Source: Geobacteraceae bacterium (GTDB lineage: Bacteria > Desulfobacterota > Desulfuromonadia > Geobacterales > Pseudopelobacteraceae). Taken from it: a DNA stretch of 64,000 bases. The stretch's first letter is position 1. The number at the start of each line of letters is the position of its first letter. The notes beneath the pieces are model-generated. The model was not told the DNA's origin. It saw only the letters and a list, made by a program, of their open reading frames with translations, and did no database searches. Both the position numbers and the translations under genes were made by a program. The stretch lies in NCBI GenBank assembly GCA_013336525.1, contig JAAXTM010000001.1, positions 62,001 to 126,000 of the forward strand, in the 5' to 3' direction. This document shows positions 1 to 64,000 of the stretch, in pieces.

Positions 1-718
1 TGATTTCATAAGATGAAATAACGCTATCAGTAGCTAAAAAATTAGCAATAGCTTCACGTATCTCAGTTTCGTTAATGCTGCCAAGGGCAAATTGCTTATT
101 TAGAATTTTTGCAAGAATCTCCGGGTCAAGACATGTATCGTCACTGCTTCCGTAAGATATTTCATTAAGCGTAAGTTCTCTCGCAAATCTGTCCCATAAC
201 CCTTCTCCGGATAAAATGGCCTTATCTTCGGTGACTGGAATGTCCTCTGTTGACTGGAAAAGGTCATATCTTATGGGCCGGATCGTCATAGCATTTATTT
301 GGGCCTTGGCCCATACCTGCTCAATGCCGCCATGCTGCTGAATCTGTTCCCGTTTGAGACCTAATATAACAGTAAAGTTATTCAACTCTTCAATAGTAAG
401 GCCCTTGTGAAACAGGAGAGCACCAATGCCACGTTCAAACAGGGCACGCGAGAAATCCCGATACACAACATTAGACTTCTCAAGAATAACACCATTCACC
501 ATCAGGGCCTCACTCGTGACACCCAGAATAAGTTCTTCATGTTTATTGAGTAGATCATCGTAAATACGGAGCACTTTGTCTAAGGACGCAGTAATGACCG
601 GATGCCCTTTGGGGTAGGCACCACAGTTACGCCGGGCAATATTCAGCTCAGTGATCAGGGTCGCAAGCGATCTGGCATCGACAGTGTTTATTGGTGTGTC
701 ATTTGTTTGAGTGGTCAT
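1..718 (-). CDS. Protein of unknown function, N-terminal part (runs off the left edge)
   Basis: An open frame starts at the ATG whose complement lies at 716-718 and stays open for 239 codons to the window edge, so the C-terminus is missing. The first ~130 residues contain a YPKGHPVI motif followed by a predicted alpha/beta stretch. I associate this kind of N-terminus with long Deltaproteobacterial proteins that often carry HEAT-type repeats, but only loosely. I see no signal peptide and no catalytic motif. There is no strong Shine-Dalgarno sequence before the start. It is divergent from rsmD, with ~180 bp between the two starts. The function is unknown; the frame itself is convincing because codon use and length are normal and no stop occurs. 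Confidence 0.75.
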   Translation of the reverse strand, partial: MTTQTNDTPINTVDARSLATLITELNIARRNCGAYPKGHPVITASLDKVLRIYDDLLNKHEELILGVTSEALMVNGVILEKSNVVYRDFSRALFERGIGALLFHKGLTIEELNNFTVILGLKREQIQQHGGIEQVWAKAQINAMTIRPIRYDLFQSTEDIPVTEDKAILSGEGLWDRFARELTLNEISYGSSDDTCLDPEILAKILNKQFALGSINETEIREAIANFLATDSVISSYEI

Positions 719-896
719 GATTTTGTATACTAGCATTTATTTGTAATATGGCTACATAAAACAAGGCAACTTCATTCACCACCTATTGCAACGTTGTTTT
801 TGTGCTACTATTTCTTAAGAGGCAAATTCTTCACGCTTGACCAATCTCTCTAATTGCGCTAGCTTCCCCTGAAAATCGAGCTTGAGGGTTGTCGAT

Positions 897-1457
897 ATGA
901 GGGTTATAGCAGGAACCGGTCGTGGTAAAAAGTTGATAGTGCCACCCGGAGTGGAAACAAGGCCGACTGCTGATCGCGTTAAAGAAGCCCTTTTCAGCAT
1001 TCTTGCCAGCCGCATCGATTTTACTGATATTGACGTACTTGATATTTGCGCCGGCACCGGCAGTCTTGGTATAGAAGCTTTGAGTCGCGGGGCCGGTTCA
1101 TGTTGCTTTATTGAAAACAACCCGTCTGTTAAAGCGATACTTGAAAAAAATTTACTGGCTACCTGTTGTCAGAGCCAATCTGAAATCATATTGATGGATG
1201 CTGTAAAGGCGTTAAATATGATCTCACGCCGTGGCAAATGCTATGATCTTGTTTTTTTTGATCCGCCCTATGATTCAGAATTGTATGTAAATGTATTTGA
1301 GGCACTAAACTCGCCCGGCCTTTTAACACCAGGTTCCATAATGGTTGCAGAATGTTCGGTACGAAACCAATTATCGGAATCATATGGGTGTTTGAAGAGG
1401 TTTGATCGGCGTGTGTATGGAGAAACAGCTCTTGAATTGTTTGCACTGGAGGAGTAA
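897..1457 (+). CDS. rsmD: 16S rRNA (guanine966-N2)-methyltransferase RsmD
   Basis: RsmD methylates N2 of G966 in 16S rRNA of the small ribosomal subunit, using S-adenosylmethionine. The 186-residue protein begins MRVIAGTGRGKKL, the usual family start. It has SAM motif I as DICAGTGSLGIEAL and the catalytic motif IV as FFDPPYDS. An upstream TTG at 882 is also in frame, but GAGGG at 884-888 sits 8 bases before the ATG at 897, so 897 is chosen. The stop codon overlaps the coaD start by one base, the common rsmD-coaD arrangement, which indicates translational coupling. Confidence 0.93.
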   Translation: MRVIAGTGRGKKLIVPPGVETRPTADRVKEALFSILASRIDFTDIDVLDICAGTGSLGIEALSRGAGSCCFIENNPSVKAILEKNLLATCCQSQSEIILMDAVKALNMISRRGKCYDLVFFDPPYDSELYVNVFEALNSPGLLTPGSIMVAECSVRNQLSESYGCLKRFDRRVYGETALELFALEE

Positions 1458-1942
1458 TGAAGAAAATAGCTGTTTATCCAGGGTCCTTTGATCCTATAAC
1501 GTATGGTCACCTCGATATAATCAAACGCGGACTGACTATTTTTGACGAAATTATAGTTGCAGTTGCTAAAAATTCGCAAAAAAATGCGCTGTTCACAACT
1601 GATGAAAGGGTTGAGTTGATTCAGGATGTTGTTAAAGAGGAGGGAAGGGTCACGGTAGATACCTTCAGCGGACTTCTTATCGATTACGTGTCTTCCCGTG
1701 GTGCCCATGTCATCATTCGCGGCCTTCGCGCAATATCAGACTTTGAGTATGAATTTCAGATAGCTCAGATGAACAGCAGCATTGGAAGGGAAATTGAAAC
1801 GCTATTCATGATGACATCCCTGCAGTATGGCTATCTTTCCTCCTCAATCGTCAAGGAGGTATGCTCACTGAACGGTAATATTGACAAATTTGTTCCGTCA
1901 GAAGTGAAAACAGCACTGCGACAAAAATACGGTTTAGCATAA
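1457..1942 (+). CDS. coaD: Phosphopantetheine adenylyltransferase CoaD
   Basis: CoaD transfers AMP from ATP to 4'-phosphopantetheine to give dephospho-CoA, the penultimate step of coenzyme A synthesis in the cytoplasm. The 161-residue length is typical. The N-terminal nucleotidyltransferase motif is present (AVYPGSFDPITYGH, with TYGH as the T/HxGH motif). So are the substrate-binding RGLRAISDFEYEFQ block and the C-terminal SSSIVKEV motif corresponding to ISSTxVR. It overlaps the rsmD stop by one base. Nothing is unusual. Confidence 0.96.
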   Translation: MKKIAVYPGSFDPITYGHLDIIKRGLTIFDEIIVAVAKNSQKNALFTTDERVELIQDVVKEEGRVTVDTFSGLLIDYVSSRGAHVIIRGLRAISDFEYEFQIAQMNSSIGREIETLFMMTSLQYGYLSSSIVKEVCSLNGNIDKFVPSEVKTALRQKYGLA

Positions 1943-2002
1943 GATCAACTTAAATACAGCCGGGCTCTGCAGATATGCCCGTTTTCACTGATGAGGTGCA
2001 TA

Positions 2003-2197
2003 ATGATTACACAGGAAATGATAATTGCAGATATCATCGCACAGCACCCAGAGACACTGCCGGTTTTTAAATTGTATAACCTTGAGTGTAACGAATGTCA
2101 GATTGCCGATCTTGAAACTTTGGGACATGGCGCAGGTGTTCACAAGATTGATATTGGCCAGCTACTGGATTCTCTTAACAGCGCTTTGAATAAATGA
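2003..2197 (+). CDS. DUF1858-type small redox-disulfide domain protein
   Basis: This 64-residue protein starts MITQEMIIADIIAQHPET and carries a CNEC motif after FKLYNLE. That matches the DUF1858 pattern, known as a hybrid-cluster-protein-associated redox disulfide domain, with its x-CxxC motif about 30 residues in. In-frame ATGs lie at 1991 and 2003. GAGGTG at 1993-1998 is a good Shine-Dalgarno for the second one, so 2003 is preferred. The protein is probably a cytoplasmic CxxC protein; the family has no firm function. The PilZ gene follows 33 bases later and may be co-transcribed. Confidence 0.75.
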   Translation: MITQEMIIADIIAQHPETLPVFKLYNLECNECQIADLETLGHGAGVHKIDIGQLLDSLNSALNK

Positions 2198-2230
2198 CCT
2201 TTTCATCTGGAATTAGCGGAGTCATAACAA

Positions 2231-3334
2231 ATGAGTGATATGGAGCTCTTTTTACGCTATTTCCCGGTAGGAAAAAAGGTTGGTGTCGGTATTCCATTGC
2301 CCAATGCGGAAGTTTTTAAAGATTGGGCAATTATTCATAACATTGATGAGGATCTTGTTTCGCTGCAGCTTTCCAGAGACGTGCTGCCGTCAGGCGTATC
2401 GTTGCGTTATGGGCAGATACTTGAATTGCGGGGCGGTAGTGATGGTAACGGATATTGCTGCAGAGCTATTGTAGTTTCTGAAGGTGAAGCAAGTGAGTTG
2501 TTGTTACGGCTGATTGGTGAAATTGTATCGGATGAACTGCGCGAATTTTACCGGATCGATGCCTTTCTTCCGATTAAATTTTTCGTCAGCCATGAACAAA
2601 ATATTGATCGACTCCACAAACAGTGGGAAGAACGGCGGGCTCACCGTCAGCGGTTTGAGCTTGAGAAAAAAGATCAACGCTGGAGCCGTGTTGTACTGCC
2701 TGCAGGTAATGAACTACCGCAGGATAATCCTCATAGTACATTTAAAACTGAAATTGATGAAATGGTTCCGGCTGAGATGCCGGCTGCAGCAGAATCGGAT
2801 GATTCCTGGGATGTTATAATACCACTGGCAGCAAACATCAGCGGAGGTGGGCTACGCATTACTACTCCCCAGTATTTCGAGGAGGGGGAGTATTTACTGC
2901 TTGAAATTTTCGTACCGTCACCAGAGCGAGTGGTAGACGTTATCGGTCGGGTTGTGTTTGCTAATCGCAACTATGCTGCGGGGAAGAATATTGAATATTT
3001 CAATACCGGTGTGCAGTTTGTGTATCTGGATGAGCGTGACCGGGATGCGATAGTTAGTTATATCTCCAATATCCAATTAAAAAGAATCAGGCAGCTTCGT
3101 GAGAAATATCTATTCAGAGGGCCGCTCGATAACGATGAAATATTTAGTATACCCCGAAGGTTTGGCCTAAAAAATTCTGTTATCATTACTATTTCAGCTC
3201 TACTTTTTGTGCTGCTTGCTGCACTGTTGATTAACTATTTCTGGTATTACGTCCAAGTACATCCGAAGGGTGAGATTCAAAGAGATTTTGAAGAAGGTGT
3301 CAAGAAATATAGAGAGCAGCAAAAGCCGAATTAA
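2231..3334 (+). CDS. Membrane-anchored PilZ-domain protein, probable c-di-GMP receptor
   Basis: The 367-residue protein has a YcgR-like N-terminal region (about 1-100). A c-di-GMP binding RxxxR motif follows (R104 and R108, in LREFYR). After ~90 charged residues comes the second PilZ motif NISGGG (202-207) with the rest of the beta barrel to about 285. One transmembrane segment lies near 316-342 and a short charged tail ends the protein. The two PilZ motifs usually sit close together, so the inserted segment (about 118-195, highly charged, partly helical) is unusual. With a C-terminal anchor the PilZ part should face the cytoplasm. It converges with recB, only four bases separating the stops. 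Confidence 0.82.
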   Translation: MSDMELFLRYFPVGKKVGVGIPLPNAEVFKDWAIIHNIDEDLVSLQLSRDVLPSGVSLRYGQILELRGGSDGNGYCCRAIVVSEGEASELLLRLIGEIVSDELREFYRIDAFLPIKFFVSHEQNIDRLHKQWEERRAHRQRFELEKKDQRWSRVVLPAGNELPQDNPHSTFKTEIDEMVPAEMPAAAESDDSWDVIIPLAANISGGGLRITTPQYFEEGEYLLLEIFVPSPERVVDVIGRVVFANRNYAAGKNIEYFNTGVQFVYLDERDRDAIVSYISNIQLKRIRQLREKYLFRGPLDNDEIFSIPRRFGLKNSVIITISALLFVLLAALLINYFWYYVQVHPKGEIQRDFEEGVKKYREQQKPN

Positions 3335-3338
3335 CCAA

Positions 3339-6300
3339 TCAATCCAGCAGCACCTCACCTGCTCGTCGTATGAATTCCGGCAATGGTCTGTCAATATATA
3401 TTCCATCCATCGCAGAACCGGCTGAAATTCCACGTAAATACAGGTATATTGCCCCACCGAAATGTTTTTCATAGCTGTAGCCGGGAAGCCGTACTTTCAA
3501 AAGCCGGTCTAAAGCCAGTGTGTATAGGTAATATTGAAGAATATAGGCACTTCGACACATCGATTCGTGCATTGCGTCCTGATTGTAATCGGAGGTTTTC
3601 ATACCGAGATGGTTTGATTTCCAGTCGAGAATATAATAACGCCCGTTATGCGTGAAAACCAGATCAATGAAACCTTGCAGCATGCCGCGACTCTGCCGGA
3701 ACGAAAGTCGGCTTAGCACATCATAAAAATCCCCGAAAGCAGCCTCATCGAAAAGCCCTTCAAACAGAGAGTGCAGAATTTCAGGTGCAAGCTGCCTGAT
3801 TGGAAGATAAAACTCCATTTCAGTCTGCCAGTCACCTTTTTTTAATTGTGACAGGCTGAAATCAGGATGATACGGAATAATACGGGCTGAGGTGACATCT
3901 GCTACCATCTTGCCAACGGCTGGCAGCCACTGCTCGTGGAAACCGTTACTGACAAGTGAAGAGAGTAAACCATCTGTAATGCTGTGACTGTTTAAGTGAC
4001 TGAAATCAAGCAGTTCAAAAATTTCATGGAGACAGGTTCCTGCTTTTGCTCCCCGGGGGAAGTCAAAGATAGTTAATCCGCTGGAAATCAACTCTGTTTC
4101 AGGCTGGATTGATGCAGTATCAAGTGGATGTGAATCGTGGTCATGCGGTTCAAAAATATGAGCGGCCCCGGAAGTCATACCACTGAAACTGGCAACATGC
4201 CAATCATCACGGGGAGGTTGCCCCAATGTTCGACAGGTATAGTGTGAATCAAAGGTCTCATCCGCATGATACCCTGTAGCTGGCGCATCCAAAGGCATGA
4301 TTCCCGTACAAATACCGGTGTCTACGGAATCTGTCAGAAGTTTCACCTCATCAAGAATTTTCATGTCACTAAGTGCTGAAAACTTCCTGCCATCCTTTAA
4401 CGTGGACTCTCCATGCAGTAGCTGAAACAGAGGTGAATCAACCGCGCCGTTTATGCCACCCCAGACTGTATAACAGCGGAACTCTGCCCGGGTCAGGGCT
4501 ACGTACAGTAGTCTGGTTGCCTCAGCTTCCCGCTCAATTGCAGTGATTTGCAGGTTTTCAGCTTTCCCGGCAAGATCCAGTACCAGTTCTCCGTTATCAT
4601 TATGGAATAGTGCCGTGTCTGTTTTACCGGACTGGACATCCCACGCAAAAGGTACGAATACAACAGGATACTGCAGGCCTTTGCTGGCATGAATGGTCGA
4701 TATCATTACCGAATCATTGTCCGTCTCAAGCCGGAGTAATGCTGTCTCGTCCTTGCTTGATCCTGCAATTTTTCGTTCTAACCAGGTGATCAGGCCGGCA
4801 AGATTCTTACCCTGTTCCAGTTCAATCTGGTGCAGTAATTCGGAACAATGAAGAATGTTAGTAAGGCTCCGCTCCCCGCCAACACGAGCCAATACCGATG
4901 TTCGTACGCCGCAACTCCCGAGCAGGCGTGATACAAGCGCTACAATACCGCCAGAAACGGCTGCACTATGCAGATTCCTGAAACGAAGCAGCCATTCATC
5001 CCACTCAGGATGATCTCCCGAACTTTCCACATAACTTGAAATCTTATTGGCACTCAATCCCATACTGGAAGTCAGCAGTGCTTCACGAAGCAGAGACTCC
5101 CGATGTGGTTCCGCCGCTGCCCGCAAAATTCTCAATAGATCGAGTGCTTCAATCGTTTCAAAAATAGTTGAGCTTCCCTGCTGTACAGACGGTATACCGA
5201 GTGCTGATAGTGCTTTTTGTACTTGGTCGGCTTGTTTGTGAGCTTTTACCAGTACGGCAATATCGCCAGGCTTTAACGGGTGTGCCTGCCCCGATACTGC
5301 AATGGTAACGCTGCCCGGTTCGAGCAGGCGGGCAATTTCTCCGGCAACTGCCATAACAATGTTACGGGTAGCCACCGGCTTCACTTCAAATTTAGACTCA
5401 TCAGCACGGGGGTAGACCCAAATCTTTAGTGGCTGTCTGTCAGGAACGCCTCCTGTCAGCAAATGGTCATTGACAGAACGACCGGATTCTACCGGATGGA
5501 AGGGTATCTCCTTACACATAAATGGATCAGAACTGGCAGCAAACAGCGTAGAAACAGCTTTTACAAGTGCTGCGTCTGAACGGAAATTGGTTCCCAGTGT
5601 ATGAAGGTTTTCCGCAGTAACGTTCCTGCCTGCATTCAGATAGGCAAAAACATCAGCACCTCTAAAACTGTAAATAGCCTGCTTTGGATCTCCAATCAGG
5701 AACAGTGGATAATCATGCTCTGCACCAATACGTCTGAAAATATTCCATTGGAGTGGATCAGTGTCCTGGAATTCATCAATCATTGCTGCGCTGTAGCGCT
5801 GACGAAGTTTTTCAGCAAGAGCAACCCCTGATGTTGATTCAAGTGCCAGATGAAGATCAAGAAGTAAGTCATCGAATGCGCGTTGGTTTAACAGTTTTTT
5901 GCGCTGACTTAATTCCTGTTCAAGCCACTTTTTTAAATCTTGCTGGCAGGAAATTATCTGGTTCTGAAAAGTGTGCTCAATTGAAGTGATTACTTTTGAT
6001 AACTGCAGGCAGATGGTAAAAAATGGGTGATCAGGTATGAATGGGGATGTTTTGGTCGCTTTTGAAGCGATTTTATCCGCCGAAAAAAAATCAAGTTTAT
6101 TGTTTGGCAGAGCGGAATTTCTACAGGCAGCCCAACTGTCAAAGGAGTTTGCGGCGGCCTCAATTTGAGATGATTTGTAGCTCTGCTGGTTTAAGCGTGC
6201 CTGCTCAATCTGCCCGATTATTTCGCTGCGGTTGCTTCTCCAGATAGCGCAGGCCTTAGTATAGAGCATTTCACGTTCTGTGAGCAGCGGCTTAACAGGT

Positions 6301-6917
6301 GTTTCGGTGATTTGTGGGATGATTTTCAGATCAGGATTTTGAAAATGTCCAACAAACGGCTTGGCCAGTTTTTCAGGTGTATAACTTTTTGCAACAAGGT
6401 GCTCAATAAATTCGTCCGGTTTTGACAGAATTCGTGAACGCCAAAAATCATCACATACCTGTTTGACGATAGCACTCTGGTCACTGATCATGTCGCTGCC
6501 GAAAAGGGAGCCGCTCTCAAATGTATTTTCCAGCAGCGCCCGTTGGCAAAAGCCATGAATAGTGAAAATTGCTGCATCATCGAATGAATAAAGTGCCCGA
6601 GTCAGAAGCATTTTGGCGCGGGTCCTGTTTTGAGAGCGGGTTGACATGAGCAGTCGCTCAAGATCGTCATCGGCCGGTCCACGGTCGCTGGAATACAGGT
6701 CAAGAGTAGTTGATATCCTGCGCCTGATGCGTTCGCGAAGTTCTGCTGTGGCCGCCTTGGTGTAGGTCACCACAAGAATCTGCTCCGGGCGCAACTCTTT
6801 CTCAAGAAGCAACAGAATGTAGAGCGCAGCAATTGTCCAGGTTTTGCCGGTGCCGGCACTGGCTTCAATCAGGTTAAGGCCGGAGATGTTGATAGATTCT
6901 AGATTGAGGGGTTTCAT
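3339..6917 (-). CDS. recB: Exodeoxyribonuclease V beta subunit RecB
   Basis: This 1192-residue protein is the size of E. coli RecB, the 3'-5' helicase and nuclease subunit of RecBCD, which resects double-strand breaks. It has superfamily 1 motifs: Walker A as EASAGTGKT near 18-26, Walker B as MIDEFQDTDPLQW, GDPKQAIYSFRGAD, and STIHASKGLQYPVVF. The C-terminal RecB nuclease motif is GFIDLVF followed by YYILDWKSN, giving the two metal-binding aspartates and the lysine. The N-terminal helicase and C-terminal nuclease parts both appear intact. No recC or recD gene is next to it: a Tim44 gene lies upstream and the convergent PilZ gene downstream. Confidence 0.92.
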   Translation of the reverse strand: MKPLNLESINISGLNLIEASAGTGKTWTIAALYILLLLEKELRPEQILVVTYTKAATAELRERIRRRISTTLDLYSSDRGPADDDLERLLMSTRSQNRTRAKMLLTRALYSFDDAAIFTIHGFCQRALLENTFESGSLFGSDMISDQSAIVKQVCDDFWRSRILSKPDEFIEHLVAKSYTPEKLAKPFVGHFQNPDLKIIPQITETPVKPLLTEREMLYTKACAIWRSNRSEIIGQIEQARLNQQSYKSSQIEAAANSFDSWAACRNSALPNNKLDFFSADKIASKATKTSPFIPDHPFFTICLQLSKVITSIEHTFQNQIISCQQDLKKWLEQELSQRKKLLNQRAFDDLLLDLHLALESTSGVALAEKLRQRYSAAMIDEFQDTDPLQWNIFRRIGAEHDYPLFLIGDPKQAIYSFRGADVFAYLNAGRNVTAENLHTLGTNFRSDAALVKAVSTLFAASSDPFMCKEIPFHPVESGRSVNDHLLTGGVPDRQPLKIWVYPRADESKFEVKPVATRNIVMAVAGEIARLLEPGSVTIAVSGQAHPLKPGDIAVLVKAHKQADQVQKALSALGIPSVQQGSSTIFETIEALDLLRILRAAAEPHRESLLREALLTSSMGLSANKISSYVESSGDHPEWDEWLLRFRNLHSAAVSGGIVALVSRLLGSCGVRTSVLARVGGERSLTNILHCSELLHQIELEQGKNLAGLITWLERKIAGSSKDETALLRLETDNDSVMISTIHASKGLQYPVVFVPFAWDVQSGKTDTALFHNDNGELVLDLAGKAENLQITAIEREAEATRLLYVALTRAEFRCYTVWGGINGAVDSPLFQLLHGESTLKDGRKFSALSDMKILDEVKLLTDSVDTGICTGIMPLDAPATGYHADETFDSHYTCRTLGQPPRDDWHVASFSGMTSGAAHIFEPHDHDSHPLDTASIQPETELISSGLTIFDFPRGAKAGTCLHEIFELLDFSHLNSHSITDGLLSSLVSNGFHEQWLPAVGKMVADVTSARIIPYHPDFSLSQLKKGDWQTEMEFYLPIRQLAPEILHSLFEGLFDEAAFGDFYDVLSRLSFRQSRGMLQGFIDLVFTHNGRYYILDWKSNHLGMKTSDYNQDAMHESMCRSAYILQYYLYTLALDRLLKVRLPGYSYEKHFGGAIYLYLRGISAGSAMDGIYIDRPLPEFIRRAGEVLLD

Positions 6918-6944
6918 GATGTATTTATGGTGACAGGAAGTGGC

Positions 6945-6980
6945 TCCCCCCCTTTCTTGTCAAACAGAGAAAGGGGGGGA
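6945..6980 (-). terminator. Strong hairpin after the Tim44-domain gene
   Basis: A perfect inverted repeat of 12 bp (CCCCCCCTTTCT at 6946-6957 with AGAAAGGGGGGG at 6968-6979, plus one flanking T-A pair) has a 10-base loop. It sits 12 bases past the stop of the minus-strand Tim44 gene and before the recB start. It lacks a good U-tract on either strand, so it may be a weak or partial terminator. Confidence 0.65.
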
Positions 6981-6991
6981 ACGGTCATGAT

Positions 6992-7939
6992 CTACTTCTG
7001 ATCAATTGCAGAAAGTTTCCAGGGGTTATTGCCTACCGGACGGGTAAAAGTCCAATATTCCTCGAATTTCACCGGGTCACTCTTGCTGCCGGATAACACG
7101 GTACCGGCCTCATCTGTCGTGTAGTCAAGCAGGTTGGCATAGATCAGGGTATTGATGTAATCCTGACCTGATTCCTGCCATGCTTCGACAATTTCAACTT
7201 TCCTGACTGCAATATTTTCCAGTCTGTTTATCTGTTTATCACTGATCAGCTTGTCAAGATCCGACTGAAAAACGCGCTGCATTTCGTCGGTCAGAATGCC
7301 TCTCACTGGTGTTAGATCACGGTTCATCCAGGCGCCCTGAATCTTGAAGAAGTTATCCATAACAAGGTCGTTATAGCGGTTTTCGTCAAAAGATGAGTCA
7401 AATTGACGAATATGAGCCAGACCGGTTTCAGCGTCATTTACTTCAGGCAGAGTGTTTTGATATCCTTGGGAAATCGGGATCACATTTTCTGCACGGTATG
7501 GCTGCGGCTCAAAAGAGTTCGTTGAGCTTTCTTCCCGTTTCTTCTTTATATAGCGATAGATAAAGTAACCGATGCCGGCAAGCAATAATATTTCAAAAAG
7601 TCCGATACCACCACCCATACCGCCACCCATGCCGCTGAAGCCAAGGCTTCTGAACAGCATTCCACCAAGCATTCCGCCAACTATACCGCCGGCCATGCTT
7701 CTCATGAACCCACCGGCCGCCGGCTGCTGGAAAGAGGGGGAGGGGGCTGCCTGTTGTTGGCGGGATGGTGACGGTGCAGCCGATGGACTGGCGGGGCGAG
7801 AATAACTTCTGGTCCCGCGACTCCCCATTGAGCGGCTTCCACCGCCAGCCCTTGCATGGGCTTCAAATTCCATAACAGTTACAGAAAACAACATAACTGC
7901 AGCCAGCAATGTAAAAATTTTAAGAGCGTGCTTCTTCAT
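6992..7939 (-). CDS. Tim44-domain membrane protein
   Basis: The 315-residue protein begins with a signal or anchor segment (about 7-25). A low-complexity Gly/Ser/Pro/Gln region follows (about 30-95), then a second hydrophobic segment near 110-130 ending in a positive KKK stop. The C-terminal half is a predicted Tim44-like domain (DNFFKIQGAWMNRDLTPVRG is typical). Bacterial Tim44-domain proteins are membrane-associated and mostly uncharacterised. The C-terminal domain probably lies in the cytoplasm because of the KKKREE stretch after the membrane segment. AAGGAG stands about 8 bases before the ATG. A terminator-like hairpin separates it from recB. Confidence 0.82.
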   Translation of the reverse strand: MKKHALKIFTLLAAVMLFSVTVMEFEAHARAGGGSRSMGSRGTRSYSRPASPSAAPSPSRQQQAAPSPSFQQPAAGGFMRSMAGGIVGGMLGGMLFRSLGFSGMGGGMGGGIGLFEILLLAGIGYFIYRYIKKKREESSTNSFEPQPYRAENVIPISQGYQNTLPEVNDAETGLAHIRQFDSSFDENRYNDLVMDNFFKIQGAWMNRDLTPVRGILTDEMQRVFQSDLDKLISDKQINRLENIAVRKVEIVEAWQESGQDYINTLIYANLLDYTTDEAGTVLSGSKSDPVKFEEYWTFTRPVGNNPWKLSAIDQK

Positions 7940-8030
7940 TTGTGCGACTCCTTGACTTTTGAATATAACGTGAACAGCATAGTCATCTGAATATAGTGGC
8001 AGAGTACACTAAAATCAAGGCAACCTTAAT

Positions 8031-8072
8031 AAAAAACAGAGATCCACCTGACGGGTAAATCTCTGCTGTTTT
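8031..8072 (-). terminator. Rho-independent terminator of the oxidoreductase gene
   Basis: On the minus strand a stem CAGAGAT/ATCTCTG (8059-8065 with 8037-8043) and a 15-base loop are followed directly by a run of six T (8031-8036). It lies 30 bases beyond the stop at 8102, which fits a classical terminator. Confidence 0.75.
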
Positions 8073-8101
8073 GTTATTTGCGACTTACTTATGAATATGA
8101 T

Positions 8102-9208
8102 TCACTTGCCAAGTTTTGCTCTGATGGCTTCGACCACGTAATACGCATCGTTGATGGCGGTATAGATAAGGTTAGGATGCTTTTCCTCAGCGATAGATCC
8201 CTCGTTGATCTTCATGTAGGATGGGGAAATCGCGCCGCCGATAACATAAACACCTTTGCGGGTGGACTCGAACTCTGATGAAAGCAGAACCAGCCGATCA
8301 CCCTCTTTAGCAATCTTGCAGACACCGGAGGTGCAGGCAATACTCTGGATATTCAGTTTGTCGTAGATCGGAACCGGTCCCTGTGAGCCGATGCAGGCGA
8401 TTACATTCTGCATCGGAAAGCTCAAGGCATGATACAGATCGATGCCATCGGCCTGTTTGAATTCGTTGATTCTGATAACCAGCCGGTCCACCCCTTCATC
8501 ATCAACCTCACCGATACGCGGCGTTGCTCCGGGATAGAGTCTGATGTTTCCACCCAGAAGGATCTCTTCTCCCAGGCGCTGGGCAGTCTCTTTGTTGACG
8601 TCAAATGTTTCAGCTTTGTGTGCCCAAAAGACAGGAGTGGTATCTCCGGCTTCTCTCTTGGTCTTCAGGATATTGATGATTACATCGGCTGCCGTATTGC
8701 CGCCGCCGATTATCAAGGTTTTTATACCGATATATTTGCCTGGATCATCAACATTTTTGGCGACCATTTTTGCATCGCCGTACACTGAGAGTTCACGCGG
8801 AATATTGCTGCCGAAGGAAAGCACAACCTTCTTTCCTTTGAAGATCCCTTTAGATGTGATTACTGCCAGACAATCCCGTTCGTCCTTAATGTCTTCAAAA
8901 TCGACTTCCGTTTGAATATTCAGGTTTTCATGCTGAACAAAATGCTGAACATACTGCAGATAACTTTCCACCGTAACAGGCTTGTCGGGTGGGCGTAATT
9001 CATCAACCATAAATGGCTCAGGTGCATCCTTCGGTTTTGAGGCATATACCAGTTTTCCTTCCGGGTAGGTATTTGCGATCCCCTGGAAAATAGCTTTTCC
9101 GGATTCAAGAACAAGGTACGAAAGGCTATGTTTATGACATAAATAGGCGGTTGATAGGCCGGCAGGGCCACCTCCGATTATCAGGACGTCATAGGTGCTG
9201 TTTTTCAT
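8102..9208 (-). CDS. FAD/NAD(P)-dependent oxidoreductase, thioredoxin-reductase-like
   Basis: The 368-residue protein has an N-terminal FAD-binding Rossmann motif (VLIIGGGPAGLSTAY) and a second dinucleotide motif for NAD(P)H near the middle (TLIIGGGNTAADVI). A C-terminal GVYVIGGAISP matches the second FAD contact of the family. The layout resembles thioredoxin-reductase-like and YpdA-like proteins, but no redox-active CxxC is visible between the two halves, so it is probably not a classical thioredoxin reductase. A cysteine-containing ACTSGVC stretch occurs late in the protein. It is a single gene with its own terminator; the start is preceded by AAGGAGG. The substrate is unknown. Confidence 0.8.
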   Translation of the reverse strand: MKNSTYDVLIIGGGPAGLSTAYLCHKHSLSYLVLESGKAIFQGIANTYPEGKLVYASKPKDAPEPFMVDELRPPDKPVTVESYLQYVQHFVQHENLNIQTEVDFEDIKDERDCLAVITSKGIFKGKKVVLSFGSNIPRELSVYGDAKMVAKNVDDPGKYIGIKTLIIGGGNTAADVIINILKTKREAGDTTPVFWAHKAETFDVNKETAQRLGEEILLGGNIRLYPGATPRIGEVDDEGVDRLVIRINEFKQADGIDLYHALSFPMQNVIACIGSQGPVPIYDKLNIQSIACTSGVCKIAKEGDRLVLLSSEFESTRKGVYVIGGAISPSYMKINEGSIAEEKHPNLIYTAINDAYYVVEAIRAKLGK

Positions 9209-9288
9209 TTGTACCTCCTTGTTTTACGCTGTTAAAAATACAGGTTTCTATAACATGGAACATGCTGAAAGATAAAGTAGTAAGGGGC

Positions 9289-9316
9289 TTGTCATCTGCG
9301 CCAAATAAGCTATTAT
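9289..9316 (+). promoter_or_regulatory. Probable sigma-70 promoter of the YtxH gene
   Basis: TTGTCA (9289-9294) and TATTAT (9311-9316) are separated by 16 bases, with the start codon 31 bases downstream of the -10 element. The Shine-Dalgarno AGGGAGG follows before the ATG at 9348. Confidence 0.5.
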
Positions 9317-9347
9317 CATAACATTATATATATAAGGGAGGTCATTT

Positions 9348-9689
9348 ATGGAAGACAGGGATAAAAAAATTGCTGCGGCGGCGCTATTGGTATTTGCAGG
9401 TGGAGTTATCGGAGCAGGCCTTGCACTGCTGTTTGCTCCTCAATCCGGAAGCAGGACAAGGAAGGATATCCTGCGCTACTCAAAAAAAGCTCGCAACCAG
9501 GTTGATGAAGTTGTTGATGATCTTGCTGCCAATGTCTCCGATCTGGTGGAAACAATTGGTGAAAAGACTGATGATCTGCTGGAGAAGGGGAAGGATGTGG
9601 CGGGCGGCGCCCGTAAAGACCTTATTCGCCTGATTGAAGAAGGAGCTTCGAAGCTTGAAAAATTCAGGACTTTGTTGAGACGAATGTGA
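9348..9689 (+). CDS. YtxH-domain membrane protein
   Basis: This 113-residue protein has one N-terminal transmembrane helix (about 8-28) running into LFAPQSGSRTRKDI, the signature of YtxH-like proteins. A long amphipathic, charged coiled-coil or apolipoprotein-like region fills the rest. Family members are small envelope or stress-associated proteins of undefined function. A strong Shine-Dalgarno and a plausible promoter precede it. The periplasmic-binding-protein gene follows after 56 bases, but the theme is different, so co-regulation is uncertain. Confidence 0.85.
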   Translation: MEDRDKKIAAAALLVFAGGVIGAGLALLFAPQSGSRTRKDILRYSKKARNQVDEVVDDLAANVSDLVETIGEKTDDLLEKGKDVAGGARKDLIRLIEEGASKLEKFRTLLRRM

Positions 9690-9745
9690 TCTTTTAAGGC
9701 TCAGTCTGTTCTTCAATCCACAGTAATTGAGTCCAAGGAACCACT

Positions 9746-10822
9746 ATGAAGATAATTATATCATTGTTGTCACTTCTGATTCTGGTGGTGGCGCCCTGTT
9801 TGGCGGCCACAACAGCCAAACAGGGCGTCGCGCCAGGTAAAAAGCTGCAAGTTGAAACCACCTTTGCCTATTTTCCTCTGGCTGTGCCGATTTCAGTTCT
9901 GGGTGAAACCATGCGGCGAGACCGGATTCTTCAGAAGAACCTCGCCAGGCATGGAGTCAAAATCAGCTTCAAACCTTTCACCAAAGGGAGCGATGTGTTA
10001 CCGCTTGTCCGCGACAATCATGTCGTCGGCGTCTCAATGTCTGACATGCCGACGATTGAGGCGGTTGCCGGCGGTGACATGCTGATTGTCGGCTTTGTCA
10101 AACAGAGCTACTCTGCTATCGTTGCACCCCAGGGAACCCAACTCAAAGAACTGCGTAACAAGCGGATCGGCAATGCTCACGGTTCCACCTCCCATTATGC
10201 GCTGCTGCAGGCTTTATCCGCTGCCGGTATGAGTGAGCAGAATGTAACCCTTGTGCCGCTTGCTGTGAACGATATGCTGGAGGCGCTTGAATCAGGCAAG
10301 ATCGACGCTTTTGCTGCATGGGAGCCAACTCCTGCCGCTGCCGTTAAAAAATATCCCGGCAGATATGCACAGATATACCGACAGAGAAGCTACTCCTTCT
10401 TTCTGCTGTCCGGCAACCTGTCCCGCATGAACCCTGCTGCAGCCCGCGAGGTAACCGCTGCACTGGTACGGGCGATTTACTGGCTGAAAAAATCAGAGGC
10501 AAATCTGCTGACCGCCTGCAATTGGTCTGTTGATGGTGTTCTGGCGTTTACCGGCAAGCCTTCTCAGTCAAAGGCAGAGGATATCGCCCGTATCACCCGT
10601 GATGATCTGTTGGATGTGGCCGGTGCACCAGCTATTCCGGCAAAGCTTTCCCAGGAGGGGTCTCTTCTGCTCAAAGAGTATGATTTTCTTAAACAGCTAG
10701 GCAAACTGCCGGCAAACGCTTCTCGCGAAAAATTTTCACTCAGCATCAAAAACAGCATACTGAATGAAGTCATGACTGCGCCGGCAAAATACAATCTCAA
10801 CAGGTTTGACTATGCAAAATAA
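9746..10822 (+). CDS. Periplasmic substrate-binding protein, SsuA/NMT1 type (first of a pair)
   Basis: The 358-residue protein has a clear signal peptide (about 1-20, cut near CLAA) and a type 2 periplasmic-binding fold. Features of the sulfonate/nitrate/taurine-binding class are visible: VGVSMSDMPT, SAIVAPQGT, ELRNKRIGNAHGSTSHYAL, and IDAFAAWEPTP. The ligand cannot be read from sequence. No permease or ATPase gene is nearby; a paralogue and two sensor kinases follow immediately. It may therefore present a ligand to the membrane kinase rather than to a transporter. The stop lies 10 bases before the preferred start of the paralogue. Confidence 0.82.
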   Translation: MKIIISLLSLLILVVAPCLAATTAKQGVAPGKKLQVETTFAYFPLAVPISVLGETMRRDRILQKNLARHGVKISFKPFTKGSDVLPLVRDNHVVGVSMSDMPTIEAVAGGDMLIVGFVKQSYSAIVAPQGTQLKELRNKRIGNAHGSTSHYALLQALSAAGMSEQNVTLVPLAVNDMLEALESGKIDAFAAWEPTPAAAVKKYPGRYAQIYRQRSYSFFLLSGNLSRMNPAAAREVTAALVRAIYWLKKSEANLLTACNWSVDGVLAFTGKPSQSKAEDIARITRDDLLDVAGAPAIPAKLSQEGSLLLKEYDFLKQLGKLPANASREKFSLSIKNSILNEVMTAPAKYNLNRFDYAK

Positions 10823-10832
10823 GGTAATCTCC

Positions 10833-11903
10833 ATGAATATTAGACTCATACAGTGCTGTTTTTTGATACTGGTCAGCATCATGTCTGCTGCAGTTCCGGC
10901 TGCTGCGACATCTGTCTCCGAAAAAAAGGTTGAGCTGCGCATAGCCTATCAGCCACTTGCCTCGCCCGCCGGCGCCATTATGGAAGCTGTTAAACGGGAT
11001 CGGCTGTTCCTTCAGGCTATGGCACGAAAAGGCATCGAACTCCGTTTTGTACCTACATTAAAAGGGGGTGATGCCGTCACCGCCTTCAGGAAGGGCGAAC
11101 TTGACGCCACGACGGTTGGTGATATGCCGCTGCTTGAACTGGCTTTTGAAACTCCAGTTACTGTAATAGGCCAGTTGAAGCGCAACTTTGCGTCGATTGT
11201 CGCGCCTCGAGGCACAACAGCACCGGGTTTGAAGGGTAAACGGATCGGCTACGCTTTTGCCACCACCGGACATTACGCCCTGTTAAAAACTCTGCAGAAT
11301 GGTGGTCTGACCGAGCGAGATGTAACGCTGGTACCGCTTGATGTTTCAGAAATGCCGGATGCGCTGCTGAAGGGGAGTGTTGATGCATTTGCGGCCTGGG
11401 AGCCAACGCCGTCACAGTTTCTTGCCCTACATTCGGATCGTTACTCCACTACAGGCCGACAGAGCAGCACTGCTTTCATGGTGGTTTCCAAAGCATATGT
11501 CGGTAAAAATCCCGAAAGTGTTCAGCTGCTTGCGACCTCTCTGGCCCGTGCCATGAGTTGGTTCGAAAAAGATGCTAACAATCTCCGGCAGGCCGTTTCG
11601 TGGAATCAGACCACCATACAGAAGTTGACCGGTAAGCCATCTATTCTGTCAACTGAAGACTTAATCCGTCAGATAACATCAGATCTTCAAACGATTAGTT
11701 ACTCTGCAAAATTATCAATCTTCAAAGATCAGGAAAAAAACCTACTTGCAGATGAACTTGAGTTTTTGAAGAACATTGGAAAACTGCCCAAAAGTGTTCA
11801 ATGGATAAACATTCGTACTTCTTTTGACAACAGAATTATGGAGAAAATCTACCGCAAACGCAGTGCTTCCTTAATAAATAAGTTTGATTATGAATTCAAG
11901 TAG
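10833..11903 (+). CDS. Periplasmic substrate-binding protein, SsuA/NMT1 type (second of a pair)
   Basis: This 356-residue protein is a diverged copy of its upstream neighbour. Shared blocks include GDMPL, ASIVAPRGT, LKGKRIGYAFATTGHYALL and VDAFAAWEPTP. It has a signal peptide ending near AAATS. Earlier in-frame starts (TTG 10806, ATG 10812) lie inside the upstream gene. AAGG at 10821-10824 positions translation at the ATG at 10833. Its 3' end overlaps the start of the membrane histidine kinase by 14 bases, so the two are almost certainly co-translated. The ligand is unknown. Confidence 0.82.
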   Translation: MNIRLIQCCFLILVSIMSAAVPAAATSVSEKKVELRIAYQPLASPAGAIMEAVKRDRLFLQAMARKGIELRFVPTLKGGDAVTAFRKGELDATTVGDMPLLELAFETPVTVIGQLKRNFASIVAPRGTTAPGLKGKRIGYAFATTGHYALLKTLQNGGLTERDVTLVPLDVSEMPDALLKGSVDAFAAWEPTPSQFLALHSDRYSTTGRQSSTAFMVVSKAYVGKNPESVQLLATSLARAMSWFEKDANNLRQAVSWNQTTIQKLTGKPSILSTEDLIRQITSDLQTISYSAKLSIFKDQEKNLLADELEFLKNIGKLPKSVQWINIRTSFDNRIMEKIYRKRSASLINKFDYEFK

Positions 11904-14406
11904 TCCCGACAATATCAGGATTGAGCCCACAGTCATCCCCTGGCTGCAGAGCATTCGTGGCAAGATGGTGCTGTTTTTTACTGCTTTGCTCTGTTTTATA
12001 CTGTTGGGAATTCAGCTGATACAAATGTACGGTATCCCCTATACTAACTATCGTGGCACCATTAATGAGATTACCGTCAACCAGCTTGAAACGCTTACTG
12101 CCATTGCTGATTCCCGTAAAGAGCTGATTGAAAACTGGGTTCGCAACCGGCGCCGCAATGCAAGGTCTCTTGTTGAAAACCCGATCATACAGGATCTACA
12201 GCCCCGCCAGGGAAAGCTGGCAGTATCTCCGCAAATACTGGAATGGTTGGAGAGTGTCCGCAGTGATTACCAACTTTCCTCAATTAACCTGATTCTCCCC
12301 TCCTCCGGCATTCCAGTTGCCGGGGTCCCCGTCCTCGAAGCTTTACAGCCGATAGATGAACGTCGAACAATATCCAAAAACAGCGAATTTAATGAGCTGG
12401 TGCTGACCACCTACGATGCTGTCAGTCAATCCAGTCAACTGCATATAATTCTCCCGATCAGGCCGAACGGCGACCCTGATAAAGCTCCGCTGCTGCTGCT
12501 GGAAGTGGAGACAAGCATTGATCAGTTTTTTGACTCGAGATTACAGCCCCATCTTGTCAGTCTGCTCGGCAAAACCGGCGAGGTAGTGCTGCTTGATAGC
12601 CGGAAACAGTTTCTGACTAAGGCCAAACACCCCCTCTCTGACGGCAGTATGCCTGTTCCAATGCAAACAGTAATCCACAGCAAAGCGTCTGAACTTGCTA
12701 TTTCCGGCAGTGAAGGGACTATTGCTGCCGAAGATTACCGCGGCATCCCTGCTTTGGCCGCCTACCGTCATATTCAGCTGTCTCCTGATGTAGCGTGGGG
12801 GATGGTTGTAAAGCGTGACCAGCATGAAATTTATGCTGCACTGCAGCATAAAACCCGTATTTACTGGTGGTTTGCTCTTTTTGGCGTATTCATTACGGTT
12901 ATCATGGCGCTGTTTATTGCGGGCCGCCTCACTAGGCCGTTGCGACGAATGGTGTCAATAGCAATATCTATCCAGCATGGCGATCTGGATGCGCGCGTTG
13001 ATGAAACCAGTCGCGGAGAAACAGCATTATTGGCGCGGGCATTTAACAGTATGATCGGCAAGTTACAGGGGTGGCATATCGAGCTGGATAATCTGGTTCG
13101 CCAGCGTACCGAACAGCTTTCAGCCGCCAATCAGGAACTGCAACTTGAAGTTGCCGAGCGCACCAGGGCAGAAAATGCCCTGCATGAAAAGACCCTGTTG
13201 TTGGAGGAGGAAATTGCCGAGCGCCAGAAGATCCAGGAAGCACTACAGTATTCCAAGTTGGCTGCTGAGTCGGCAAACCGGGCCAAGAGCGAATTTCTGG
13301 CTAACATGAGCCATGAAATACGCACTCCCATGAACGGCATTATTGGCATGACCCAGTTGCTGGGTTATACGGAACTGAATGACGAACAGAAAGAGTATGT
13401 TGCCGCTATCACCACTTCAGGCAACAACCTGCTGTCGCTGATCAACGACATTCTTGACCTTTCCAAGATTGAAGCGATGAAGCTTGACATTGTCATGGAT
13501 AATTTCGGTCTGAGAAACTGTATCAGCGAAGTGGTAACGACGCAAAAGTTACGTATTTATAAAAAGGGACTGTCTGTCAAAATTGATGTTCCATCAGATG
13601 TGCCGGATTCATTGCTAGGTGATCAACTACGAATCAAGCAGGTATTGCTCAACCTGCTGGGTAATGCCGTCAAGTTTACCGAAAACGGCTCTATCAATAT
13701 TGCAGTTACAGTTGTTGAGGATCATGGTTCGGATGTGCTGCTGGACATGTCAGTACAGGACTCCGGCATCGGCATACCTGCTGACGTACAGAAGCGTATT
13801 TTCGATCCTTTCACCCAGGCTGATGGCTCTACCACCCGCAATTATGGTGGTACCGGACTGGGATTGTCCATCTGCAAGCGTCTGGCAGAACTGATGGGGG
13901 GCAATATTCGTGTGGAAAGCGTGGAAGGGGTCGGGAGCACATTTTATCTGCGTCTTCCGCTGCCGGTGGCAACAGTCAGCATGCAAGCAAAACTGAAGCC
14001 GCAGGACACTTCGCCGCTTTGGGATGGGCATCCACTTAAAATTCTTCTTGTAGAGGATAACTTGATCAATATAAAGTGCTGTAAAACGTTGCTGGAAAAG
14101 ATGGGACATCATATTAAGGTAGACAATAACGGCAGGGACGCTCTTGATTCCTTAAAGAAAGAATCATTTGATCTGATTTTGATGGATATCCAGATGCCGG
14201 TGATGAATGGTGATGATGCGCTGTATATTCTCCGCGAACGAGAGCTGAATAGTGGAACACACCTGCCGGTTATTGCTTTGACAGCTTATGCGCTAAAAGG
14301 TGATAAGGAGAAATATCTGGAGATCGGTTTTGATGGCTATCTTTCCAAACCGGTTGAAGTCAGGAAGCTGGTAGATGAAATGAAGCGCGTTACTAGCGGG
14401 TCTTAA
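11890..14406 (+). CDS. Membrane hybrid histidine kinase (Cache-like sensor, HAMP, HisKA, HATPase, receiver)
   Basis: The 838-residue protein has a first membrane helix near 26-48, a ~275-residue periplasmic sensor that looks like a double Cache domain, and a second helix near 324-345. HAMP follows, then a coiled coil of ~60 residues, HisKA with the phospho-accepting H475 in [10 protein letters not shown], and HATPase motifs (N box [30 protein letters not shown]). The C-terminal receiver carries D766 in [11 protein letters not shown]. It overlaps the upstream binding-protein gene by 14 bases; ATG at 11890 is preferred over TTG at 11884. The context suggests that it reads the state of the two binding proteins. 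Confidence 0.9.
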
Positions 14407-14441
14407 GTGTGTAATAAAGGAAATTTACCAGGGGTTTTTTT

Positions 14442-15980
14442 ATGCGTATCCTGATTGCCGAAGACGATGACATATCACGTGCAACTCTGTCCGCATTGTT
14501 GAAAAGAAACGGGCATGAGGTGGTGGAGACTGCCAGCGGCGCGGAAGCGTGGGAAGAACTGCAAAAAGCGGACGCACCCCGCCTTGCGATTATCGATTTG
14601 ATGATGCCGGAGATGGATGGACTGGAAGTTGTTCGCCGGGTACGTGCTCTGGAAGGAGGTAAGACGTTTTACCTTATCATTCTGACCGCTATGGATGAAG
14701 CCCATGATATCATAATCGGACTGGATGCCGGAGCTGATGACTATCTGCCTAAACCGTATAATACTGGAATACTTGGGGCCCGGATTAATGTCGGACGCCG
14801 CATGATTGAAATGCAGGAACAGGAAGCGTTACATCAGCTACAGTTGAACCAGGCCCAGAAGATGGAATCAGTGGGACGTCTGGCTGGCGGCGTCGCTCAC
14901 GATTTCAACAACAAACTTGCGGTAATCATCGGATATGTAGAGTTGATTCTTTTGAAGATGGCTGCTGATAGTCCGTTTATTGACAACCTGAAGGAGATTC
15001 GTAAAGCTGCCGAGAGTTCCGCCGACCTGACCAGGCAACTGCTTGCCTTTGCCCGCAAGCAGGCAGTAACGCCGAAAGTGCTTGAGCTTAACGAAACCGT
15101 TGCCGGGATGCTTAACATGCTGCGGCGTTTGATCGGTGAAGACATCGACCTTTCATGGCAGCCGGGAACAGACCTGTTGCAGATAAAGATGGATCCAAGT
15201 CAGATCGACCAGATTCTGGCGAATCTCTGCGTCAACGCCCGGGATGCTATCAATGGCGTTGGCAGAATCACCATCGGTACTGAAGCCGCCACCTTCGACT
15301 CTGAATATTGTGATCTCAATGCGGAATTTATCCCCGGTGACTATGTTTTACTGGTTGTGAGTGACACCGGATGTGGTATGGATACTGAAACGCAGACCAA
15401 CATTTTCGAGCCGTTTTTTACTACCAAAAAGGTGGGACAGGGCACCGGCCTTGGATTAGCCAGCGTGTACGGTGCGGTCAAGCAGAATAACGGTTTTATT
15501 AAGGTCTATAGCGAACTTGGGCATGGCACAACCTTCAGAATCTATCTTCCCCGTTATCAGGGCAAAGACGGTGATATACACAGAGAGGACAGATTGCAAT
15601 CTATCGTTCGTGGCAGTGAAACTATCCTGTTGGTTGAAGATGATGCGGCAATCCTTGCCGTGACCACGATGTTGCTTGAGGATTTTGGATACCGTGTATT
15701 GGCTGCTAACACACCTGGTGAGGCCATTCAGTTGGCCAGGGAACATTCAGGTGAGATCAATCTTCTTATGACTGATGTGATCATGCCGGAGATGAACGGT
15801 CGTGACCTGGCCAGGAATATGTTGGCAATCTATCCCGGTATGAAACGGCTGTTCATGTCCGGGTACACTGCCGATATAATCGCTAGCCAGGGAATGCTGG
15901 ATGCCGGAGTCAATTTCATTCAGAAACCATTTGCTATGCAGACATTGGCGGTAAAAGTACGCGAAGTTCTGGATAAGTAA
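14442..15980 (+). CDS. Soluble hybrid kinase: receiver, HisKA, HATPase, receiver
   Basis: This 512-residue cytoplasmic protein starts with a receiver (MRILIAEDDD; phospho-acceptor D52 in IIDLMMPEMDG). A kinase core follows with H153 in LAGGVAHDFNNKL and ATP-binding motifs (NLCVNARDAI, DTGCGMD, GQGTGLGLASVYG). A C-terminal receiver has D445 in LMTDVIMPEMNG. No membrane segment is present. It follows the membrane kinase by 35 bases, so a phosphorelay from the membrane kinase to the N-terminal receiver is a reasonable inference. No DNA-binding output domain is present, so the final target is elsewhere. Confidence 0.9.
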   Translation: MRILIAEDDDISRATLSALLKRNGHEVVETASGAEAWEELQKADAPRLAIIDLMMPEMDGLEVVRRVRALEGGKTFYLIILTAMDEAHDIIIGLDAGADDYLPKPYNTGILGARINVGRRMIEMQEQEALHQLQLNQAQKMESVGRLAGGVAHDFNNKLAVIIGYVELILLKMAADSPFIDNLKEIRKAAESSADLTRQLLAFARKQAVTPKVLELNETVAGMLNMLRRLIGEDIDLSWQPGTDLLQIKMDPSQIDQILANLCVNARDAINGVGRITIGTEAATFDSEYCDLNAEFIPGDYVLLVVSDTGCGMDTETQTNIFEPFFTTKKVGQGTGLGLASVYGAVKQNNGFIKVYSELGHGTTFRIYLPRYQGKDGDIHREDRLQSIVRGSETILLVEDDAAILAVTTMLLEDFGYRVLAANTPGEAIQLAREHSGEINLLMTDVIMPEMNGRDLARNMLAIYPGMKRLFMSGYTADIIASQGMLDAGVNFIQKPFAMQTLAVKVREVLDK

Positions 15981-15987
15981 TTAATAA

Positions 15988-16668
15988 TCAAATAGTAACC
16001 AGACGGCTCCCTTTTTCAGGAATAAGCCTGTTAAAATAATCAATAGTTGGAAAGTGATCAGATTGGCGCGGTTCAATTTTAGAGCTGTAACGACTAATGT
16101 AGAGAAGATAACGAATTGAATATTGCTGTGCGGTCTTCAAGTTGGTTTCGCTGTCCTCACCCAGCATGGTCCTCTCCGGATCATAACTGATAAACTCCTG
16201 CAACTTTCCCCAAAAGCGAACATCTTCTTTCGGTAGCCCGACCTGGTGAGCAGAAATAATACCGTCAAAATAAGGACCTATGCGGGTACGTTTCATCTTC
16301 AGGTCGAGCGTTTTAGAATGCGCATTGGTTACCAGCCAGATTTTTTTGCCGTTATGTTTCAGGAACAGCAGAAATTCTGTTACGTATGGATGAACGGCGA
16401 TAAGGTGCTCAATTTCCTGTTTGAGAACAGGGATGTCCAGCTTGAGCCGATCCGACCAGTAATCAAGGTCGGTCCAGTTGAGGGTGTTTTCCTGGCTGCG
16501 GAACAGGTCGTAAAGGTGTTCTTTGGCGTATTCAACTGTTGTGTGGTTGCGCTCCGCCCAGCGTTTTGGCGCATGCTCCAGCCAGAAGTGGTCGTCAAAA
16601 TGTCGATCAAGGATTGTACCATCCATATCCAGAAGTACGGTGTCTATATTGTTCCAGTCGATAATCAT
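15988..16668 (-). CDS. yrfG: GMP/IMP 5'-nucleotidase of the HAD family (YrfG type)
   Basis: The 226-residue protein matches the E. coli YrfG pattern closely from memory: VLLDMDGTILDRHFD with HFWLEHAP, a LDYWSDRL segment, WLVTNAHSKTLDLK (HAD motif II), and LGEDSETN near the last motif. These enzymes remove phosphate from GMP and IMP in the cytoplasm. The ATG at 16668 is preferred over an upstream start 69 bases away because alignment with YrfG begins there. It is convergent with the hybrid kinase gene (7 bases between the stops). Confidence 0.85.
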   Translation of the reverse strand: MIIDWNNIDTVLLDMDGTILDRHFDDHFWLEHAPKRWAERNHTTVEYAKEHLYDLFRSQENTLNWTDLDYWSDRLKLDIPVLKQEIEHLIAVHPYVTEFLLFLKHNGKKIWLVTNAHSKTLDLKMKRTRIGPYFDGIISAHQVGLPKEDVRFWGKLQEFISYDPERTMLGEDSETNLKTAQQYSIRYLLYISRYSSKIEPRQSDHFPTIDYFNRLIPEKGSRLVTI

Positions 16669-16822
16669 GGTTAGTTCACTTTCAGAGTTAAATTCAATAT
16701 AGTTCCGACAATACGTTTCGGAGCCGTATTTTGTCAAGTTACGGGAATAGTGGGGGCTCTATCTTCAAAAGCCAATTCATTTGACTTTAAAGATACTTGT
16801 CGCGTATAAAGTACGATCCACT

Positions 16823-18136
16823 ATGCTCGATAAACTCCTCTACATGGAAACCTTTGGCTGCCAGATGAACGTGAATGACTCCGAACGGATCGTAACGATG
16901 CTGGCTGACCTCGGTTATGCACCGACTAACGATCCCGCCGCTTCGGACATGATTCTGCTCAATACTTGCAGTGTACGTGGCGGAGCTGAGGAAAAGGTGT
17001 ACAGGCGCCTCGCCAATCTGCGTATCTACAAGCGGGACGGCAAGAAGCAGATCATTGCTGTCGGCGGTTGCGTTGCCCAGCAGGAAGGTGAGGAACTGTT
17101 GCGCAAGCTTCCCTACCTGGATCTGGTGATCGGTACCCACAACCTGCACCTGCTGCCGGACATGGTGAGAGGCGCCGAACGTGGGGAGCGCCGATCCGAG
17201 ACGTCCTTTATCGATAATGATGAGCGTCTGGACCTGTTCCCGTCAATCAAGGGGGAATCGCGCCTGTCACGTTTTGTGACGGTCATGCAAGGGTGCGACA
17301 ACTTCTGCTCCTACTGCATCGTGCCGTATGTCCGCGGTCGCGAGATCAGCCGCCGCTCGGAAGATATCCTGAACGAAGTCAGGCAGCTTGCGGATGACGG
17401 GGTCAGGGAAGTTATTCTGCTCGGACAGAACGTCAACTCTTATGGACTTAAAACTGACAGTGAACCGACGTTTGCTGAGCTGATTCGACAGGTTGCCAAA
17501 ATTGAAGGAATCGAACGTATCCGTTTTACAACCTCGCACCCCAAGGATATGTCGGATGAGCTTATTGCTTGCTTCGGTAACGTTTCAAAATTGAGCGGGC
17601 AGATCCACCTTCCTGCGCAATCGGGCAGCGATGCTGTCCTCAAGTTGATGGGGCGCGGGTATACCCGTGACTCTTATCTGGATAAGGTACGCAAGCTCAA
17701 AGCAATTCGCCCCGATATCGTTTTTACCGGCGATATCATCGTCGGTTTTCCCGGCGAAACCGAAGAGGATTTCGAGCAGACTCTCTCCCTGATGGAAGAG
17801 GTGTGCTACATCGACCTGTTCTCTTTTGTCTATTCGCCGCGCCCGGGCACCAAAGCGGCAGAGCTGAAAGACGATCTGCCGCGTGCGGTAAAAATGGCTC
17901 GGCTTGATCGTTTGATGGAGCTGCAGCGGCGTCATACCGGCGAAATCAGCCAGGTTTATCCCGGGAGCACGATGTCTGTGCTGGTCGAAGGGGAGGGCAA
18001 GCTTCCCGGCCAGGTTTCCGGCAAGGGCGAGATCGGCCGTATCGTTAATTTTATCGGTAGCAGCTCCCTGATCGGCAGCTTTGTCGATGTAAAAATTATC
18101 AAAGCATACCCGAATTCGTTCCTGGGTGAGCTATGA
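16823..18136 (+). CDS. miaB: tRNA-2-methylthio-N6-dimethylallyladenosine synthase MiaB
   Basis: MiaB adds a methylthio group to i6A37 of tRNAs reading UNN codons by a radical-SAM mechanism with two [4Fe-4S] clusters. The 437-residue protein has the N-terminal UPF0004 cysteines C13, C49 and C83 and the radical-SAM triad C158, C162 and C165 in [11 protein letters not shown]-terminal TRAM domain follows. The start at 16823 ([16 protein letters not shown]) fits the family better than an ATG-like start at 16781. glnS begins 22 bases after the stop, suggesting an operon. Confidence 0.95.
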
Positions 18137-18158
18137 AACAAGTATTCACGAGGGTATC

Positions 18159-19841
18159 ATGACCAACACGGAACAAGCCGCGCCAACAGCTAATAATTTC
18201 CTGCGCACCATCATTGACGAGGATCTCAAGAGTGGCAAGCACAGCTGCATCGTGACCCGTTTTCCTCCCGAACCGAATGGTTATCTTCATATCGGCCACG
18301 CCAAATCGATCTGCATCAATTTTGGTCTGGCTCGTGATTTCGGCGGTCGTTGTCATCTCCGCTTTGATGATACCAACCCGGCAAAGGAAGAGTTGGAATA
18401 CATCGAAGCCATCAAGGAAAGCGTCCTCTGGCTTGGCTTTGATTGGGGTGAACATCTTTATTATGCTTCGGATAATTTCGAGCAGCTGTACCAATGGGCG
18501 GTGTACTTGATCAAACAGGGCAAGGCGTATGTCGAGGATTTGACTGGTGACGAGATTCGTGCCTATCGCGGTACGTTGACCGAGCCGGGAAAAGAGAGTC
18601 CGTATCGCACCCGTTCGGTTGAGGAAAATCTTGACCTGTTCAGCCGTATGCGTGCCGGCGAATTTCCGGACGGCACCCGCGTGCTGCGTGCAAAGATCGA
18701 TATGGCCTCGCCCAATATAAGTCTGCGCGATCCTGTACTATACCGGATTCTCCATACTCCTCATCCGCATGTCGGCGACGCCTGGAAGATCTACCCGATG
18801 TATGACTATGCCCATGGTCAGACCGATGCCATAGAGGGAATAACGCATTCTATCTGCACTCTGGAATTTGAGTCTCACAAGCCGCTCTATGAATGGTTTC
18901 TGGATAACCTGCCGGTACCTTCTCGTCCACGTCAGTATGAATTTGCCCGGCTAAATCTGACATACACGGTGATGAGCAAGCGTAAGCTGCAGGAACTTGT
19001 GCAACTCGGCACGGTTAGCGGATGGGACGACCCGCGCATGCCGACCTTGGCCGGTATTAAACGGCGTGGCTACACACCGGCTGCGGTACGTGCATTTTGC
19101 GAGCAGATTGGCGTTGGCCGAAGTGATTCCTGGATTGATATATCCATTCTGGAAGAGTGCGTCCGTGCCGATCTGAATGAATCCGCACCGCGTGCCATGG
19201 CGGTGTTGCGGCCTATCAAGCTTATTGTCGATAATTATCCGGCTGACCGGACTGAAGAGATGCAGGCTGCCAATCACCCGCAAAAACCGGAAATGGGGAG
19301 TCGTTCAATTTACTTCACCAGAGAGATCTGGATTGACGCCGATGACTTCATGGAGACCCCGAGCAAAGGTTTCCATCGCCTGACTGTTGGCGGCGAGGTT
19401 AAGCTGCGCAACGGTTATATCGTAAAATGTACCGGAGTCGTCAAAGACGCCCAAGGTGTTGTTGTGGAGCTCCATGGCGAGTACGACCCGGCATCGCGAG
19501 AGGGAATACACACTGCCGACGGCCGAAAAGTCAAGGGGGTCATTCACTGGGTTTCAGCCGCTCATGCTGTGACCGCAGAAGTACGGCTATTTGATCGACT
19601 CTTCAGTGACCCTAACCCGGATCGTGGTGGAGTTGACTATAAGCAATTTCTAAATTCAGCTTCGGTTGAAATACTGTCTGACTGCAAGCTTGAAGCTACT
19701 CTCGCTGGGGCGGACGTTGAAACCCGCTATCAATTTGAACGCATGGGCTATTTCCGTCAGGATCCGAAAGATTCTCACCCTGGCAAGCTCGTCTTTAACC
19801 GGATAGTGACATTGCGGGATGTGTGGGCAACCAAGAAGTAA
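18159..19841 (+). CDS. glnS: Glutaminyl-tRNA synthetase
   Basis: GlnS charges tRNA-Gln directly with glutamine. The 560-residue protein has the class I HIGH motif in [15 protein letters not shown] and the KMSKS equivalent VMSKRKL. The C-terminal anticodon-binding beta barrels are of normal size. GAGGGT sits just before the ATG at 18159; an in-frame start at 18126 lies inside miaB and is not preferred. Having GlnS means Gln-tRNA is not made only through the GatCAB amidotransferase route. Confidence 0.96.
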
Positions 19842-20028
19842 ACCTGTAAAAGCTAAGTATCGCAGAGGAAACCTTGGTGAGAACAATTTATACGGTTTGG
19901 GGTTTAACCTGAATCGCTTTAAGATTTTGATTTTGTATTTACTCTGCGTCCTCGCTTAGAAGCGCCTACTTCTGGTTGCGGTAAATATATTTTAAGAAGT
20001 AAAATATGAAGGAGTGGTATACAACTAA

Positions 20029-20919
20029 ATGAATAATAAGAAATTTACATCAGGATTTGTCTCTATTATTGGTCGCCCGAATGTTGGTAAATCAACACTC
20101 CTGAACGCAATTATCGGCGAGAAAATTGTTATTACATCTGACAAACCTCAGACCACGCGCAACCGGATTCAGGGAATTCATAATATCCCGGGCGGACAGA
20201 TTGTTTTCATTGATACTCCCGGGATCCACACCGGACGTTCACGCCTAAACAAAAGTATGGTGGATGTCGCACGTTCAGCCATAAGTGGGGTCGATCTTCT
20301 GATGCTGGTTGTTGAAGCCACTACTGCTGCAGACCCCGCCTTCATCCAGGATGTCCTTGGCAAGGTGAAGATTCCTGTCGTGCTTGTTATTAACAAGATT
20401 GATCTGCTTTCTGATAAAAATCAGATGCTGAAAAAAATTACCGACTGGGCTGCGCTGCATCCGTTCAAGGAAATTATTCCTGTATCGGCTGGTCGCAACG
20501 ACGGTGTTGATCATCTGGTTTCGGTAGTCAGCGGTTATCTCCCTGAAGGACCGGCCATGTTCCCGGATGATATTCTGACCGATATGCCTGAAAAGTTTAT
20601 AGTTGCGGAGATGATCCGTGAAAAGGTTTTCCGCCTGACGCGGGACGAAGTACCTTATTCAACGGCGGTTGTTGTGGAAAGTTTCATTGAGCGTGAAAAT
20701 GGTGTAATTGCCATTACAGCAGCCATCATGATTGAACGTGATACCCAGAAGGGGATCATCATCGGCTCTAAGGGTGAGATGCTGAAAAAAATAGGGACGC
20801 AGGCCAGGCAGGATATTGAACGCCTGCTTGACACAAAAATATATCTGGAACTGTTCGTTAAGGTTGTTGAAAACTGGAGCGAACGACCGTCTAAATTGAG
20901 AGAACTGGGATACGAATGA
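20029..20919 (+). CDS. era: GTPase Era
   Basis: Era is a GTPase that binds the 3' end of 16S rRNA and helps 30S subunit maturation. The 296-residue protein has G1 GRPNVGKST, switch region [11 protein letters not shown]3 DTPGIH, G4 NKID and G5 VSA. It ends in a KH RNA-binding domain with [17 protein letters not shown] precedes the ATG. It overlaps the next GTPase gene, der, by four bases, so the two are co-translated. Confidence 0.96.
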
Positions 20920-22268
20920 AACCGTTAGTAGCTATTGTAGGCCGCCCCAATGTGGGCAAATCAACCCTTTTTAACCGTCTCCTTGGTCATCGTCGCGCTA
21001 TTGTCGACGATACCCCGGGTGTTACCCGTGACCGCAACTATGCCAATATAACCCGCTTTGAAAAACCGTTTATCCTGGTCGATACCGGAGGTTTTGAACC
21101 GGTAACTGAAAATCGTTTATTGCAGCAGATGCGCGAGCAATCAAAATTAGCCATCGAAGAAGCAGACGTTATCATTTTTATGATGGATGCCAGAAGCGGC
21201 CTGACCCCTGCGGACACCGAAGTAGCCGAGATGTTGCGTCGCGTAAAAAAACCGGTATTTTATGTTGTCAACAAAGTTGATGGCGAAAAGCTTGAAAATG
21301 ATTCGGCCGAATTTTATTCACTCGGAATTGGAGAGCTGTACACCATTTCGGCTGAACATAATCGCGGCGTCATCGATCTCGTGGAAAACATCATGGCGGT
21401 CTTTCCTCCGACCGACGAAGCCGATCCCGAAGAGAACGTCACCCGCATTGCCGTGGTGGGGCGGCCAAATGTTGGCAAGTCATCCCTGGTCAACCGTCTG
21501 CTAGGCTTCGAGAGGGTGGTGGCAAATCCGACCGCAGGTACGACCCGTGATTCAGTTGATACTCCCTTTACCTGCAACAAGAAGCCGTATGTGTTGATTG
21601 ATACAGCCGGAATCAGACGCAAGGGGAAAACCACCGAAAAGCTTGAGAAGTACAGTGTCTGTGATGCTCTGCGCAGTATCGAACGTGCCGATGTAGTGTT
21701 GATGGTGATCGATGCTGAGGAAGGTGTGACCGAGCAGGATGAGCGTATTGCCGGTTATATTCATGAAGCCGGCAAAGGATGCGTTTTTGTCATTAATAAA
21801 TGGGATTTGCTAGAAAAAGATAATTCCACTCTCGGTGTATATATTGCCAAAATCAGGGACGGATTCAAATATCTGGCGTACGCTCCGATTGTATGCGTTT
21901 CCGCCAAAACCGGTCAGCGTTCCGGCAAAATCATCACAACCGTTGATGAAGTTATGGAACAGTACTGCCGCCGCGTAACAACATCAGAACTGGTACATGT
22001 GTTTACAGATGCTATTGAATCGCACCATGCTCCACTTTCTCACGGCCGCAGGGTAAAGTTCTACTTTGCCACACAGGTTGCCACCAGGCCGCCATCCTTT
22101 GTTATCTTTACCAATCAGCCTGAGAATATCCACTATTCATATGAGCGCTATCTTATCAATAAATTCCGCGAAGCCTTCGGATTTGACGGCGTTCCCTTGC
22201 GGCTGATGTTCCGAGGAAGGGACAAAACCGACACTTCCCGCAAGCCGGGAGCTGATCGCTCCAAATAA
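20916..22268 (+). CDS. der: GTPase Der (EngA)
   Basis: Der has two tandem GTPase domains and acts in 50S ribosome assembly. The 450-residue protein shows two G1 motifs, GRPNVGKST near the N-terminus and GRPNVGKSS near residue 185. Two DTxG motifs (DTGGF, DTAGI) and NKVD/NKWD follow, and the C-terminal KH-like domain includes [12 protein letters not shown]. It is translationally coupled to era through a four-base overlap. No terminator hairpin is evident in the 131 bases after it. Confidence 0.96.
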
Positions 22269-22399
22269 CCTTTAAAGGCTTTACTTGGCTCCACTGTTAC
22301 GATATATTTTGTCAGTTTTTATTCCCCACATGTAATCGAAAGCTGCTCAAGTCTCAACCTGAGCTTCTGGATGAATACAATGCAGATGGATTGTGACCA

Positions 22400-24070
22400 A
22401 TGAGCCTAGCAGGTAAACTTGAAGAGCTCGGACTTGGCGAGATTTTACAGATTGTCAGTCTTAGTAGAAAAACCGGCGTCCTTTCCCTTAGCAGCAAGGG
22501 AAGGGATGGCTCGGTTTTTTTTCGTAATGGCCAGGTGGTACGGGCTGTTTCAAGTGCGTATCAGCAGAGCCTTGGTGATGTTCTTATTCAAAAAGGTGTC
22601 ATTGATCTGGCCATGTTGCGCAAGTCACTTGCTTTTCAGCAGGAACACGGTTTTTGTGAACGCCTTGGGATAATACTTGTGAAAAACTTCGGTATTTCAC
22701 AAGAAGTTATTGAAGTAGTGGTTCGGGAACAAATTGAAAATGTTGTGTATTCGTTGTTTTCCTGGACAGAGGGGACATTCACTTTTGAAGTTCAGACTTC
22801 TATTGAAATTGTTGATGGCATAAAAATGGATCCGCTTCAGTTCATACTGGATCATGGACTTAATCCACAATTTCTCGCCATGGAAGGAACCAGAATATCT
22901 GAAGAACAGCGTAATGTGTCAGAAACCGGTGTTACTGCTGACGATTTTTCTGAAGATGAAGAGGATTTTTCATTTGATCTGGTGGATGGTTCAAATGCGC
23001 CATCATTGGTCCCGCATTCAGTTCAGCAACCGATTGTTATTGTAGACGATGACGGGCCGACTCTGAGGAATATTGCTGATGGCCTTACGGAAAAGGGTTT
23101 TGTAGTTCATGCAATGACACGTAGTGAAGATACTCTGATCAAGGTGGATTCTTTGCATCGAAGTGGTGAGCGACCGGCCGTTCTGATAGATCTGATCATG
23201 CCCAAAATGGACGGATCTGGCGTACTGGGTGGCGTTGAACTCTTGGAACTTTTGCATAACAATTTTAAAGATCTGCAGTTGATAATAATGACAGACTATC
23301 ATCATGCCGAGGCTGAGAAAAAGATTAGTGAACTGGGCTACTCTTTTATAATCAAACCGAGACGGGTCGAAATCAACAATAACGTAATCATGGACAGCTT
23401 TCTTACCCAGGTTACGCATGTTATCCGTCACTCGTCAGGAGCTAAAATTACCGGAGAGTGGCAGGATCGTTTCAATCTTGGTGATGAGCTGCGCATTGAA
23501 ATGGGTGAAGATGATGACATGCCGCGTGCCGAAGAGACTAATCAGCAGAGCGGTGCTTTTTCCCTGCTGCGCGGTATGCTCGAAGAGTTGAATAACCCCG
23601 AACTGCAAGGTGGAGTTCTGCTGCTGGTACTTCGTTTCGCTTCCGAATTCATGAACAGGGCCATTGTCTTTACAATAAATGACCAGATCATTTCCGGTTT
23701 TGGGCAATTCGGCATAACCGACAGCACAATCAGCGGCGATGAGCGGGTACGTGCGATTCATTTCCCACAGGAGTCCGGTTCAATGTTTGACGAGCCGCTT
23801 AGAACCTGTCAGCCGCATAAATTCTCGCCTAACCCTACTCCTGTAGATTCTTATCTGTTTGAACAATTAGGTGGAGGTGTTCCTGCTGAGGTATTTATAG
23901 GCCCGCTGATCAGCCAGTCTAAAGTCATCGGGTTCCTATACGGCGATAACCTCCCGAATAAAAAACCGATTGGTGACGTCGAAGCACTGGTTATATTTTT
24001 GGCTCAGGCGGGAGTTTCTATGGAAAAATCTTTATTACAACGTCAACTGGATGAGAGGACCACCTCGTGA
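22400..24070 (+). CDS. DUF4388 - receiver - GAF-like regulatory protein
   Basis: The 556-residue protein starts with a DUF4388 (PATAN-like) domain, MSLAGKLEELGLGEILQIV to about residue 150. An acidic linker (about 170-200) leads to a receiver domain with phospho-acceptor D264 (LIDLIMPKMDG) and the conserved lysine in FIIKPRR. A C-terminal ~180-residue region resembles a GAF domain. There is no DNA-binding domain. It opens a chemosensory operon and overlaps the CheY gene by four bases, so it is likely a phosphotransfer partner or output of that CheA. DUF4388-receiver proteins occur in myxobacterial and Geobacter chemosensory systems. Confidence 0.82.
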   Translation: MSLAGKLEELGLGEILQIVSLSRKTGVLSLSSKGRDGSVFFRNGQVVRAVSSAYQQSLGDVLIQKGVIDLAMLRKSLAFQQEHGFCERLGIILVKNFGISQEVIEVVVREQIENVVYSLFSWTEGTFTFEVQTSIEIVDGIKMDPLQFILDHGLNPQFLAMEGTRISEEQRNVSETGVTADDFSEDEEDFSFDLVDGSNAPSLVPHSVQQPIVIVDDDGPTLRNIADGLTEKGFVVHAMTRSEDTLIKVDSLHRSGERPAVLIDLIMPKMDGSGVLGGVELLELLHNNFKDLQLIIMTDYHHAEAEKKISELGYSFIIKPRRVEINNNVIMDSFLTQVTHVIRHSSGAKITGEWQDRFNLGDELRIEMGEDDDMPRAEETNQQSGAFSLLRGMLEELNNPELQGGVLLLVLRFASEFMNRAIVFTINDQIISGFGQFGITDSTISGDERVRAIHFPQESGSMFDEPLRTCQPHKFSPNPTPVDSYLFEQLGGGVPAEVFIGPLISQSKVIGFLYGDNLPNKKPIGDVEALVIFLAQAGVSMEKSLLQRQLDERTTS

Positions 24071-24459
24071 GTACCAAAACTATCTTGATTGCCGATGATT
24101 CGGCAACAATGCGTGCCATGTTGGTCGCAATTGTTGAAGGTCTGGGTGATTATAATATTATTGAGGCCTCCAGTGGTTTTGAGGCATTGCGACTGCTGCC
24201 CAGAGATCGTGTTGACCTGATAATGACGGATATTAATATGCCGGATATCAACGGACTTGAGCTTATCAGCTATCTGCGCGGCAACATGAATTACAAACAT
24301 ATTCCTGTTTTTATCATCTCAACAGAATGTAGTGAAAAGGATATTGAAAAAGGTAAGCAGCTAGGTGCTGATGAGTATGTGGTTAAACCTTTTGTACCTG
24401 AAACACTCCAGAAATTAATAACTCTGTATTTGAACAAAACTCCCTCACAGGTGTTTTAG
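24067..24459 (+). CDS. cheY: CheY-like single-domain response regulator
   Basis: A 130-residue stand-alone receiver. It has the acidic pair in LIADDSATMRAML, phospho-acceptor D55 in LIMTDINMPDINGL, a Thr/Ser in FIISTE and the lysine in YVVKPF. It starts with GTG inside the stop of the preceding gene. As the only single-domain receiver in the operon it should take phosphate from CheA, but whether it acts on a flagellar motor or on another output cannot be told from sequence. Confidence 0.9.
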   Translation: MSTKTILIADDSATMRAMLVAIVEGLGDYNIIEASSGFEALRLLPRDRVDLIMTDINMPDINGLELISYLRGNMNYKHIPVFIISTECSEKDIEKGKQLGADEYVVKPFVPETLQKLITLYLNKTPSQVF

Positions 24460-24471
24460 GTGCACAACATA

Positions 24472-26592
24472 ATGAGTGAACAGGCCTCCACACATACTAA
24501 AGCCGTTCAGGATTTTCTTGCCGAAGCGGAAGAAATTGTCGAGCAGCTAGGCTCTGAATTGGCAGATCTCGCCGATATGGCAGAGAGTGGTGAGCTGAAT
24601 CCAGATGTCCTTAATTCCATTTTCAGAGGAGCCCATTCACTTAAAGGGTTGGCCGGGATGTTCAGTTTTAGTGATATCGCCGAGCTTTCTCATAATATGG
24701 AAAATTTGCTCGACTGGCTCAGGCTTGGAAAGCTTAATCTTACGCAACAACTTATGTCTGTCTTGTTCGATGCCCATGAGTTATTGAGTTCTCTGGTCAG
24801 GCTGCTTTCATCAGGCGAAGCTACATCGATGGCACATGAAATAGCGGCATGTGTGGCCAAAATAAATGCCTGCCTCGCCCCACCTGAAAAGCAGAGTTGC
24901 GTATCTCCTTTGGAATCTCTTGGGCTTCCCGCAATGATACTTAGTGCTTTGACGGAGTACGAAGAACATCGCCTTAAAGATAATCTGGATAAAGGACGAA
25001 CGATCTTCAATATACATACCTCCTTTAATCTCACAACGTTTGATACTGATTTGTCGGCAGTCACCGACATATTGAAGGAGTGTGGAGAAGTTATCAGTAC
25101 ATTGCCGAGTGTTGGCGATAATGTTGAGACCAATATCGATTTCGAAATCCTTTTCGGCTCCAAACGTACTCTTGATGAGTTAAAAGCTGCTGTTGAACGT
25201 GATAGCATCTCAATTGTCCCGCTTGGTTCCAATTCAGTGACTGAAAAAACAGTTCCCACCGTAAAACCCTTTCCACCAGTCACTACCAAACCAGTTGTTG
25301 ATGAAGAACGACATGAAGTTGCGGCATCAGGTGCGCAATTGCCAGATGATTCTACTGCGCCTGTTGCAACACCATTGTCCGAAGAGACTTCTCTCAGTGC
25401 CAAAAGTATGAGTCGGACGGTTCGCGTTGACATCGGTAAACTTGATGAATTGATGAATATTGTCGGTGAGCTTGTTCTTGCCAATTCGACCATTTCCGGC
25501 GTTACCACAAAAATGCGCAATGAAGGTTATTCGCGTTTGTCTATTGAGCTGGGTAAGGCTGCAAAAGGTCTTGAACGTAAGCTTTCTGACCTTCAGAAAG
25601 GGGTTATGGAAATCCGTATGATCCCAGTCGGTCAATTGTACGAAAAGATGTCTCGAATTGTCCGGAAGATATCACGAGAACAGGGTAAACGTGTTGACCT
25701 CAAATTTTTCGGGGCTGATACTGAACTGGACAAACTGATCGTTGAAGACATCTCTGATCCGATGATGCACATAATTCGCAATGCAATCGACCATGGTATA
25801 GAGTCACAAGAGGTGCGTACGGCACAGGGTAAAGATGAAAAAGGTACCATCCGGATTTCATCTTATCAAAAAGGCAATCACGTTGTTATTGAAATTGCGG
25901 ATGATGGTGGCGGTATTGATATCGAGAAGGTAAAAAACAAGGCGTTACAAAAAGGTTTGGTTAATGACATCAGTTCTGTGTCTGACCGGGATGCAATAGA
26001 TTTTATTTTTCTGCCCGGTTTTTCAACTAACGAAACGGTTAGTGAAGTTTCCGGCCGGGGTGTCGGTATGGATGTTGTCAAAAACAACATCTCGGCTGTA
26101 TCCGGAATGGTTGATATTGAGACGCGGAAGGGAGAGGGTAGCCGCTTCATTATAACTCTTCCAATCACGCTGGCAATTATCAAAGCCCTTATCATTCGCA
26201 GCAGTGGCAGAACCTATGCATTGCCGATTACATCAGTTCTTGAATCGCTGCTGATGACAGACAAAGACATTATGACTGTTGAGCGCAAAGAGGTCATTCA
26301 GCTCCGTGAATCAACTTTGCCTCTGCTGAGACTCAACCATTATTTCGAAATAAATAGTAATGATGGTCCTCAAAAAGAATTTTATGTTGTCGTGATTGGA
26401 GTTGCAGAAAAGCGTCTTGGACTTGTTGTCGATGATTTAGTTTGTCAACAGGATATTGTAATAAAACCACTGGGAGAGTCTTTTAAAAAATTCCGCGGAA
26501 TTTCCGGCGCCGCGGATCTTGGAGACCAACGTACAATTCTTGTTTTGGACATCGGTGGAATAGTCAATGAAACAATGCGTTCCGGGAGCTGA
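24472..26592 (+). CDS. cheA: Chemosensory histidine kinase CheA
   Basis: The 706-residue protein has an Hpt domain with H55 in GAHSLKGLAGMF. A second region (about 150-250) probably makes up the P2 docking part, followed by a Pro/Val-rich linker. Dimerisation (P3) begins near VRVDIGKLDELMNIVGELV. The kinase domain has HIIRNAIDHGIE (N box), ADDGGGID (G1) and VSGRGVGMDVVK, and a C-terminal CheW-like P5 domain closes the protein. ATG at 24472 is chosen over GTG 24460 because TTAGGTG lies at a suitable distance. It is flanked by cheY and an ATPase gene. Confidence 0.94.
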   Translation: MSEQASTHTKAVQDFLAEAEEIVEQLGSELADLADMAESGELNPDVLNSIFRGAHSLKGLAGMFSFSDIAELSHNMENLLDWLRLGKLNLTQQLMSVLFDAHELLSSLVRLLSSGEATSMAHEIAACVAKINACLAPPEKQSCVSPLESLGLPAMILSALTEYEEHRLKDNLDKGRTIFNIHTSFNLTTFDTDLSAVTDILKECGEVISTLPSVGDNVETNIDFEILFGSKRTLDELKAAVERDSISIVPLGSNSVTEKTVPTVKPFPPVTTKPVVDEERHEVAASGAQLPDDSTAPVATPLSEETSLSAKSMSRTVRVDIGKLDELMNIVGELVLANSTISGVTTKMRNEGYSRLSIELGKAAKGLERKLSDLQKGVMEIRMIPVGQLYEKMSRIVRKISREQGKRVDLKFFGADTELDKLIVEDISDPMMHIIRNAIDHGIESQEVRTAQGKDEKGTIRISSYQKGNHVVIEIADDGGGIDIEKVKNKALQKGLVNDISSVSDRDAIDFIFLPGFSTNETVSEVSGRGVGMDVVKNNISAVSGMVDIETRKGEGSRFIITLPITLAIIKALIIRSSGRTYALPITSVLESLLMTDKDIMTVERKEVIQLRESTLPLLRLNHYFEINSNDGPQKEFYVVVIGVAEKRLGLVVDDLVCQQDIVIKPLGESFKKFRGISGAADLGDQRTILVLDIGGIVNETMRSGS

Positions 26593-26597
26593 TATAA

Positions 26598-27398
26598 ATG
26601 TATAAGCGCTATTTCGGCTTTAAGGAAAAACCGTTCAGTAAAACACCTGATCCCCGTTTTCTCTTTTTGAGTCGTGGTCATGAAGAAGCGCTTGCACGTC
26701 TCGAGTTTGTTGTTGAAGAACGTGAGCTTGCTGTTTTAACGGGAGAAATTGGCTGCGGAAAAACTACATTATCCCGGGCTTTGATGGATCGCCTTGGCCC
26801 ACGTTTCCGGTTTTGCTACATTATAAATCCGCGTTTGAATGCGATTGAATTTCTGCGAACTATTGCCAGAATTCTTGAAGTTGAACAACCGGCCGAAGCC
26901 AAGGACACACTGATTGATCAGATACACACCGCTGTATATTCGCTGAACCAACGGGATATTTGTCCGGTTCTGGTAATTGATGAGGCCCAGATGATTACTG
27001 ATGCTGAGGTTTTTGATGAGATAAGGCTTCTTACCAACTTTCAGCTGGATGACCGAAATTTGCTTGGAGTTGTTATTATGGGGCAGCCGGAATTGCGCCC
27101 GATGATGGCATCGAGTCGTTTCGAACCTCTGCGGCAGCGAATCTCGCTTCATTATCATCTGCAACCTTTGTCGCTGGATGAAATAATGGAATATCTTGAT
27201 TTCAGACTTGAGGCAGCTGGTGGGGCTCCGGGTCTATTCACGCCGGATGCCGTTCAACGCATCCATGAATTAAGCGGCGGGGTACCGAGAAAAATTAATT
27301 CCATGGCAACAAATGCCCTGCTGGTCGCATATGGATGCGACGCCGCCCTGATTGATTCGGATATAATAAACGAAATAAAAGATGAATTGATGATGTAG
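26598..27398 (+). CDS. ExeA/GspA-type AAA ATPase inside the chemosensory operon
   Basis: The 266-residue protein starts MYKRYFGFKEKPFSKTPDPR, the usual ExeA/GspA signature. It has Walker A GEIGCGKT (49-56), Walker B VLVIDEAQ with DE at 128-129, and a sensor/arginine region before a C-terminal helical lid. ExeA-type ATPases normally assist assembly of secretion or pilus machinery at the cell wall, but here the C-terminal membrane and peptidoglycan-binding parts are absent. It lies five bases after cheA and 11 before a cheW gene. A role in arranging or partitioning the receptor array is an inference only. Confidence 0.85.
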   Translation: MYKRYFGFKEKPFSKTPDPRFLFLSRGHEEALARLEFVVEERELAVLTGEIGCGKTTLSRALMDRLGPRFRFCYIINPRLNAIEFLRTIARILEVEQPAEAKDTLIDQIHTAVYSLNQRDICPVLVIDEAQMITDAEVFDEIRLLTNFQLDDRNLLGVVIMGQPELRPMMASSRFEPLRQRISLHYHLQPLSLDEIMEYLDFRLEAAGGAPGLFTPDAVQRIHELSGGVPRKINSMATNALLVAYGCDAALIDSDIINEIKDELMM

Positions 27399-27409
27399 GC
27401 GGTACTGAT

Positions 27410-28174
27410 ATGGATCTCGCAAAAATAAGAAAAAAATCTTTACAGGCAGTTGATAAGCCCTCTGATGAGAGCGCCCCTATCCCTGAATCACTGCTTGAGA
27501 TGATAAACTCGCTTGAAGCGGTCCCTACTGCGGCTGTTTCTTCTGAAGTGGATTGTTTTCAGAAGGAGTTGACTTCCAAGCCGGCAGCTTCAACGATGGC
27601 TGCAGCCCCGTTAATCAATACAATTATCCCGGAACGAGTTGAAACGTGCACACCGTTTGAAGCTATTATGGCCGGTAGAGGTGCTGCTGGTTGTGATTTT
27701 GAAACAAATCTTGCAGATGAGGTAACCAGTGAGGTTGTTGCCGAAACCTATCTTGAATTTCTCTGTTTTAGAGTTTCTGATGAGATCTATGGAATTAATA
27801 TCATGGATATTAAGGAAATCATTAAACCGAGAGAAGTTACGGAGGTGCCACGTGCTCCGGTTTTTGTCTCAGGGGTTCTTTCATTACGAGGTACAATAAT
27901 TCCGATCATCGATATGCGTGTCAGGCTGGATCTGGCACGCCAGGAGCCAACCGGTAAGGAGCGAATTGTAGTCATCAAAAACAATAATTCATTCAGCGGC
28001 CTGATGGTTGATGAAGTGACTCAGGTTGTGCAGGTACAGATGGATGACGTCGAAGCTGCTCCTGCTATCCTTGATGGAATTGATCGTGACTTTGTCAGCG
28101 GGCTTGGACGTTCTAGCGGACAATTAATAATAATTCTGAATCTGGAAAACATTGCTGACATCAGCATGTACTAA
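27410..28174 (+). CDS. cheW: CheW-domain adaptor with long N-terminal extension
   Basis: A 254-residue protein. The last ~140 residues form a CheW domain (FLCFRVSDEIYGINIMDIKEI, LSLRGTIIPIIDMRVRL, VDEVTQVVQVQ). The first ~110 residues are low-complexity, rich in Pro, Ala, Ser and Val, and have no recognised domain. CheW couples receptors to CheA in the cytoplasm. Two cheW genes in a row suggest either distinct receptors or distinct roles in the array. Confidence 0.9.
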   Translation: MDLAKIRKKSLQAVDKPSDESAPIPESLLEMINSLEAVPTAAVSSEVDCFQKELTSKPAASTMAAAPLINTIIPERVETCTPFEAIMAGRGAAGCDFETNLADEVTSEVVAETYLEFLCFRVSDEIYGINIMDIKEIIKPREVTEVPRAPVFVSGVLSLRGTIIPIIDMRVRLDLARQEPTGKERIVVIKNNNSFSGLMVDEVTQVVQVQMDDVEAAPAILDGIDRDFVSGLGRSSGQLIIILNLENIADISMY

Positions 28175-28191
28175 AGGAACCGGTGAGTAGC

Positions 28192-28641
28192 ATGGAAGGT
28201 ATTACAACTAATATCCAGCTTGCCTGTTTTAGCCTCGGGGACAGGCTGTTTGCTGTCGATATCATGAGAATACGTGAGATTCTGGTCCCTCAGAAACTTT
28301 CACCGCTGCCATGCTCTTCAGATCTGCTTGAGGGTGTTATTGATCTTCGTGGGACAGTAATTCCGGTAATGAGCTTACGGAAGCGATTCGGCATGCCAGT
28401 TGTTGAAGACGCGCATGCTGGTAAACTGTTGATTGTGTCACTTGTCGGGCAATCGTTGGCTCTGGTAGTCGATGAAGTTATTGAGGTTATTTCAGTGCCG
28501 GTTGAAGATATAAAGCCACCGGTGCAGATGGTATCAGGAGCCGGCATGGATTTTCTTTTAGGTGTATGCCTTTATAATAACCGCGTCTTTATGATCCTGG
28601 ATATTGATTCACTTCTTTGTAGTCATAAATATCAGGAGTAG
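28192..28641 (+). CDS. cheW: CheW-domain adaptor, short form
   Basis: A 149-residue CheW protein covering one domain (LACFSLGDRLFAVDIMRIREI, GVIDLRGTVIPVMSLRKRF, VVDEVIEVISVPVEDI). A GTG at 28183 is also in frame. GGTGAG at 28182-28187 is better spaced for the ATG at 28192, so that is preferred. It is the second consecutive CheW and lacks the long N-terminal extension of the other one. Confidence 0.9.
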   Translation: MEGITTNIQLACFSLGDRLFAVDIMRIREILVPQKLSPLPCSSDLLEGVIDLRGTVIPVMSLRKRFGMPVVEDAHAGKLLIVSLVGQSLALVVDEVIEVISVPVEDIKPPVQMVSGAGMDFLLGVCLYNNRVFMILDIDSLLCSHKYQE

Positions 28642-28648
28642 TCAGGTA

Positions 28649-30478
28649 ATGAATCTTCAAGATATCCGCTATGCTCTTAAATCAACTGATGAAGAAATTC
28701 GCAGATCTGCTGTGAATTCTTTGAGGAATATTCAGCACCACGACGCACAAACTATTATATTTACAGCGATGGGTGACGAAAGCTGGCGGGTACGAAAAGA
28801 GGCCGTAGAGTGTTACGTCTGTTCCAAGCCCGATCTTAGTTCTGTTGGACTATTATTAGGCCTTCTTCGTAATGGAGAAAACGCCGGATTGAGAAATTCA
28901 GCTGCAGAAGCGGTCATTCGTCTTGGATCTTTGTCTGCAGAGCCGTTGTTGAAAATGGTACAAGATCATGATTCCGATGTACGTAAATTTGTTATTGATG
29001 CCATGGGGGCTATCCGTGATCCGATCTTTGTTCCAGCACTGTTGCAGGCCCTGAATGATCCTGAGGTAAATGTTGCTTCAGCCGCAGCAGAACAGCTTGG
29101 TGCAATCGGCGACCCTGAAGCTGCAGAATACCTCATACGGGCTATTCTGGCGCGAGATGAAGAGTTGTTCCGTTTTAGCGCTTTGCGATCATTGGGACTC
29201 TTGGCAAAACCGGTTCAGGTGCCGGAAGAGCTTGTTAAGCTTGCAGATCAGGATATTCTCAGAAAGACAGTTTATGAATGTTTGGGAGCCATTTCTGATG
29301 AAAGCTCCTTCGATCTTCTGCTGAATGGCCTTTCCTGTCGTCAGAAGAACTGCCGTTCCGCTGCTTTCAAGGCTATATATAAAATCTACGAGCGATCTTC
29401 TATAGCATCACAGACAAAAATCCGTGAAGCTCTCCAGAAACTCAAGGAAAATGAAGTCATTAAAGGTTTAGTGGAGCTATTCGACAATCGTGATGTTGTG
29501 TTGACGGAAGGCCTGCTCTGGCTCAGTGACATAGTAAGGGATGTTCGATTTATTCCGCTGCTGATTGAAGCGTATTCCGATGAACGTACTTCCAGAGCTG
29601 CTCTTAAAGTTCTGAAAAATTACGATCATGAAGCGTTGCAAGAAATTGTTTCAATATACCCAAGCCTTGATGAGGCGGGCCGTAGCGGCCTCTGTATTTT
29701 AATTGCCGAGTGTGGTTATTGCGGCTTTAACGATGTAATTCATGAAGCACTGAGAGACCATTCTGCGCAGGTTCGCAAAGCTGCAGCGTTTGCTGTTGGA
29801 AAACTTGGTCTGACCCAATCAATTCCCGACCTGGTTTCTCTGATTGACGATAGTGAAATGCAGGTATATTCGGCTGTGGTCTCCAGCTTACAGTCACTGA
29901 TCAAAATCAGACGCTCATCAATTCTTGATGAAGTAATAATGTTTTGCTCATCTAAGGTGCCGCACCATCGAAAAGCTGCTGCACATTTGATGGCAGCGCT
30001 GGGTGAGCGTGATCGTTTGCTGTTATTGATAAAAGATGAGGATCCGCAGGTTCGTAAAGCCGCTGTTTCAGCTGCCGGAGACTACTATGATGAGGCCTCC
30101 GCTTCGTTGCTTGTTCTTGCGCTGACAGATGAGGATCCTGATGTTCGTATCGCTGTTGCCGATGCCCTCGGACGCTTGCGTAATTCGGAGACTCTTGATG
30201 CTCTGGAACATGCTCTGAATGATCAGGACTTCTGGGTACAGTCTGCTGTTCTAAAAGCCATAGCCAAGATCGAAGCCGCTCGGGCACTGTCAATTATTAA
30301 AAACATTCATACCACTACTGAAGGCCTTTTAATGATTACGTGTTTAAAGATTCTAGAAGAAATTGGCGGTCCTGAAGCGGAAGAAATTTTCCGGTATGCT
30401 CTCCAAAACAGTAACCATGACATCGCCAGGCAGGCAGCCATGTCGCTAGAGCGCGTTATAGTTGCTAAATCAATTTAG
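28649..30478 (+). CDS. HEAT-repeat protein of the chemosensory operon
   Basis: A 609-residue protein built almost entirely of HEAT repeats of about 31 residues. Typical repeat motifs occur throughout: DESWRVRKEAVECY, DSDVRKFVIDAMGAI, DPEVNVASAAAEQLGAIGDPEAA, DPQVRKAAVSAAGDY, DPDVRIAVADALGRL. No enzymatic motif is seen. It is probably a cytoplasmic protein-binding scaffold. An in-frame ATG at 28604 lies inside cheW, while AGGAG at 28634-28638 supports 28649. Its position between cheW and cheR suggests a scaffold for the array or the methylation enzymes. Confidence 0.88.
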   Translation: MNLQDIRYALKSTDEEIRRSAVNSLRNIQHHDAQTIIFTAMGDESWRVRKEAVECYVCSKPDLSSVGLLLGLLRNGENAGLRNSAAEAVIRLGSLSAEPLLKMVQDHDSDVRKFVIDAMGAIRDPIFVPALLQALNDPEVNVASAAAEQLGAIGDPEAAEYLIRAILARDEELFRFSALRSLGLLAKPVQVPEELVKLADQDILRKTVYECLGAISDESSFDLLLNGLSCRQKNCRSAAFKAIYKIYERSSIASQTKIREALQKLKENEVIKGLVELFDNRDVVLTEGLLWLSDIVRDVRFIPLLIEAYSDERTSRAALKVLKNYDHEALQEIVSIYPSLDEAGRSGLCILIAECGYCGFNDVIHEALRDHSAQVRKAAAFAVGKLGLTQSIPDLVSLIDDSEMQVYSAVVSSLQSLIKIRRSSILDEVIMFCSSKVPHHRKAAAHLMAALGERDRLLLLIKDEDPQVRKAAVSAAGDYYDEASASLLVLALTDEDPDVRIAVADALGRLRNSETLDALEHALNDQDFWVQSAVLKAIAKIEAARALSIIKNIHTTTEGLLMITCLKILEEIGGPEAEEIFRYALQNSNHDIARQAAMSLERVIVAKSI

Positions 30479-30485
30479 GCTGTTC

Positions 30486-31364
30486 ATGACGTTCTCTCTT
30501 GCAAACGATCATAGTATGTCTGACGATGAATTTCTGCTTTTGCGGGACTGTATCTACGGGCATTGTGGAATATATTTTGATCATGATTCAAAATATATTC
30601 TTGAAAAGCGCCTTTCTCATCGTCTGACCGATTTGAATCTCCACACTTTTTATGATTATTATCATTTCTTAAAATATAACCGGAATAAAGAGCAAGAACT
30701 CATGGATATCATGGATGTTCTTACTACAAATGAAACATATTTTTTTCGTGAATTGTTCCAGCTGAAAGCTTTTACTGATGAAATTATCCCAGAACTTATC
30801 AAAATCAAAGCGGCTCGCGGGAATCGCTCCCTGCGTATATGGAGCGCGGGATGCTCAACGGGAGAAGAGCCGTATACCATTGCGATGCTGCTGAGTACCA
30901 TCCCTGCTCTTGCTGGCTGGAAAATTGAAATTATCGGTACCGACATCAGCCAGAAAGTTTTGCAGCACGCCCGTCGTGCAGTGTATGGTAAATCATCTTT
31001 CAGGGCGACTGAGGAAAGCGATCTGCGCCGTTTTTTTCATCAGCAGGATGACGGTTATAAAGTTAATGATTCTATTCGGGAATTAGTTACAATCAGTCAC
31101 CTCAACCTTTTTGACACAAATCGTTTGACCATGCTCGGCAAGGTAGACCTTGTTTTTTGTCGTAATGTTATTATTTATTTTGATAAAGCTGCTAAAAAGA
31201 GGGTAATTGAATCATTCCACTCAGCTCTGTATGACGGTGGCTTTCTCCTGCTAGGCCATTCCGAATCCCTGATGAATATCACTACACTGTTTATGCTCCG
31301 TCACTTTAAAAACGACATGATCTATCAAAAACCTGATCGTTTTGCTGCTGGGGGGGCGCTATGA
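30486..31364 (+). CDS. cheR: Chemoreceptor methyltransferase CheR
   Basis: The 292-residue protein has the CheR N-terminal helical domain and a SAM-binding domain with IWSAGCSTGEEPYTIAM. Later motifs include VDLVFCRNVIIYFD and LLLGHSESL. CheR methylates glutamates of methyl-accepting receptors. The start at 30486 is preferred for its AGG six bases upstream; TTG at 30462 lies in the HEAT gene. Because no receptor gene is present in this cluster, the substrate must be encoded elsewhere or be different. It overlaps cheB by four bases. Confidence 0.93.
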   Translation: MTFSLANDHSMSDDEFLLLRDCIYGHCGIYFDHDSKYILEKRLSHRLTDLNLHTFYDYYHFLKYNRNKEQELMDIMDVLTTNETYFFRELFQLKAFTDEIIPELIKIKAARGNRSLRIWSAGCSTGEEPYTIAMLLSTIPALAGWKIEIIGTDISQKVLQHARRAVYGKSSFRATEESDLRRFFHQQDDGYKVNDSIRELVTISHLNLFDTNRLTMLGKVDLVFCRNVIIYFDKAAKKRVIESFHSALYDGGFLLLGHSESLMNITTLFMLRHFKNDMIYQKPDRFAAGGAL

Positions 31365-32431
31365 AAAAAATCAGGATAGTCGTAGTTGATGATTCTGCAT
31401 TCAGTCGCCGCAGTATAACCCGTATGCTTGAAGGGCTGGATTCTGTTGAAGTTGTTGGTTATGCAATAAACGGTGAAGAGGGCATCCAAAAAGTTATTGC
31501 CCTAAAGCCTGATCTGGTGACACTCGATCTGGAAATGCCCAAAATGGACGGTTTTACCCTGCTGCGCATCCTGACAACCAGATTTTCAGTGCCGGTGATA
31601 GTTATTAGCGCTCTCAGCGGTGCAGACAAGGTTTTTAGAGCACTTGAACTCGGGGCACTTGATTTTGTTTCCAAGCCTTCCAGCAGTGCCTCAGTTGATC
31701 TGCTCTCCATAAAGGAAGATTTACAAAAGAAAGTTCTTCAGATCCTTTCGCTTAAGACGTTTGTCCATGTCCGTTCAACTTCCGCGATCACCCCACATGG
31801 AGTCAGTGCCGCCGAATCGGTAAAAGCGGGAAGAGCAGGAATCGGCATAAAACATGCTATTGATCTTGTGGCAATCGGTTCTTCAACCGGGGGACCACCT
31901 GCACTGCAGCATATTTTCTCAGCTTTTGAGCAGAAATATCCTTTCGCAATTGTAGTGTCACAGCATATGCCTGCCGGTTTTACCAAAGCCTTTGCAGAGC
32001 GACTCAACCGCACGTCACACTTCGACGTAAAAGAGGCCGAAGATGGAGACCTTGTACTCCCGGGCAGAATCCTGATCGCCCCTGGTGGTAAAAATATGGT
32101 CTTCGAAGTATGTGGTGGACAGGTAACTGCGCGCATCGTAATGCCTTCTGATTCGGATAGATATGTCCCTTCGGTTGATGTCATGCTCAACTCATGTGCC
32201 GGAATTTACCGCAAGCGGGTAGCGGCTGTAATACTGACCGGAATGGGTAACGACGGCAGTAAAGGAGTGCAGGTCATAAAAGAGCAGGGTGGTTTTGTTA
32301 TTGCTGAATCGGAGGAGACCGCTGTAGTTTACGGTATGCCGAGGGAAGCGGTAGCGACAGGTGTTGTTGATCGTTGTGTCCCACTGGATAAAGTCGTATC
32401 AGAAATTATTCTGCAGGGTGGATTCTCCTGA
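31361..32431 (+). CDS. cheB: Receptor methylesterase / glutamine deamidase CheB
   Basis: The 356-residue protein has an N-terminal receiver with D56 in LVTLDLEMPKMDG and a C-terminal methylesterase domain. The catalytic triad fits S175 (IGSSTGGPP), H202 (SQHMP) and D298 (GMGNDG). Phosphorylation by CheA normally activates the enzyme. It overlaps cheR by four bases and ends the chemosensory operon; leuS starts 126 bases later. No clear hairpin terminator separates them. Confidence 0.94.
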   Translation: MKKIRIVVVDDSAFSRRSITRMLEGLDSVEVVGYAINGEEGIQKVIALKPDLVTLDLEMPKMDGFTLLRILTTRFSVPVIVISALSGADKVFRALELGALDFVSKPSSSASVDLLSIKEDLQKKVLQILSLKTFVHVRSTSAITPHGVSAAESVKAGRAGIGIKHAIDLVAIGSSTGGPPALQHIFSAFEQKYPFAIVVSQHMPAGFTKAFAERLNRTSHFDVKEAEDGDLVLPGRILIAPGGKNMVFEVCGGQVTARIVMPSDSDRYVPSVDVMLNSCAGIYRKRVAAVILTGMGNDGSKGVQVIKEQGGFVIAESEETAVVYGMPREAVATGVVDRCVPLDKVVSEIILQGGFS

Positions 32432-32557
32432 TTTAAGAACGAAAAATCAATGTAAAACAGTAGTAAGGTTGCCTGCAGAGTAGATCTTATTGATATCAAC
32501 AGTTGCTGCATTAAATCAATTACATATAAATTATTCAAGGCACGAAAGGAAATTACC

Positions 32558-35029
32558 GTGGAACAGAAGTACACACCAAATGACGTAGAAAAAAAATGGC
32601 AGTCTGTCTGGGAAAACGAAAAAACATTCAAGGCGACCGCAGACAAGGAAAAGCAAAAGTACTATCTCCTTGAGATGTTTCCATATCCATCCGGTCGTAT
32701 TCATATGGGGCACGTTCGTAATTATTCCATCGGCGATGTAATCGGCAGGTTCAAAAGAATGCGTGGTTTTAATGTCATGCATCCGATCGGATGGGATGCT
32801 TTTGGAATGCCGGCTGAAAATGCAGCAATCCAGAACAACAGTCACCCCGCGACCTGGACGTATGAAAACATTGCCTACATGCGGAATCAGATCAAGAAAA
32901 TGGGGTTCTCTTACGACTGGGACCGCGAATTGGCAACCTGCGACGTTGACTATTACCGTTGGGAGCAGAAGCTTTTTCTGGAAATGTTTGCCAAAGGGCT
33001 TGCCTATAAAAAAACCTCCTTTGTTAACTGGTGTCCGAAGTGCGAAACGGTACTCGCCAACGAGCAGGTTGAAGACGGCGGCTGCTGGCGCTGTGACACG
33101 GACGTTAATCAGAAAGAGCTCGATCAGTGGTTTTTCCGGATAACTGATTATGCTGAAGAACTTCTTGAAAATACTCACAAACTTCCTGGTTGGCCGGAGC
33201 GCGTGCTTGTTATGCAGCGCAACTGGATCGGCAAGAGTTACGGCTGCGAAATCGATTTCCAGCTTGAAAACAGTACGGAATCGATCAGGGTTTTTACCAC
33301 CCGTCAGGATACCTTGTTTGGTGCGACCTTCATGTCGCTGGCGCCTGAACATCCACGTGCCCTTGAATTAGCCACCCCTGATCGGAAAGATGCTGTTGCA
33401 GCGTTTATCGATAAAATCAGAAAAACCGATCGTATCAAACGTACTGCCGATGATTTTGAAAAAGAAGGGGTTTTTACCGGCTCATACTGCAATAATCCTG
33501 TGACCGGTGCAAAGATGCCGATTTTCCTGGCGAACTTTGTTCTGATGGATTACGGGACCGGCGCTGTCATGGCGGTACCGACCCACGATCAGCGGGATTT
33601 TGAGTTTGCAAAAAAATATGACCTGCCGCTGAAAGTTGTTATTCAGCCCGCCGGAACCTTGCTTGATCCGGCAAGCATGAGCGCAGCGTACACCGAACCT
33701 GGAATTATGACAAACTCAGGCCAGTTTGACGGTCTGCAGAGCGTTGAAGCAAAAGAAGCCATAGCCGATTTCCTGCAAGCGCAGGGACAGGGAACCAAGA
33801 CGACTAATTTCCGTCTAAGGGACTGGGGCATCTCGCGTCAGCGTTACTGGGGTAACCCGATTCCGGTTATTTATTGCAACAGCTGCGGTGTTGTCCCGGT
33901 ACCGGAAAAAGATCTGCCGGTAATTCTCCCGAAAGATGTTGCTTTTAAAGGGGAGGGGGGCAGCCCGCTGGCCCAGATGGAATCCTTTGTTAACTGCTCC
34001 TGCCCTGTCTGCGGGAAAGCTGCCCGTCGTGAAACTGATACGATGGACACCTTCGTTCAGTCTTCTTGGTATTTCCTCCGCTATTGCTGCCCGGAGTTCA
34101 AAGACGGCATACTTGATCGTGACGCTGTTGATCACTGGATGTCCGTTGACCAGTACATAGGTGGGATCGAACATGCGGTGCTGCACCTGCTGTATGCACG
34201 TTTCTTTACAAAAGTCATGCGTGATCTGGGGCACACTTCTGCAGATGAGCCGTTTGTTAACCTCCTGACGCAGGGTATGGTTATTAAAGATGGCGCTAAA
34301 ATGAGCAAGTCTAAAGGGAATGTTGTTGATCCTGACGCCTTGATCTCAAAATATGGTGCCGACACAGCCCGCCTGTTTTCGCTGTTTGCCGCACCACCCG
34401 AAAAGGACCTGGACTGGAATGATCAGGGGGTTGATGGATCTTTCCGTTTTCTAAGCCGTATCTGGAAACTTGTTCATGACCGCCTTGACATGATAAAGAA
34501 CGCCGGTCCGGTTGCTGCCGGTTCTTTGTCTGCCGAGGAGCGTAACCTGCGAAGAGCCGTACACAAAACAATCCGTAAAGTAACTGAGGATCTGGAAGAA
34601 AGTTTCCATTTCAATACGGCGATAGCCTCCGTAATGGAACTGCTAAATATTTTACAGCCGGCAGGACTCTCAACACCGCAATTTCCGGCTGTTATGAAAG
34701 AGGCTCTCCAGAGTGTAATCCTGCTGATGGCCCCTTTTGTCCCGCATATCACAGAGGAACTTTGGCAGTGTATGGGTAACTCATCTCAATTAACTCAAGC
34801 CTCATGGCCCGACTATGACCGAAGTGCCGTGGTTGATGAAGAGCTGCTTATCGTTGTTCAGGTCAATGGAAAGCTCCGCTCCAAGATAAATGTTGCTGCC
34901 GGTACCGGTGAAGAGGAACTAAAAGCGCTTGCATTGGCTGATGACAAGGTTGTCCAGTTCATTGAGGGGCTGACGGTCCGCAAGATAATTTGTGTGCAGG
35001 GCAAGCTTATCAATATCGTGGTGGGTTAA
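32558..35029 (+). CDS. leuS: Leucyl-tRNA synthetase
   Basis: The 823-residue class I synthetase begins with GTG at 32558, preceded by AAAGGAAA. It has the HIGH motif as [11 protein letters not shown] and KMSKS as [10 protein letters not shown] large inserted editing domain occupies roughly residues 220-420 and includes [13 protein letters not shown] CxxC pair in WCPKCE and in GGCWRCD suggests a zinc site. It leads an operon leuS-lptE-holA with gaps of three bases or less. I see no T-box in the 126-base leader. Confidence 0.96.
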
Positions 35030-35032
35030 GGT

Positions 35033-35557
35033 ATGTGTGTTTCGCTATGGGGACGTTTTTTGTTGCTTGGTTTGGTGCTTTCGGCAGTTTCCGGCTGCGG
35101 TTATCACCTGACTAACTCCCCGTCCGGGCGTCTTGGAAATTCCCAGAAAATATGGGTGCCATTTTTCAGTAATGAGAGTATCAGCCCGACGGCACAGACG
35201 GTTCTGCGCCGGGCATTTTATGATGAATTCCACGCCCTGCGCGGCCTGAACCCTGCCGGCAGTGAGGATATTGCCGATCTCGTCATAAAGGCCCGTATTG
35301 TCTCCTATTCCAGCAAAGTTGTTTCGTATGACTCCGTCGATCATGCCAGCGCATATAGTCTTAATCTGAGCGTTGAACTTGAAATTTCCAAAAAAGGGCA
35401 GGCATTGCCACTCTGGAAAGGGCAGCTCCAGGGATCAAGCCAGTATCCGGCAAACATTAACCTTGCCCTGCAGCGCAATGCCGAAGAGCAGGCTCTTGAT
35501 GCCGCCGCACGTATCATTGCCCAGAAATTCATTTCTGCTTTGGAAGAGTCCTATTAA
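35033..35557 (+). CDS. lptE: LPS-assembly lipoprotein LptE
   Basis: The 174-residue protein has a lipoprotein signal with the lipobox cysteine C22 in AVSGCGYHL. This GCGYHL start of the mature protein is typical of LptE (RlpB), the outer-membrane partner of LptD that inserts lipopolysaccharide. The fold region runs to the C-terminus (QKFISALEESY). It sits between leuS and holA, the same order as in E. coli and many Proteobacteria. Three bases separate it from leuS and two from holA. Confidence 0.93.
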   Translation: MCVSLWGRFLLLGLVLSAVSGCGYHLTNSPSGRLGNSQKIWVPFFSNESISPTAQTVLRRAFYDEFHALRGLNPAGSEDIADLVIKARIVSYSSKVVSYDSVDHASAYSLNLSVELEISKKGQALPLWKGQLQGSSQYPANINLALQRNAEEQALDAAARIIAQKFISALEESY

Positions 35558-35559
35558 CC

Positions 35560-36558
35560 ATGACACCTCAGGAGTTTGAGACATCCCTGAAGAAGGGCAT
35601 TATACCGACGGTCTGTTTTCTTTATGGTGAAGAGCAGTTTCTGGTAGAGCGGGCGGTCAACATGCTGCTTGAACGGGCAATCGACCAGTCTCTTAAAGAC
35701 TTTAATTTTAATGTTTACTATGGCAATGAGTCTAAAGGTGTTGATATCATCGATGCAGCCCAGACCCTGCCGATGTTTGCAGAGCGTCGCGCCGTTCTCG
35801 TAAAGCGTGCAGAACAGCTCAAAGCGGATGCCCTTGATGTTTTGCTGCCGTATGTCAAGAATCCCGCTTCCGGTACCTGTCTGCTGCTGACAGGCACCAA
35901 GATCGATCAGCGCAAGAAGTTCTTTCTCGAATTTAAAAAGCTCGGTGTTCTGGTTGAATACAAACGATTTTACGACAATAAGCTATCCGGATTTATCCAA
36001 ACTGAAGCGGTTGCTCAAGGGAAGCCGATTGAAACAGCCGCGGCAGAACTTCTGGCCGAACTGATAGGCAACAACCTTCAGGAATTGAGTTCGCAGATTG
36101 AAAAGCTGGTTGTTTATGCCGGTACAAAACAACGCATAACGGTGGACGATGTTCGTACCATGGCCAGCAGCAGTAAGGCCTTTACCGCCTTTGAACTGGC
36201 AAAATTCCTTAGTTTACGCGATCTACCTAATTCGATCAGAAGTCTTGATGCGCTGTTCCTTCACGGTGAGGACGCTCCGATGATAATTGGCGCTTTGACG
36301 AGTCATTTTAGAAAATTATGGCGCGTCAGAGAGCTGCTCGACAAGAAAATGCAACTGGCCGATATCGGCAGGGAACTAAATATTAATGCGTTCTTTTTGG
36401 GTGATATTGTTACGCAGGCTCGTAATTTTCCGAGAAGAGAGTTAAAGCGTATCTTTGAAGAATTCTATCGTTGTGACGTAGCATCTAAAACCGGCGGCGG
36501 CCAGTCTTATAGCCTTCTGCACGGGATGACAATGGGGATCTGTACCGGCGGTTGGTAG
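35560..36558 (+). CDS. holA: DNA polymerase III subunit delta
   Basis: HolA is the clamp-loader wrench subunit that opens the beta sliding clamp. The 332-residue length is normal. The N-terminal part has the typical VCFLYGEEQFLVERAVN start and QTLPMFAERRAVLVK. LSSQIEKLVVYAG and a C-terminal helical collar domain follow. It ends the leuS-lptE-holA operon. The next ~290 bases contain a bidirectional terminator shared with rpsT. Confidence 0.93.
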   Translation: MTPQEFETSLKKGIIPTVCFLYGEEQFLVERAVNMLLERAIDQSLKDFNFNVYYGNESKGVDIIDAAQTLPMFAERRAVLVKRAEQLKADALDVLLPYVKNPASGTCLLLTGTKIDQRKKFFLEFKKLGVLVEYKRFYDNKLSGFIQTEAVAQGKPIETAAAELLAELIGNNLQELSSQIEKLVVYAGTKQRITVDDVRTMASSSKAFTAFELAKFLSLRDLPNSIRSLDALFLHGEDAPMIIGALTSHFRKLWRVRELLDKKMQLADIGRELNINAFFLGDIVTQARNFPRRELKRIFEEFYRCDVASKTGGGQSYSLLHGMTMGICTGGW

Positions 36559-36719
36559 CTCTTATCTTAGTTGATTTAATCAAGCTTTTCGGGATTGACA
36601 GCCGGTCAACTGGAGATCTGAAAAACTCGATGGGAAAACTGGACTGGAATATTCATTTCAACCGGCTTTGTGCGCTCTTGATGCAGCCTGTTGACCGTTT
36701 TCTGGATGCGCCGCATTGA
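36552..36719 (+). other. Short open frame after holA, coding status doubtful
   Basis: A frame of 55 codons opens with TTG inside the last codons of holA and ends with TGA at 36717. The encoded segment ends LCALLMQPVDRFLDAPH and has no recognised family. There is no Shine-Dalgarno before the TTG, and an internal ATG would leave only ~28 residues. It may be a decayed remnant. The rest of 36720-36793 holds nothing I recognise. Confidence 0.2.
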
Positions 36720-36793
36720 CGTAGGCTCGTGCGGGATCTGATAATCGAAGTCATCACGGGTGGAAGATCAGAAACCGGAACAAGATTTCTTTA

Positions 36794-36838
36794 AACGCGA
36801 AAAGGGGGCATGCAGTAGAGCAGCCCCCTTTTCGCGTT
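36794..36838 (-). terminator. Bidirectional terminator between holA and rpsT
   Basis: A perfect 16-bp inverted repeat (AACGCGAAAAGGGGGC at 36794-36809 with its complement at 36823-36838) encloses a 13-base loop. It lies 11 bases past the rpsT stop on the minus strand, where it is followed by TTTAAAG. Its symmetric A/T content inside the stem lets it also serve holA from the other side. Confidence 0.85.
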
Positions 36839-36849
36839 ATGGATATGAA

Positions 36850-37113
36850 CTAGCCGAGTGTGTTGACCAGTTTTGTGAGGCGTGACACGTTACGGGAAGC
36901 GGTGGAATTGTGAATAACACCCTTGGTGGCGGTGGAGTCAATAACAGGGATGGCAAGCTTGAGAGCTGCAACGGCTGCATCCTTGTCTTTTGCTGCTACG
37001 GCTTCACGAACACGCTTGATATATGTTTTCAGCGTCGATGATACATGACGATTACGTGCGGTTTTCTTTATGCTCTGCTTGATCCTCTTGATTGCCGACT
37101 TATGATGAGCCAA
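36850..37113 (-). CDS. rpsT: 30S ribosomal protein S20, UUG start
   Basis: An 87-residue basic protein starting [21 protein letters not shown], typical of S20, which binds 16S rRNA early in 30S assembly. The start codon is TTG (complement of 37111-37113), preceded by GGAGGTG seven bases away. E. coli rpsT also uses UUG, and this is known there to be part of S20 autoregulation. A promoter candidate and a strong terminator indicate a monocistronic unit. Confidence 0.95.
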
Positions 37114-37165
37114 ACTACACCTCCAAAAATTTTCTATTGAGTAAGTAACAAAATTGAAGCTAGTT

Positions 37166-37194
37166 CTTTAACACCCAACGCCAAGATGTGTCAA
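37166..37194 (-). promoter_or_regulatory. Candidate promoter of rpsT
   Basis: On the minus strand TTGACA (complement of 37189-37194) and TTAAAG (complement of 37166-37171) are separated by 17 bases. They lie about 50 bases before the rpsT start. The -35 element is perfect and the -10 weak. The -35 element overlaps the last codon of the carbonic anhydrase gene. Confidence 0.45.
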
Positions 37195-37772
37195 GCAAAT
37201 TGTACAGGATTACTACATTCTCTCGCCTTATAACCATCCACCACAACATCCAGGTGTCCGTCGTTTGGGCAGAAAATAAGGCCATGGATAGGTACATCTG
37301 CCGGTATGAGCGGGTTCTCGCGAATTTTGCCAACAACCTCGCTTACGTTTTCAGCCGGGCAGGAAAAAGCTCCGAGCCACTGTGCCAGGTCGGGAACAAG
37401 GTTTTCGATCGCCAGAGGAGAAATGCCGCGGGCGATCATATCGCTTTTCAGTTTTTCCGGGCGGACGTCTGACATACCGCAATCTTCGTGTCCGATGACA
37501 AAGACCTCTTCTACGCCAAGCATAAAAATGGCCGCCACCAGGCTGCGGATAACTCCGCCATGGAGTGGATCAACCAGGATATTCCCGGCATTTTTAATAA
37601 CCTTTGCATCTCCTCTTTTTATTCCCATGGCAGGTTCCAGAAAATCAACCAGACGTGTGTCCATACAGGTAAATATTGCAAACTGTTTCCTGGGATTTTT
37701 CGGGAGTGGCGGAAATGCGCCGGGGTGGACAAAATTTCGGTTAACTGAAAGAATGGAGTCAAGCAAATTCAT
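37191..37772 (-). CDS. Beta-class carbonic anhydrase
   Basis: The 193-residue protein has the zinc and catalytic residues of beta-carbonic anhydrases: C36, D38 and R40 in FTCMDTRL, and H95 and C98 in GHEDCGM. It interconverts CO2 and bicarbonate in the cytoplasm. The start MNLLDSILSVNRNFV at 37772 is preferred over an upstream in-frame start at 37799. Family members of this short, Cys-type clade occur across anaerobes. It follows the nadB operon, after a hairpin, on the same strand. Confidence 0.88.
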   Translation of the reverse strand: MNLLDSILSVNRNFVHPGAFPPLPKNPRKQFAIFTCMDTRLVDFLEPAMGIKRGDAKVIKNAGNILVDPLHGGVIRSLVAAIFMLGVEEVFVIGHEDCGMSDVRPEKLKSDMIARGISPLAIENLVPDLAQWLGAFSCPAENVSEVVGKIRENPLIPADVPIHGLIFCPNDGHLDVVVDGYKARECSNPVQFA

Positions 37773-37818
37773 AGGTGGTTCTCCACATAAAGTCGTCATA
37801 GTTTTTTTATAGCTGGCT

Positions 37819-37850
37819 GCACTGCATAAATGACTTTTATGGTGCAGTGC
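37819..37850 (-). terminator. Hairpin after the nadB operon
   Basis: GCACTGCA/TGCAGTGC arms (37819-37826 and 37843-37850) plus TAAA/TTTA with a three-base bulge form a stem about 10 bases past the stop at 37859. No continuous U-tract follows, so termination is probable but not certain. Confidence 0.45.
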
Positions 37851-37858
37851 TTGAAAAT

Positions 37859-38068
37859 TTAGTCGTCTTTCTTTATTCGTACTACCTGGCTGACTCCTGC
37901 CATGACCTCAATTTCATGATCATTCAGTGTGTCGGTGTCACCAATCACGCCGATGATAGTGCGGTTGGCTCCGGTTGACTGATGAATGTCGAAATCCCGG
38001 GTAATCAGATACTCCTTGATGGAATCAAGTGCTATTTCTTCTGCATGTTTCTTCATAATAATCAACAT
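37859..38068 (-). CDS. Free-standing DAHP-synthase-type N-terminal (ferredoxin-like) regulatory domain
   Basis: The 69-residue protein MLIIMKKHAEE... with RTIIGVIGDTDTL and SQVVRI matches the ferredoxin-like N-terminal domain of Thermotoga-type DAHP synthase (compare RTVIGIIGD and SVVRV, from memory). In those enzymes this domain mediates feedback inhibition by tyrosine. Here the gene stops after the domain; no catalytic domain follows in any frame, the next gene being carbonic anhydrase. AAGGAG lies 10 bases before the ATG. It is last in nadB - chorismate mutase - this gene, 15 bases after the mutase. A regulatory subunit for aromatic synthesis is an inference. Confidence 0.75.
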   Translation of the reverse strand: MLIIMKKHAEEIALDSIKEYLITRDFDIHQSTGANRTIIGVIGDTDTLNDHEIEVMAGVSQVVRIKKDD

Positions 38069-38083
38069 GATATATATGCTCCT

Positions 38084-38362
38084 TTAATCTTCTTCTTTAT
38101 GTGACATGATGCGTTCCAGTCGACGTGATTCATCGACTACACGCTCAAACATCCGGACAATAGCCTCATCATCCAGCGGGCCTGGGTTATCTTCCTTCAT
38201 GCGGTTAAAAATTCTTTTTTCTCGAGCCGGGTCAAACACCGGCAGGTTCAGCTCTTTCTTGGCATGTCCGATTTCAAGAGCCAGCCGTGCTCGCTCGTTG
38301 AAAATACGCAACAGCACATCATCCAGAAGATCAATCCTTTTGCGAATTTCATTTATATCCAC
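38084..38362 (-). CDS. Chorismate mutase, AroQ type
   Basis: A 92-residue stand-alone AroQ-fold chorismate mutase, which converts chorismate to prephenate for phenylalanine and tyrosine. The pattern IRKRIDLLDDVLLRIFNERARLALEIGHAKKELNLPVFDPARE includes the active-site R, R, K, and a C-terminal helix VVDESRRLE. The length is typical of the monofunctional form. It lies 14 bases after nadB and before a DAHP-synthase-type regulatory domain, an unusual arrangement. Confidence 0.92.
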   Translation of the reverse strand: MDINEIRKRIDLLDDVLLRIFNERARLALEIGHAKKELNLPVFDPAREKRIFNRMKEDNPGPLDDEAIVRMFERVVDESRRLERIMSHKEED

Positions 38363-38376
38363 AGTTGCAGCTCCTT

Positions 38377-39972
38377 TTAAAACTGTTTCTTAACAAAGCT
38401 GTCTTTTTTTCCTTCTACATCATCCAGGGAAGGGTAGTCCAGATTATAATGCAGTCCCCTTGATTCCTTGCGCATCTGCGCACAGGTTACTATCAATTCG
38501 GCCACTGTGGCGATGTTGCGCAGCTCAATCAGGTCGGAGGTTACATTAAAATTCCAGTAATACTCCTCAATCTCACCCTGAATCAGCTTTATACGGCTCA
38601 TTGCACGTGCCAGGCGCTTGTCAGAGCGAACAATTCCAACATAGTTCCACATGGTACGCCTGATTTCATCCCAGTTCTGGGAGACTACTACCATCTCATC
38701 ACTGTTGGTGGCGGTGCCGGAATCCCAGGCCGGTATTTCACGATGGTCGCTTACCAGTGCCTTGATAGCTTCGCAGGAATGACGATAAGCGCGTCCTGCA
38801 TAAACTGCTGCTTCCAGCAGTGAGTTACTGGCAAGACGGTTAGCACCGTGAAGGCCGGTAAAAGCGGTTTCACCGATAGCGTACAGGCCGGGTATGTCTG
38901 TCTCTGCATCAAAGTTTACAGCAACGCCTCCACAAAGGTAGTGGGCGGCAGGAACGACGGGAAGCCAATCTTTGGTCATATCCAGGCCAAATTCCATACA
39001 GGTCTGATATATGTTAGGAAAGCGGTTGCGCACTACGTCGGCCGGTTCATGGGTTATATCAAGGAAGGCACAGTCATCGCCGCTTATCTTCATCTCATTG
39101 TCAATTGCACGAGCTACAATATCACGGGGCGCCAGATCCTTTAATTTGTGATATTTTTCCATGAACGCGGTTCCATCGCGTCGGCGCAGGATTGCACCTT
39201 CACCGCGGACTGCCTCAGAGATAAGAAATGATTTTGCCAGTGGATGAAACAGGGTAGTGGGGTGAAACTGCATGAATTCCATGTTGGCAATCGTGGCCCC
39301 GGCACGATAGGCCATGGCAACACCATCCCCGGAAGCCACGTCCGGATTGCAGGTATAAAGATATACTTTTCCGGCTCCACCACTGGCCAGGAGAGTTATT
39401 TTAGAACTGAAGGTCACAACGTTATCGCCGGGGATATTCAATACATAAGCACCCAGACAGCGGTTCTGCTCAAGCTGCCGGCGTTCAATTTTTGCAGATG
39501 TTATCAAGTCGATGGCAATATGGTTCTCATAGATTGTAATCGCCGGATGCTGTCTGACCGCTTCAACAAGCGCCCGCTCTATTTCACGTCCAGTGATGTC
39601 TTCGGCATGCAGAATACGACGGGCGCTATGCCCCCCTTCACGGGTAAGGTCGTATGATTCGCCGCTGGTGGTGAATTTAACCCCCCACTCAATCAGATTG
39701 CGAATGGTCTGGGGCCCTTCCTCCACAACCATCCTGACGACATCTTCATGACAGATCCCGGCCCCCGCAACGAGAGTATCCTCGATATGGGCGTCAAATG
39801 AATCCTCGTCGGAATATACAGAGGCAATGCCGCCCTGAGCATACTTTGTTGCTGATTCAGAAATATCACGTTTGGTAACAATGGCGACGCTGCCATGGTC
39901 GGCTGCCTGGAGGGCATAGGAGAGACCGGCAATGCCGCTGCCGATAACGAGGAAATCGCTTTCAATGCGCAT
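38377..39972 (-). CDS. nadB: L-aspartate oxidase NadB
   Basis: The 531-residue flavoprotein oxidises L-aspartate to iminoaspartate, the first step of NAD synthesis. It has the FAD motif [15 protein letters not shown], the succinate-dehydrogenase-like [13 protein letters not shown] block, the HPTTLFHP block and the C-terminal helical domain. AAGGGAAG supports the ATG at 39972 over an in-frame TTG 18 bases upstream. No fumarate-reductase iron-sulfur partner gene is present, which fits NadB. Under anaerobic growth fumarate is the likely electron acceptor. Confidence 0.93.
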
Positions 39973-40123
39973 GAGTAAACTTCCCTTCAAGGGTTATGTA
40001 TACAAAAATTCGGATTATTGACTTGTAGGGCAGATTTGTCAAGAGGAGAGGGGGGGCGTAGAGCTTGATATATGTTTATTTTAGTATTAACAGTCGAACT
40101 GGATCAATTATCGGAACAGCCGT

Positions 40124-40158
40124 AAGCAGATAACTCATCTGCAAGCAGTTATCTGCTT
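40124..40158 (-). terminator. Terminator after the alpha-amylase gene
   Basis: A perfect 12-bp inverted repeat (AAGCAGATAACT at 40124-40135 and its complement at 40147-40158) has an 11-base loop. It starts 18 bases past the amylase stop. There is no T-run, so the strength is unsure. Confidence 0.6.
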
Positions 40159-40176
40159 CAATTGAAAGATCACTTT

Positions 40177-41511
40177 TCATTCCCCATAAACCACGTACCC
40201 ACGCTGCGGCGACTCAACCACACACCAGCCGTCATTCTTTATCGTAAGTGCCTGAGGATTGTAAATTGAGTCCTTAGCTCTCCAGGTCAGCGGCTTCAGT
40301 GTCTTGCCGGCGAAACCGGTCTTTACCCATTGTCTGGTCACTCCGCCTGAATTGTTCAGGGCAAAGACCAGCCCGGGTTGACTTCCCGTGCCGGTACGCT
40401 CCATGGCGTAGAACAGGTTATCCGCGTAGAGGATGTTCGTCCCCCCGCCGGCGTGGCTCTCATGGACCTGCACGAGGCGTTCGATTCCGCTCGCCTCCCC
40501 CGGCTCGCCCAGGCCGTAGCGGAAATAATCCTTCCAGTAGACGCACGGATACCCCTCGTGGGTCAGGATGTAGGCGTAGGCCAGCATCTTGTCGTTGACG
40601 ACCTCTGGTGGCGAGTCGTCTCCGCGGAAGTCGTGGTTGTCCACGAAGGTGACCGCCTCGAACGGGCGGTCCTTCATCAGTACGCCGCCGTTCGCCAGGG
40701 TCCGCAGACTGAATCCGGGCAGGTCGCAGAGGTCTTTCAGGCGGTAGCGCAGGGGAAAGTCGAAGGCCCCGACCCGGTTTTCCGCCCACCTGTTGACCGA
40801 ATCGAGCCAACTGTCGATGAAGTCGTCGCCGGCCCAGCATTCGCCGACTCCGAAGATATTGACCTTTGCATTATCTCTCATGTACTGCCGGTCGTGGATT
40901 GCCCGCACGATCCAGGCGCCGAACCCCTTGACGAAATCGTACCTGAAGCCGTCGAAGCCGATTTCTTCGATCATCCACTTGGCGTGGTTGAGGATGCCGG
41001 AGGAGACGCGGGGGTTGATGTGGCAGAGGTCCGGCATGTCGCCGAAGGTGACATCGTGCAGTTCTTGATACGGTGAAGGGTTGAAACAGGTCCAGTCGCG
41101 GGTGAAGATGTTGCTTTTCGGGTTGAATCGCGTCCAGCGTTTCTGCTGGATGATCGGGTTGTCTTCCTGCCCGTCGGCGCCGTTGTTGTGGTTGAGGACA
41201 AGGTCGGCATAGACCGTCATCTTCTTTTCATGGGCGGCATGAATGAGCCGCCGCAGTTCATCCTCCGAACCAAACCAGGTTTTCACCGACGCTTTCTGGT
41301 CATGTGTTCCCAGGTCATAATAGTCGTAGACGTCGTACCCCATGGACATGCCGCCGATGTTTGCAGCCTTGCTCGCCGGTGGGAGCCAGAGCGAAGTAAA
41401 ACCGGCTTTATGGAGTTCGTCCAGCTTTGTTCCAACAAAGTTCCACCACGCGAATTCCTGCCCGTCGACTCTGGGGCAGTCCCAGTAGAATGCCTGCATC
41501 AGTACGCCCAT
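40177..41511 (-). CDS. Cytoplasmic alpha-amylase, GH13 family
   Basis: The 444-residue protein has all four GH13 regions: DLVLNH (103-108), GFDGFRYDF with nucleophile D192, GVGECW with acid/base E224, and FVDNHD with D294. There is no signal peptide, so it likely acts on internal glycogen or maltodextrin. A short C-terminal beta domain ends the protein. The gene is markedly richer in G+C than its neighbours: by hand count 39 of 60 bases in 40681-40740, against 21 of 60 in the spacer at 41761-41820. That suggests acquisition from elsewhere. AGGAGG lies before the ATG. Confidence 0.92.
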   Translation of the reverse strand: MGVLMQAFYWDCPRVDGQEFAWWNFVGTKLDELHKAGFTSLWLPPASKAANIGGMSMGYDVYDYYDLGTHDQKASVKTWFGSEDELRRLIHAAHEKKMTVYADLVLNHNNGADGQEDNPIIQQKRWTRFNPKSNIFTRDWTCFNPSPYQELHDVTFGDMPDLCHINPRVSSGILNHAKWMIEEIGFDGFRYDFVKGFGAWIVRAIHDRQYMRDNAKVNIFGVGECWAGDDFIDSWLDSVNRWAENRVGAFDFPLRYRLKDLCDLPGFSLRTLANGGVLMKDRPFEAVTFVDNHDFRGDDSPPEVVNDKMLAYAYILTHEGYPCVYWKDYFRYGLGEPGEASGIERLVQVHESHAGGGTNILYADNLFYAMERTGTGSQPGLVFALNNSGGVTRQWVKTGFAGKTLKPLTWRAKDSIYNPQALTIKNDGWCVVESPQRGYVVYGE

Positions 41512-41934
41512 GGTTGTTTACCTCCTTGGATGTCCCCTTTTGTTTCCTTGATGCTATAGTCTGTTTTTACCCGTAAAAACACGCTTCTAAGACTTAAAAT
41601 TGTATTTATTTCGTCATAGTTGAGTCGTAAATACAGTGTATTAGCTTGGTCCGACCCCAAAAGAGCCACCCCAAAAGAGCCCACTTGATGGGTCTTATGA
41701 TGGACGCTTCTACATGGATTGGATACTCGTCTTTTTCTATTGTCTCGTTTCAAAGTCTGCACCTTATGCAACTCCTCTAGTTAAAAAGCGATTCGATTGT
41801 TACCTTACAATACCTATATCTCGTTTCATATTTCCTCCTATCTGCTCTGAAAGATATTGTTAAACAGCAATACAAGTTCTTGCTTTAAACCTTGTAAAAG
41901 TTAAGCTACTTCAATCTTTTTAGCTGCACCTTTG
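41512..41934 (-). other. AT-rich spacer upstream of the amylase
   Basis: This 423-base stretch holds no convincing gene. It contains a small perfect hairpin GTTTTTA/TAAAAAC (41563-41580) and a 14-base tandem repeat listed separately. The promoter of the amylase should lie at its left end. A minus-strand open frame of 90 codons (41499-41771) overlaps the amylase start and looks random. Confidence 0.6.
41654..41681. repeat. Two-copy tandem repeat, 14-base unit
   Basis: The unit ACCCCAAAAGAGCC occurs twice head to tail at 41654-41667 and 41668-41681, directly after TTGGTCCG. The function is unknown; it could be a scar of a replication slip or of an insertion. Confidence 0.7.
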
Positions 41935-42993
41935 TTATAAATATTTTTCAACGTATTCATCATATTTGGACTTTTTGTCTTCAAACATCTTCAACAAATC
42001 GATGGTCACATACACACTGTTTGCATTACCGTAATTCGCCCAGCCGATGGCATAGTGATTATTAATATGCAACATCGCACCAAGGCCAACATCCTTGATG
42101 TTAGCCCGATCAACGTAAACACTAGCAATGGAAATACCCAGAGGGATTCTAAGATCCCAGAAGTTCACGCCTGCCCATTCAACTGCTAGGCCCATCTCCT
42201 GTTTGCTCCCATCAGGCGCATTCTCAAGACGGTCATAGACCAGCTGCGGATGAAGCGCGATGACCTGGTAACTTGGAGGTCCGACCAGATAATCCTTTTT
42301 GAAGTGATTGCTATTGATCAAGGTCGTTAGCCACACTTCCAGAGCGGTTTGCGATTTACTGACCTCCAGAAATGTGTCCCACTCCTTGCCCATTTTCGCC
42401 AATAATTCTGAGTTTTTCCCATATACATTGTCATAAACAGACCGATAAGGATTAAATGCCTTTTCAAAGTCTTCAAATATGGCTTTGCATGTGGACCCTT
42501 GGGCAACAGTCGCACAATGCTCAACTTCTTTAATAACAAATCTATTAGTTACTTCTTCCAGCGGTTCGAAAAACCCAATACCCCCCCCATCACTAATTGA
42601 ACTTTGCGACTTAAACTCAGGAAGCACTACTTTCATGGAATCAAATTGCTCGAATGTCCTCCTTAATGCATCAAACTGTACTTTGTAGTCAGCCGATTTG
42701 TCCAACTTCAGATCGTCAAGTACCTTCTTCGATTGCACGGAAAAATCACTAAGAACGGACGCAATTCGGGCGTTGTCAAAGACGCCTTTACCGATCCTTG
42801 ACCGGATCAGTTCCTCACAGAAAATCTTAGAAACCCATTCTGTGTTTTTGTACAATCCGACGAACTGCTCCCCTGTGTACGGCCGCTCTATAGTGCAGTT
42901 AATAGTTGCTTCTTCTACAGCAAAAGCGGTGAACGGTTGCATCAGTACTGCAAGTATCAAGCTCTTACATAACACTGCAATCAGCCTATTCAT
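41935..42993 (-). CDS. Exported protein of unknown function
   Basis: A 352-residue protein with a clear signal peptide (about 1-25, cut after FAVEE or FA|VE). The mature part has two halves. The first (about 30-230) is helical with four cysteines that may pair. The second (about 230-330) alternates hydrophobic and polar residues (AVEWAGVNFWDLRIPLGISI, GLGAMLHINNHYAIGWANY), suggesting beta-barrel or membrane-associated strands. I recognise no family. It is the last of five minus-strand genes with an envelope theme and lies 35 bases after a hydrolase gene. Base composition is lower in G+C than the amylase. Confidence 0.72.
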   Translation of the reverse strand: MNRLIAVLCKSLILAVLMQPFTAFAVEEATINCTIERPYTGEQFVGLYKNTEWVSKIFCEELIRSRIGKGVFDNARIASVLSDFSVQSKKVLDDLKLDKSADYKVQFDALRRTFEQFDSMKVVLPEFKSQSSISDGGGIGFFEPLEEVTNRFVIKEVEHCATVAQGSTCKAIFEDFEKAFNPYRSVYDNVYGKNSELLAKMGKEWDTFLEVSKSQTALEVWLTTLINSNHFKKDYLVGPPSYQVIALHPQLVYDRLENAPDGSKQEMGLAVEWAGVNFWDLRIPLGISIASVYVDRANIKDVGLGAMLHINNHYAIGWANYGNANSVYVTIDLLKMFEDKKSKYDEYVEKYL

Positions 42994-43028
42994 AAGAGTC
43001 TCCTTATCCGCAGGGAACGTTACACTTT

Positions 43029-44051
43029 CTATGAAAGCTCATCGATCTTCTTCTGGATCACTTTAAACTGGTCGATAGCAGCCTTTACAGAATTGATCGA
43101 AGGATCATCAACTGCCGCATCAATTAAATCTTTGAGTTCCTTAACCTCTTGGCCCAAGCTGCCCTTTTGATAGTCTGAAAGCCCCTCGTCAAACTGAGCC
43201 GGCGTGATTTTATTACCATAGATGAAGTTAAGGATTGCCCTAGCCACGGCCGGTTCGGTCACATACTCGTAGAAATCATGAGTATTAATCTTCTTAAATA
43301 CGGTATTTACGAATGTGGTCGAATCCTCCATTTTTCTATCGTAGGTCTTGAACCAAGTAAATGGATCGTACTCGTGGCGAATATTTACAAAATTACTGGT
43401 GCATCCATCCTTTCCGGTCACAACTGTGGAATGGTTCGGATCTTTCAGGTCGTTCAACAGGTTCACCATTCGGCTCACATTCGCAAAGGTCCATAACGAG
43501 GCAATGTTGAAACCACCTGTCTTCAGATCAGGGATATCATCAAAGGGATCAGAGTTTATCCGGTAATATTTGGCAAGAGCATCATGAACGACCGCAGTAC
43601 CTAGAGAGTGGCATATAATGTGGATGTTTTTATGATCATATTTCTTGCGGAGTTCCTCGAAGAAAGCTATGAAATCGACGCGAACCTTTTCGCCGAAATA
43701 CATGGTGGAATACAAGATCACATCGAGCCAATGCGTATAAAAGAATTCATCTTTTCCAAAATTTGATTCGAACCTAGTAAGTTGACCAAGCAGTTTTTCT
43801 TCGAATCCCATACCTGTCAGATAAGCAAAACCTTTTTGCCGAGCCTGTGCATTTTCGGCAAATTGCTTGCGGATTGCATCGAAATATTCGCTGTAGTTGA
43901 ATTCCTCGTAATCGACATTACTTAGGAACGACGGATCAGAAATTCCAAACCCTGAGGCCCTATCAGCAATTGCCTTTTTATATTCCTTGAGCATGTTTCC
44001 TTTGTGATGCGTACCCATCCCATGAACCAGAATAATAAGTTGCTTAGACAT
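43029..44051 (-). CDS. Lipase-fold alpha/beta hydrolase-like protein, unusual nucleophile elbow
   Basis: The 340-residue protein has an oxyanion-type HGMGTHHKG near 10-18 and a nucleophile elbow CHSLGTAVVHD with S149. The usual GxSxG has Cys in place of the first Gly. A possible Asp/His pair occurs later in SDPFDD and in RHEYDPF or NTHDFYEY, but I cannot assign it. There is no signal peptide, so the protein appears cytoplasmic. The last ~60 residues are a charged helical tail. It lies 35 bases upstream of the exported-protein gene, so co-transcription is likely. Confidence 0.7.
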   Translation of the reverse strand: MSKQLIILVHGMGTHHKGNMLKEYKKAIADRASGFGISDPSFLSNVDYEEFNYSEYFDAIRKQFAENAQARQKGFAYLTGMGFEEKLLGQLTRFESNFGKDEFFYTHWLDVILYSTMYFGEKVRVDFIAFFEELRKKYDHKNIHIICHSLGTAVVHDALAKYYRINSDPFDDIPDLKTGGFNIASLWTFANVSRMVNLLNDLKDPNHSTVVTGKDGCTSNFVNIRHEYDPFTWFKTYDRKMEDSTTFVNTVFKKINTHDFYEYVTEPAVARAILNFIYGNKITPAQFDEGLSDYQKGSLGQEVKELKDLIDAAVDDPSINSVKAAIDQFKVIQKKIDELS

Positions 44052-44213
44052 AAATAACTCCTTCTATGTCATATTTGATTATTTGTGACTCCATAATAAA
44101 ATTTGTTTAGACGTTGTTGTTTGGTGTATGTCCTCTTATTCCCTCTGGCCCCTTATCCCTCTCACGCTCTTTGTCCTTTCCTTCCGGGGTTTCAACGTTC
44201 TAGAATGCTTTAT

Positions 44214-45521
44214 TTATTTTTTCAGTTTCAATTTCAGTGGTGGTTTCCAGTAAGTTTCTGAAACCCCTGGAGCGGGACGTCCCCAAGTGCTGTCGAATTT
44301 ATCATCACTCCCGGTAATAAACCGTACGATAAGACGATGTAGCATATCCATGTTAGGCAGTATTCCATGAAATCCTGCGACACTACAGGTCAGCCTGTCC
44401 TGAACTTCCCAATAACCAAAATCATCGGGGGTAACAAGTACCAGGTTCGATTCATCCAGAAACGGTGGTATCGCCCCCTCGTACGGGACCGTCCCGTCAC
44501 CGGTTAACCTTTGTTTTTTGGGGTCGGAATTGTCCCATTCCTGCTGCCGGTCTTCCGATGAAAGGTCAAATCTGTACCCGTCATTTCGTCTTTCAAGTTT
44601 CATGCGGACTCGTGTTTCCGAGCCAACGCCGACAACCGCCAACCATTTATCTGAAGTAAGTCCCGCATCGTTGAGCCTGAAGGAACTGATTTGGGCTCGG
44701 TGCTCCTTTGCCTGGGCCAGCAGTGCGGTAAATATTTCTACTGCCTGAACTTCCGGCTCTTTACCTGGCAGACCGTGAAGACGCACAAATTGCTCAATCG
44801 AGCCCAATACCTCTGATTGCCACAGCTTGGGTTCAAACAGGGACAAATATTCTGTTGAAGAGTTATCGGCTTGTACCGCATTTAAAAAACTTGGCAGCAG
44901 ATGATAAAGCGCTGGGGTAAGACGAGCCGCTTCCCTCTCTCGTGAACTGGGCGGAGATGTTCCCAAGTCAGCCGTTCCGGTAATAACCTTGATAACCGCT
45001 TCGAACGACCCCTGAAACGGTGATGCCAAGGTTACGACTTTGTTTATCGGTGCCTTTTTCCCTGACTGTTGCAGATATCCTGCTATGATCAGCCCCCCCA
45101 TGGAGTGGCCTATGAGATTGACCTTCGAGGCCGTTTCGTACCCATCGGCAACATAATGTCTCATCAGCTTGGTCCGTGCGATTACTTCATCCACGAAGTT
45201 TTTTAGACGCTCCTGAATCGCATTGAGAGGCATGCGCCAGTCATAACTGAACGGGTATACCGGGACCGGTTCTTCTTCCTTACGAGTCAAGTTATGGCGC
45301 AGTTCGGCCACCAGCTCTTTATAGGCAATTTCGTAGATCTGACCTGGTGTTACTCTGGCCGGCTCGACCGCTTCGTAGCGCAGATCTTTGGGGTGGAGCG
45401 AGATTCTCTCAAACTCCTTAGTCAATACACTCCAGACGGTTTCAGGTGGCAGTGGATATTCATCCTGCAGATAGCTGGCTGTAATACCAGGAATAACAAT
45501 TGTAGGGGCAGGTAATGGCAT
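44214..45521 (-). CDS. LCAT-like lipase / acyltransferase
   Basis: A 435-residue protein of the lecithin:cholesterol acyltransferase type. It has PGITASYL (oxyanion region), FSYDWRMPL and the nucleophile S140 in LIGHSMGGL, with likely triad partners D342 in TGDGTVPY and H385 in FHGILPNM. No signal peptide or membrane segment is seen, unusual for a phospholipid-directed enzyme unless exported by another route. It sits on the same strand in the same run as the membrane protein upstream (156 bases away) and the hydrolase downstream (162 bases away). Substrate unknown. Confidence 0.82.
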   Translation of the reverse strand: MPLPAPTIVIPGITASYLQDEYPLPPETVWSVLTKEFERISLHPKDLRYEAVEPARVTPGQIYEIAYKELVAELRHNLTRKEEEPVPVYPFSYDWRMPLNAIQERLKNFVDEVIARTKLMRHYVADGYETASKVNLIGHSMGGLIIAGYLQQSGKKAPINKVVTLASPFQGSFEAVIKVITGTADLGTSPPSSREREAARLTPALYHLLPSFLNAVQADNSSTEYLSLFEPKLWQSEVLGSIEQFVRLHGLPGKEPEVQAVEIFTALLAQAKEHRAQISSFRLNDAGLTSDKWLAVVGVGSETRVRMKLERRNDGYRFDLSSEDRQQEWDNSDPKKQRLTGDGTVPYEGAIPPFLDESNLVLVTPDDFGYWEVQDRLTCSVAGFHGILPNMDMLHRLIVRFITGSDDKFDSTWGRPAPGVSETYWKPPLKLKLKK

Positions 45522-45677
45522 TGGTATATTCTCTTGTTCAATTGGAATTTATAACGTGCTCTGTGAAAACAGCCTAAACTCCCCAACCTCATGAACTACC
45601 TCAGAAGCTTCTCACAACAATCAAGCACTTCAAGGCGCAATTTGACTCTCAAATTCCTAAACCTTGCCGTTATCCAC

Positions 45678-46757
45678 TTACCCCACGCTCTTCTCATCCA
45701 GATTCACCGCTGCCTTGTTCGCCGGTAACACCGGCTGCTTGGTCTTTGCCTCTGTCGTTGCCGGTGCCGGCGGCTTGGTTTCCGTATCTACGGGTGGCTT
45801 GCCGATGGCCCGAAGGTTGATCAACTTCCCGAGCATATCGAACCAGAAAGGGGCGCCGAGGGTTACCGCCAGGGCGGTGAAAAGGATGCCGAGCAACATC
45901 AGGAGGCTATCTACGAGCATCCGGCCGCCGAAACATTCGGGCCTGAATTCATACCCTTGCCACCCCAGGGACAGTCCGGTGGCCTCCAACTTACCCAGGC
46001 TTGTAGTCAGAGACTCAGCGGAGCGTGCGATGGACACGGAGCCGCTATGGCCGGAAACATTGGCGAACGCTTTGCTGGCCTGTTCGGCCTGGGTCACGAT
46101 CATATTGCGCTTGGCCGGGCTGTCGTAGAGTTCCTTGACGATCCTGATGGAGTCGGCGTTCAGCGCCAGACAGATCAGGAAAGAGATCAGCAGCAGCGAA
46201 GACTGCGACTGGTTCTTGTACCATCCCGTCACCCGCTTCATGGCATCGTTAAACCAGGCTACCAGTATTGTATTCAGCTTCTCAAGGTCACCGGCCGCAT
46301 CCTCCGCGTGTATCAGCAAGGTGCGACGCAGGTCGGAATCGGCCGGGAGTGCCGTTGTCACTCCCGTGACGAAATCGTTGAACTTGTCGGCCGACAACTT
46401 TGCTGTGCCCCCGGTTGGCGCGAACATGTCCAGTATGACGCGGGCAAAGACCGTGTCGGGGATGTACGACGGCCGGGTGCCCTTTTCATTGAGCGATTTG
46501 ATCAGGGGGTGGGCGTAGAATGCCTCTACAACACCCTGCTTGGCGGTTGTGCCAGGAGATGCGTAGGCCACCTTCTGGCGTACCGCTCCATTCATTGCCT
46601 GTTCGCCCAAGAGATTGGAGATCCCTTCATTCAGGTGGTTCTCCCGCCGATCCGACATCCCGGCATAGATCTCATTGGCAGCGGTGCAGACCAGCGCCAG
46701 CAATGCGTAGATGAAAACCAGTCCTGTGAAGACGTCCAACAGTGGAAATCCGAACAT
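45678..46757 (-). CDS. Three-helix membrane protein of unknown function
   Basis: A 359-residue protein with predicted transmembrane helices near 6-30, 185-203 and 281-306. The third continues into GAPFWFDMLGKLINLRAIGK, a motif I have seen in uncharacterised bacterial membrane proteins. The C-terminal ~50 residues are Pro/Thr/Lys-rich and disordered. The first soluble region (about 35-180) has no recognised domain. It lies 13 bases after the amidase gene, so the two are probably co-transcribed. A long plus-strand frame opposite it is a GC-driven shadow. Confidence 0.75.
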   Translation of the reverse strand: MFGFPLLDVFTGLVFIYALLALVCTAANEIYAGMSDRRENHLNEGISNLLGEQAMNGAVRQKVAYASPGTTAKQGVVEAFYAHPLIKSLNEKGTRPSYIPDTVFARVILDMFAPTGGTAKLSADKFNDFVTGVTTALPADSDLRRTLLIHAEDAAGDLEKLNTILVAWFNDAMKRVTGWYKNQSQSSLLLISFLICLALNADSIRIVKELYDSPAKRNMIVTQAEQASKAFANVSGHSGSVSIARSAESLTTSLGKLEATGLSLGWQGYEFRPECFGGRMLVDSLLMLLGILFTALAVTLGAPFWFDMLGKLINLRAIGKPPVDTETKPPAPATTEAKTKQPVLPANKAAVNLDEKSVG

Positions 46758-46770
46758 TGCTCACCTCCTG

Positions 46771-47568
46771 TCAGCTTATTGTTTGAACATACTGACCGCA
46801 GACCCACTCCTGCCGGTCCGGTGCGATCCGGAACCAACCCGCTTTTTCCTCGTAGACCTGCAGCTGCACTCCGCGATGCACTTTTTTGAGAATCGCATAC
46901 TGCATCCCGTTGCCGTCGCGTACGTTGAGTGAATCGACGGCAACCTCGGCCCTGCGCAGCGGTACTGTCGGTGCCTGGCCGGGCGTGACTGACTGGAGGA
47001 TGAGCGGGATGAAGTTGGCCTGTGCATCCGACAAACTGTTGCCGCCGAAAAAGACCGTACCCGGACAGGTTTTGGTGTTGCCGGTGCCGTTGGTGCGGAT
47101 TCCGCTGTCCAGGTCGTACCAGTGGTGATACACGATGGTATCCGTGGAGGGTGTGAGGCCGAAGTGGCGGCAGAGGATGGCGTTGAGCCGCACGACCGTG
47201 CCTCTCTGCACATCGCGCATCACATCGCCACCCGTATTGAAGTTTCCCAGGTGCTCGATGCAGATCCCCATCTTGTTGGCACCCTTGATCCCGGCCGGGA
47301 TCCGGTCCAGGGGGCGACAGACCGCGATCGTTCCGTCCGGGAACGTCGTCAGGTTCTGGGCGATCATGTCAAAGCCCCGCTCCGCCACATGGTACTGCTC
47401 CATCCCTTCAAGCAGTTCAAAATGATTGCTGTTGTTGAACTGCCTATAGGGGGGGGAGAAGGTATGATGATTCTGTAACAGAACGATAGCCCTGTTGATG
47501 CTCGCAGCAGCAAGCCAAACATCGAACTCATCAATCGTACAGAGAAGGAACTTTCCCTTTGTGCGCAT
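46771..47568 (-). CDS. N-acetylmuramoyl-L-alanine amidase with SH3 domain
   Basis: The 265-residue protein has an amidase_2/PGRP-type catalytic domain in the first ~190 residues: HHTFSPPYRQF (zinc His near 34-35), YHHWYD and TKTCPG (third ligand). A bacterial SH3 domain follows in the last ~65 residues (VDSLNVRDGNGMQYAILKKV, GWFRIA). Such enzymes cleave the muramyl-L-Ala bond in peptidoglycan. No signal peptide is visible, so it is either exported by another route, as for phage or effector lysins, or acts on recycled fragments. It opens the five-gene run. The upstream 465 bases contain no coding region. Confidence 0.85.
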   Translation of the reverse strand: MRTKGKFLLCTIDEFDVWLAAASINRAIVLLQNHHTFSPPYRQFNNSNHFELLEGMEQYHVAERGFDMIAQNLTTFPDGTIAVCRPLDRIPAGIKGANKMGICIEHLGNFNTGGDVMRDVQRGTVVRLNAILCRHFGLTPSTDTIVYHHWYDLDSGIRTNGTGNTKTCPGTVFFGGNSLSDAQANFIPLILQSVTPGQAPTVPLRRAEVAVDSLNVRDGNGMQYAILKKVHRGVQLQVYEEKAGWFRIAPDRQEWVCGQYVQTIS

Positions 47569-48033
47569 GCAGCCTCCTTTACCGCATATTTTGGGTGGGA
47601 CGGTGCTCTTTAAATCTGGGTAATAAATAGAGCTACATCTCTGCTAATCAAAATATCTGTAAAATATTTCAATTAATTCTGTCGGTACCCCCCAGATACA
47701 TCACTTACAACCACAGTCGAAATCCCACTGGCAGTTAAAACCCTCACCAGCCTCAGTGTGCCATGAATGTAAGTGAAGAAAAGTGCTCTATTCCGGGCTA
47801 TTTACAAATGCTACCATAGTTAAAATGTTTGGCGAGCGTTGACGTTATATATTTATAATAATCTTGTAAAATCTGCTGCTTTTGAATTCGAAGGCACTTC
47901 TGGTTTTTTGATTAAACAATAAAACTTTCTGTTATATGCAAAAAACTCAAACAAATTGCATTATCACGGCAGTTTTAGTATAGTGCGCTGCTGTTATTTC
48001 CAATCACTCAAATTGCGACAAGGGAACACACTG
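47569..48033. other. Divergent spacer between the amidase cassette and iorA
   Basis: This 465-base stretch has no gene. It contains nested inverted repeats, CACTTACA (47702-47709) with TGTAAGTG (47768-47775) and, inside them, CACTG (47726-47730) with CAGTG (47754-47758). The right half (47800-47950) is AT-rich and probably holds the iorA promoter, but I could not pick one with good spacing. Confidence 0.55.
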
Positions 48034-49794
48034 ATGAAAGAAATCCTCTCCGGAAACGAGGCTATCGCCCGCGGTGCCTATGAAGCCGGCTGCCTCGTGG
48101 CGTGCGCCTATCCAGGCACCCCCTCTACCGAAATACTCGAAAACACCATCAAGTATAAAGAAATTGATTCCTCATGGGCTCCCAACGAAAAGGTATCACT
48201 TGAAGTTGCAATCGGGGCTTCGTTTGGCGGCGGGCGTGCGCTCTGTACGATGAAGCATGTCGGTGTCAATGTTGCGGCCGATCCGCTTTTTACCCTTTCT
48301 TACACCGGTGTGCGCGGAGGCCTCGTTCTGGTTGCAGCCGATGATCCGGAAATGCACTCTTCACAAAATGAGCAGGACAGTCGCAACTATGCCAGGTTTG
48401 CCAAAGTGCCGATGCTGGAGCCGTCCGATTCGCAGGAGTGCAAGGAGTTTACGCGGCTGGCTTTTGAGCTGTCGGAACAGTATGACACGCCGTTCATGCT
48501 CCGGAGCAGCACCCGCATTTCCCATGGCAAGTCGATTGTGGAACTGGGCGAGAGGGTGACCGATCTGCCGCTGCCGAAACTGGAAAAGAATCCTGCCAAG
48601 CTGGTTATGCTCCCCGGCAATGCCCGTGTCCGTCATCCGCTGGTCGAGCAGAATCTGATCAATCTTTCCAAGGCTGCCGTAACGATGCCGCTCAACCGCT
48701 TGGAGCTTCGCGACACCAAAATCGGCATCATTACTGCCGGTATCTGTTATCAATATGTCCGCGAAGTTCTGCCGAGCGCTTCAACCCTGAAACTCGGCAT
48801 GGTACATCCGCTTCCGCATGACCTGATCCGTGAATTTGCTGCAAAGGTCGATAAACTCTATGTCATTGAGGAGCTTGATCCTTTTATTGAAGATCAGGTC
48901 AAGGCTATGGGAATTGCTGCGACCGGTAAGGAGATCATCTCGCTCTGTGGCGAACTGACACCAGGTCGCCTCCGCAGCGCCTTCGGTCTGGCGCAGCCTG
49001 CCGTAATTCCGGTCGAAAAAATGCCGGGACGCCCACCCAATATGTGCCCGGGCTGCCCGCACCGCGGCGTATTTTTTGCGCTCAACCAGCTAAAAGCATA
49101 CGTTACCGGCGACATCGGTTGCTACACCCTCGGCTTTATGCCGCCGCTTTCGGCGATGGATACCTGTGTCTGTATGGGCGCTTCTATCGGCATGGCGACC
49201 GGTGTGACCAAGGTTGTATCTGATGAGGAGAAGAAAAAGGTTGTGGCCGTGATCGGTGATTCAACCTTCCTGCATACCGGAATCAACGGTCTGATGGATA
49301 TGGTCTATAATAATTCTCCAGCCACGGTAATCATACTTGACAACAGTATTACCGGGATGACCGGCCGTCAGGATAATCCGGCTTCCGGATTTACTTTGAT
49401 GGATGATCCTACCACTGCCATTAATATCCCACTGCTCTGCAAGGCGCTGGGTGTAAAAAATATCCGCGTCATCAATCCACTTGATCTGGAAGAGACCAAG
49501 AGGGTTATTGCAGAAGAGATGGAGCGCCCAGAGACATCGGTGGTGATCACCAACAAACCGTGTGTGCTGATCAAGCGTGATGGTGTTTTCACGAAAGGGC
49601 CTGTCTACGCTGTTGATTCAGAAAAATGCACCGGTTGCCGAGCCTGTCTGAAAATCGGTTGTCCGGCTATAGAGTGGCGTCCGGCTGGGGATGGCAGCAA
49701 GAAAGGGAAGGCAGCCATAGATCCTCTGCTCTGTACCGGCTGTGATGTCTGCCGCCAGCTCTGCAAGTTTGACGCAATCGGGAGTATAAAATGA
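48034..49794 (+). CDS. iorA: Indolepyruvate:ferredoxin oxidoreductase alpha subunit
   Basis: IorA, with IorB, oxidatively decarboxylates aryl-pyruvates to aryl-acetyl-CoA, passing electrons to ferredoxin, and may run in reverse. The 586-residue protein has a pyrimidine-binding N-terminal part and a TPP-binding region with GDIGCYTLG and GDSTFLHTGINGL. It ends with two [4Fe-4S] ferredoxin motifs, CTGCRACLKIGCP and CTGCDVCRQLC. AAGGGA supports the ATG at 48034 over a frame opening 78 bases upstream. It overlaps iorB by four bases. Confidence 0.94.
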   Translation: MKEILSGNEAIARGAYEAGCLVACAYPGTPSTEILENTIKYKEIDSSWAPNEKVSLEVAIGASFGGGRALCTMKHVGVNVAADPLFTLSYTGVRGGLVLVAADDPEMHSSQNEQDSRNYARFAKVPMLEPSDSQECKEFTRLAFELSEQYDTPFMLRSSTRISHGKSIVELGERVTDLPLPKLEKNPAKLVMLPGNARVRHPLVEQNLINLSKAAVTMPLNRLELRDTKIGIITAGICYQYVREVLPSASTLKLGMVHPLPHDLIREFAAKVDKLYVIEELDPFIEDQVKAMGIAATGKEIISLCGELTPGRLRSAFGLAQPAVIPVEKMPGRPPNMCPGCPHRGVFFALNQLKAYVTGDIGCYTLGFMPPLSAMDTCVCMGASIGMATGVTKVVSDEEKKKVVAVIGDSTFLHTGINGLMDMVYNNSPATVIILDNSITGMTGRQDNPASGFTLMDDPTTAINIPLLCKALGVKNIRVINPLDLEETKRVIAEEMERPETSVVITNKPCVLIKRDGVFTKGPVYAVDSEKCTGCRACLKIGCPAIEWRPAGDGSKKGKAAIDPLLCTGCDVCRQLCKFDAIGSIK

Positions 49795-50369
49795 GCAATC
49801 AGATAACAAACATACTTTTGGTAGGGGTCGGCGGTCAGGGAATTCTGCTGGCATCCGAAATACTTTCTGAGGCGGCGATGCTGGCCGGTTTTGATGTCAA
49901 GAAAAGTGAAATTCATGGCATGTCCCAGCGCGGTGGCAGTGTCGTGTCTCACGTTCGTTACGGTGCTGAGGTGTTTTCGCCGATAGTTCCGGAGGGGGAG
50001 GGTGATATCCTCTTCGGCTTCGAATTAATGGAGACGGTCCGCTCGCTCACGCTGCTTAAGCCAGGCGGCACAGTCGTGGCCAACGACCTGCAGATATCCC
50101 CCCCGTCAGTGCTGATGGGACAGGAGACTTACCCTGCGGAGTTGGCTGAACGTATCAAAACTCAGTTTGCCGATTTCCTGCTGGTCGATGGCCAGAAAAT
50201 GGCAACTGATGCCGGCAACGTTCGAGCTGCCAACACGGTTCTGCTCGGAGCCGTCTCAAAACGGCTTGATATTGCCGAGGAATTTTGGTTGAAAGCTCTG
50301 CAAAAGATGGTTCCGGTCAAAGCGCTTCAGGTAAATCTGTGTGCGTTCCGGATGGGACGCGAACTGTAA
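49791..50369 (+). CDS. iorB: Indolepyruvate:ferredoxin oxidoreductase beta subunit
   Basis: The 192-residue gamma-type catalytic subunit begins NILLVGVGGQGILLASEIL, with HGMSQRGGSVVSHVRYG typical of the family. It pairs with IorA as a cytoplasmic ferredoxin-dependent enzyme. The two genes overlap by four bases. The next gene, a phenylacetate-CoA ligase, is 47 bases on. Confidence 0.94.
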   Translation: MSNQITNILLVGVGGQGILLASEILSEAAMLAGFDVKKSEIHGMSQRGGSVVSHVRYGAEVFSPIVPEGEGDILFGFELMETVRSLTLLKPGGTVVANDLQISPPSVLMGQETYPAELAERIKTQFADFLLVDGQKMATDAGNVRAANTVLLGAVSKRLDIAEEFWLKALQKMVPVKALQVNLCAFRMGREL

Positions 50370-50416
50370 TCTATCAGTGCCGATGATGTCTGTTATCTCT
50401 TATGAGGTGTAGCCGT

Positions 50417-51721
50417 ATGTTTTTCAACGAAGAATTTGAAACTTTGCCTCGTCAGGCTCTTGAGGCGGTGCAGCTGAAACGGCTGCAATCAACCCTTGAA
50501 AGAGTATACGCTAACGTTCCGTTTTATAAAGCGTCATTTGATTCGGCCGGCATTAAGCCTTCTGTTGTAAACTGTTTGGCAGATCTGCAGAAACTTCCGT
50601 TCACCACCAAACAGGATATGCGGGATTCGTACCCTTACGGCCTTTTTGCCGCTCCGATGGACGAGATCGTAAGGATTCATGCCTCAAGTGGAACAACCGG
50701 AAAACCGACTGTAGTCGGCTATACTCAAAAGGATATCTCGACCTGGAGCGAGCTCATGGCACGTTCATTCGTTGCGGCTGGAGCTCACAAAGGTGATATC
50801 ATTCATAATGCCTACGGCTATGGCCTGTTCACCGGTGGTCTGGGAGCTCATTATGGTGCCGAACGACTGGGGGCTTCCGTTATTCCGATTTCGGGCGGCA
50901 ACACCAAGCGTCAGATCATGATCATGCAGGATTTTGGTTCAACGGTCCTGACCTGCACACCATCATATTCGCTCTTCATGGCCGAGGAGGCACAAGCAGA
51001 AGGAATCGATTTCCAGAAGCTGAAGCTGCGGGTCGGTATTTTTGGTGCGGAGCCATGGTCGGAAGAGATGCGGGGTGAGATCGAGCAGAAACTCAATCTG
51101 ACTGCAATCGATATCTACGGACTTTCCGAGATTATGGGACCTGGTGTTGCCATAGAGTGCATTGAAGCCAAGAGCGGTCTCCATATCTGGGAGGACCACT
51201 TTATTCCGGAAATAATCAACCCGGAAACAGGCGAGCTTCTTCCGGAAGGGGAGCGCGGCGAACTGGTTATCACCACGATTACCAAGCAGGGCATTCCTCT
51301 GATCCGTTACCGCACCCGCGATATTACCAGCTTGACGTATGAACCTTGTATCTGTGGCCGTACCCATGCCCGCATCGCCCGGATGAGCGGACGCTCCGAC
51401 GACATGCTTATCATTCGCGGCGTAAATGTCTTCCCATCACAGATCGAGGCTGTTCTGGTCAGTATCGAGGGAATTGAGCCGCATTACATGCTGATTGTGG
51501 ACCGACAGGGAACCATGGACACGTTGACGGTACAGGTTGAGGTCAGTGAGCATCTCTTCTCGGACGAGATCAAGGTGCTGCAGGCTCTGTCGCGGCGGGT
51601 TGAAAAAGAGATCAAGGACATGCTTGGGGTTACCTGTACGGCAAAACTGGTTGAACCGAAAACAATACAGCGTAGTGAAGGCAAGGCCAAACGAGTTACT
51701 GATAATCGTAAATTGTCTTAA
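50417..51721 (+). CDS. paaK: Phenylacetate-CoA ligase
   Basis: The 434-residue adenylate-forming enzyme joins an aryl acetate to CoA using ATP. It has the AMP-binding motif [35 protein letters not shown] and a C-terminal [20 protein letters not shown]. The ATG at 50417 is preferred because GAGGTG at 50403-50408 sits well before it. With IorAB upstream it can either use aryl acetates or recover them. This gene order with an ACT protein is common in Geobacter and other anaerobes, from memory. Confidence 0.94.
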
Positions 51722-51747
51722 TTGTTTCCTCATAAGGGAGGTACACC

Positions 51748-52179
51748 ATGAAAGTTGAACAGATATCCATTTTTATTGAAAACAAGTCCGGCCGACTGGC
51801 CGAAATCACCCGTATTCTCGGCGAAGCCGGGATTAATATCCGGGCGCTTTCGCTTGCAGACACCTCCGACTTCGGAATTCTGCGCCTGATTGTCAATGAC
51901 GGTGTAAAAGCCAACGCGGTTCTGAAAGAAAAAGGATTCACTGTCAACATGACTGAGGTCGTTGCCGTTGAGGTGCCGGACCGTCCCGGCGGCCTGTCTG
52001 CAATTCTTCAGGCGCTTGACCGTGATGCGATCAATGTCGAGTACATGTATGCCTTTGTTGAACGCTGCGGCGGTAATGCGGTCATCATCTTCCGTTTTGA
52101 TGAAACTGACAAGGCTATTGCAACTTTAAATGCTCAAAACTTCAATATGCTTGAAGGAAACCGGCTGTACAATATGTAG
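51748..52179 (+). CDS. Double ACT-domain protein
   Basis: A 143-residue protein of two ACT-like halves. The first starts [20 protein letters not shown] and the second [22 protein letters not shown] domains bind small ligands, often amino acids. With no enzyme domain it is probably a free-standing sensor or a regulator of the neighbouring enzymes. It follows paaK by 26 bases with a strong GGGAGG Shine-Dalgarno and precedes the branched-chain amino-acid transporter genes. Confidence 0.9.
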
Positions 52180-52205
52180 CAGGATAAAAACCATTGGAGG
52201 TCTAA

Positions 52206-53348
52206 ATGAAAAAGATGTCGGTACTATTCAGCAGTATTTGTTTGACTCTATTGTTTGCAACCGCTTCATTTGCATCAGGCACAATCAAGATAGGTGCTCT
52301 TTTCGCTGTTACCGGACCGGCTTCTTTCCTGGGTGAACCGGAAAAAAAGACGCTTGAAATGCTGGTGAAAGAGGCCAACGAAAAGGGCGGTATTAACGGC
52401 ATGAAGCTGGAAGCTGTTATTTATGACACCGGCGGTGATGCGACCAAAGCTGTCCAGTTGGCGACAAAGCTGATCAAGGATGATAAGGTCAGTGTCATCA
52501 TCGGACCTAGCACTACAGGCGAGAGCATGGCGGTAATTCCGGTCGTTGAAAAAGAGAAGGTCCCTCTGATCTCATGTGCCGCTGGCATCAAGATCACCGA
52601 TCCGGTCAAGCATTGGGTTTTTAAAACACCGGCCAATGACCATGTTGCCGCCGAGAAAATTCTTAACTACATGGCAAGCAAAAAGCAGAAGAGTATCGCG
52701 CTGTTGACGGTTACTGACGGATTCGGTGCATCCGGTCGTGAACAGATAAAGGTTCTGGCCAAACAGAAAGGCTTTACCATTGTTGCCGATGAGGTCTACG
52801 GGCCGAAAGACACCGACATGACCTCGCAGTTGACCAAGATCCGTGGTATCAAGCCTGATGCAATTATCTGCTGGGGCACTAATCCAGGTCCTGCCGTCGT
52901 AACAAAAAATGTCAAACAGCTCGGCATCAAGACGCCACTCTATATGAGCCACGGTGTTGCCTCTAAAAAATACATTGAACTGGCCGGCGCCGATTCTGCT
53001 GAAGGGGTTATGCTTCCGGCAGGTAAGCTAGCCATATATGACGCGCTGCCGAAGGGTGATGTTCAGTATAAGCTGTTGAAAGATTACGATCAGTCTTATA
53101 AGAAAGCTCATGGAACAGAAGCCTCCACTTTTGGCGGTTATGCCTATGACGCATTCCTGCTTGCTACTGGCGCTATTAAAAAAGTTGGTTCCACTCCGGA
53201 GCAGATTCGTAACGGCATCGAGCAGACCAGTAAACTTGTAAGTATTTCAGGAATTTTTACAATGTCCCCGAAGGATCATAACGGACTTGATCTTTCTGCT
53301 TTTGAAATGGTCAAGGTTCTCAAGGGCGACTGGTCGCTGCTCAAGTAA
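52206..53348 (+). CDS. livK: Branched-chain amino-acid type binding protein (first copy)
   Basis: A 380-residue periplasmic binding protein with a signal peptide (about 1-22, cut after FAS|G). The type 1 fold shows KIGALFAVTGPASFLGEP, YDTGGDATKAVQLATKLI, IGPSTTGESMAVIPV and CWGTNPGPAVV. It feeds the LivHMGF permease encoded downstream. The next gene is a clear duplicate with the same blocks. The ligand could be branched-chain or aromatic amino acids or related acids, given IorAB and PaaK upstream. GGAGG precedes the ATG. Confidence 0.9.
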   Translation: MKKMSVLFSSICLTLLFATASFASGTIKIGALFAVTGPASFLGEPEKKTLEMLVKEANEKGGINGMKLEAVIYDTGGDATKAVQLATKLIKDDKVSVIIGPSTTGESMAVIPVVEKEKVPLISCAAGIKITDPVKHWVFKTPANDHVAAEKILNYMASKKQKSIALLTVTDGFGASGREQIKVLAKQKGFTIVADEVYGPKDTDMTSQLTKIRGIKPDAIICWGTNPGPAVVTKNVKQLGIKTPLYMSHGVASKKYIELAGADSAEGVMLPAGKLAIYDALPKGDVQYKLLKDYDQSYKKAHGTEASTFGGYAYDAFLLATGAIKKVGSTPEQIRNGIEQTSKLVSISGIFTMSPKDHNGLDLSAFEMVKVLKGDWSLLK

Positions 53349-53377
53349 ACAATAAAACAATTACCGGGAGATTTTAT

Positions 53378-54517
53378 ATGAATGTTAAAGTCATGCATTT
53401 CGTAATAGCGGCAGTTTCCTTGCTGCTCTCTGTAAACGCATTTGCCGCCGCTCCGATCAAAATCGGTGCCCTGTTTGCCGTTACCGGCCCAGCCGCTTTT
53501 CTGGGCGAACCGGAGCGGAACAGTGCCAAAATGGTTATTGATGAAATCAACAAGGCTGGCGGAGTAAAGGGACATAAACTTGAGCTGGTGGCTTACGATA
53601 CGGCCGGTGATGCAACCAAAGCTGTCCAGCTTGCAACAAAGCTGATCAAAGATGACAAGGTTGTCGCCATCATCGGACCGAGTACAACCGGCGAGACAAT
53701 GGCTGTCATACCTGTTGCCGAGAAAGAGCAGATCCCGCTGATCTCCTGCTCCGCCGGCAGTAAAATCACCGATCCGGTAAAAAAGTGGGTATTCAAAACT
53801 GCTCAGAATGACTCGCTGGCGGTTGGTAAAATCTTTGAATATCTGCAGAAAGCGAAACAGACCAACGTATCAATCCTGACTGTCTCGGATGGCTTTGGAG
53901 CATCTGGACGCGAGCAGTTGAAAAATCAGGCCGGCAAATACGGAATTACCATCGTCTCCGACGATACCTACGGTCCAAAAGATACTGATATGACAGCACA
54001 GCTGACTAAAATTCGCGGTTCCCATGCCCAGGCCATCATTTGCTGGGGAACCAATCCCGGACCTGCTGTCATCGCAAAAAATGCCCGTCAGCTTGGCATT
54101 AAAACACCACTTTTCATGAGCCACGGCGTCTCTTCAAAAAAATTCATCGAACTGGCAGGAGAAGCGGCTGAAGGAATCAAACTTCCTTCCGGCAAAGTTG
54201 TTGTCGCTGACATTCTGCCCAATTCTGATCAGCAGAAAAAATCATTGATGGCCTTCGTTAAGGATTACCAGAAGCATTATAAAGCAGAAGGAGACCATTT
54301 CGGTGGACATGCGTGGGATGCTGTTATGTTGATCAGAAATGCTATTGATAACGGTGCTGATACATCGGCTTCTATACGTGATCAGCTGGAGAAAACCAGG
54401 GGGTTTGCCGGTATCGGTGGCAGCTTTAACTATTCAGCCCAGGATCATGCCGGTTTGGGTAAAGATGCTTTCGTGCTTGTTGAGATCAAAAACAAAGATT
54501 GGGTAATTGTAAAGTAG
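53378..54517 (+). CDS. livK: Branched-chain amino-acid type binding protein (second copy)
   Basis: A 379-residue paralogue of the upstream gene with a signal peptide ending near AFAA. It shares GALFAVTGPAAFLGEPER, YDTAGDATKAVQLATKLI and LFMSHGVSSKKFIELAGE with its neighbour, so the two arose by tandem duplication and then diverged. Two binding proteins for one permease broaden the range of ligands. A strong hairpin lies between this gene and livH. Confidence 0.9.
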   Translation: MNVKVMHFVIAAVSLLLSVNAFAAAPIKIGALFAVTGPAAFLGEPERNSAKMVIDEINKAGGVKGHKLELVAYDTAGDATKAVQLATKLIKDDKVVAIIGPSTTGETMAVIPVAEKEQIPLISCSAGSKITDPVKKWVFKTAQNDSLAVGKIFEYLQKAKQTNVSILTVSDGFGASGREQLKNQAGKYGITIVSDDTYGPKDTDMTAQLTKIRGSHAQAIICWGTNPGPAVIAKNARQLGIKTPLFMSHGVSSKKFIELAGEAAEGIKLPSGKVVVADILPNSDQQKKSLMAFVKDYQKHYKAEGDHFGGHAWDAVMLIRNAIDNGADTSASIRDQLEKTRGFAGIGGSFNYSAQDHAGLGKDAFVLVEIKNKDWVIVK

Positions 54518-54539
54518 AGTATATAAAATTGATTCTTTC

Positions 54540-54567
54540 GTGGGGGCGAACAGCCGTTCGCCCCCAC
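54540..54567 (+). terminator. Hairpin between livK and livH (attenuator or mRNA stabiliser)
   Basis: A perfect 12-bp stem (GTGGGGGCGAAC at 54540-54551 with its complement at 54556-54567) and a four-base loop AGCC. Only ATTTAT follows, so it is a partial terminator at best. Between a binding-protein and permease gene it probably keeps binding-protein mRNA more abundant than the rest. Confidence 0.7.
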
Positions 54568-54581
54568 ATTTATGAGGTACA

Positions 54582-55463
54582 ATGCAGTTCGACCAGATTC
54601 TACAATATGTTCTGTCCGGTTTATCAACCGGCGCCATCTACGCTTTGATCGGTATCGGTTTTTCGATCATTTACAACGCTACCGGCATCATTAATTTTGC
54701 TCAGGGCGAATTCGTCATGCTGGGTGGCCTGTTGACATTGTCCTGCCTTGAGCTTCTCAAGCTTCCGCTATGGGCGGCGATTCCATGCGCTATTGCAGTT
54801 TCAACTGTAGTTGGCATCTTATTCGAGCGTCTGGCGATCCGGCCCCTGAAGCAGCCGACTCCGATCAATCTGGTCATCATCACCATTGGCGGAAGTATCC
54901 TGATCCGTGGTCTGGCAATGCTGGTGTGGGGTAAGGATACCCATGCAATTCCCCCCTTTTCAGGTGACACCCCGATTGCTATCGGCGGAGCAACGATACT
55001 CCCGCAGCATCTCTGGATTCTTGCCATCACCTTGCTGATTATAGTAATCAACAAAGTCTATTTTTATCATACCATTAGCGGCAAGGCTATGCGGGCCTGT
55101 TCCTATAATAGGCGGGCTGCCGGCCTGGTTGGCATAGATGTGCGGCGCATGGTGCTGTTCTCGTTTATCATCAGCTCTGCAATGGGGGCCGTTGCCGGAA
55201 TCATTGTAGCGCCGCTGACGATGACCGCCTACGATGTTGGCGTCATGCTTGGCTTGAAAGGTTTTTGCGCGGCTATTATAGGAGGAATGAGCAGCGGCAT
55301 TTCCACAGTTATCGGCGGTCTTATTCTGGGGGTACTTGAGTCTCTTGGTGCCGGCCTGATTTCTTCCGGCTACAAAGATGCCATTGCCTTCATCATCCTG
55401 CTGCTGATTCTGTTTATCCGTCCGCAGGGTCTCTTCGGTAAAGCCGATTCGGAACGGGTCTGA
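54582..55463 (+). CDS. livH: Branched-chain amino-acid ABC permease LivH
   Basis: A 293-residue inner-membrane permease with about eight predicted helices. It starts QILQYVLSGLSTGAIYALIGIGFSIIYNATG, the family signature, and contains the conserved GFCAAIIGGMSSG segment that meets the ATPase. It pairs with LivM, encoded four bases after its stop. A hairpin separates it from the binding-protein gene. Confidence 0.93.
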   Translation: MQFDQILQYVLSGLSTGAIYALIGIGFSIIYNATGIINFAQGEFVMLGGLLTLSCLELLKLPLWAAIPCAIAVSTVVGILFERLAIRPLKQPTPINLVIITIGGSILIRGLAMLVWGKDTHAIPPFSGDTPIAIGGATILPQHLWILAITLLIIVINKVYFYHTISGKAMRACSYNRRAAGLVGIDVRRMVLFSFIISSAMGAVAGIIVAPLTMTAYDVGVMLGLKGFCAAIIGGMSSGISTVIGGLILGVLESLGAGLISSGYKDAIAFIILLLILFIRPQGLFGKADSERV

Positions 55464-55467
55464 CATC

Positions 55468-56418
55468 ATGAAAAAAGACCTTCTGCTTTTCACAGTTTTT
55501 TCAATCTTTATCATGCTTGCTCCGCAGCTATTCAGCGGCGGCTACCTGATGAACGTCCTGGTCTTTGTCGGCATAAATACAATGCTGGCAATTGCACTCA
55601 ACCTTCTACTCGGCTATGCCGGTCAGATATCTCTCGGGCACGCCGGTTTCTTCGGTCTGGGCGCTTATCTATCCGGAATCCTGACTACAACCTACAGTCT
55701 GAATCCATGGATCGCCATGCCGGCTGCTGCGATAGCTGTCGGTTTTCTGGCAGGTATCATCGGTTTTCCGATCCTGAAACTTAAAGGGCATTACCTGGCA
55801 ATGGCAACACTCGGTCTTGGCATCATTATTTTCATTGTCTTCAATGAAACGATCGAATTGACCGGCGGTCCTTCCGGATTGCCCGGAATTCCAAATCTGG
55901 AGCTGGCCGGCATCATTTTTGATTCAGATGTAAAAAACTACTACCTGATCTGGGGATTCACTCTGGCGGTCATGCTGTTTTCTCTCAATCTGTCAAATTC
56001 CAGGATCGGACGTTCACTGCGGGCGATTCATGACTCAGAGGTAGCTGCGCAGGTTCTGGGCGTCAATGCCCGCCTTCTGAAGGTACAAATATTTGCCCTA
56101 TCAGCAGTTATATCCTCTCTGGCCGGTAGCCTCTACGCTCATACCATGACATTTGTTTCACCTGCATCGTTCGGTTTCAATTTTTCGATTGAGCTGCTGA
56201 CAATGGTAGTAATTGGCGGGCTTGGAAGCATTTACGGCTCGTTCCTCGGTGCTACACTATTGACACTGCTGCCCGAATTTCTGCGTGCTGCCCATGATTA
56301 CGATATCATTATCTATGGCGGTCTGCTGATGCTCATGGTGATGTATATGCCGGGTGGACTCGTACGCGGGATCCCAGTACTGTTCAGGAAAATAGTAAAG
56401 AAGAAGGGGGAGTCCTAA
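55468..56418 (+). CDS. livM: Branched-chain amino-acid ABC permease LivM
   Basis: A 316-residue inner-membrane permease. Typical motifs are NLLLGYAGQISLGHAGFFGL, LKGHYLAMATLGLG, TGGPSGLPGIP and VVIGGLGSIYGSFLGA, the last facing the ATPases. It pairs with LivH. The stop lies one base before the livG start. Confidence 0.93.
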   Translation: MKKDLLLFTVFSIFIMLAPQLFSGGYLMNVLVFVGINTMLAIALNLLLGYAGQISLGHAGFFGLGAYLSGILTTTYSLNPWIAMPAAAIAVGFLAGIIGFPILKLKGHYLAMATLGLGIIIFIVFNETIELTGGPSGLPGIPNLELAGIIFDSDVKNYYLIWGFTLAVMLFSLNLSNSRIGRSLRAIHDSEVAAQVLGVNARLLKVQIFALSAVISSLAGSLYAHTMTFVSPASFGFNFSIELLTMVVIGGLGSIYGSFLGATLLTLLPEFLRAAHDYDIIIYGGLLMLMVMYMPGGLVRGIPVLFRKIVKKKGES

Positions 56419-56419
56419 C

Positions 56420-57175
56420 ATGCTTGAGGTCTCCGCTATAACCCAGATATTCGGCGGCGTTACCGCTCTTGACTCGGTTTCTTTTTCAATTAAAAAAGGT
56501 GATATTACCGGGGTAATAGGGCCAAACGGAGCCGGTAAAACTACGCTCTTCAACATCATCTCCGGTATTTATCAGCAGAGTGCCGGCACGGTTCTGTTGG
56601 AGGGAAAAGATGTTACCGGTCTGCCTCCCGAGAAATTGGCAAGGCTTGCCATGGTACGGACGTTCCAGAATATTGAACTGTTCGGAGCAATGACGGTGCT
56701 GGAAAATGTTATGGTCGGCATGCATACCAAAAGCTCCAGCGGACTGCTTGCCTGTGCACTTAAAATGCCATGGACTATTTCTGAAGAACGGCGAATCCGA
56801 AACGGGGCCATAAAATGGCTTGAATTCACCGGTATTATCGATTTGGCAGACCATACCGCAGGGAGTTTGCCGTTTGGAAAAGGGCGTCTTCTGGAGATTG
56901 CCCGTGCGCTTGCTGTTGAACCGCGTATCATCTTGATGGATGAGCCTGCAGCAGGACTCAACAGTCAGGAGACTCTCGGGCTGGCTCAATTGATCAAGCG
57001 GATACGTGATCTGGGCATAACAGTTGTTCTTGTTGAACACGATATGGAACTGGTCATGGATATCTGTGACCGGATCGTTGTTCTTAATCTCGGCAAAAAA
57101 CTGATGGAGGGAACACCTCGTGAAATCCAGGAAAGCCCTGAAGTCATTGCTGCTTATCTTGGGGATGATGACTGA
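56420..57175 (+). CDS. livG: Branched-chain amino-acid ABC ATPase LivG
   Basis: A 251-residue ATPase with Walker A GPNGAGKTT, Q-loop in RTFQNIELF, Walker B ILMDEPAAGLN and the switch histidine in VLVEHDM. The ABC signature reads LPFGKGRLLE, with FGKG in place of the usual SGGQ, as in many LivG. It heterodimerises with LivF below the LivHM channel. It overlaps livF by one base. Confidence 0.94.
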   Translation: MLEVSAITQIFGGVTALDSVSFSIKKGDITGVIGPNGAGKTTLFNIISGIYQQSAGTVLLEGKDVTGLPPEKLARLAMVRTFQNIELFGAMTVLENVMVGMHTKSSSGLLACALKMPWTISEERRIRNGAIKWLEFTGIIDLADHTAGSLPFGKGRLLEIARALAVEPRIILMDEPAAGLNSQETLGLAQLIKRIRDLGITVVLVEHDMELVMDICDRIVVLNLGKKLMEGTPREIQESPEVIAAYLGDDD

Positions 57176-57918
57176 TGCTGCGACTTAAAAACATAAACAC
57201 CTACTACGGAAAAGTTCACGCTCTGAAAAATGTTTCCCTGCATTTGGCGGAAGGAGAAATCGTGACCCTGATCGGTGCCAACGGCGCCGGCAAAACCACG
57301 ATCTTAAATACCATATCAGGTGTTACTCCAGCCTCTGCAGGAGAAATTCTGTTTTGTAAGGAAGCAGTCACAGCGCTTTCACCGGATAAAGTTGTTCAGC
57401 GTGGCATATCCCAAGTACCTGAAGGGCGTCAGGTGTTCAAGCCGCTCTCTGTTGAAGATAATCTCGAGCTTGGAGCTTATCTTCGTTACCGGAACAGAGA
57501 GGGAAAAGCTTCCATTCACAAGGACAGGGACATGGTGTTTACACTGTTCCCGCGTCTTGAAGAGCGTCGCAAACAGCTGGCAGGTACCATGTCGGGCGGG
57601 GAGCAGCAGATGCTCGCCATCGGGCGGGCCCTGATGGCAAATCCCAAAATGCTTCTCCTTGATGAACCTTCCATGGGACTTGCGCCGCTGGTCGTGCAGG
57701 AGATCTTTCGCGTACTGGAACGTTTGCGTCAGGAAAACGGCACCACTATTCTGCTGGTTGAGCAGAATGCCAAGGCGGCTCTCAAACTGGCTGATCGCGG
57801 CTATGTTCTTGAAACCGGCAAGGTCATACTGGAAGGTCCGGCGGATGAGCTGCTGGAGAATTCCGAAGTAAAACGTGCCTATCTCGGCAAGGACAAGAAG
57901 GAAATGTGGGAGCGCTGA
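57175..57918 (+). CDS. livF: Branched-chain amino-acid ABC ATPase LivF
   Basis: A 247-residue ATPase with Walker A GANGAGKTT, signature MSGGEQQMLAIGRAL, Walker B LLLDEPSMGLAP and the switch region ILLVEQNAKAAL. The C-terminal GYVLETGKVILEGPADELL is the family tail. It ends the transporter operon. hpnH follows after 80 bases that contain no strong terminator. Confidence 0.94.
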   Translation: MLRLKNINTYYGKVHALKNVSLHLAEGEIVTLIGANGAGKTTILNTISGVTPASAGEILFCKEAVTALSPDKVVQRGISQVPEGRQVFKPLSVEDNLELGAYLRYRNREGKASIHKDRDMVFTLFPRLEERRKQLAGTMSGGEQQMLAIGRALMANPKMLLLDEPSMGLAPLVVQEIFRVLERLRQENGTTILLVEQNAKAALKLADRGYVLETGKVILEGPADELLENSEVKRAYLGKDKKEMWER

Positions 57919-57998
57919 CAATTCGCTCCTTTACAAGTTCATATCTCTACCGCAATTTACTCTCGGCATATGCGAGATTATATAAAAGGAACTGATTC

Positions 57999-58997
57999 AT
58001 GCGTTTTCCACTCCGTCTAAATTATGATCTGACGAAGTACATTGTTAAAAACAAAAAAAACAAAATTGAGAAGTATCCACTTGTTTTGATGCTGGAGCCA
58101 ACCCACCTTTGTAATCTTGCCTGTTCGGGCTGTGGCAGAATCCGCGAATATGCCGACACCATTCATGAGATGATGAGCCTTGAAGATTGCTTGGAATCAG
58201 TTGATGAATGTCCGGCACCGGTTGTTACCATAACGGGTGGAGAACCATTTTTATATCCGCAGATTAATGAGCTTGTTACCGCAGTATTGCAAAGAGGCAA
58301 GCATATATACTTCTGTACTAATGGAATCCTGCTTGAAAAGGCCCTTGATTCCATGACGCCGCATCCCAACTTTACATTCAATATTCACGTTGATGGCCTT
58401 GAGGAAACCCACGACCGCATTCTTGAACGCAAAGGTGCCTTTAAAATTGCCATGTCTGCGATCAAAAAAGCTAAGGAAAGAGGCTTTCGGGTTTGCACTA
58501 ACACAACCATTTTCAAAGAAACCGATCTTGTTGAAATTGATATGCTCTTTAGCCAGCTTGAGGAGTATGGAGTTGACGGAGTGCTTGTGGCGCCAGGTTT
58601 CGGCTATGAAGCTGTCGGTGAAAAACTGTTCCTTGAACGCCGTGATATCGAAAAAAAATTTGCTGAAGTTTACGAGATGAGCAAAAAACACCGATTCTTT
58701 TCCACACCGATGTATTTGCGGTTCCTTAAAGGTGAAAAGAAACTGGAATGTACCCCATGGGGCAATCCGACTCGAAATCCGCGTGGCTGGAAGGCCCCCT
58801 GTTATCTGATTACTGATGCACACTATCCGACCTTTGCCGAGATGATGGCCAAGACCGACTGGGAGAAATATGGAGTAGGGAAAGATCCTCGTTGCGCCCA
58901 GTGTATGATGCATTGCGGTTTTGAGCCGAGTGTAGTCAACGAGGTAGGTAAGAGCTGGAAAGATATACTTGAGATGATGATCTGGAATTTAACCTGA
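57999..58997 (+). CDS. hpnH: Hopanoid biosynthesis radical-SAM protein HpnH
   Basis: HpnH adds an adenosyl group to diploptene, giving adenosylhopane, the first step towards extended hopanoids. The 332-residue protein has the radical-SAM cysteines C38, C42 and C45 in LCNLACSGCG, the TITGGEPFLYP motif and the C-terminal CAQCMMHCGFEPS, all as in the family. AAAGGAA precedes the ATG. No other hopanoid gene is visible in the window, so this copy is separated from shc and the rest. An island starts just after it. Confidence 0.9.
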   Translation: MRFPLRLNYDLTKYIVKNKKNKIEKYPLVLMLEPTHLCNLACSGCGRIREYADTIHEMMSLEDCLESVDECPAPVVTITGGEPFLYPQINELVTAVLQRGKHIYFCTNGILLEKALDSMTPHPNFTFNIHVDGLEETHDRILERKGAFKIAMSAIKKAKERGFRVCTNTTIFKETDLVEIDMLFSQLEEYGVDGVLVAPGFGYEAVGEKLFLERRDIEKKFAEVYEMSKKHRFFSTPMYLRFLKGEKKLECTPWGNPTRNPRGWKAPCYLITDAHYPTFAEMMAKTDWEKYGVGKDPRCAQCMMHCGFEPSVVNEVGKSWKDILEMMIWNLT

Positions 58998-59283
58998 GGT
59001 TTTAACGGGCTGCTACAGAGTTGTACTGAGTGGTAAATAGGCTTTAAAATTAGCTGTTTGAGCAATATATATTAATGTAATAGTTGACATAGTGGTTACG
59101 ACGTATTATGACCAAATTGGACCGCTTTTCATCGGCCATAGTCCATAGATTGTCCATAAAATGGCCTGTGTATCCGAACGGTTGCTTTGATCGACCAGAG
59201 GTTGCTAATACATAAAAACGCCCCCATTTCGGATAACGAGATGGGGGCGTTTTATGTCTGTGGGGTACTGGGTTGGTAGCTGA
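58998..59283. other. Junction between hpnH and the integrative element
   Basis: This 286-base spacer carries no gene or tRNA I can recognise. TTGACA at about 59092 has no -10 element at correct spacing. The right half holds a strong terminator (59215-59253). A tRNA-derived attachment site would be expected near an integrase, but none is visible, so the att site may lie inside this spacer or past the other end of the element. Confidence 0.5.
59215..59253. terminator. Bidirectional terminator at the integrase end
   Basis: A perfect 13-bp stem (AAAACGCCCCCAT at 59215-59227 with ATGGGGGCGTTTT at 59241-59253) and a 13-base loop. Flanking A and T runs make it work in both directions. It lies 31 bases past the integrase stop on the minus strand and ~220 bases after hpnH on the plus strand. 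Confidence 0.85.
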
Positions 59284-60582
59284 TTAGGTCAATTCAGGTG
59301 TGTCGTCAGATAGATCTTCGTAAAAAAGCTCCTCTGCGGAGTCAGTACCAAGAAGGATGGCCTCAATCTTGTCGCAGATTAGCTGCAGCGGCTTTCTGGC
59401 TTTTTTAAGCGACAAATCGACGAGGTAATGTACATTGGTGACGGTGCCGTCACTATGATTGGTCAGCCGGTCAGTATCTTCGCGGCGAACAGCAAGGTGA
59501 TCAGCGACCATGATGAACGTTCTTCGAAGTGAGTGTGGTGTCAGGTCTAGGCCGGTGATGCTGCGCAGTGTGTCGGCCCTCAGCGTAATGTGGCCGGATT
59601 TCGTTGCGTGGTGGTCGCTGGGAAATACATAAACATCGTTTGGTCCTTTTTTCTGAAGGCGCTCGGACAAAATCCGCTCCGACTGGCGTGACAGTGGCTG
59701 AGCACGCCGGTGCTTTGTCTCAGTAGACATCCAGGATAGGTCAACTACCTTGAATTTGAAATCAATGTCTACCCACCTGATGCTGGCCGCCTCACTCGGT
59801 CGCATGCCGTGATAGATGGCAAAGAGATAGCAACCGCGGTGAATTTCCGACAGCGACGAGACTGCTTTATAGAACACGGCAAATGCCACTGAACTTAATA
59901 GCATCGTTTTGCGCGGCTCTGTCTTTGTCCAGACACCGGCGTCTGTAAGGGCTTGGGTCGGGTTGCTCGTAATGATTGTCGGATAAAGCCTCTTACCAAA
60001 GTTCATGATTGCCCTAAACCGGGAAAAGGTGTTGAGTGCGGCGCCATGGCCCGAGTTGTCACGTATATCCTGATGGCGATCGATCATATCTTGCGGCGTG
60101 AGCTTCAACACTGCTTCGATCAGCGGTATATCCAGTATGTCGGCGAAATTTTTCCTGATCTGGCTGTTGTAACCATCTTTAGTGCCTTTACTGAGCGTGG
60201 TCTTGCGGTTTTTGGTAGTCTTATTGAGTAGATAGGAGTCAAACAGTGTCCTGAACGTTGGCACCGGCTTGCTGTAATCCAGCTTAAGTTCACGCATTTC
60301 TGCTATCTTCCTCACTGCCTCCTTACGCATCTCGTCCGGCGTTTTTAAAGGAAACTGACCAATTTTCTTTTTCATTGTCTTGAACTTTTGCTGGCTGCCG
60401 ACTACAGGCACACTCAACTGTACCATGTAACTGGTCCTCATTTTGCCAATGAGTACGAAGAAACCTGCCGCCTCTTTATCCCAGAGTTCAATCTGGTTTC
60501 TGCCCGCACTGAACAGATTTCCCTTTTTTCGCTTCACCAGCATTTTAGTAAGGTAATCACGTGTTATGATAACGTTTCGCAT
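59284..60582 (-). CDS. Tyrosine recombinase / integrase
   Basis: The 432-residue phage-type integrase has a DUF4102-free N-terminus, an SAM-like core-binding part (about 100-215) and a catalytic domain with R261 (GMRPSEAA), K290, H350 and R353 (TPHSLRRTF), H376 (TNHSD) and the nucleophile Y386 (NVHYLVDL). The full set R-K-H-R-H-Y is present, so it should be active. GAGGAG seven bases before supports the ATG at 60582 over a start 42 bases upstream. It is 28 bases downstream of the HTH gene. Confidence 0.93.
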   Translation of the reverse strand: MRNVIITRDYLTKMLVKRKKGNLFSAGRNQIELWDKEAAGFFVLIGKMRTSYMVQLSVPVVGSQQKFKTMKKKIGQFPLKTPDEMRKEAVRKIAEMRELKLDYSKPVPTFRTLFDSYLLNKTTKNRKTTLSKGTKDGYNSQIRKNFADILDIPLIEAVLKLTPQDMIDRHQDIRDNSGHGAALNTFSRFRAIMNFGKRLYPTIITSNPTQALTDAGVWTKTEPRKTMLLSSVAFAVFYKAVSSLSEIHRGCYLFAIYHGMRPSEAASIRWVDIDFKFKVVDLSWMSTETKHRRAQPLSRQSERILSERLQKKGPNDVYVFPSDHHATKSGHITLRADTLRSITGLDLTPHSLRRTFIMVADHLAVRREDTDRLTNHSDGTVTNVHYLVDLSLKKARKPLQLICDKIEAILLGTDSAEELFYEDLSDDTPELT

Positions 60583-60610
60583 TGATTTTCTCCTCATATA
60601 ACTCGTAGTT

Positions 60611-60961
60611 TTAAATCTGGTCAAAAGTAGATTCGCAGGTATTGTTGAAAGTGTGACTAGCGATATAATCGGTCACGTCTTTGCGTTTGTACCGGACTTT
60701 ACTGCCGATTTTAACAAACGATATGCCGCCACCGGCGCACCGTTTTTTCTCGAGCCACGCCTCGCTCATACAGACCATATTCGCGGTCTGCGCTTGATCC
60801 AGCAGGTCATCATCAGTTGCGAAGCATGGCGGTAGTTGGTCCGCAACAGCGGTTCCACCAGCGATCATGGTTACCAGATGATCCTTCAACACAGGGATCA
60901 GGAGATTAACTACTGCCTCTGCAATGCTTTGTGTATCAGTGTTATCCATTTTGATCTGCAT
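60611..60961 (-). CDS. Excisionase-like helix-turn-helix protein
   Basis: A 116-residue protein. Its C-terminal half, CMSEAWLEKKRCAGGGISFVKIGSKVRYKRKDVTDYIAS, has the AlpA/excisionase winged-helix pattern (choose helix, G-FVKIG, strand, RKDVxxYI). The first ~45 residues are helical with no match. GGGAG precedes the ATG. It sits beside the integrase, so it likely directs excision or controls the integrase gene. Confidence 0.8.
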   Translation of the reverse strand: MQIKMDNTDTQSIAEAVVNLLIPVLKDHLVTMIAGGTAVADQLPPCFATDDDLLDQAQTANMVCMSEAWLEKKRCAGGGISFVKIGSKVRYKRKDVTDYIASHTFNNTCESTFDQI

Positions 60962-61395
60962 CTTAAACTCCCGTTACTTCGTAATGACCCTGCAGGGGCC
61001 CGGCGGCCAGCCAGGCATCAATTGATGCTGGATAGTAGAAAATAATGGCCGGCTGAAGCAACGGGTGGCGGCAGATTCTTCAGTAACCCGCATGAATACT
61101 GGTTGCGTTGTGTCTACATATAATGATTTTGTTGCCTGTTAAGGGCCGTGGGTGGATGTGCATAGCTAGAAAAATATGTGGGTGGCACCGTCCGGTACCA
61201 AGATTGGATCATGCAGAGGCATGGTTGATAGTTGAAAAAGTGATCACATTAGCAACCTCATAAGTAATTGCGTTACTTATTGCGTCACACGAGTGAAAAA
61301 ACGCACTTTTCAGGCCGGCTTTGTACCGATCAGACGCGACTTGATCACAATAGCATCCGTATAATGCCTTACGGCATATGGTAGATACATCCACT
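60962..61395. other. Island spacer before the HTH gene
   Basis: This 434-base stretch lacks a convincing gene; the minus-strand 83-codon frame at 61209-61460 overlaps the real gene end and looks random. It holds a perfect inverted repeat (61260-61280, listed separately) and an imperfect one, GGCACCG/CGGTACC, around 61185-61200. Confidence 0.5.
61260..61280. promoter_or_regulatory. Perfect inverted repeat, possible operator
   Basis: ATAAGTAA (61260-61267) and TTACTTAT (61273-61280) are exact complements with TTGCG between. The 21-bp symmetry fits a dimeric regulator. It lies ~300 bases upstream of the excisionase-like gene and 115 bases past the stop of the preceding gene. Confidence 0.45.
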
Positions 61396-62097
61396 TTAAA
61401 ATGGCAGCTCGTATTTGATCGCCAGTTTATATATTGTCTTGTGATAAAGTCGGGCAGCAAGACGTATAGAGATTGCGTCTTTTTTGCTAAACAACTTAGT
61501 GAGTCGATCTAAATCTAACTGCTCGATTTTTAACAGCAAAATCCTGTCGCGATCAGCGAGATCTGCACCCTTCAACAGGCCGTATTTATAAACAGAGACT
61601 CCGCTTGGGGACAACTCAATCGCATGTATGTCGCCGTCGTTGATAGTAATAAATTCATTAACCAGGGCGATGCCTACCCCGCGGCGGTCGATTATCCACC
61701 AACCTGGATTAATACTTGCTCGCCATTCGCTGATGAATTCGTTTATAGGGATTATTGACCGATACTCTTCTGTTAAATCTTCACCTGTAAAGGAATAATA
61801 CAGAGCTTGTGCGGATGGCCAAGGCGTCAGCTCTGAAACAGCATTCAGGCTAAATGTTTCACGATCTAGTCTCCAGAAGGGTCTCATCGAGTCATTCAGA
61901 TCTGTAACTGCTGCGGCATCAAAGAACTCCAATCGGTGTTCAAAGTGATATATCACTGCTGTTATATGTGCTTTGTTGACTAACCAAGGAAGTCGATGGT
62001 TTTGACAACAAACTAGAGTACCACGCCCTTCACCCCGGTATGTTTTAACCGGCTGCCATTTTAGCCGTATGCCTAACCACAGACGTTTATCCGGCAT
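61396..62097 (-). CDS. Island protein of unknown function
   Basis: A 233-residue soluble protein from the ATG at 62097; an upstream in-frame start at 62127 is inside the preceding gene. A Trp-rich middle (PGWWIIDRRGVGIALVN, TINDGDIHAIELSP) may form a beta domain, and the last ~45 residues are helical and basic with an HTH-like look. I recognise no family. It overlaps the upstream membrane-protein gene by 11 bases, suggesting they work together. Confidence 0.65.
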   Translation of the reverse strand: MPDKRLWLGIRLKWQPVKTYRGEGRGTLVCCQNHRLPWLVNKAHITAVIYHFEHRLEFFDAAAVTDLNDSMRPFWRLDRETFSLNAVSELTPWPSAQALYYSFTGEDLTEEYRSIIPINEFISEWRASINPGWWIIDRRGVGIALVNEFITINDGDIHAIELSPSGVSVYKYGLLKGADLADRDRILLLKIEQLDLDRLTKLFSKKDAISIRLAARLYHKTIYKLAIKYELPF

Positions 62098-62656
62098 ATT
62101 TGACATCCGATGATTCGAAGCGGGCAATACAATACCGCCGGCGACGTGCCGACTTTTCTTGCTTCCGCTGTTCGAGCAGTGCTGCCAGCTTCCTGTGTCG
62201 CTGCATTATCAGCCTGTACCACACCATCATCACTATGATGCCGGTGGCATCAATCGCGAATCCCAGCCATGGGACCCAGAAATAGAGGATGGTGCTCATG
62301 ATGACAACAGTGCTTGTCGCTTTATTTATCCGCTTTTGCATGCGCTCCTGCTGATCCATGATGCTATGCACCCCCTCCTGAACCAGATTATCGACCAGAG
62401 ATAAATAGTCACATGCAATCGATACAAACGCATCGGCCTCATTGCGACGTCGCTTGTTATCCATCAGCTGTTCCAGCCACGGTAGCCGCGGATGCCAGAT
62501 GTTTGCCTTAACAATCAGCGGTTGCCATGATTCGACCGTAATATCCTTCCGCAACCGCTCGCCAGGCGTGATATCGAAGTTGATTATTGCCGTTCTGATA
62601 TTATTCAGGGTACAGCAAGCATTGTTGTCTGAGACAAAAGGGTCACTCTTACTCAT
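62087..62656 (-). CDS. Island membrane protein of unknown function
   Basis: A 189-residue protein from the ATG at 62656. Residues 1-110 are soluble and helical. Two closely spaced membrane helices follow (STVVIMSTILYFWVPWLGFA and ATGIIVMMVWYRLIM), then a very basic C-terminal tail (RRRRY). No family is recognised. The gene overlaps the small membrane-protein gene upstream by eight bases and the unknown gene downstream by 11, so the three are translationally coupled. No Shine-Dalgarno precedes the start, which fits coupling. Confidence 0.68.
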   Translation of the reverse strand: MSKSDPFVSDNNACCTLNNIRTAIINFDITPGERLRKDITVESWQPLIVKANIWHPRLPWLEQLMDNKRRRNEADAFVSIACDYLSLVDNLVQEGVHSIMDQQERMQKRINKATSTVVIMSTILYFWVPWLGFAIDATGIIVMMVWYRLIMQRHRKLAALLEQRKQEKSARRRRYCIARFESSDVKYAG

Positions 62657-62843
62657 GGTTGCTGAATCCGAACTTGCGAGCATGCCGCACTGATTCAGCT
62701 GCATAGAGCACTAGAACTGCCGAACCAATAGTCGTAGCTGTAGAGTATTGATGGCCGACGGATGCCATCCAGTGCAGCGGTAACATACAGAAATGAGCTC
62801 CCCATCGCAGCAGATCATGATACCTGTCAAGTAGATCAAGCAT
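62649..62843 (-). CDS. Small island membrane protein
   Basis: A 64-residue protein with one or two hydrophobic stretches (HFCMLPLHWMASVG and TTIGSAVLVLYAAES). GGAAAGGGGG lies five bases before the ATG. Its last codons overlap the start of the next gene. Function unknown. Confidence 0.62.
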   Translation of the reverse strand: MLDLLDRYHDLLRWGAHFCMLPLHWMASVGHQYSTATTIGSAVLVLYAAESVRHARKFGFSNHE

Positions 62844-62893
62844 ATATACCCCCTTTCCATTATAGTGATGGTCAAGCCATCAACTCGGAGTAT

Positions 62894-62922
62894 ATTATAC
62901 GCTAAATAGTGTATATAATGAA
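62894..62922 (-). promoter_or_regulatory. Candidate promoter of the three-gene island unit
   Basis: On the minus strand TATAAT (complement of 62894-62899) has a weak -35 TTCATT (complement of 62917-62922) at 17 bases. It is embedded in an imperfect inverted repeat, ATTATAC/GTATATAAT, that could be an operator. The first gene starts 50 bases downstream. Confidence 0.35.
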
Positions 62923-62948
62923 CCAAAAAAAGGGCCGGCTACAAAAAG

Positions 62949-63275
62949 CTAAAACAATGAATCAATTGCGGAGGCATTTACAGAGAGGTAGGTTGCGACT
63001 AGGCGGCGGAGGGCTACAGCTTTCGGGCAGTTTTCACGGGCAGCGACGCTGTCGAGCAGGGCGGCGTCGTCAGGAGTCAGGTAAAGGTTGGCTCGTTCAG
63101 GGCGGGGAATGTCCTCGTCTGCCACAAGCGTGGCACCATGGAGCTTCCGGATCGCCTGCCTGCCGATTGTTGATATGGACAGTCCAGCCTCGCGCAAGCG
63201 CTGCACCTGGTCTGACTGCGGCCTGGTCAGATAAAGAAAAAAGCGGACCTGAGCGGGGTTCGAGGGCGTTTTCAT
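62949..63275 (-). CDS. Tandem ribbon-helix-helix-like regulator
   Basis: The 108-residue protein appears to be two related halves. VRFFLYLTRPQSDQVQRL with SISTIGRQAIRKL and RANLYLTPDDAALLDSV with AVALRRLVATYL each fit beta-helix-helix of the ribbon-helix-helix fold. A single chain with both halves would act as a pseudo-dimer. The start at 63275 is preferred over TTG 63314. A perfect palindrome covers the start, and no Shine-Dalgarno is visible, so the message may be leaderless. It lies ~100 bases after hsdR. Confidence 0.62.
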   Translation of the reverse strand: MKTPSNPAQVRFFLYLTRPQSDQVQRLREAGLSISTIGRQAIRKLHGATLVADEDIPRPERANLYLTPDDAALLDSVAARENCPKAVALRRLVATYLSVNASAIDSLF

Positions 63276-63289
63276 ACTATGATAGTATG
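63273..63289. promoter_or_regulatory. Perfect 17-base palindrome over the regulator start codon
   Basis: CATACTAT (63273-63280) and ATAGTATG (63282-63289) are exact complements around a single central base. The ATG of the regulator is the last three bases on the minus strand. It could be an autoregulatory operator. Confidence 0.6.
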
Positions 63290-63378
63290 TGGGCGGCGGC
63301 GCCAGACAGGTCAATCTTGCAAAGTGCCACAGTCGCGGTCATATATTGACAATAATAATTCATTCGGGTTCTCCCTTC

Positions 63379-64000
63379 TTATCGGCCTGCAGCCGGCCTG
63401 GTGAACGGTTGAACTGGCGGCGGAGCTACGCCTGGTCTGTACGTTGTATCGAAAACCGTATCGGTCAGCCAGCGCTTGAAGCCGGGGTTGTCGCTGAACT
63501 GTTTGAACAGCTCCGTGTGATCCGACAGTAGCTCCAGGATCACCCTGTTAAGTGCTTTGTCGTGCTCCAGTCGCGCGTTCTGCCTGTCAGAGTGCTGTGC
63601 CGCATTCTGGTATGCCGTGTCCTGGGCAACGCGTTGCGGTATCTCCTCGGCGATGACCTTACCGATCTTGTCGCCGTCTTTCCACTCGATATTGCCGAAT
63701 AGATCGTTAAAGGTCTTGATGATGTTCGACAGCTTGTCAATGTCAAGATCGCCGCCGCCACCGCCGCCACCCTGAGGTGCTGGTTCTACCTCGCCGTCGG
63801 CATCGTCCATTCCCATGCTCAGTGTAACCTTTACCTCGGGCCGATAGCTGTCCATGTCGATGGTGTCAAGGACGCCCTTGGACAGATCATCTTCCTTTGG
63901 TGCCGGCAGCTTCGGTATCAGAAAATTCAAGAAGATTGACAGTTTTTCCCAGGCCGGGTAGCCGTAAGTAAGGATAGCGCCGAGGAAGCCGTAACTGCGC
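63379..64000 (-). CDS. hsdR: Type I restriction enzyme, R subunit (HsdR), C-terminal part
   Basis: The frame is open from the window edge to the stop at 63379, so only the last ~207 residues are seen. They include WEKLSIFLNFLIPKLPAP, LSNIIKTFNDLFGNIEW, VIAEEIPQRVAQDTAYQNA, HDKALNRVILELLSDHTEL and PGFKRWLTDTVFDTTY, the typical C-terminal helical region of HsdR that docks on the methyltransferase. A TTG start at 63930 would be internal; the frame upstream continues with SYGFLGAILTYGYPAW. A Gly-rich stretch near the middle is a little longer than usual. The motor and nuclease domains lie outside the window. Confidence 0.9.
   Translation of the reverse strand, partial: RSYGFLGAILTYGYPAWEKLSIFLNFLIPKLPAPKEDDLSKGVLDTIDMDSYRPEVKVTLSMGMDDADGEVEPAPQGGGGGGGDLDIDKLSNIIKTFNDLFGNIEWKDGDKIGKVIAEEIPQRVAQDTAYQNAAQHSDRQNARLEHDKALNRVILELLSDHTELFKQFSDNPGFKRWLTDTVFDTTYRPGVAPPPVQPFTRPAAGR

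Follow-up and report, generated by a model that had tools for sequence, protein, structure and literature searches.

What does the regulatory domain of a DAHP synthase do when it is encoded by itself? In the window analyzed here, a stretch of 64,000 nucleotides from a Geobacteraceae genome, the ferredoxin-like (FL) domain of such an enzyme forms a protein of its own, and its gene directly follows one for an AroQ-class chorismate mutase. The fusion of a sensor to an enzyme is a familiar route to allostery. This bacterial class appears to show the reverse, a separate sensor of 69 residues that is tied to an enzyme by linkage. We asked which enzyme the detached domain might serve.

The FL gene and its neighbors

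The three genes of the run lie on the minus strand in the order nadB, aroQ, FL, with gaps of 14 nt between nadB and aroQ and 15 nt between aroQ and FL (Table 1). A gene for a carbonic anhydrase-like (Pro_CA) protein lies 59 nt downstream of the FL gene. In one relative (L004), a gene at 1713-2516 (+) that looks like lgt shares 4 nt with the end of the FL gene, and the run continues beyond FL.

Table 1. Features of the FL locus, in positions of the window
Feature	Position	Strand	Basis and remarks
Pro_CA (carbonic anhydrase-like) protein, 202 aa	37191-37799	-	Pfam, 54.2 bits; no NCBIfam match at E ≤ 0.001
FL, standalone DAHP-synthase ferredoxin-like domain protein, 69 aa	37859-38068	-	PF18152, AF2 model, structure matches
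HQSTG motif of FL, codons 29-33	37970-37984	-	Aligns with T. maritima H29-I30-S31-K32-G33
AGGAG, likely ribosome-binding site of the FL gene, within the 15-nt gap	38079-38083	-	Read from the sequence
aroQ, AroQ-class monofunctional chorismate mutase, 92 aa, GTG start	38084-38362	-	PF01817, 83.8 bits
nadB, L-aspartate oxidase, upstream gene of the same run	38377-39990	-	NF006567, 780 bits; alternative ATG start at 39972
Promoter-like TTGACA-17-AATAAT upstream of nadB	40014-40042	-	Consensus scan, 11/12 matches, weak; 4 promoter-like sites in the region versus 4.8 expected by chance, no excess

The first-pass annotation of this DNA had read the 69-residue product as a Thermotoga-type FL domain and nothing more, with no catalytic domain after it, encoded 15 bases after an AroQ chorismate mutase. 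Both identifications stand, and the positions, strand, length, and spacing were correct. PF18152 was the sole Pfam family on the FL protein at E ≤ 0.001 (71.6 bits against a cut-off of 27), and the match spanned the whole profile (1 to 67 of 67). The ACT domain PF01842 gave no match on the protein at the same threshold; in the available text of one paper, the T. maritima FL domain is also named an ACT domain (PMC5493349). Pfam placed no PF00793 (DAHP_synth_1) barrel on the 69-residue chain or following it, the next gene downstream being the Pro_CA-type gene, and the four PF00793 places in the source genome were all away from the FL gene.

The fold was predicted with AlphaFold from 47 standalone sequences (pLDDT 93.5, pTM 0.81). 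The annotation had suggested a comparison with 1RZM-type domains, and these were indeed the top matches: Foldseek placed the T. maritima-type DAHP synthases 4grs (TMq 0.87) and 1rzm (TMq 0.84) first, and VIA-align gave them Z scores of 12.3 and 11.4, respectively; a designed ferredoxin fold, the unrelated chain that came next, reached 8.5. Structural matches with Z ≤ 8.5 (designed folds, ACT subunits, NikR, and others) were discarded as evidence. With the FL (ACT-like) domain of T. maritima DAHP synthase (1rzm, 1vr6, 4grs) the window's FL thus has in common the fold, the full-length profile, and the residues H29, S31, G33, R36, G40, and G43; identity in the structural alignment is 28%, and the window's FL differs in not being joined to a barrel.

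A standalone-type FL match, judged by score, was found in 252 of the 277 class genomes (E ≤ 4.9e-16), a tally made by eye from the genome table of the search with alignment A1, with frames seen among the matches listed. The remainder comprised 23 genomes with only weaker matches (E ≥ 1e-9) and 2 with none. When all hits were listed for 39 chosen class genomes, each had one standalone-type FL, and the other hits fell in frames of 207 to 794 residues, as in FL-type DAHP synthases. One genome of the same genus (G219) had two standalone-type matches, on C11 and C346 (6.9e-45 and 6.2e-44); either the gene is duplicated there or the draft, which is 76% complete and 5% contaminated, is a mixture.

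Against 43 near relatives, the FL gene had a median pN/pS of 0.076 and a maximum of 0.168; these values are low but rough, with synonymous sites near saturation (median pS, 0.74). In an FL-domain tree, the standalone proteins formed one clade separate from both DAHP synthase paralogues of the class (98/95), in an unrooted tree of 67 columns and 156 rows in which very long outside branches (L303 and L304) fall inside the standalone clade. Both are divergent DAHP synthases of the FL type, and their FL match is longer (219 nt, ∼35 bits). The available text of a Geobacter paper says that a protein of this type clusters with the domain of one DAHP synthase paralogue, data not shown (PMC2700814). 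We did not retain that nesting, since the standalone proteins had their own clade in our tree, with the caveat of few columns and no root.

The annotation had also considered that the gene might be a frameshifted DAHP synthase. Relatives carry the same short gene, however, and the source genome has two intact FL-DAHP synthases elsewhere; the class-wide standalone match and the low pN/pS rule out a frameshift or relic. The lack of a catalytic barrel is what would be expected of a decayed or truncated DAHP synthase without function, but we see hardly any chance of this given a gene matched in 252 of 277 genomes, with low pN/pS and a clade of its own (98/95, the two long outside branches notwithstanding).

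PF01817 was the only Pfam family on AroQ and covered profile positions 1 to 79 of 80, and the four best solved chains were all chorismate mutase (CM) domains of CM-DAHPS enzymes (2d8d, 5gmu, 5j6f, and 3nvt). The catalytic residues of E. coli CM are R11, R28, K39, D48, R51, E52, S84, and Q88. Across 35 rows, R7, R24, K35, D44, R47, E48, and E83 of AroQ were invariant and S79 nearly so. At the place of E. coli Q88, the AroQ rows carry Glu (E83), a mapping made by eye that is consistent with the alignment of 1ecm 10-88 to query 6-83. On this mapping, AroQ would keep the catalytic positions that are expected, but for a Glu where the E. coli enzyme has Gln88.

Pairing and transfer of aroQ and FL

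Among 146 distinct AroQ-FL pairs, the same AroQ subtype lay directly upstream of FL on the same strand in every one (146/146). The gap between the two genes had a median of 6 nt (range, -13 to 231); it was ≤ 20 nt in 122/146 pairs, and the genes overlapped in 21. Four FL loci had no aroQ call: in three (L050, L095, and L128), the contigs end 100, 100, and 7 nt upstream, respectively, and the fourth is L191. In that locus (G186 C43), nadB and aroQ are both split by frame breaks before an intact FL, probably through poor assembly.

The reverse search used the AroQ profile (A5) on 60 genomes: 25 class genomes without a detected FL, 6 genomes of family f51 without FL and 2 with it, and 27 others of the phylum. 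The AroQ subtype (E < 1e-40) was present in four of the 60, namely the two f51 genomes with FL plus G189 and G051. Thus, 23 of the 25 class genomes without a detected FL also were without the AroQ subtype, and in the two exceptions the contig ends 66 nt (G189, L311) and 30 nt (G051, L314) after the AroQ match. The last contig bases of G051 are the first codons of an FL gene. In G189, at the end of C61, aroQ is followed by a tandem repeat of CCAGTGA units, and no FL start occurs in the remaining 66 nt. Within family f51, the subtype was missing from 6/6 listed genomes without FL and present in 2/2 tested genomes with FL, and the AroQ profile did not find it in any of the 27 other genomes of the phylum (0/27). 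The remaining chorismate mutase hits of this search had E ≥ 2.7e-21 and lay in frames of at least 240 residues. Across the 60 genomes, then, the AroQ subtype was never found where FL was shown absent. It is important to note that co-absence in draft genomes is partly trivial and not independent, as neighbors share assembly gaps; gaps can account for less in family f51, whose genomes are 90 to 99% complete, and in the 27 other genomes of the phylum, at 93 to 100%.

All 187 loci with a standalone FL, duplicates counted and each 1.7 to 10.2 kb long, were without a DAHP synthase barrel, and the same queries detected DAHP synthase in 123 other loci. An AroQ-FL fusion was sought as a Rosetta stone. 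None occurred among the 146 pairs, in all of which the AroQ frame ends at or near the FL start, and where long open frames surround some FL genes, inspection of 9 loci showed them to come from read-through in a different frame.

The link to nadB was looser. This gene lay ≤ 700 nt upstream of aroQ in 124 of the 141 distinct pairs with enough upstream DNA and was not beside the pair in the other 17, f51 included. Six loci chosen for an FL closely similar to that of the window (L037, L046, L055, L056, L058, and L065) have an intact pair and no nadB within this distance.

We also sampled 395 genomes of the phylum. Standalone FL (E < 1e-30) turned up there in the 17 listed class members and in 9 genomes from other groups, every one of them in family f51; 6 further listed f51 genomes had weaker FL matches only. 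Eight of the nine f51 pairs were read. In each, aroQ adjoins FL, and the upstream DNA covered, ∼1.5 to 5 kb, showed no nadB. In a tree of joined AroQ and FL sequences, these 8 pairs fell within the order of the source organism (100/100), with the rest of the class outside that order's group. They grouped with three rows of the order (97/90), and f51 did not form one clade. These observations point to movement of the pair as a unit, and we read them as a joint transfer of aroQ and FL. The direction was likely from the class to f51, because the class has the pair throughout.

The H-x-S motif and the aromatic pathway

The FL domain of T. maritima reads H29-I-S31-K-G33. We take H29 and S31 to touch the tyrosine ligand, and S31 presumably sets the preference for Tyr over Phe. 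Both residues were present in 147/147 distinct standalone FL proteins, and HQSTG (codons 29-33) was invariant in 145/145; in the comparison that contained these 145, all 27 FL domains of class DAHP synthases had I31. The segment with H29 and S31 is the longest invariant block of FL, which suggests ligand binding and not pure packing. According to the accessible portions of two papers, two T. maritima ACT (FL) domains jointly form the tyrosine sites (PMC5493349), and Phe or Tyr bound to the FL domain restricts substrate access (PMC5526877).

H29 and S31 occurred together in 0/48 distinct FL domains of class DAHP synthases (28 H/I, 13 E/I, and 7 others), a nonrandom sample made up of the best PF18152 matches plus 20 picked. 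In family f51, the FL domains of the DAHP synthases had H-x-S in 15/15 sampled cases, from genomes with and without a standalone FL. Elsewhere outside the class, neither of two sets of DAHP synthase FL domains was random: H-x-S was seen in 18/22 of a high-scoring set, chosen largely among the top hits of the standalone profile and hence biased to the motif, and in 2/30 of a low-scoring set, from 28 low-scoring genomes searched with Pfam's own model. We had entertained the idea that the class synthases lost the motif as the free FL took over. The f51 result weakens it: since f51 synthases keep H-x-S with or without a standalone FL, the free protein does not simply replace a lost DAHP synthase sensor.

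Besides AroQ, the source genome encodes one more chorismate mutase domain of this class, within PheA. PheA is built as CM+PDT+ACT, and TyrA as PDH_N+PDH_C without ACT or CM. The phenylalanine branch thus has mutase and sensor on one chain, and the tyrosine branch has a separate mutase and dehydrogenase; if our reading of FL is right, the tyrosine branch also has a separate sensor. Besides the two FL-DAHP synthases, the genome encodes a type I-alpha DAHP synthase (L307 1462-2514 (-)). In alignment, this enzyme keeps Pro at chain position 148 of AroF, the position that is reported as P148T in G. metallireducens and whose role we take from the available text of PMC2700814. The type I-alpha enzyme may therefore itself sense tyrosine, and another tyrosine sensor may exist in the cell.

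Proposed function and alternatives

We propose that FL is a trans-acting, tyrosine-sensing regulatory subunit of the tyrosine-branch chorismate mutase AroQ, and on the sequence evidence we hold this with moderate confidence. AroQ would be the cell's second chorismate mutase and would serve the tyrosine branch. On the pattern of T. maritima DAHP synthase, tyrosine would sit between the two FL domains of a dimer, and the liganded form would then bind AroQ and change its activity, most simply as feedback inhibition. The parts of this scheme differ in strength. That FL acts on AroQ is likely; that FL dimerizes around tyrosine and that the liganded form inhibits AroQ are less sure. Binding to AroQ, tyrosine as the ligand, and the direction of the effect are points that we infer. 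When AroQ was read through its stop into FL and folded as one chain (monomer, 25 paired rows), the model had a pTM of 0.62 and a weak joint (pLDDT, 69 to 74), too weak to show docking.

The first-pass annotation had left the partner undecided between the mutase and a separate DAHP synthase. Linkage, co-occurrence, transfer without nadB, and pathway logic strongly favor the mutase, and there was no barrel in 187/187 loci. The DAHP synthase alternative would have FL, alone or with AroQ, dock on the I-beta DAHP synthases as mixed FL-FL dimers or as a DAHPS-CM-FL complex, and synthases without the motif in their own FL domain would in this way come under the control of tyrosine. The occurrence of H-x-S in the free FL and in none of the 48 sampled class domains fits such docking, as does the kinship of AroQ to the CM domains of CM-DAHPS enzymes, and in M. 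tuberculosis the chorismate mutase is described as binding DAHP synthase without a covalent link (PMC5493349, in the text available). We nevertheless consider docking rather unlikely, because the conserved neighbor is aroQ, with no barrel at any standalone-FL locus, and because f51 synthases retain their own motif (15/15).

The tight pairing of AroQ and FL would also be expected if FL were a ligand-free structural or activating subunit that completes a weakly active AroQ. A precedent is the M. tuberculosis enzyme, which has < 1% of typical efficiency and needs its partner, according to the portion of PMC7762937 available. The longest invariant block of FL carries H29 and S31, however, which suggests ligand binding, and by the mapping above AroQ would keep its catalytic positions, Glu standing in for Gln88, so that a subunit of this kind seems improbable. 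We think it very unlikely that FL acts elsewhere, in transcription or on another enzyme, and has only an operon in common with aroQ: folds of the ACT/FL type are present in regulators, and Foldseek gave a weak match to the TyrR N-terminal domain (2jhe, E 9.5e-3), but the pair persists without an adjoining nadB in 17/141 distinct pairs, those of f51 included.

If the proposed regulation of AroQ by FL works, the pair would be a portable two-gene tyrosine switch for chorismate mutase. It would complete the scheme of aromatic-synthesis control in Geobacter-type bacteria and offer a natural case for the gain and shedding of allosteric domains. A wider reading, which we put forward tentatively and judge to be on the doubtful side, is that AroQ and FL form an obligate, horizontally mobile module in which FL dimers latch round tyrosine, gate the mutase, and may also dock on FL-type DAHP synthases; were it true, one detached sensor would set both pathway entry and branch point in trans.

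The idea that FL regulates the mutase was already printed in 2009 for Geobacter and is not a discovery from scratch; Aklujkar et al. (2009) proposed it for a Geobacter metallireducens gene pair. In the available text, Gmet_1955 (GSU1828) is a second chorismate mutase that may serve tyrosine synthesis, and the adjacent Gmet_1956 (GSU1829) resembles the Phe/Tyr-responsive domain of T. maritima DAHP synthase and possibly regulates the mutase (PMC2700814). By description this is the same gene pair as ours, the locus tags being equated without a sequence match, and the proposal stands in that text as a remark on two species, with no test given (PMC2700814). Our literature search on standalone FL proteins and these locus tags, outside which most subscription papers lay, returned only this paper on the pair, again with no test. 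Our analysis adds how widely the pair occurs and how tightly it is linked, together with its apparent transfer and the contrast in the motif.

Three known systems bear comparison. IlvH-type subunits are detached amino-acid-binding regulatory subunits, and the free ACT subunit of this type (AHAS small subunit, 2f1f) is likewise a detached domain of similar topology acting as a separate subunit; it belongs to a different family from FL, and its VIA Z of 7.5 is in the common-fold range. In the CM-DAHPS complex of M. tuberculosis, as the accessible text of PMC5493349 describes it, a small AroQ enzyme likewise depends for activity on a noncovalent regulatory partner; that partner is a whole type II DAHP synthase, whereas the candidate partner in the window is a 69-residue domain only. 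The nearest PDB sequences to the window's AroQ are those of CM-DAHPS fusions (B. subtilis AroA(G), Listeria, and the Thermus CM domain 2d8d), and unlike in these fusions, the CM and FL of the window are two free genes, neither of them fused to a DAHP synthase.
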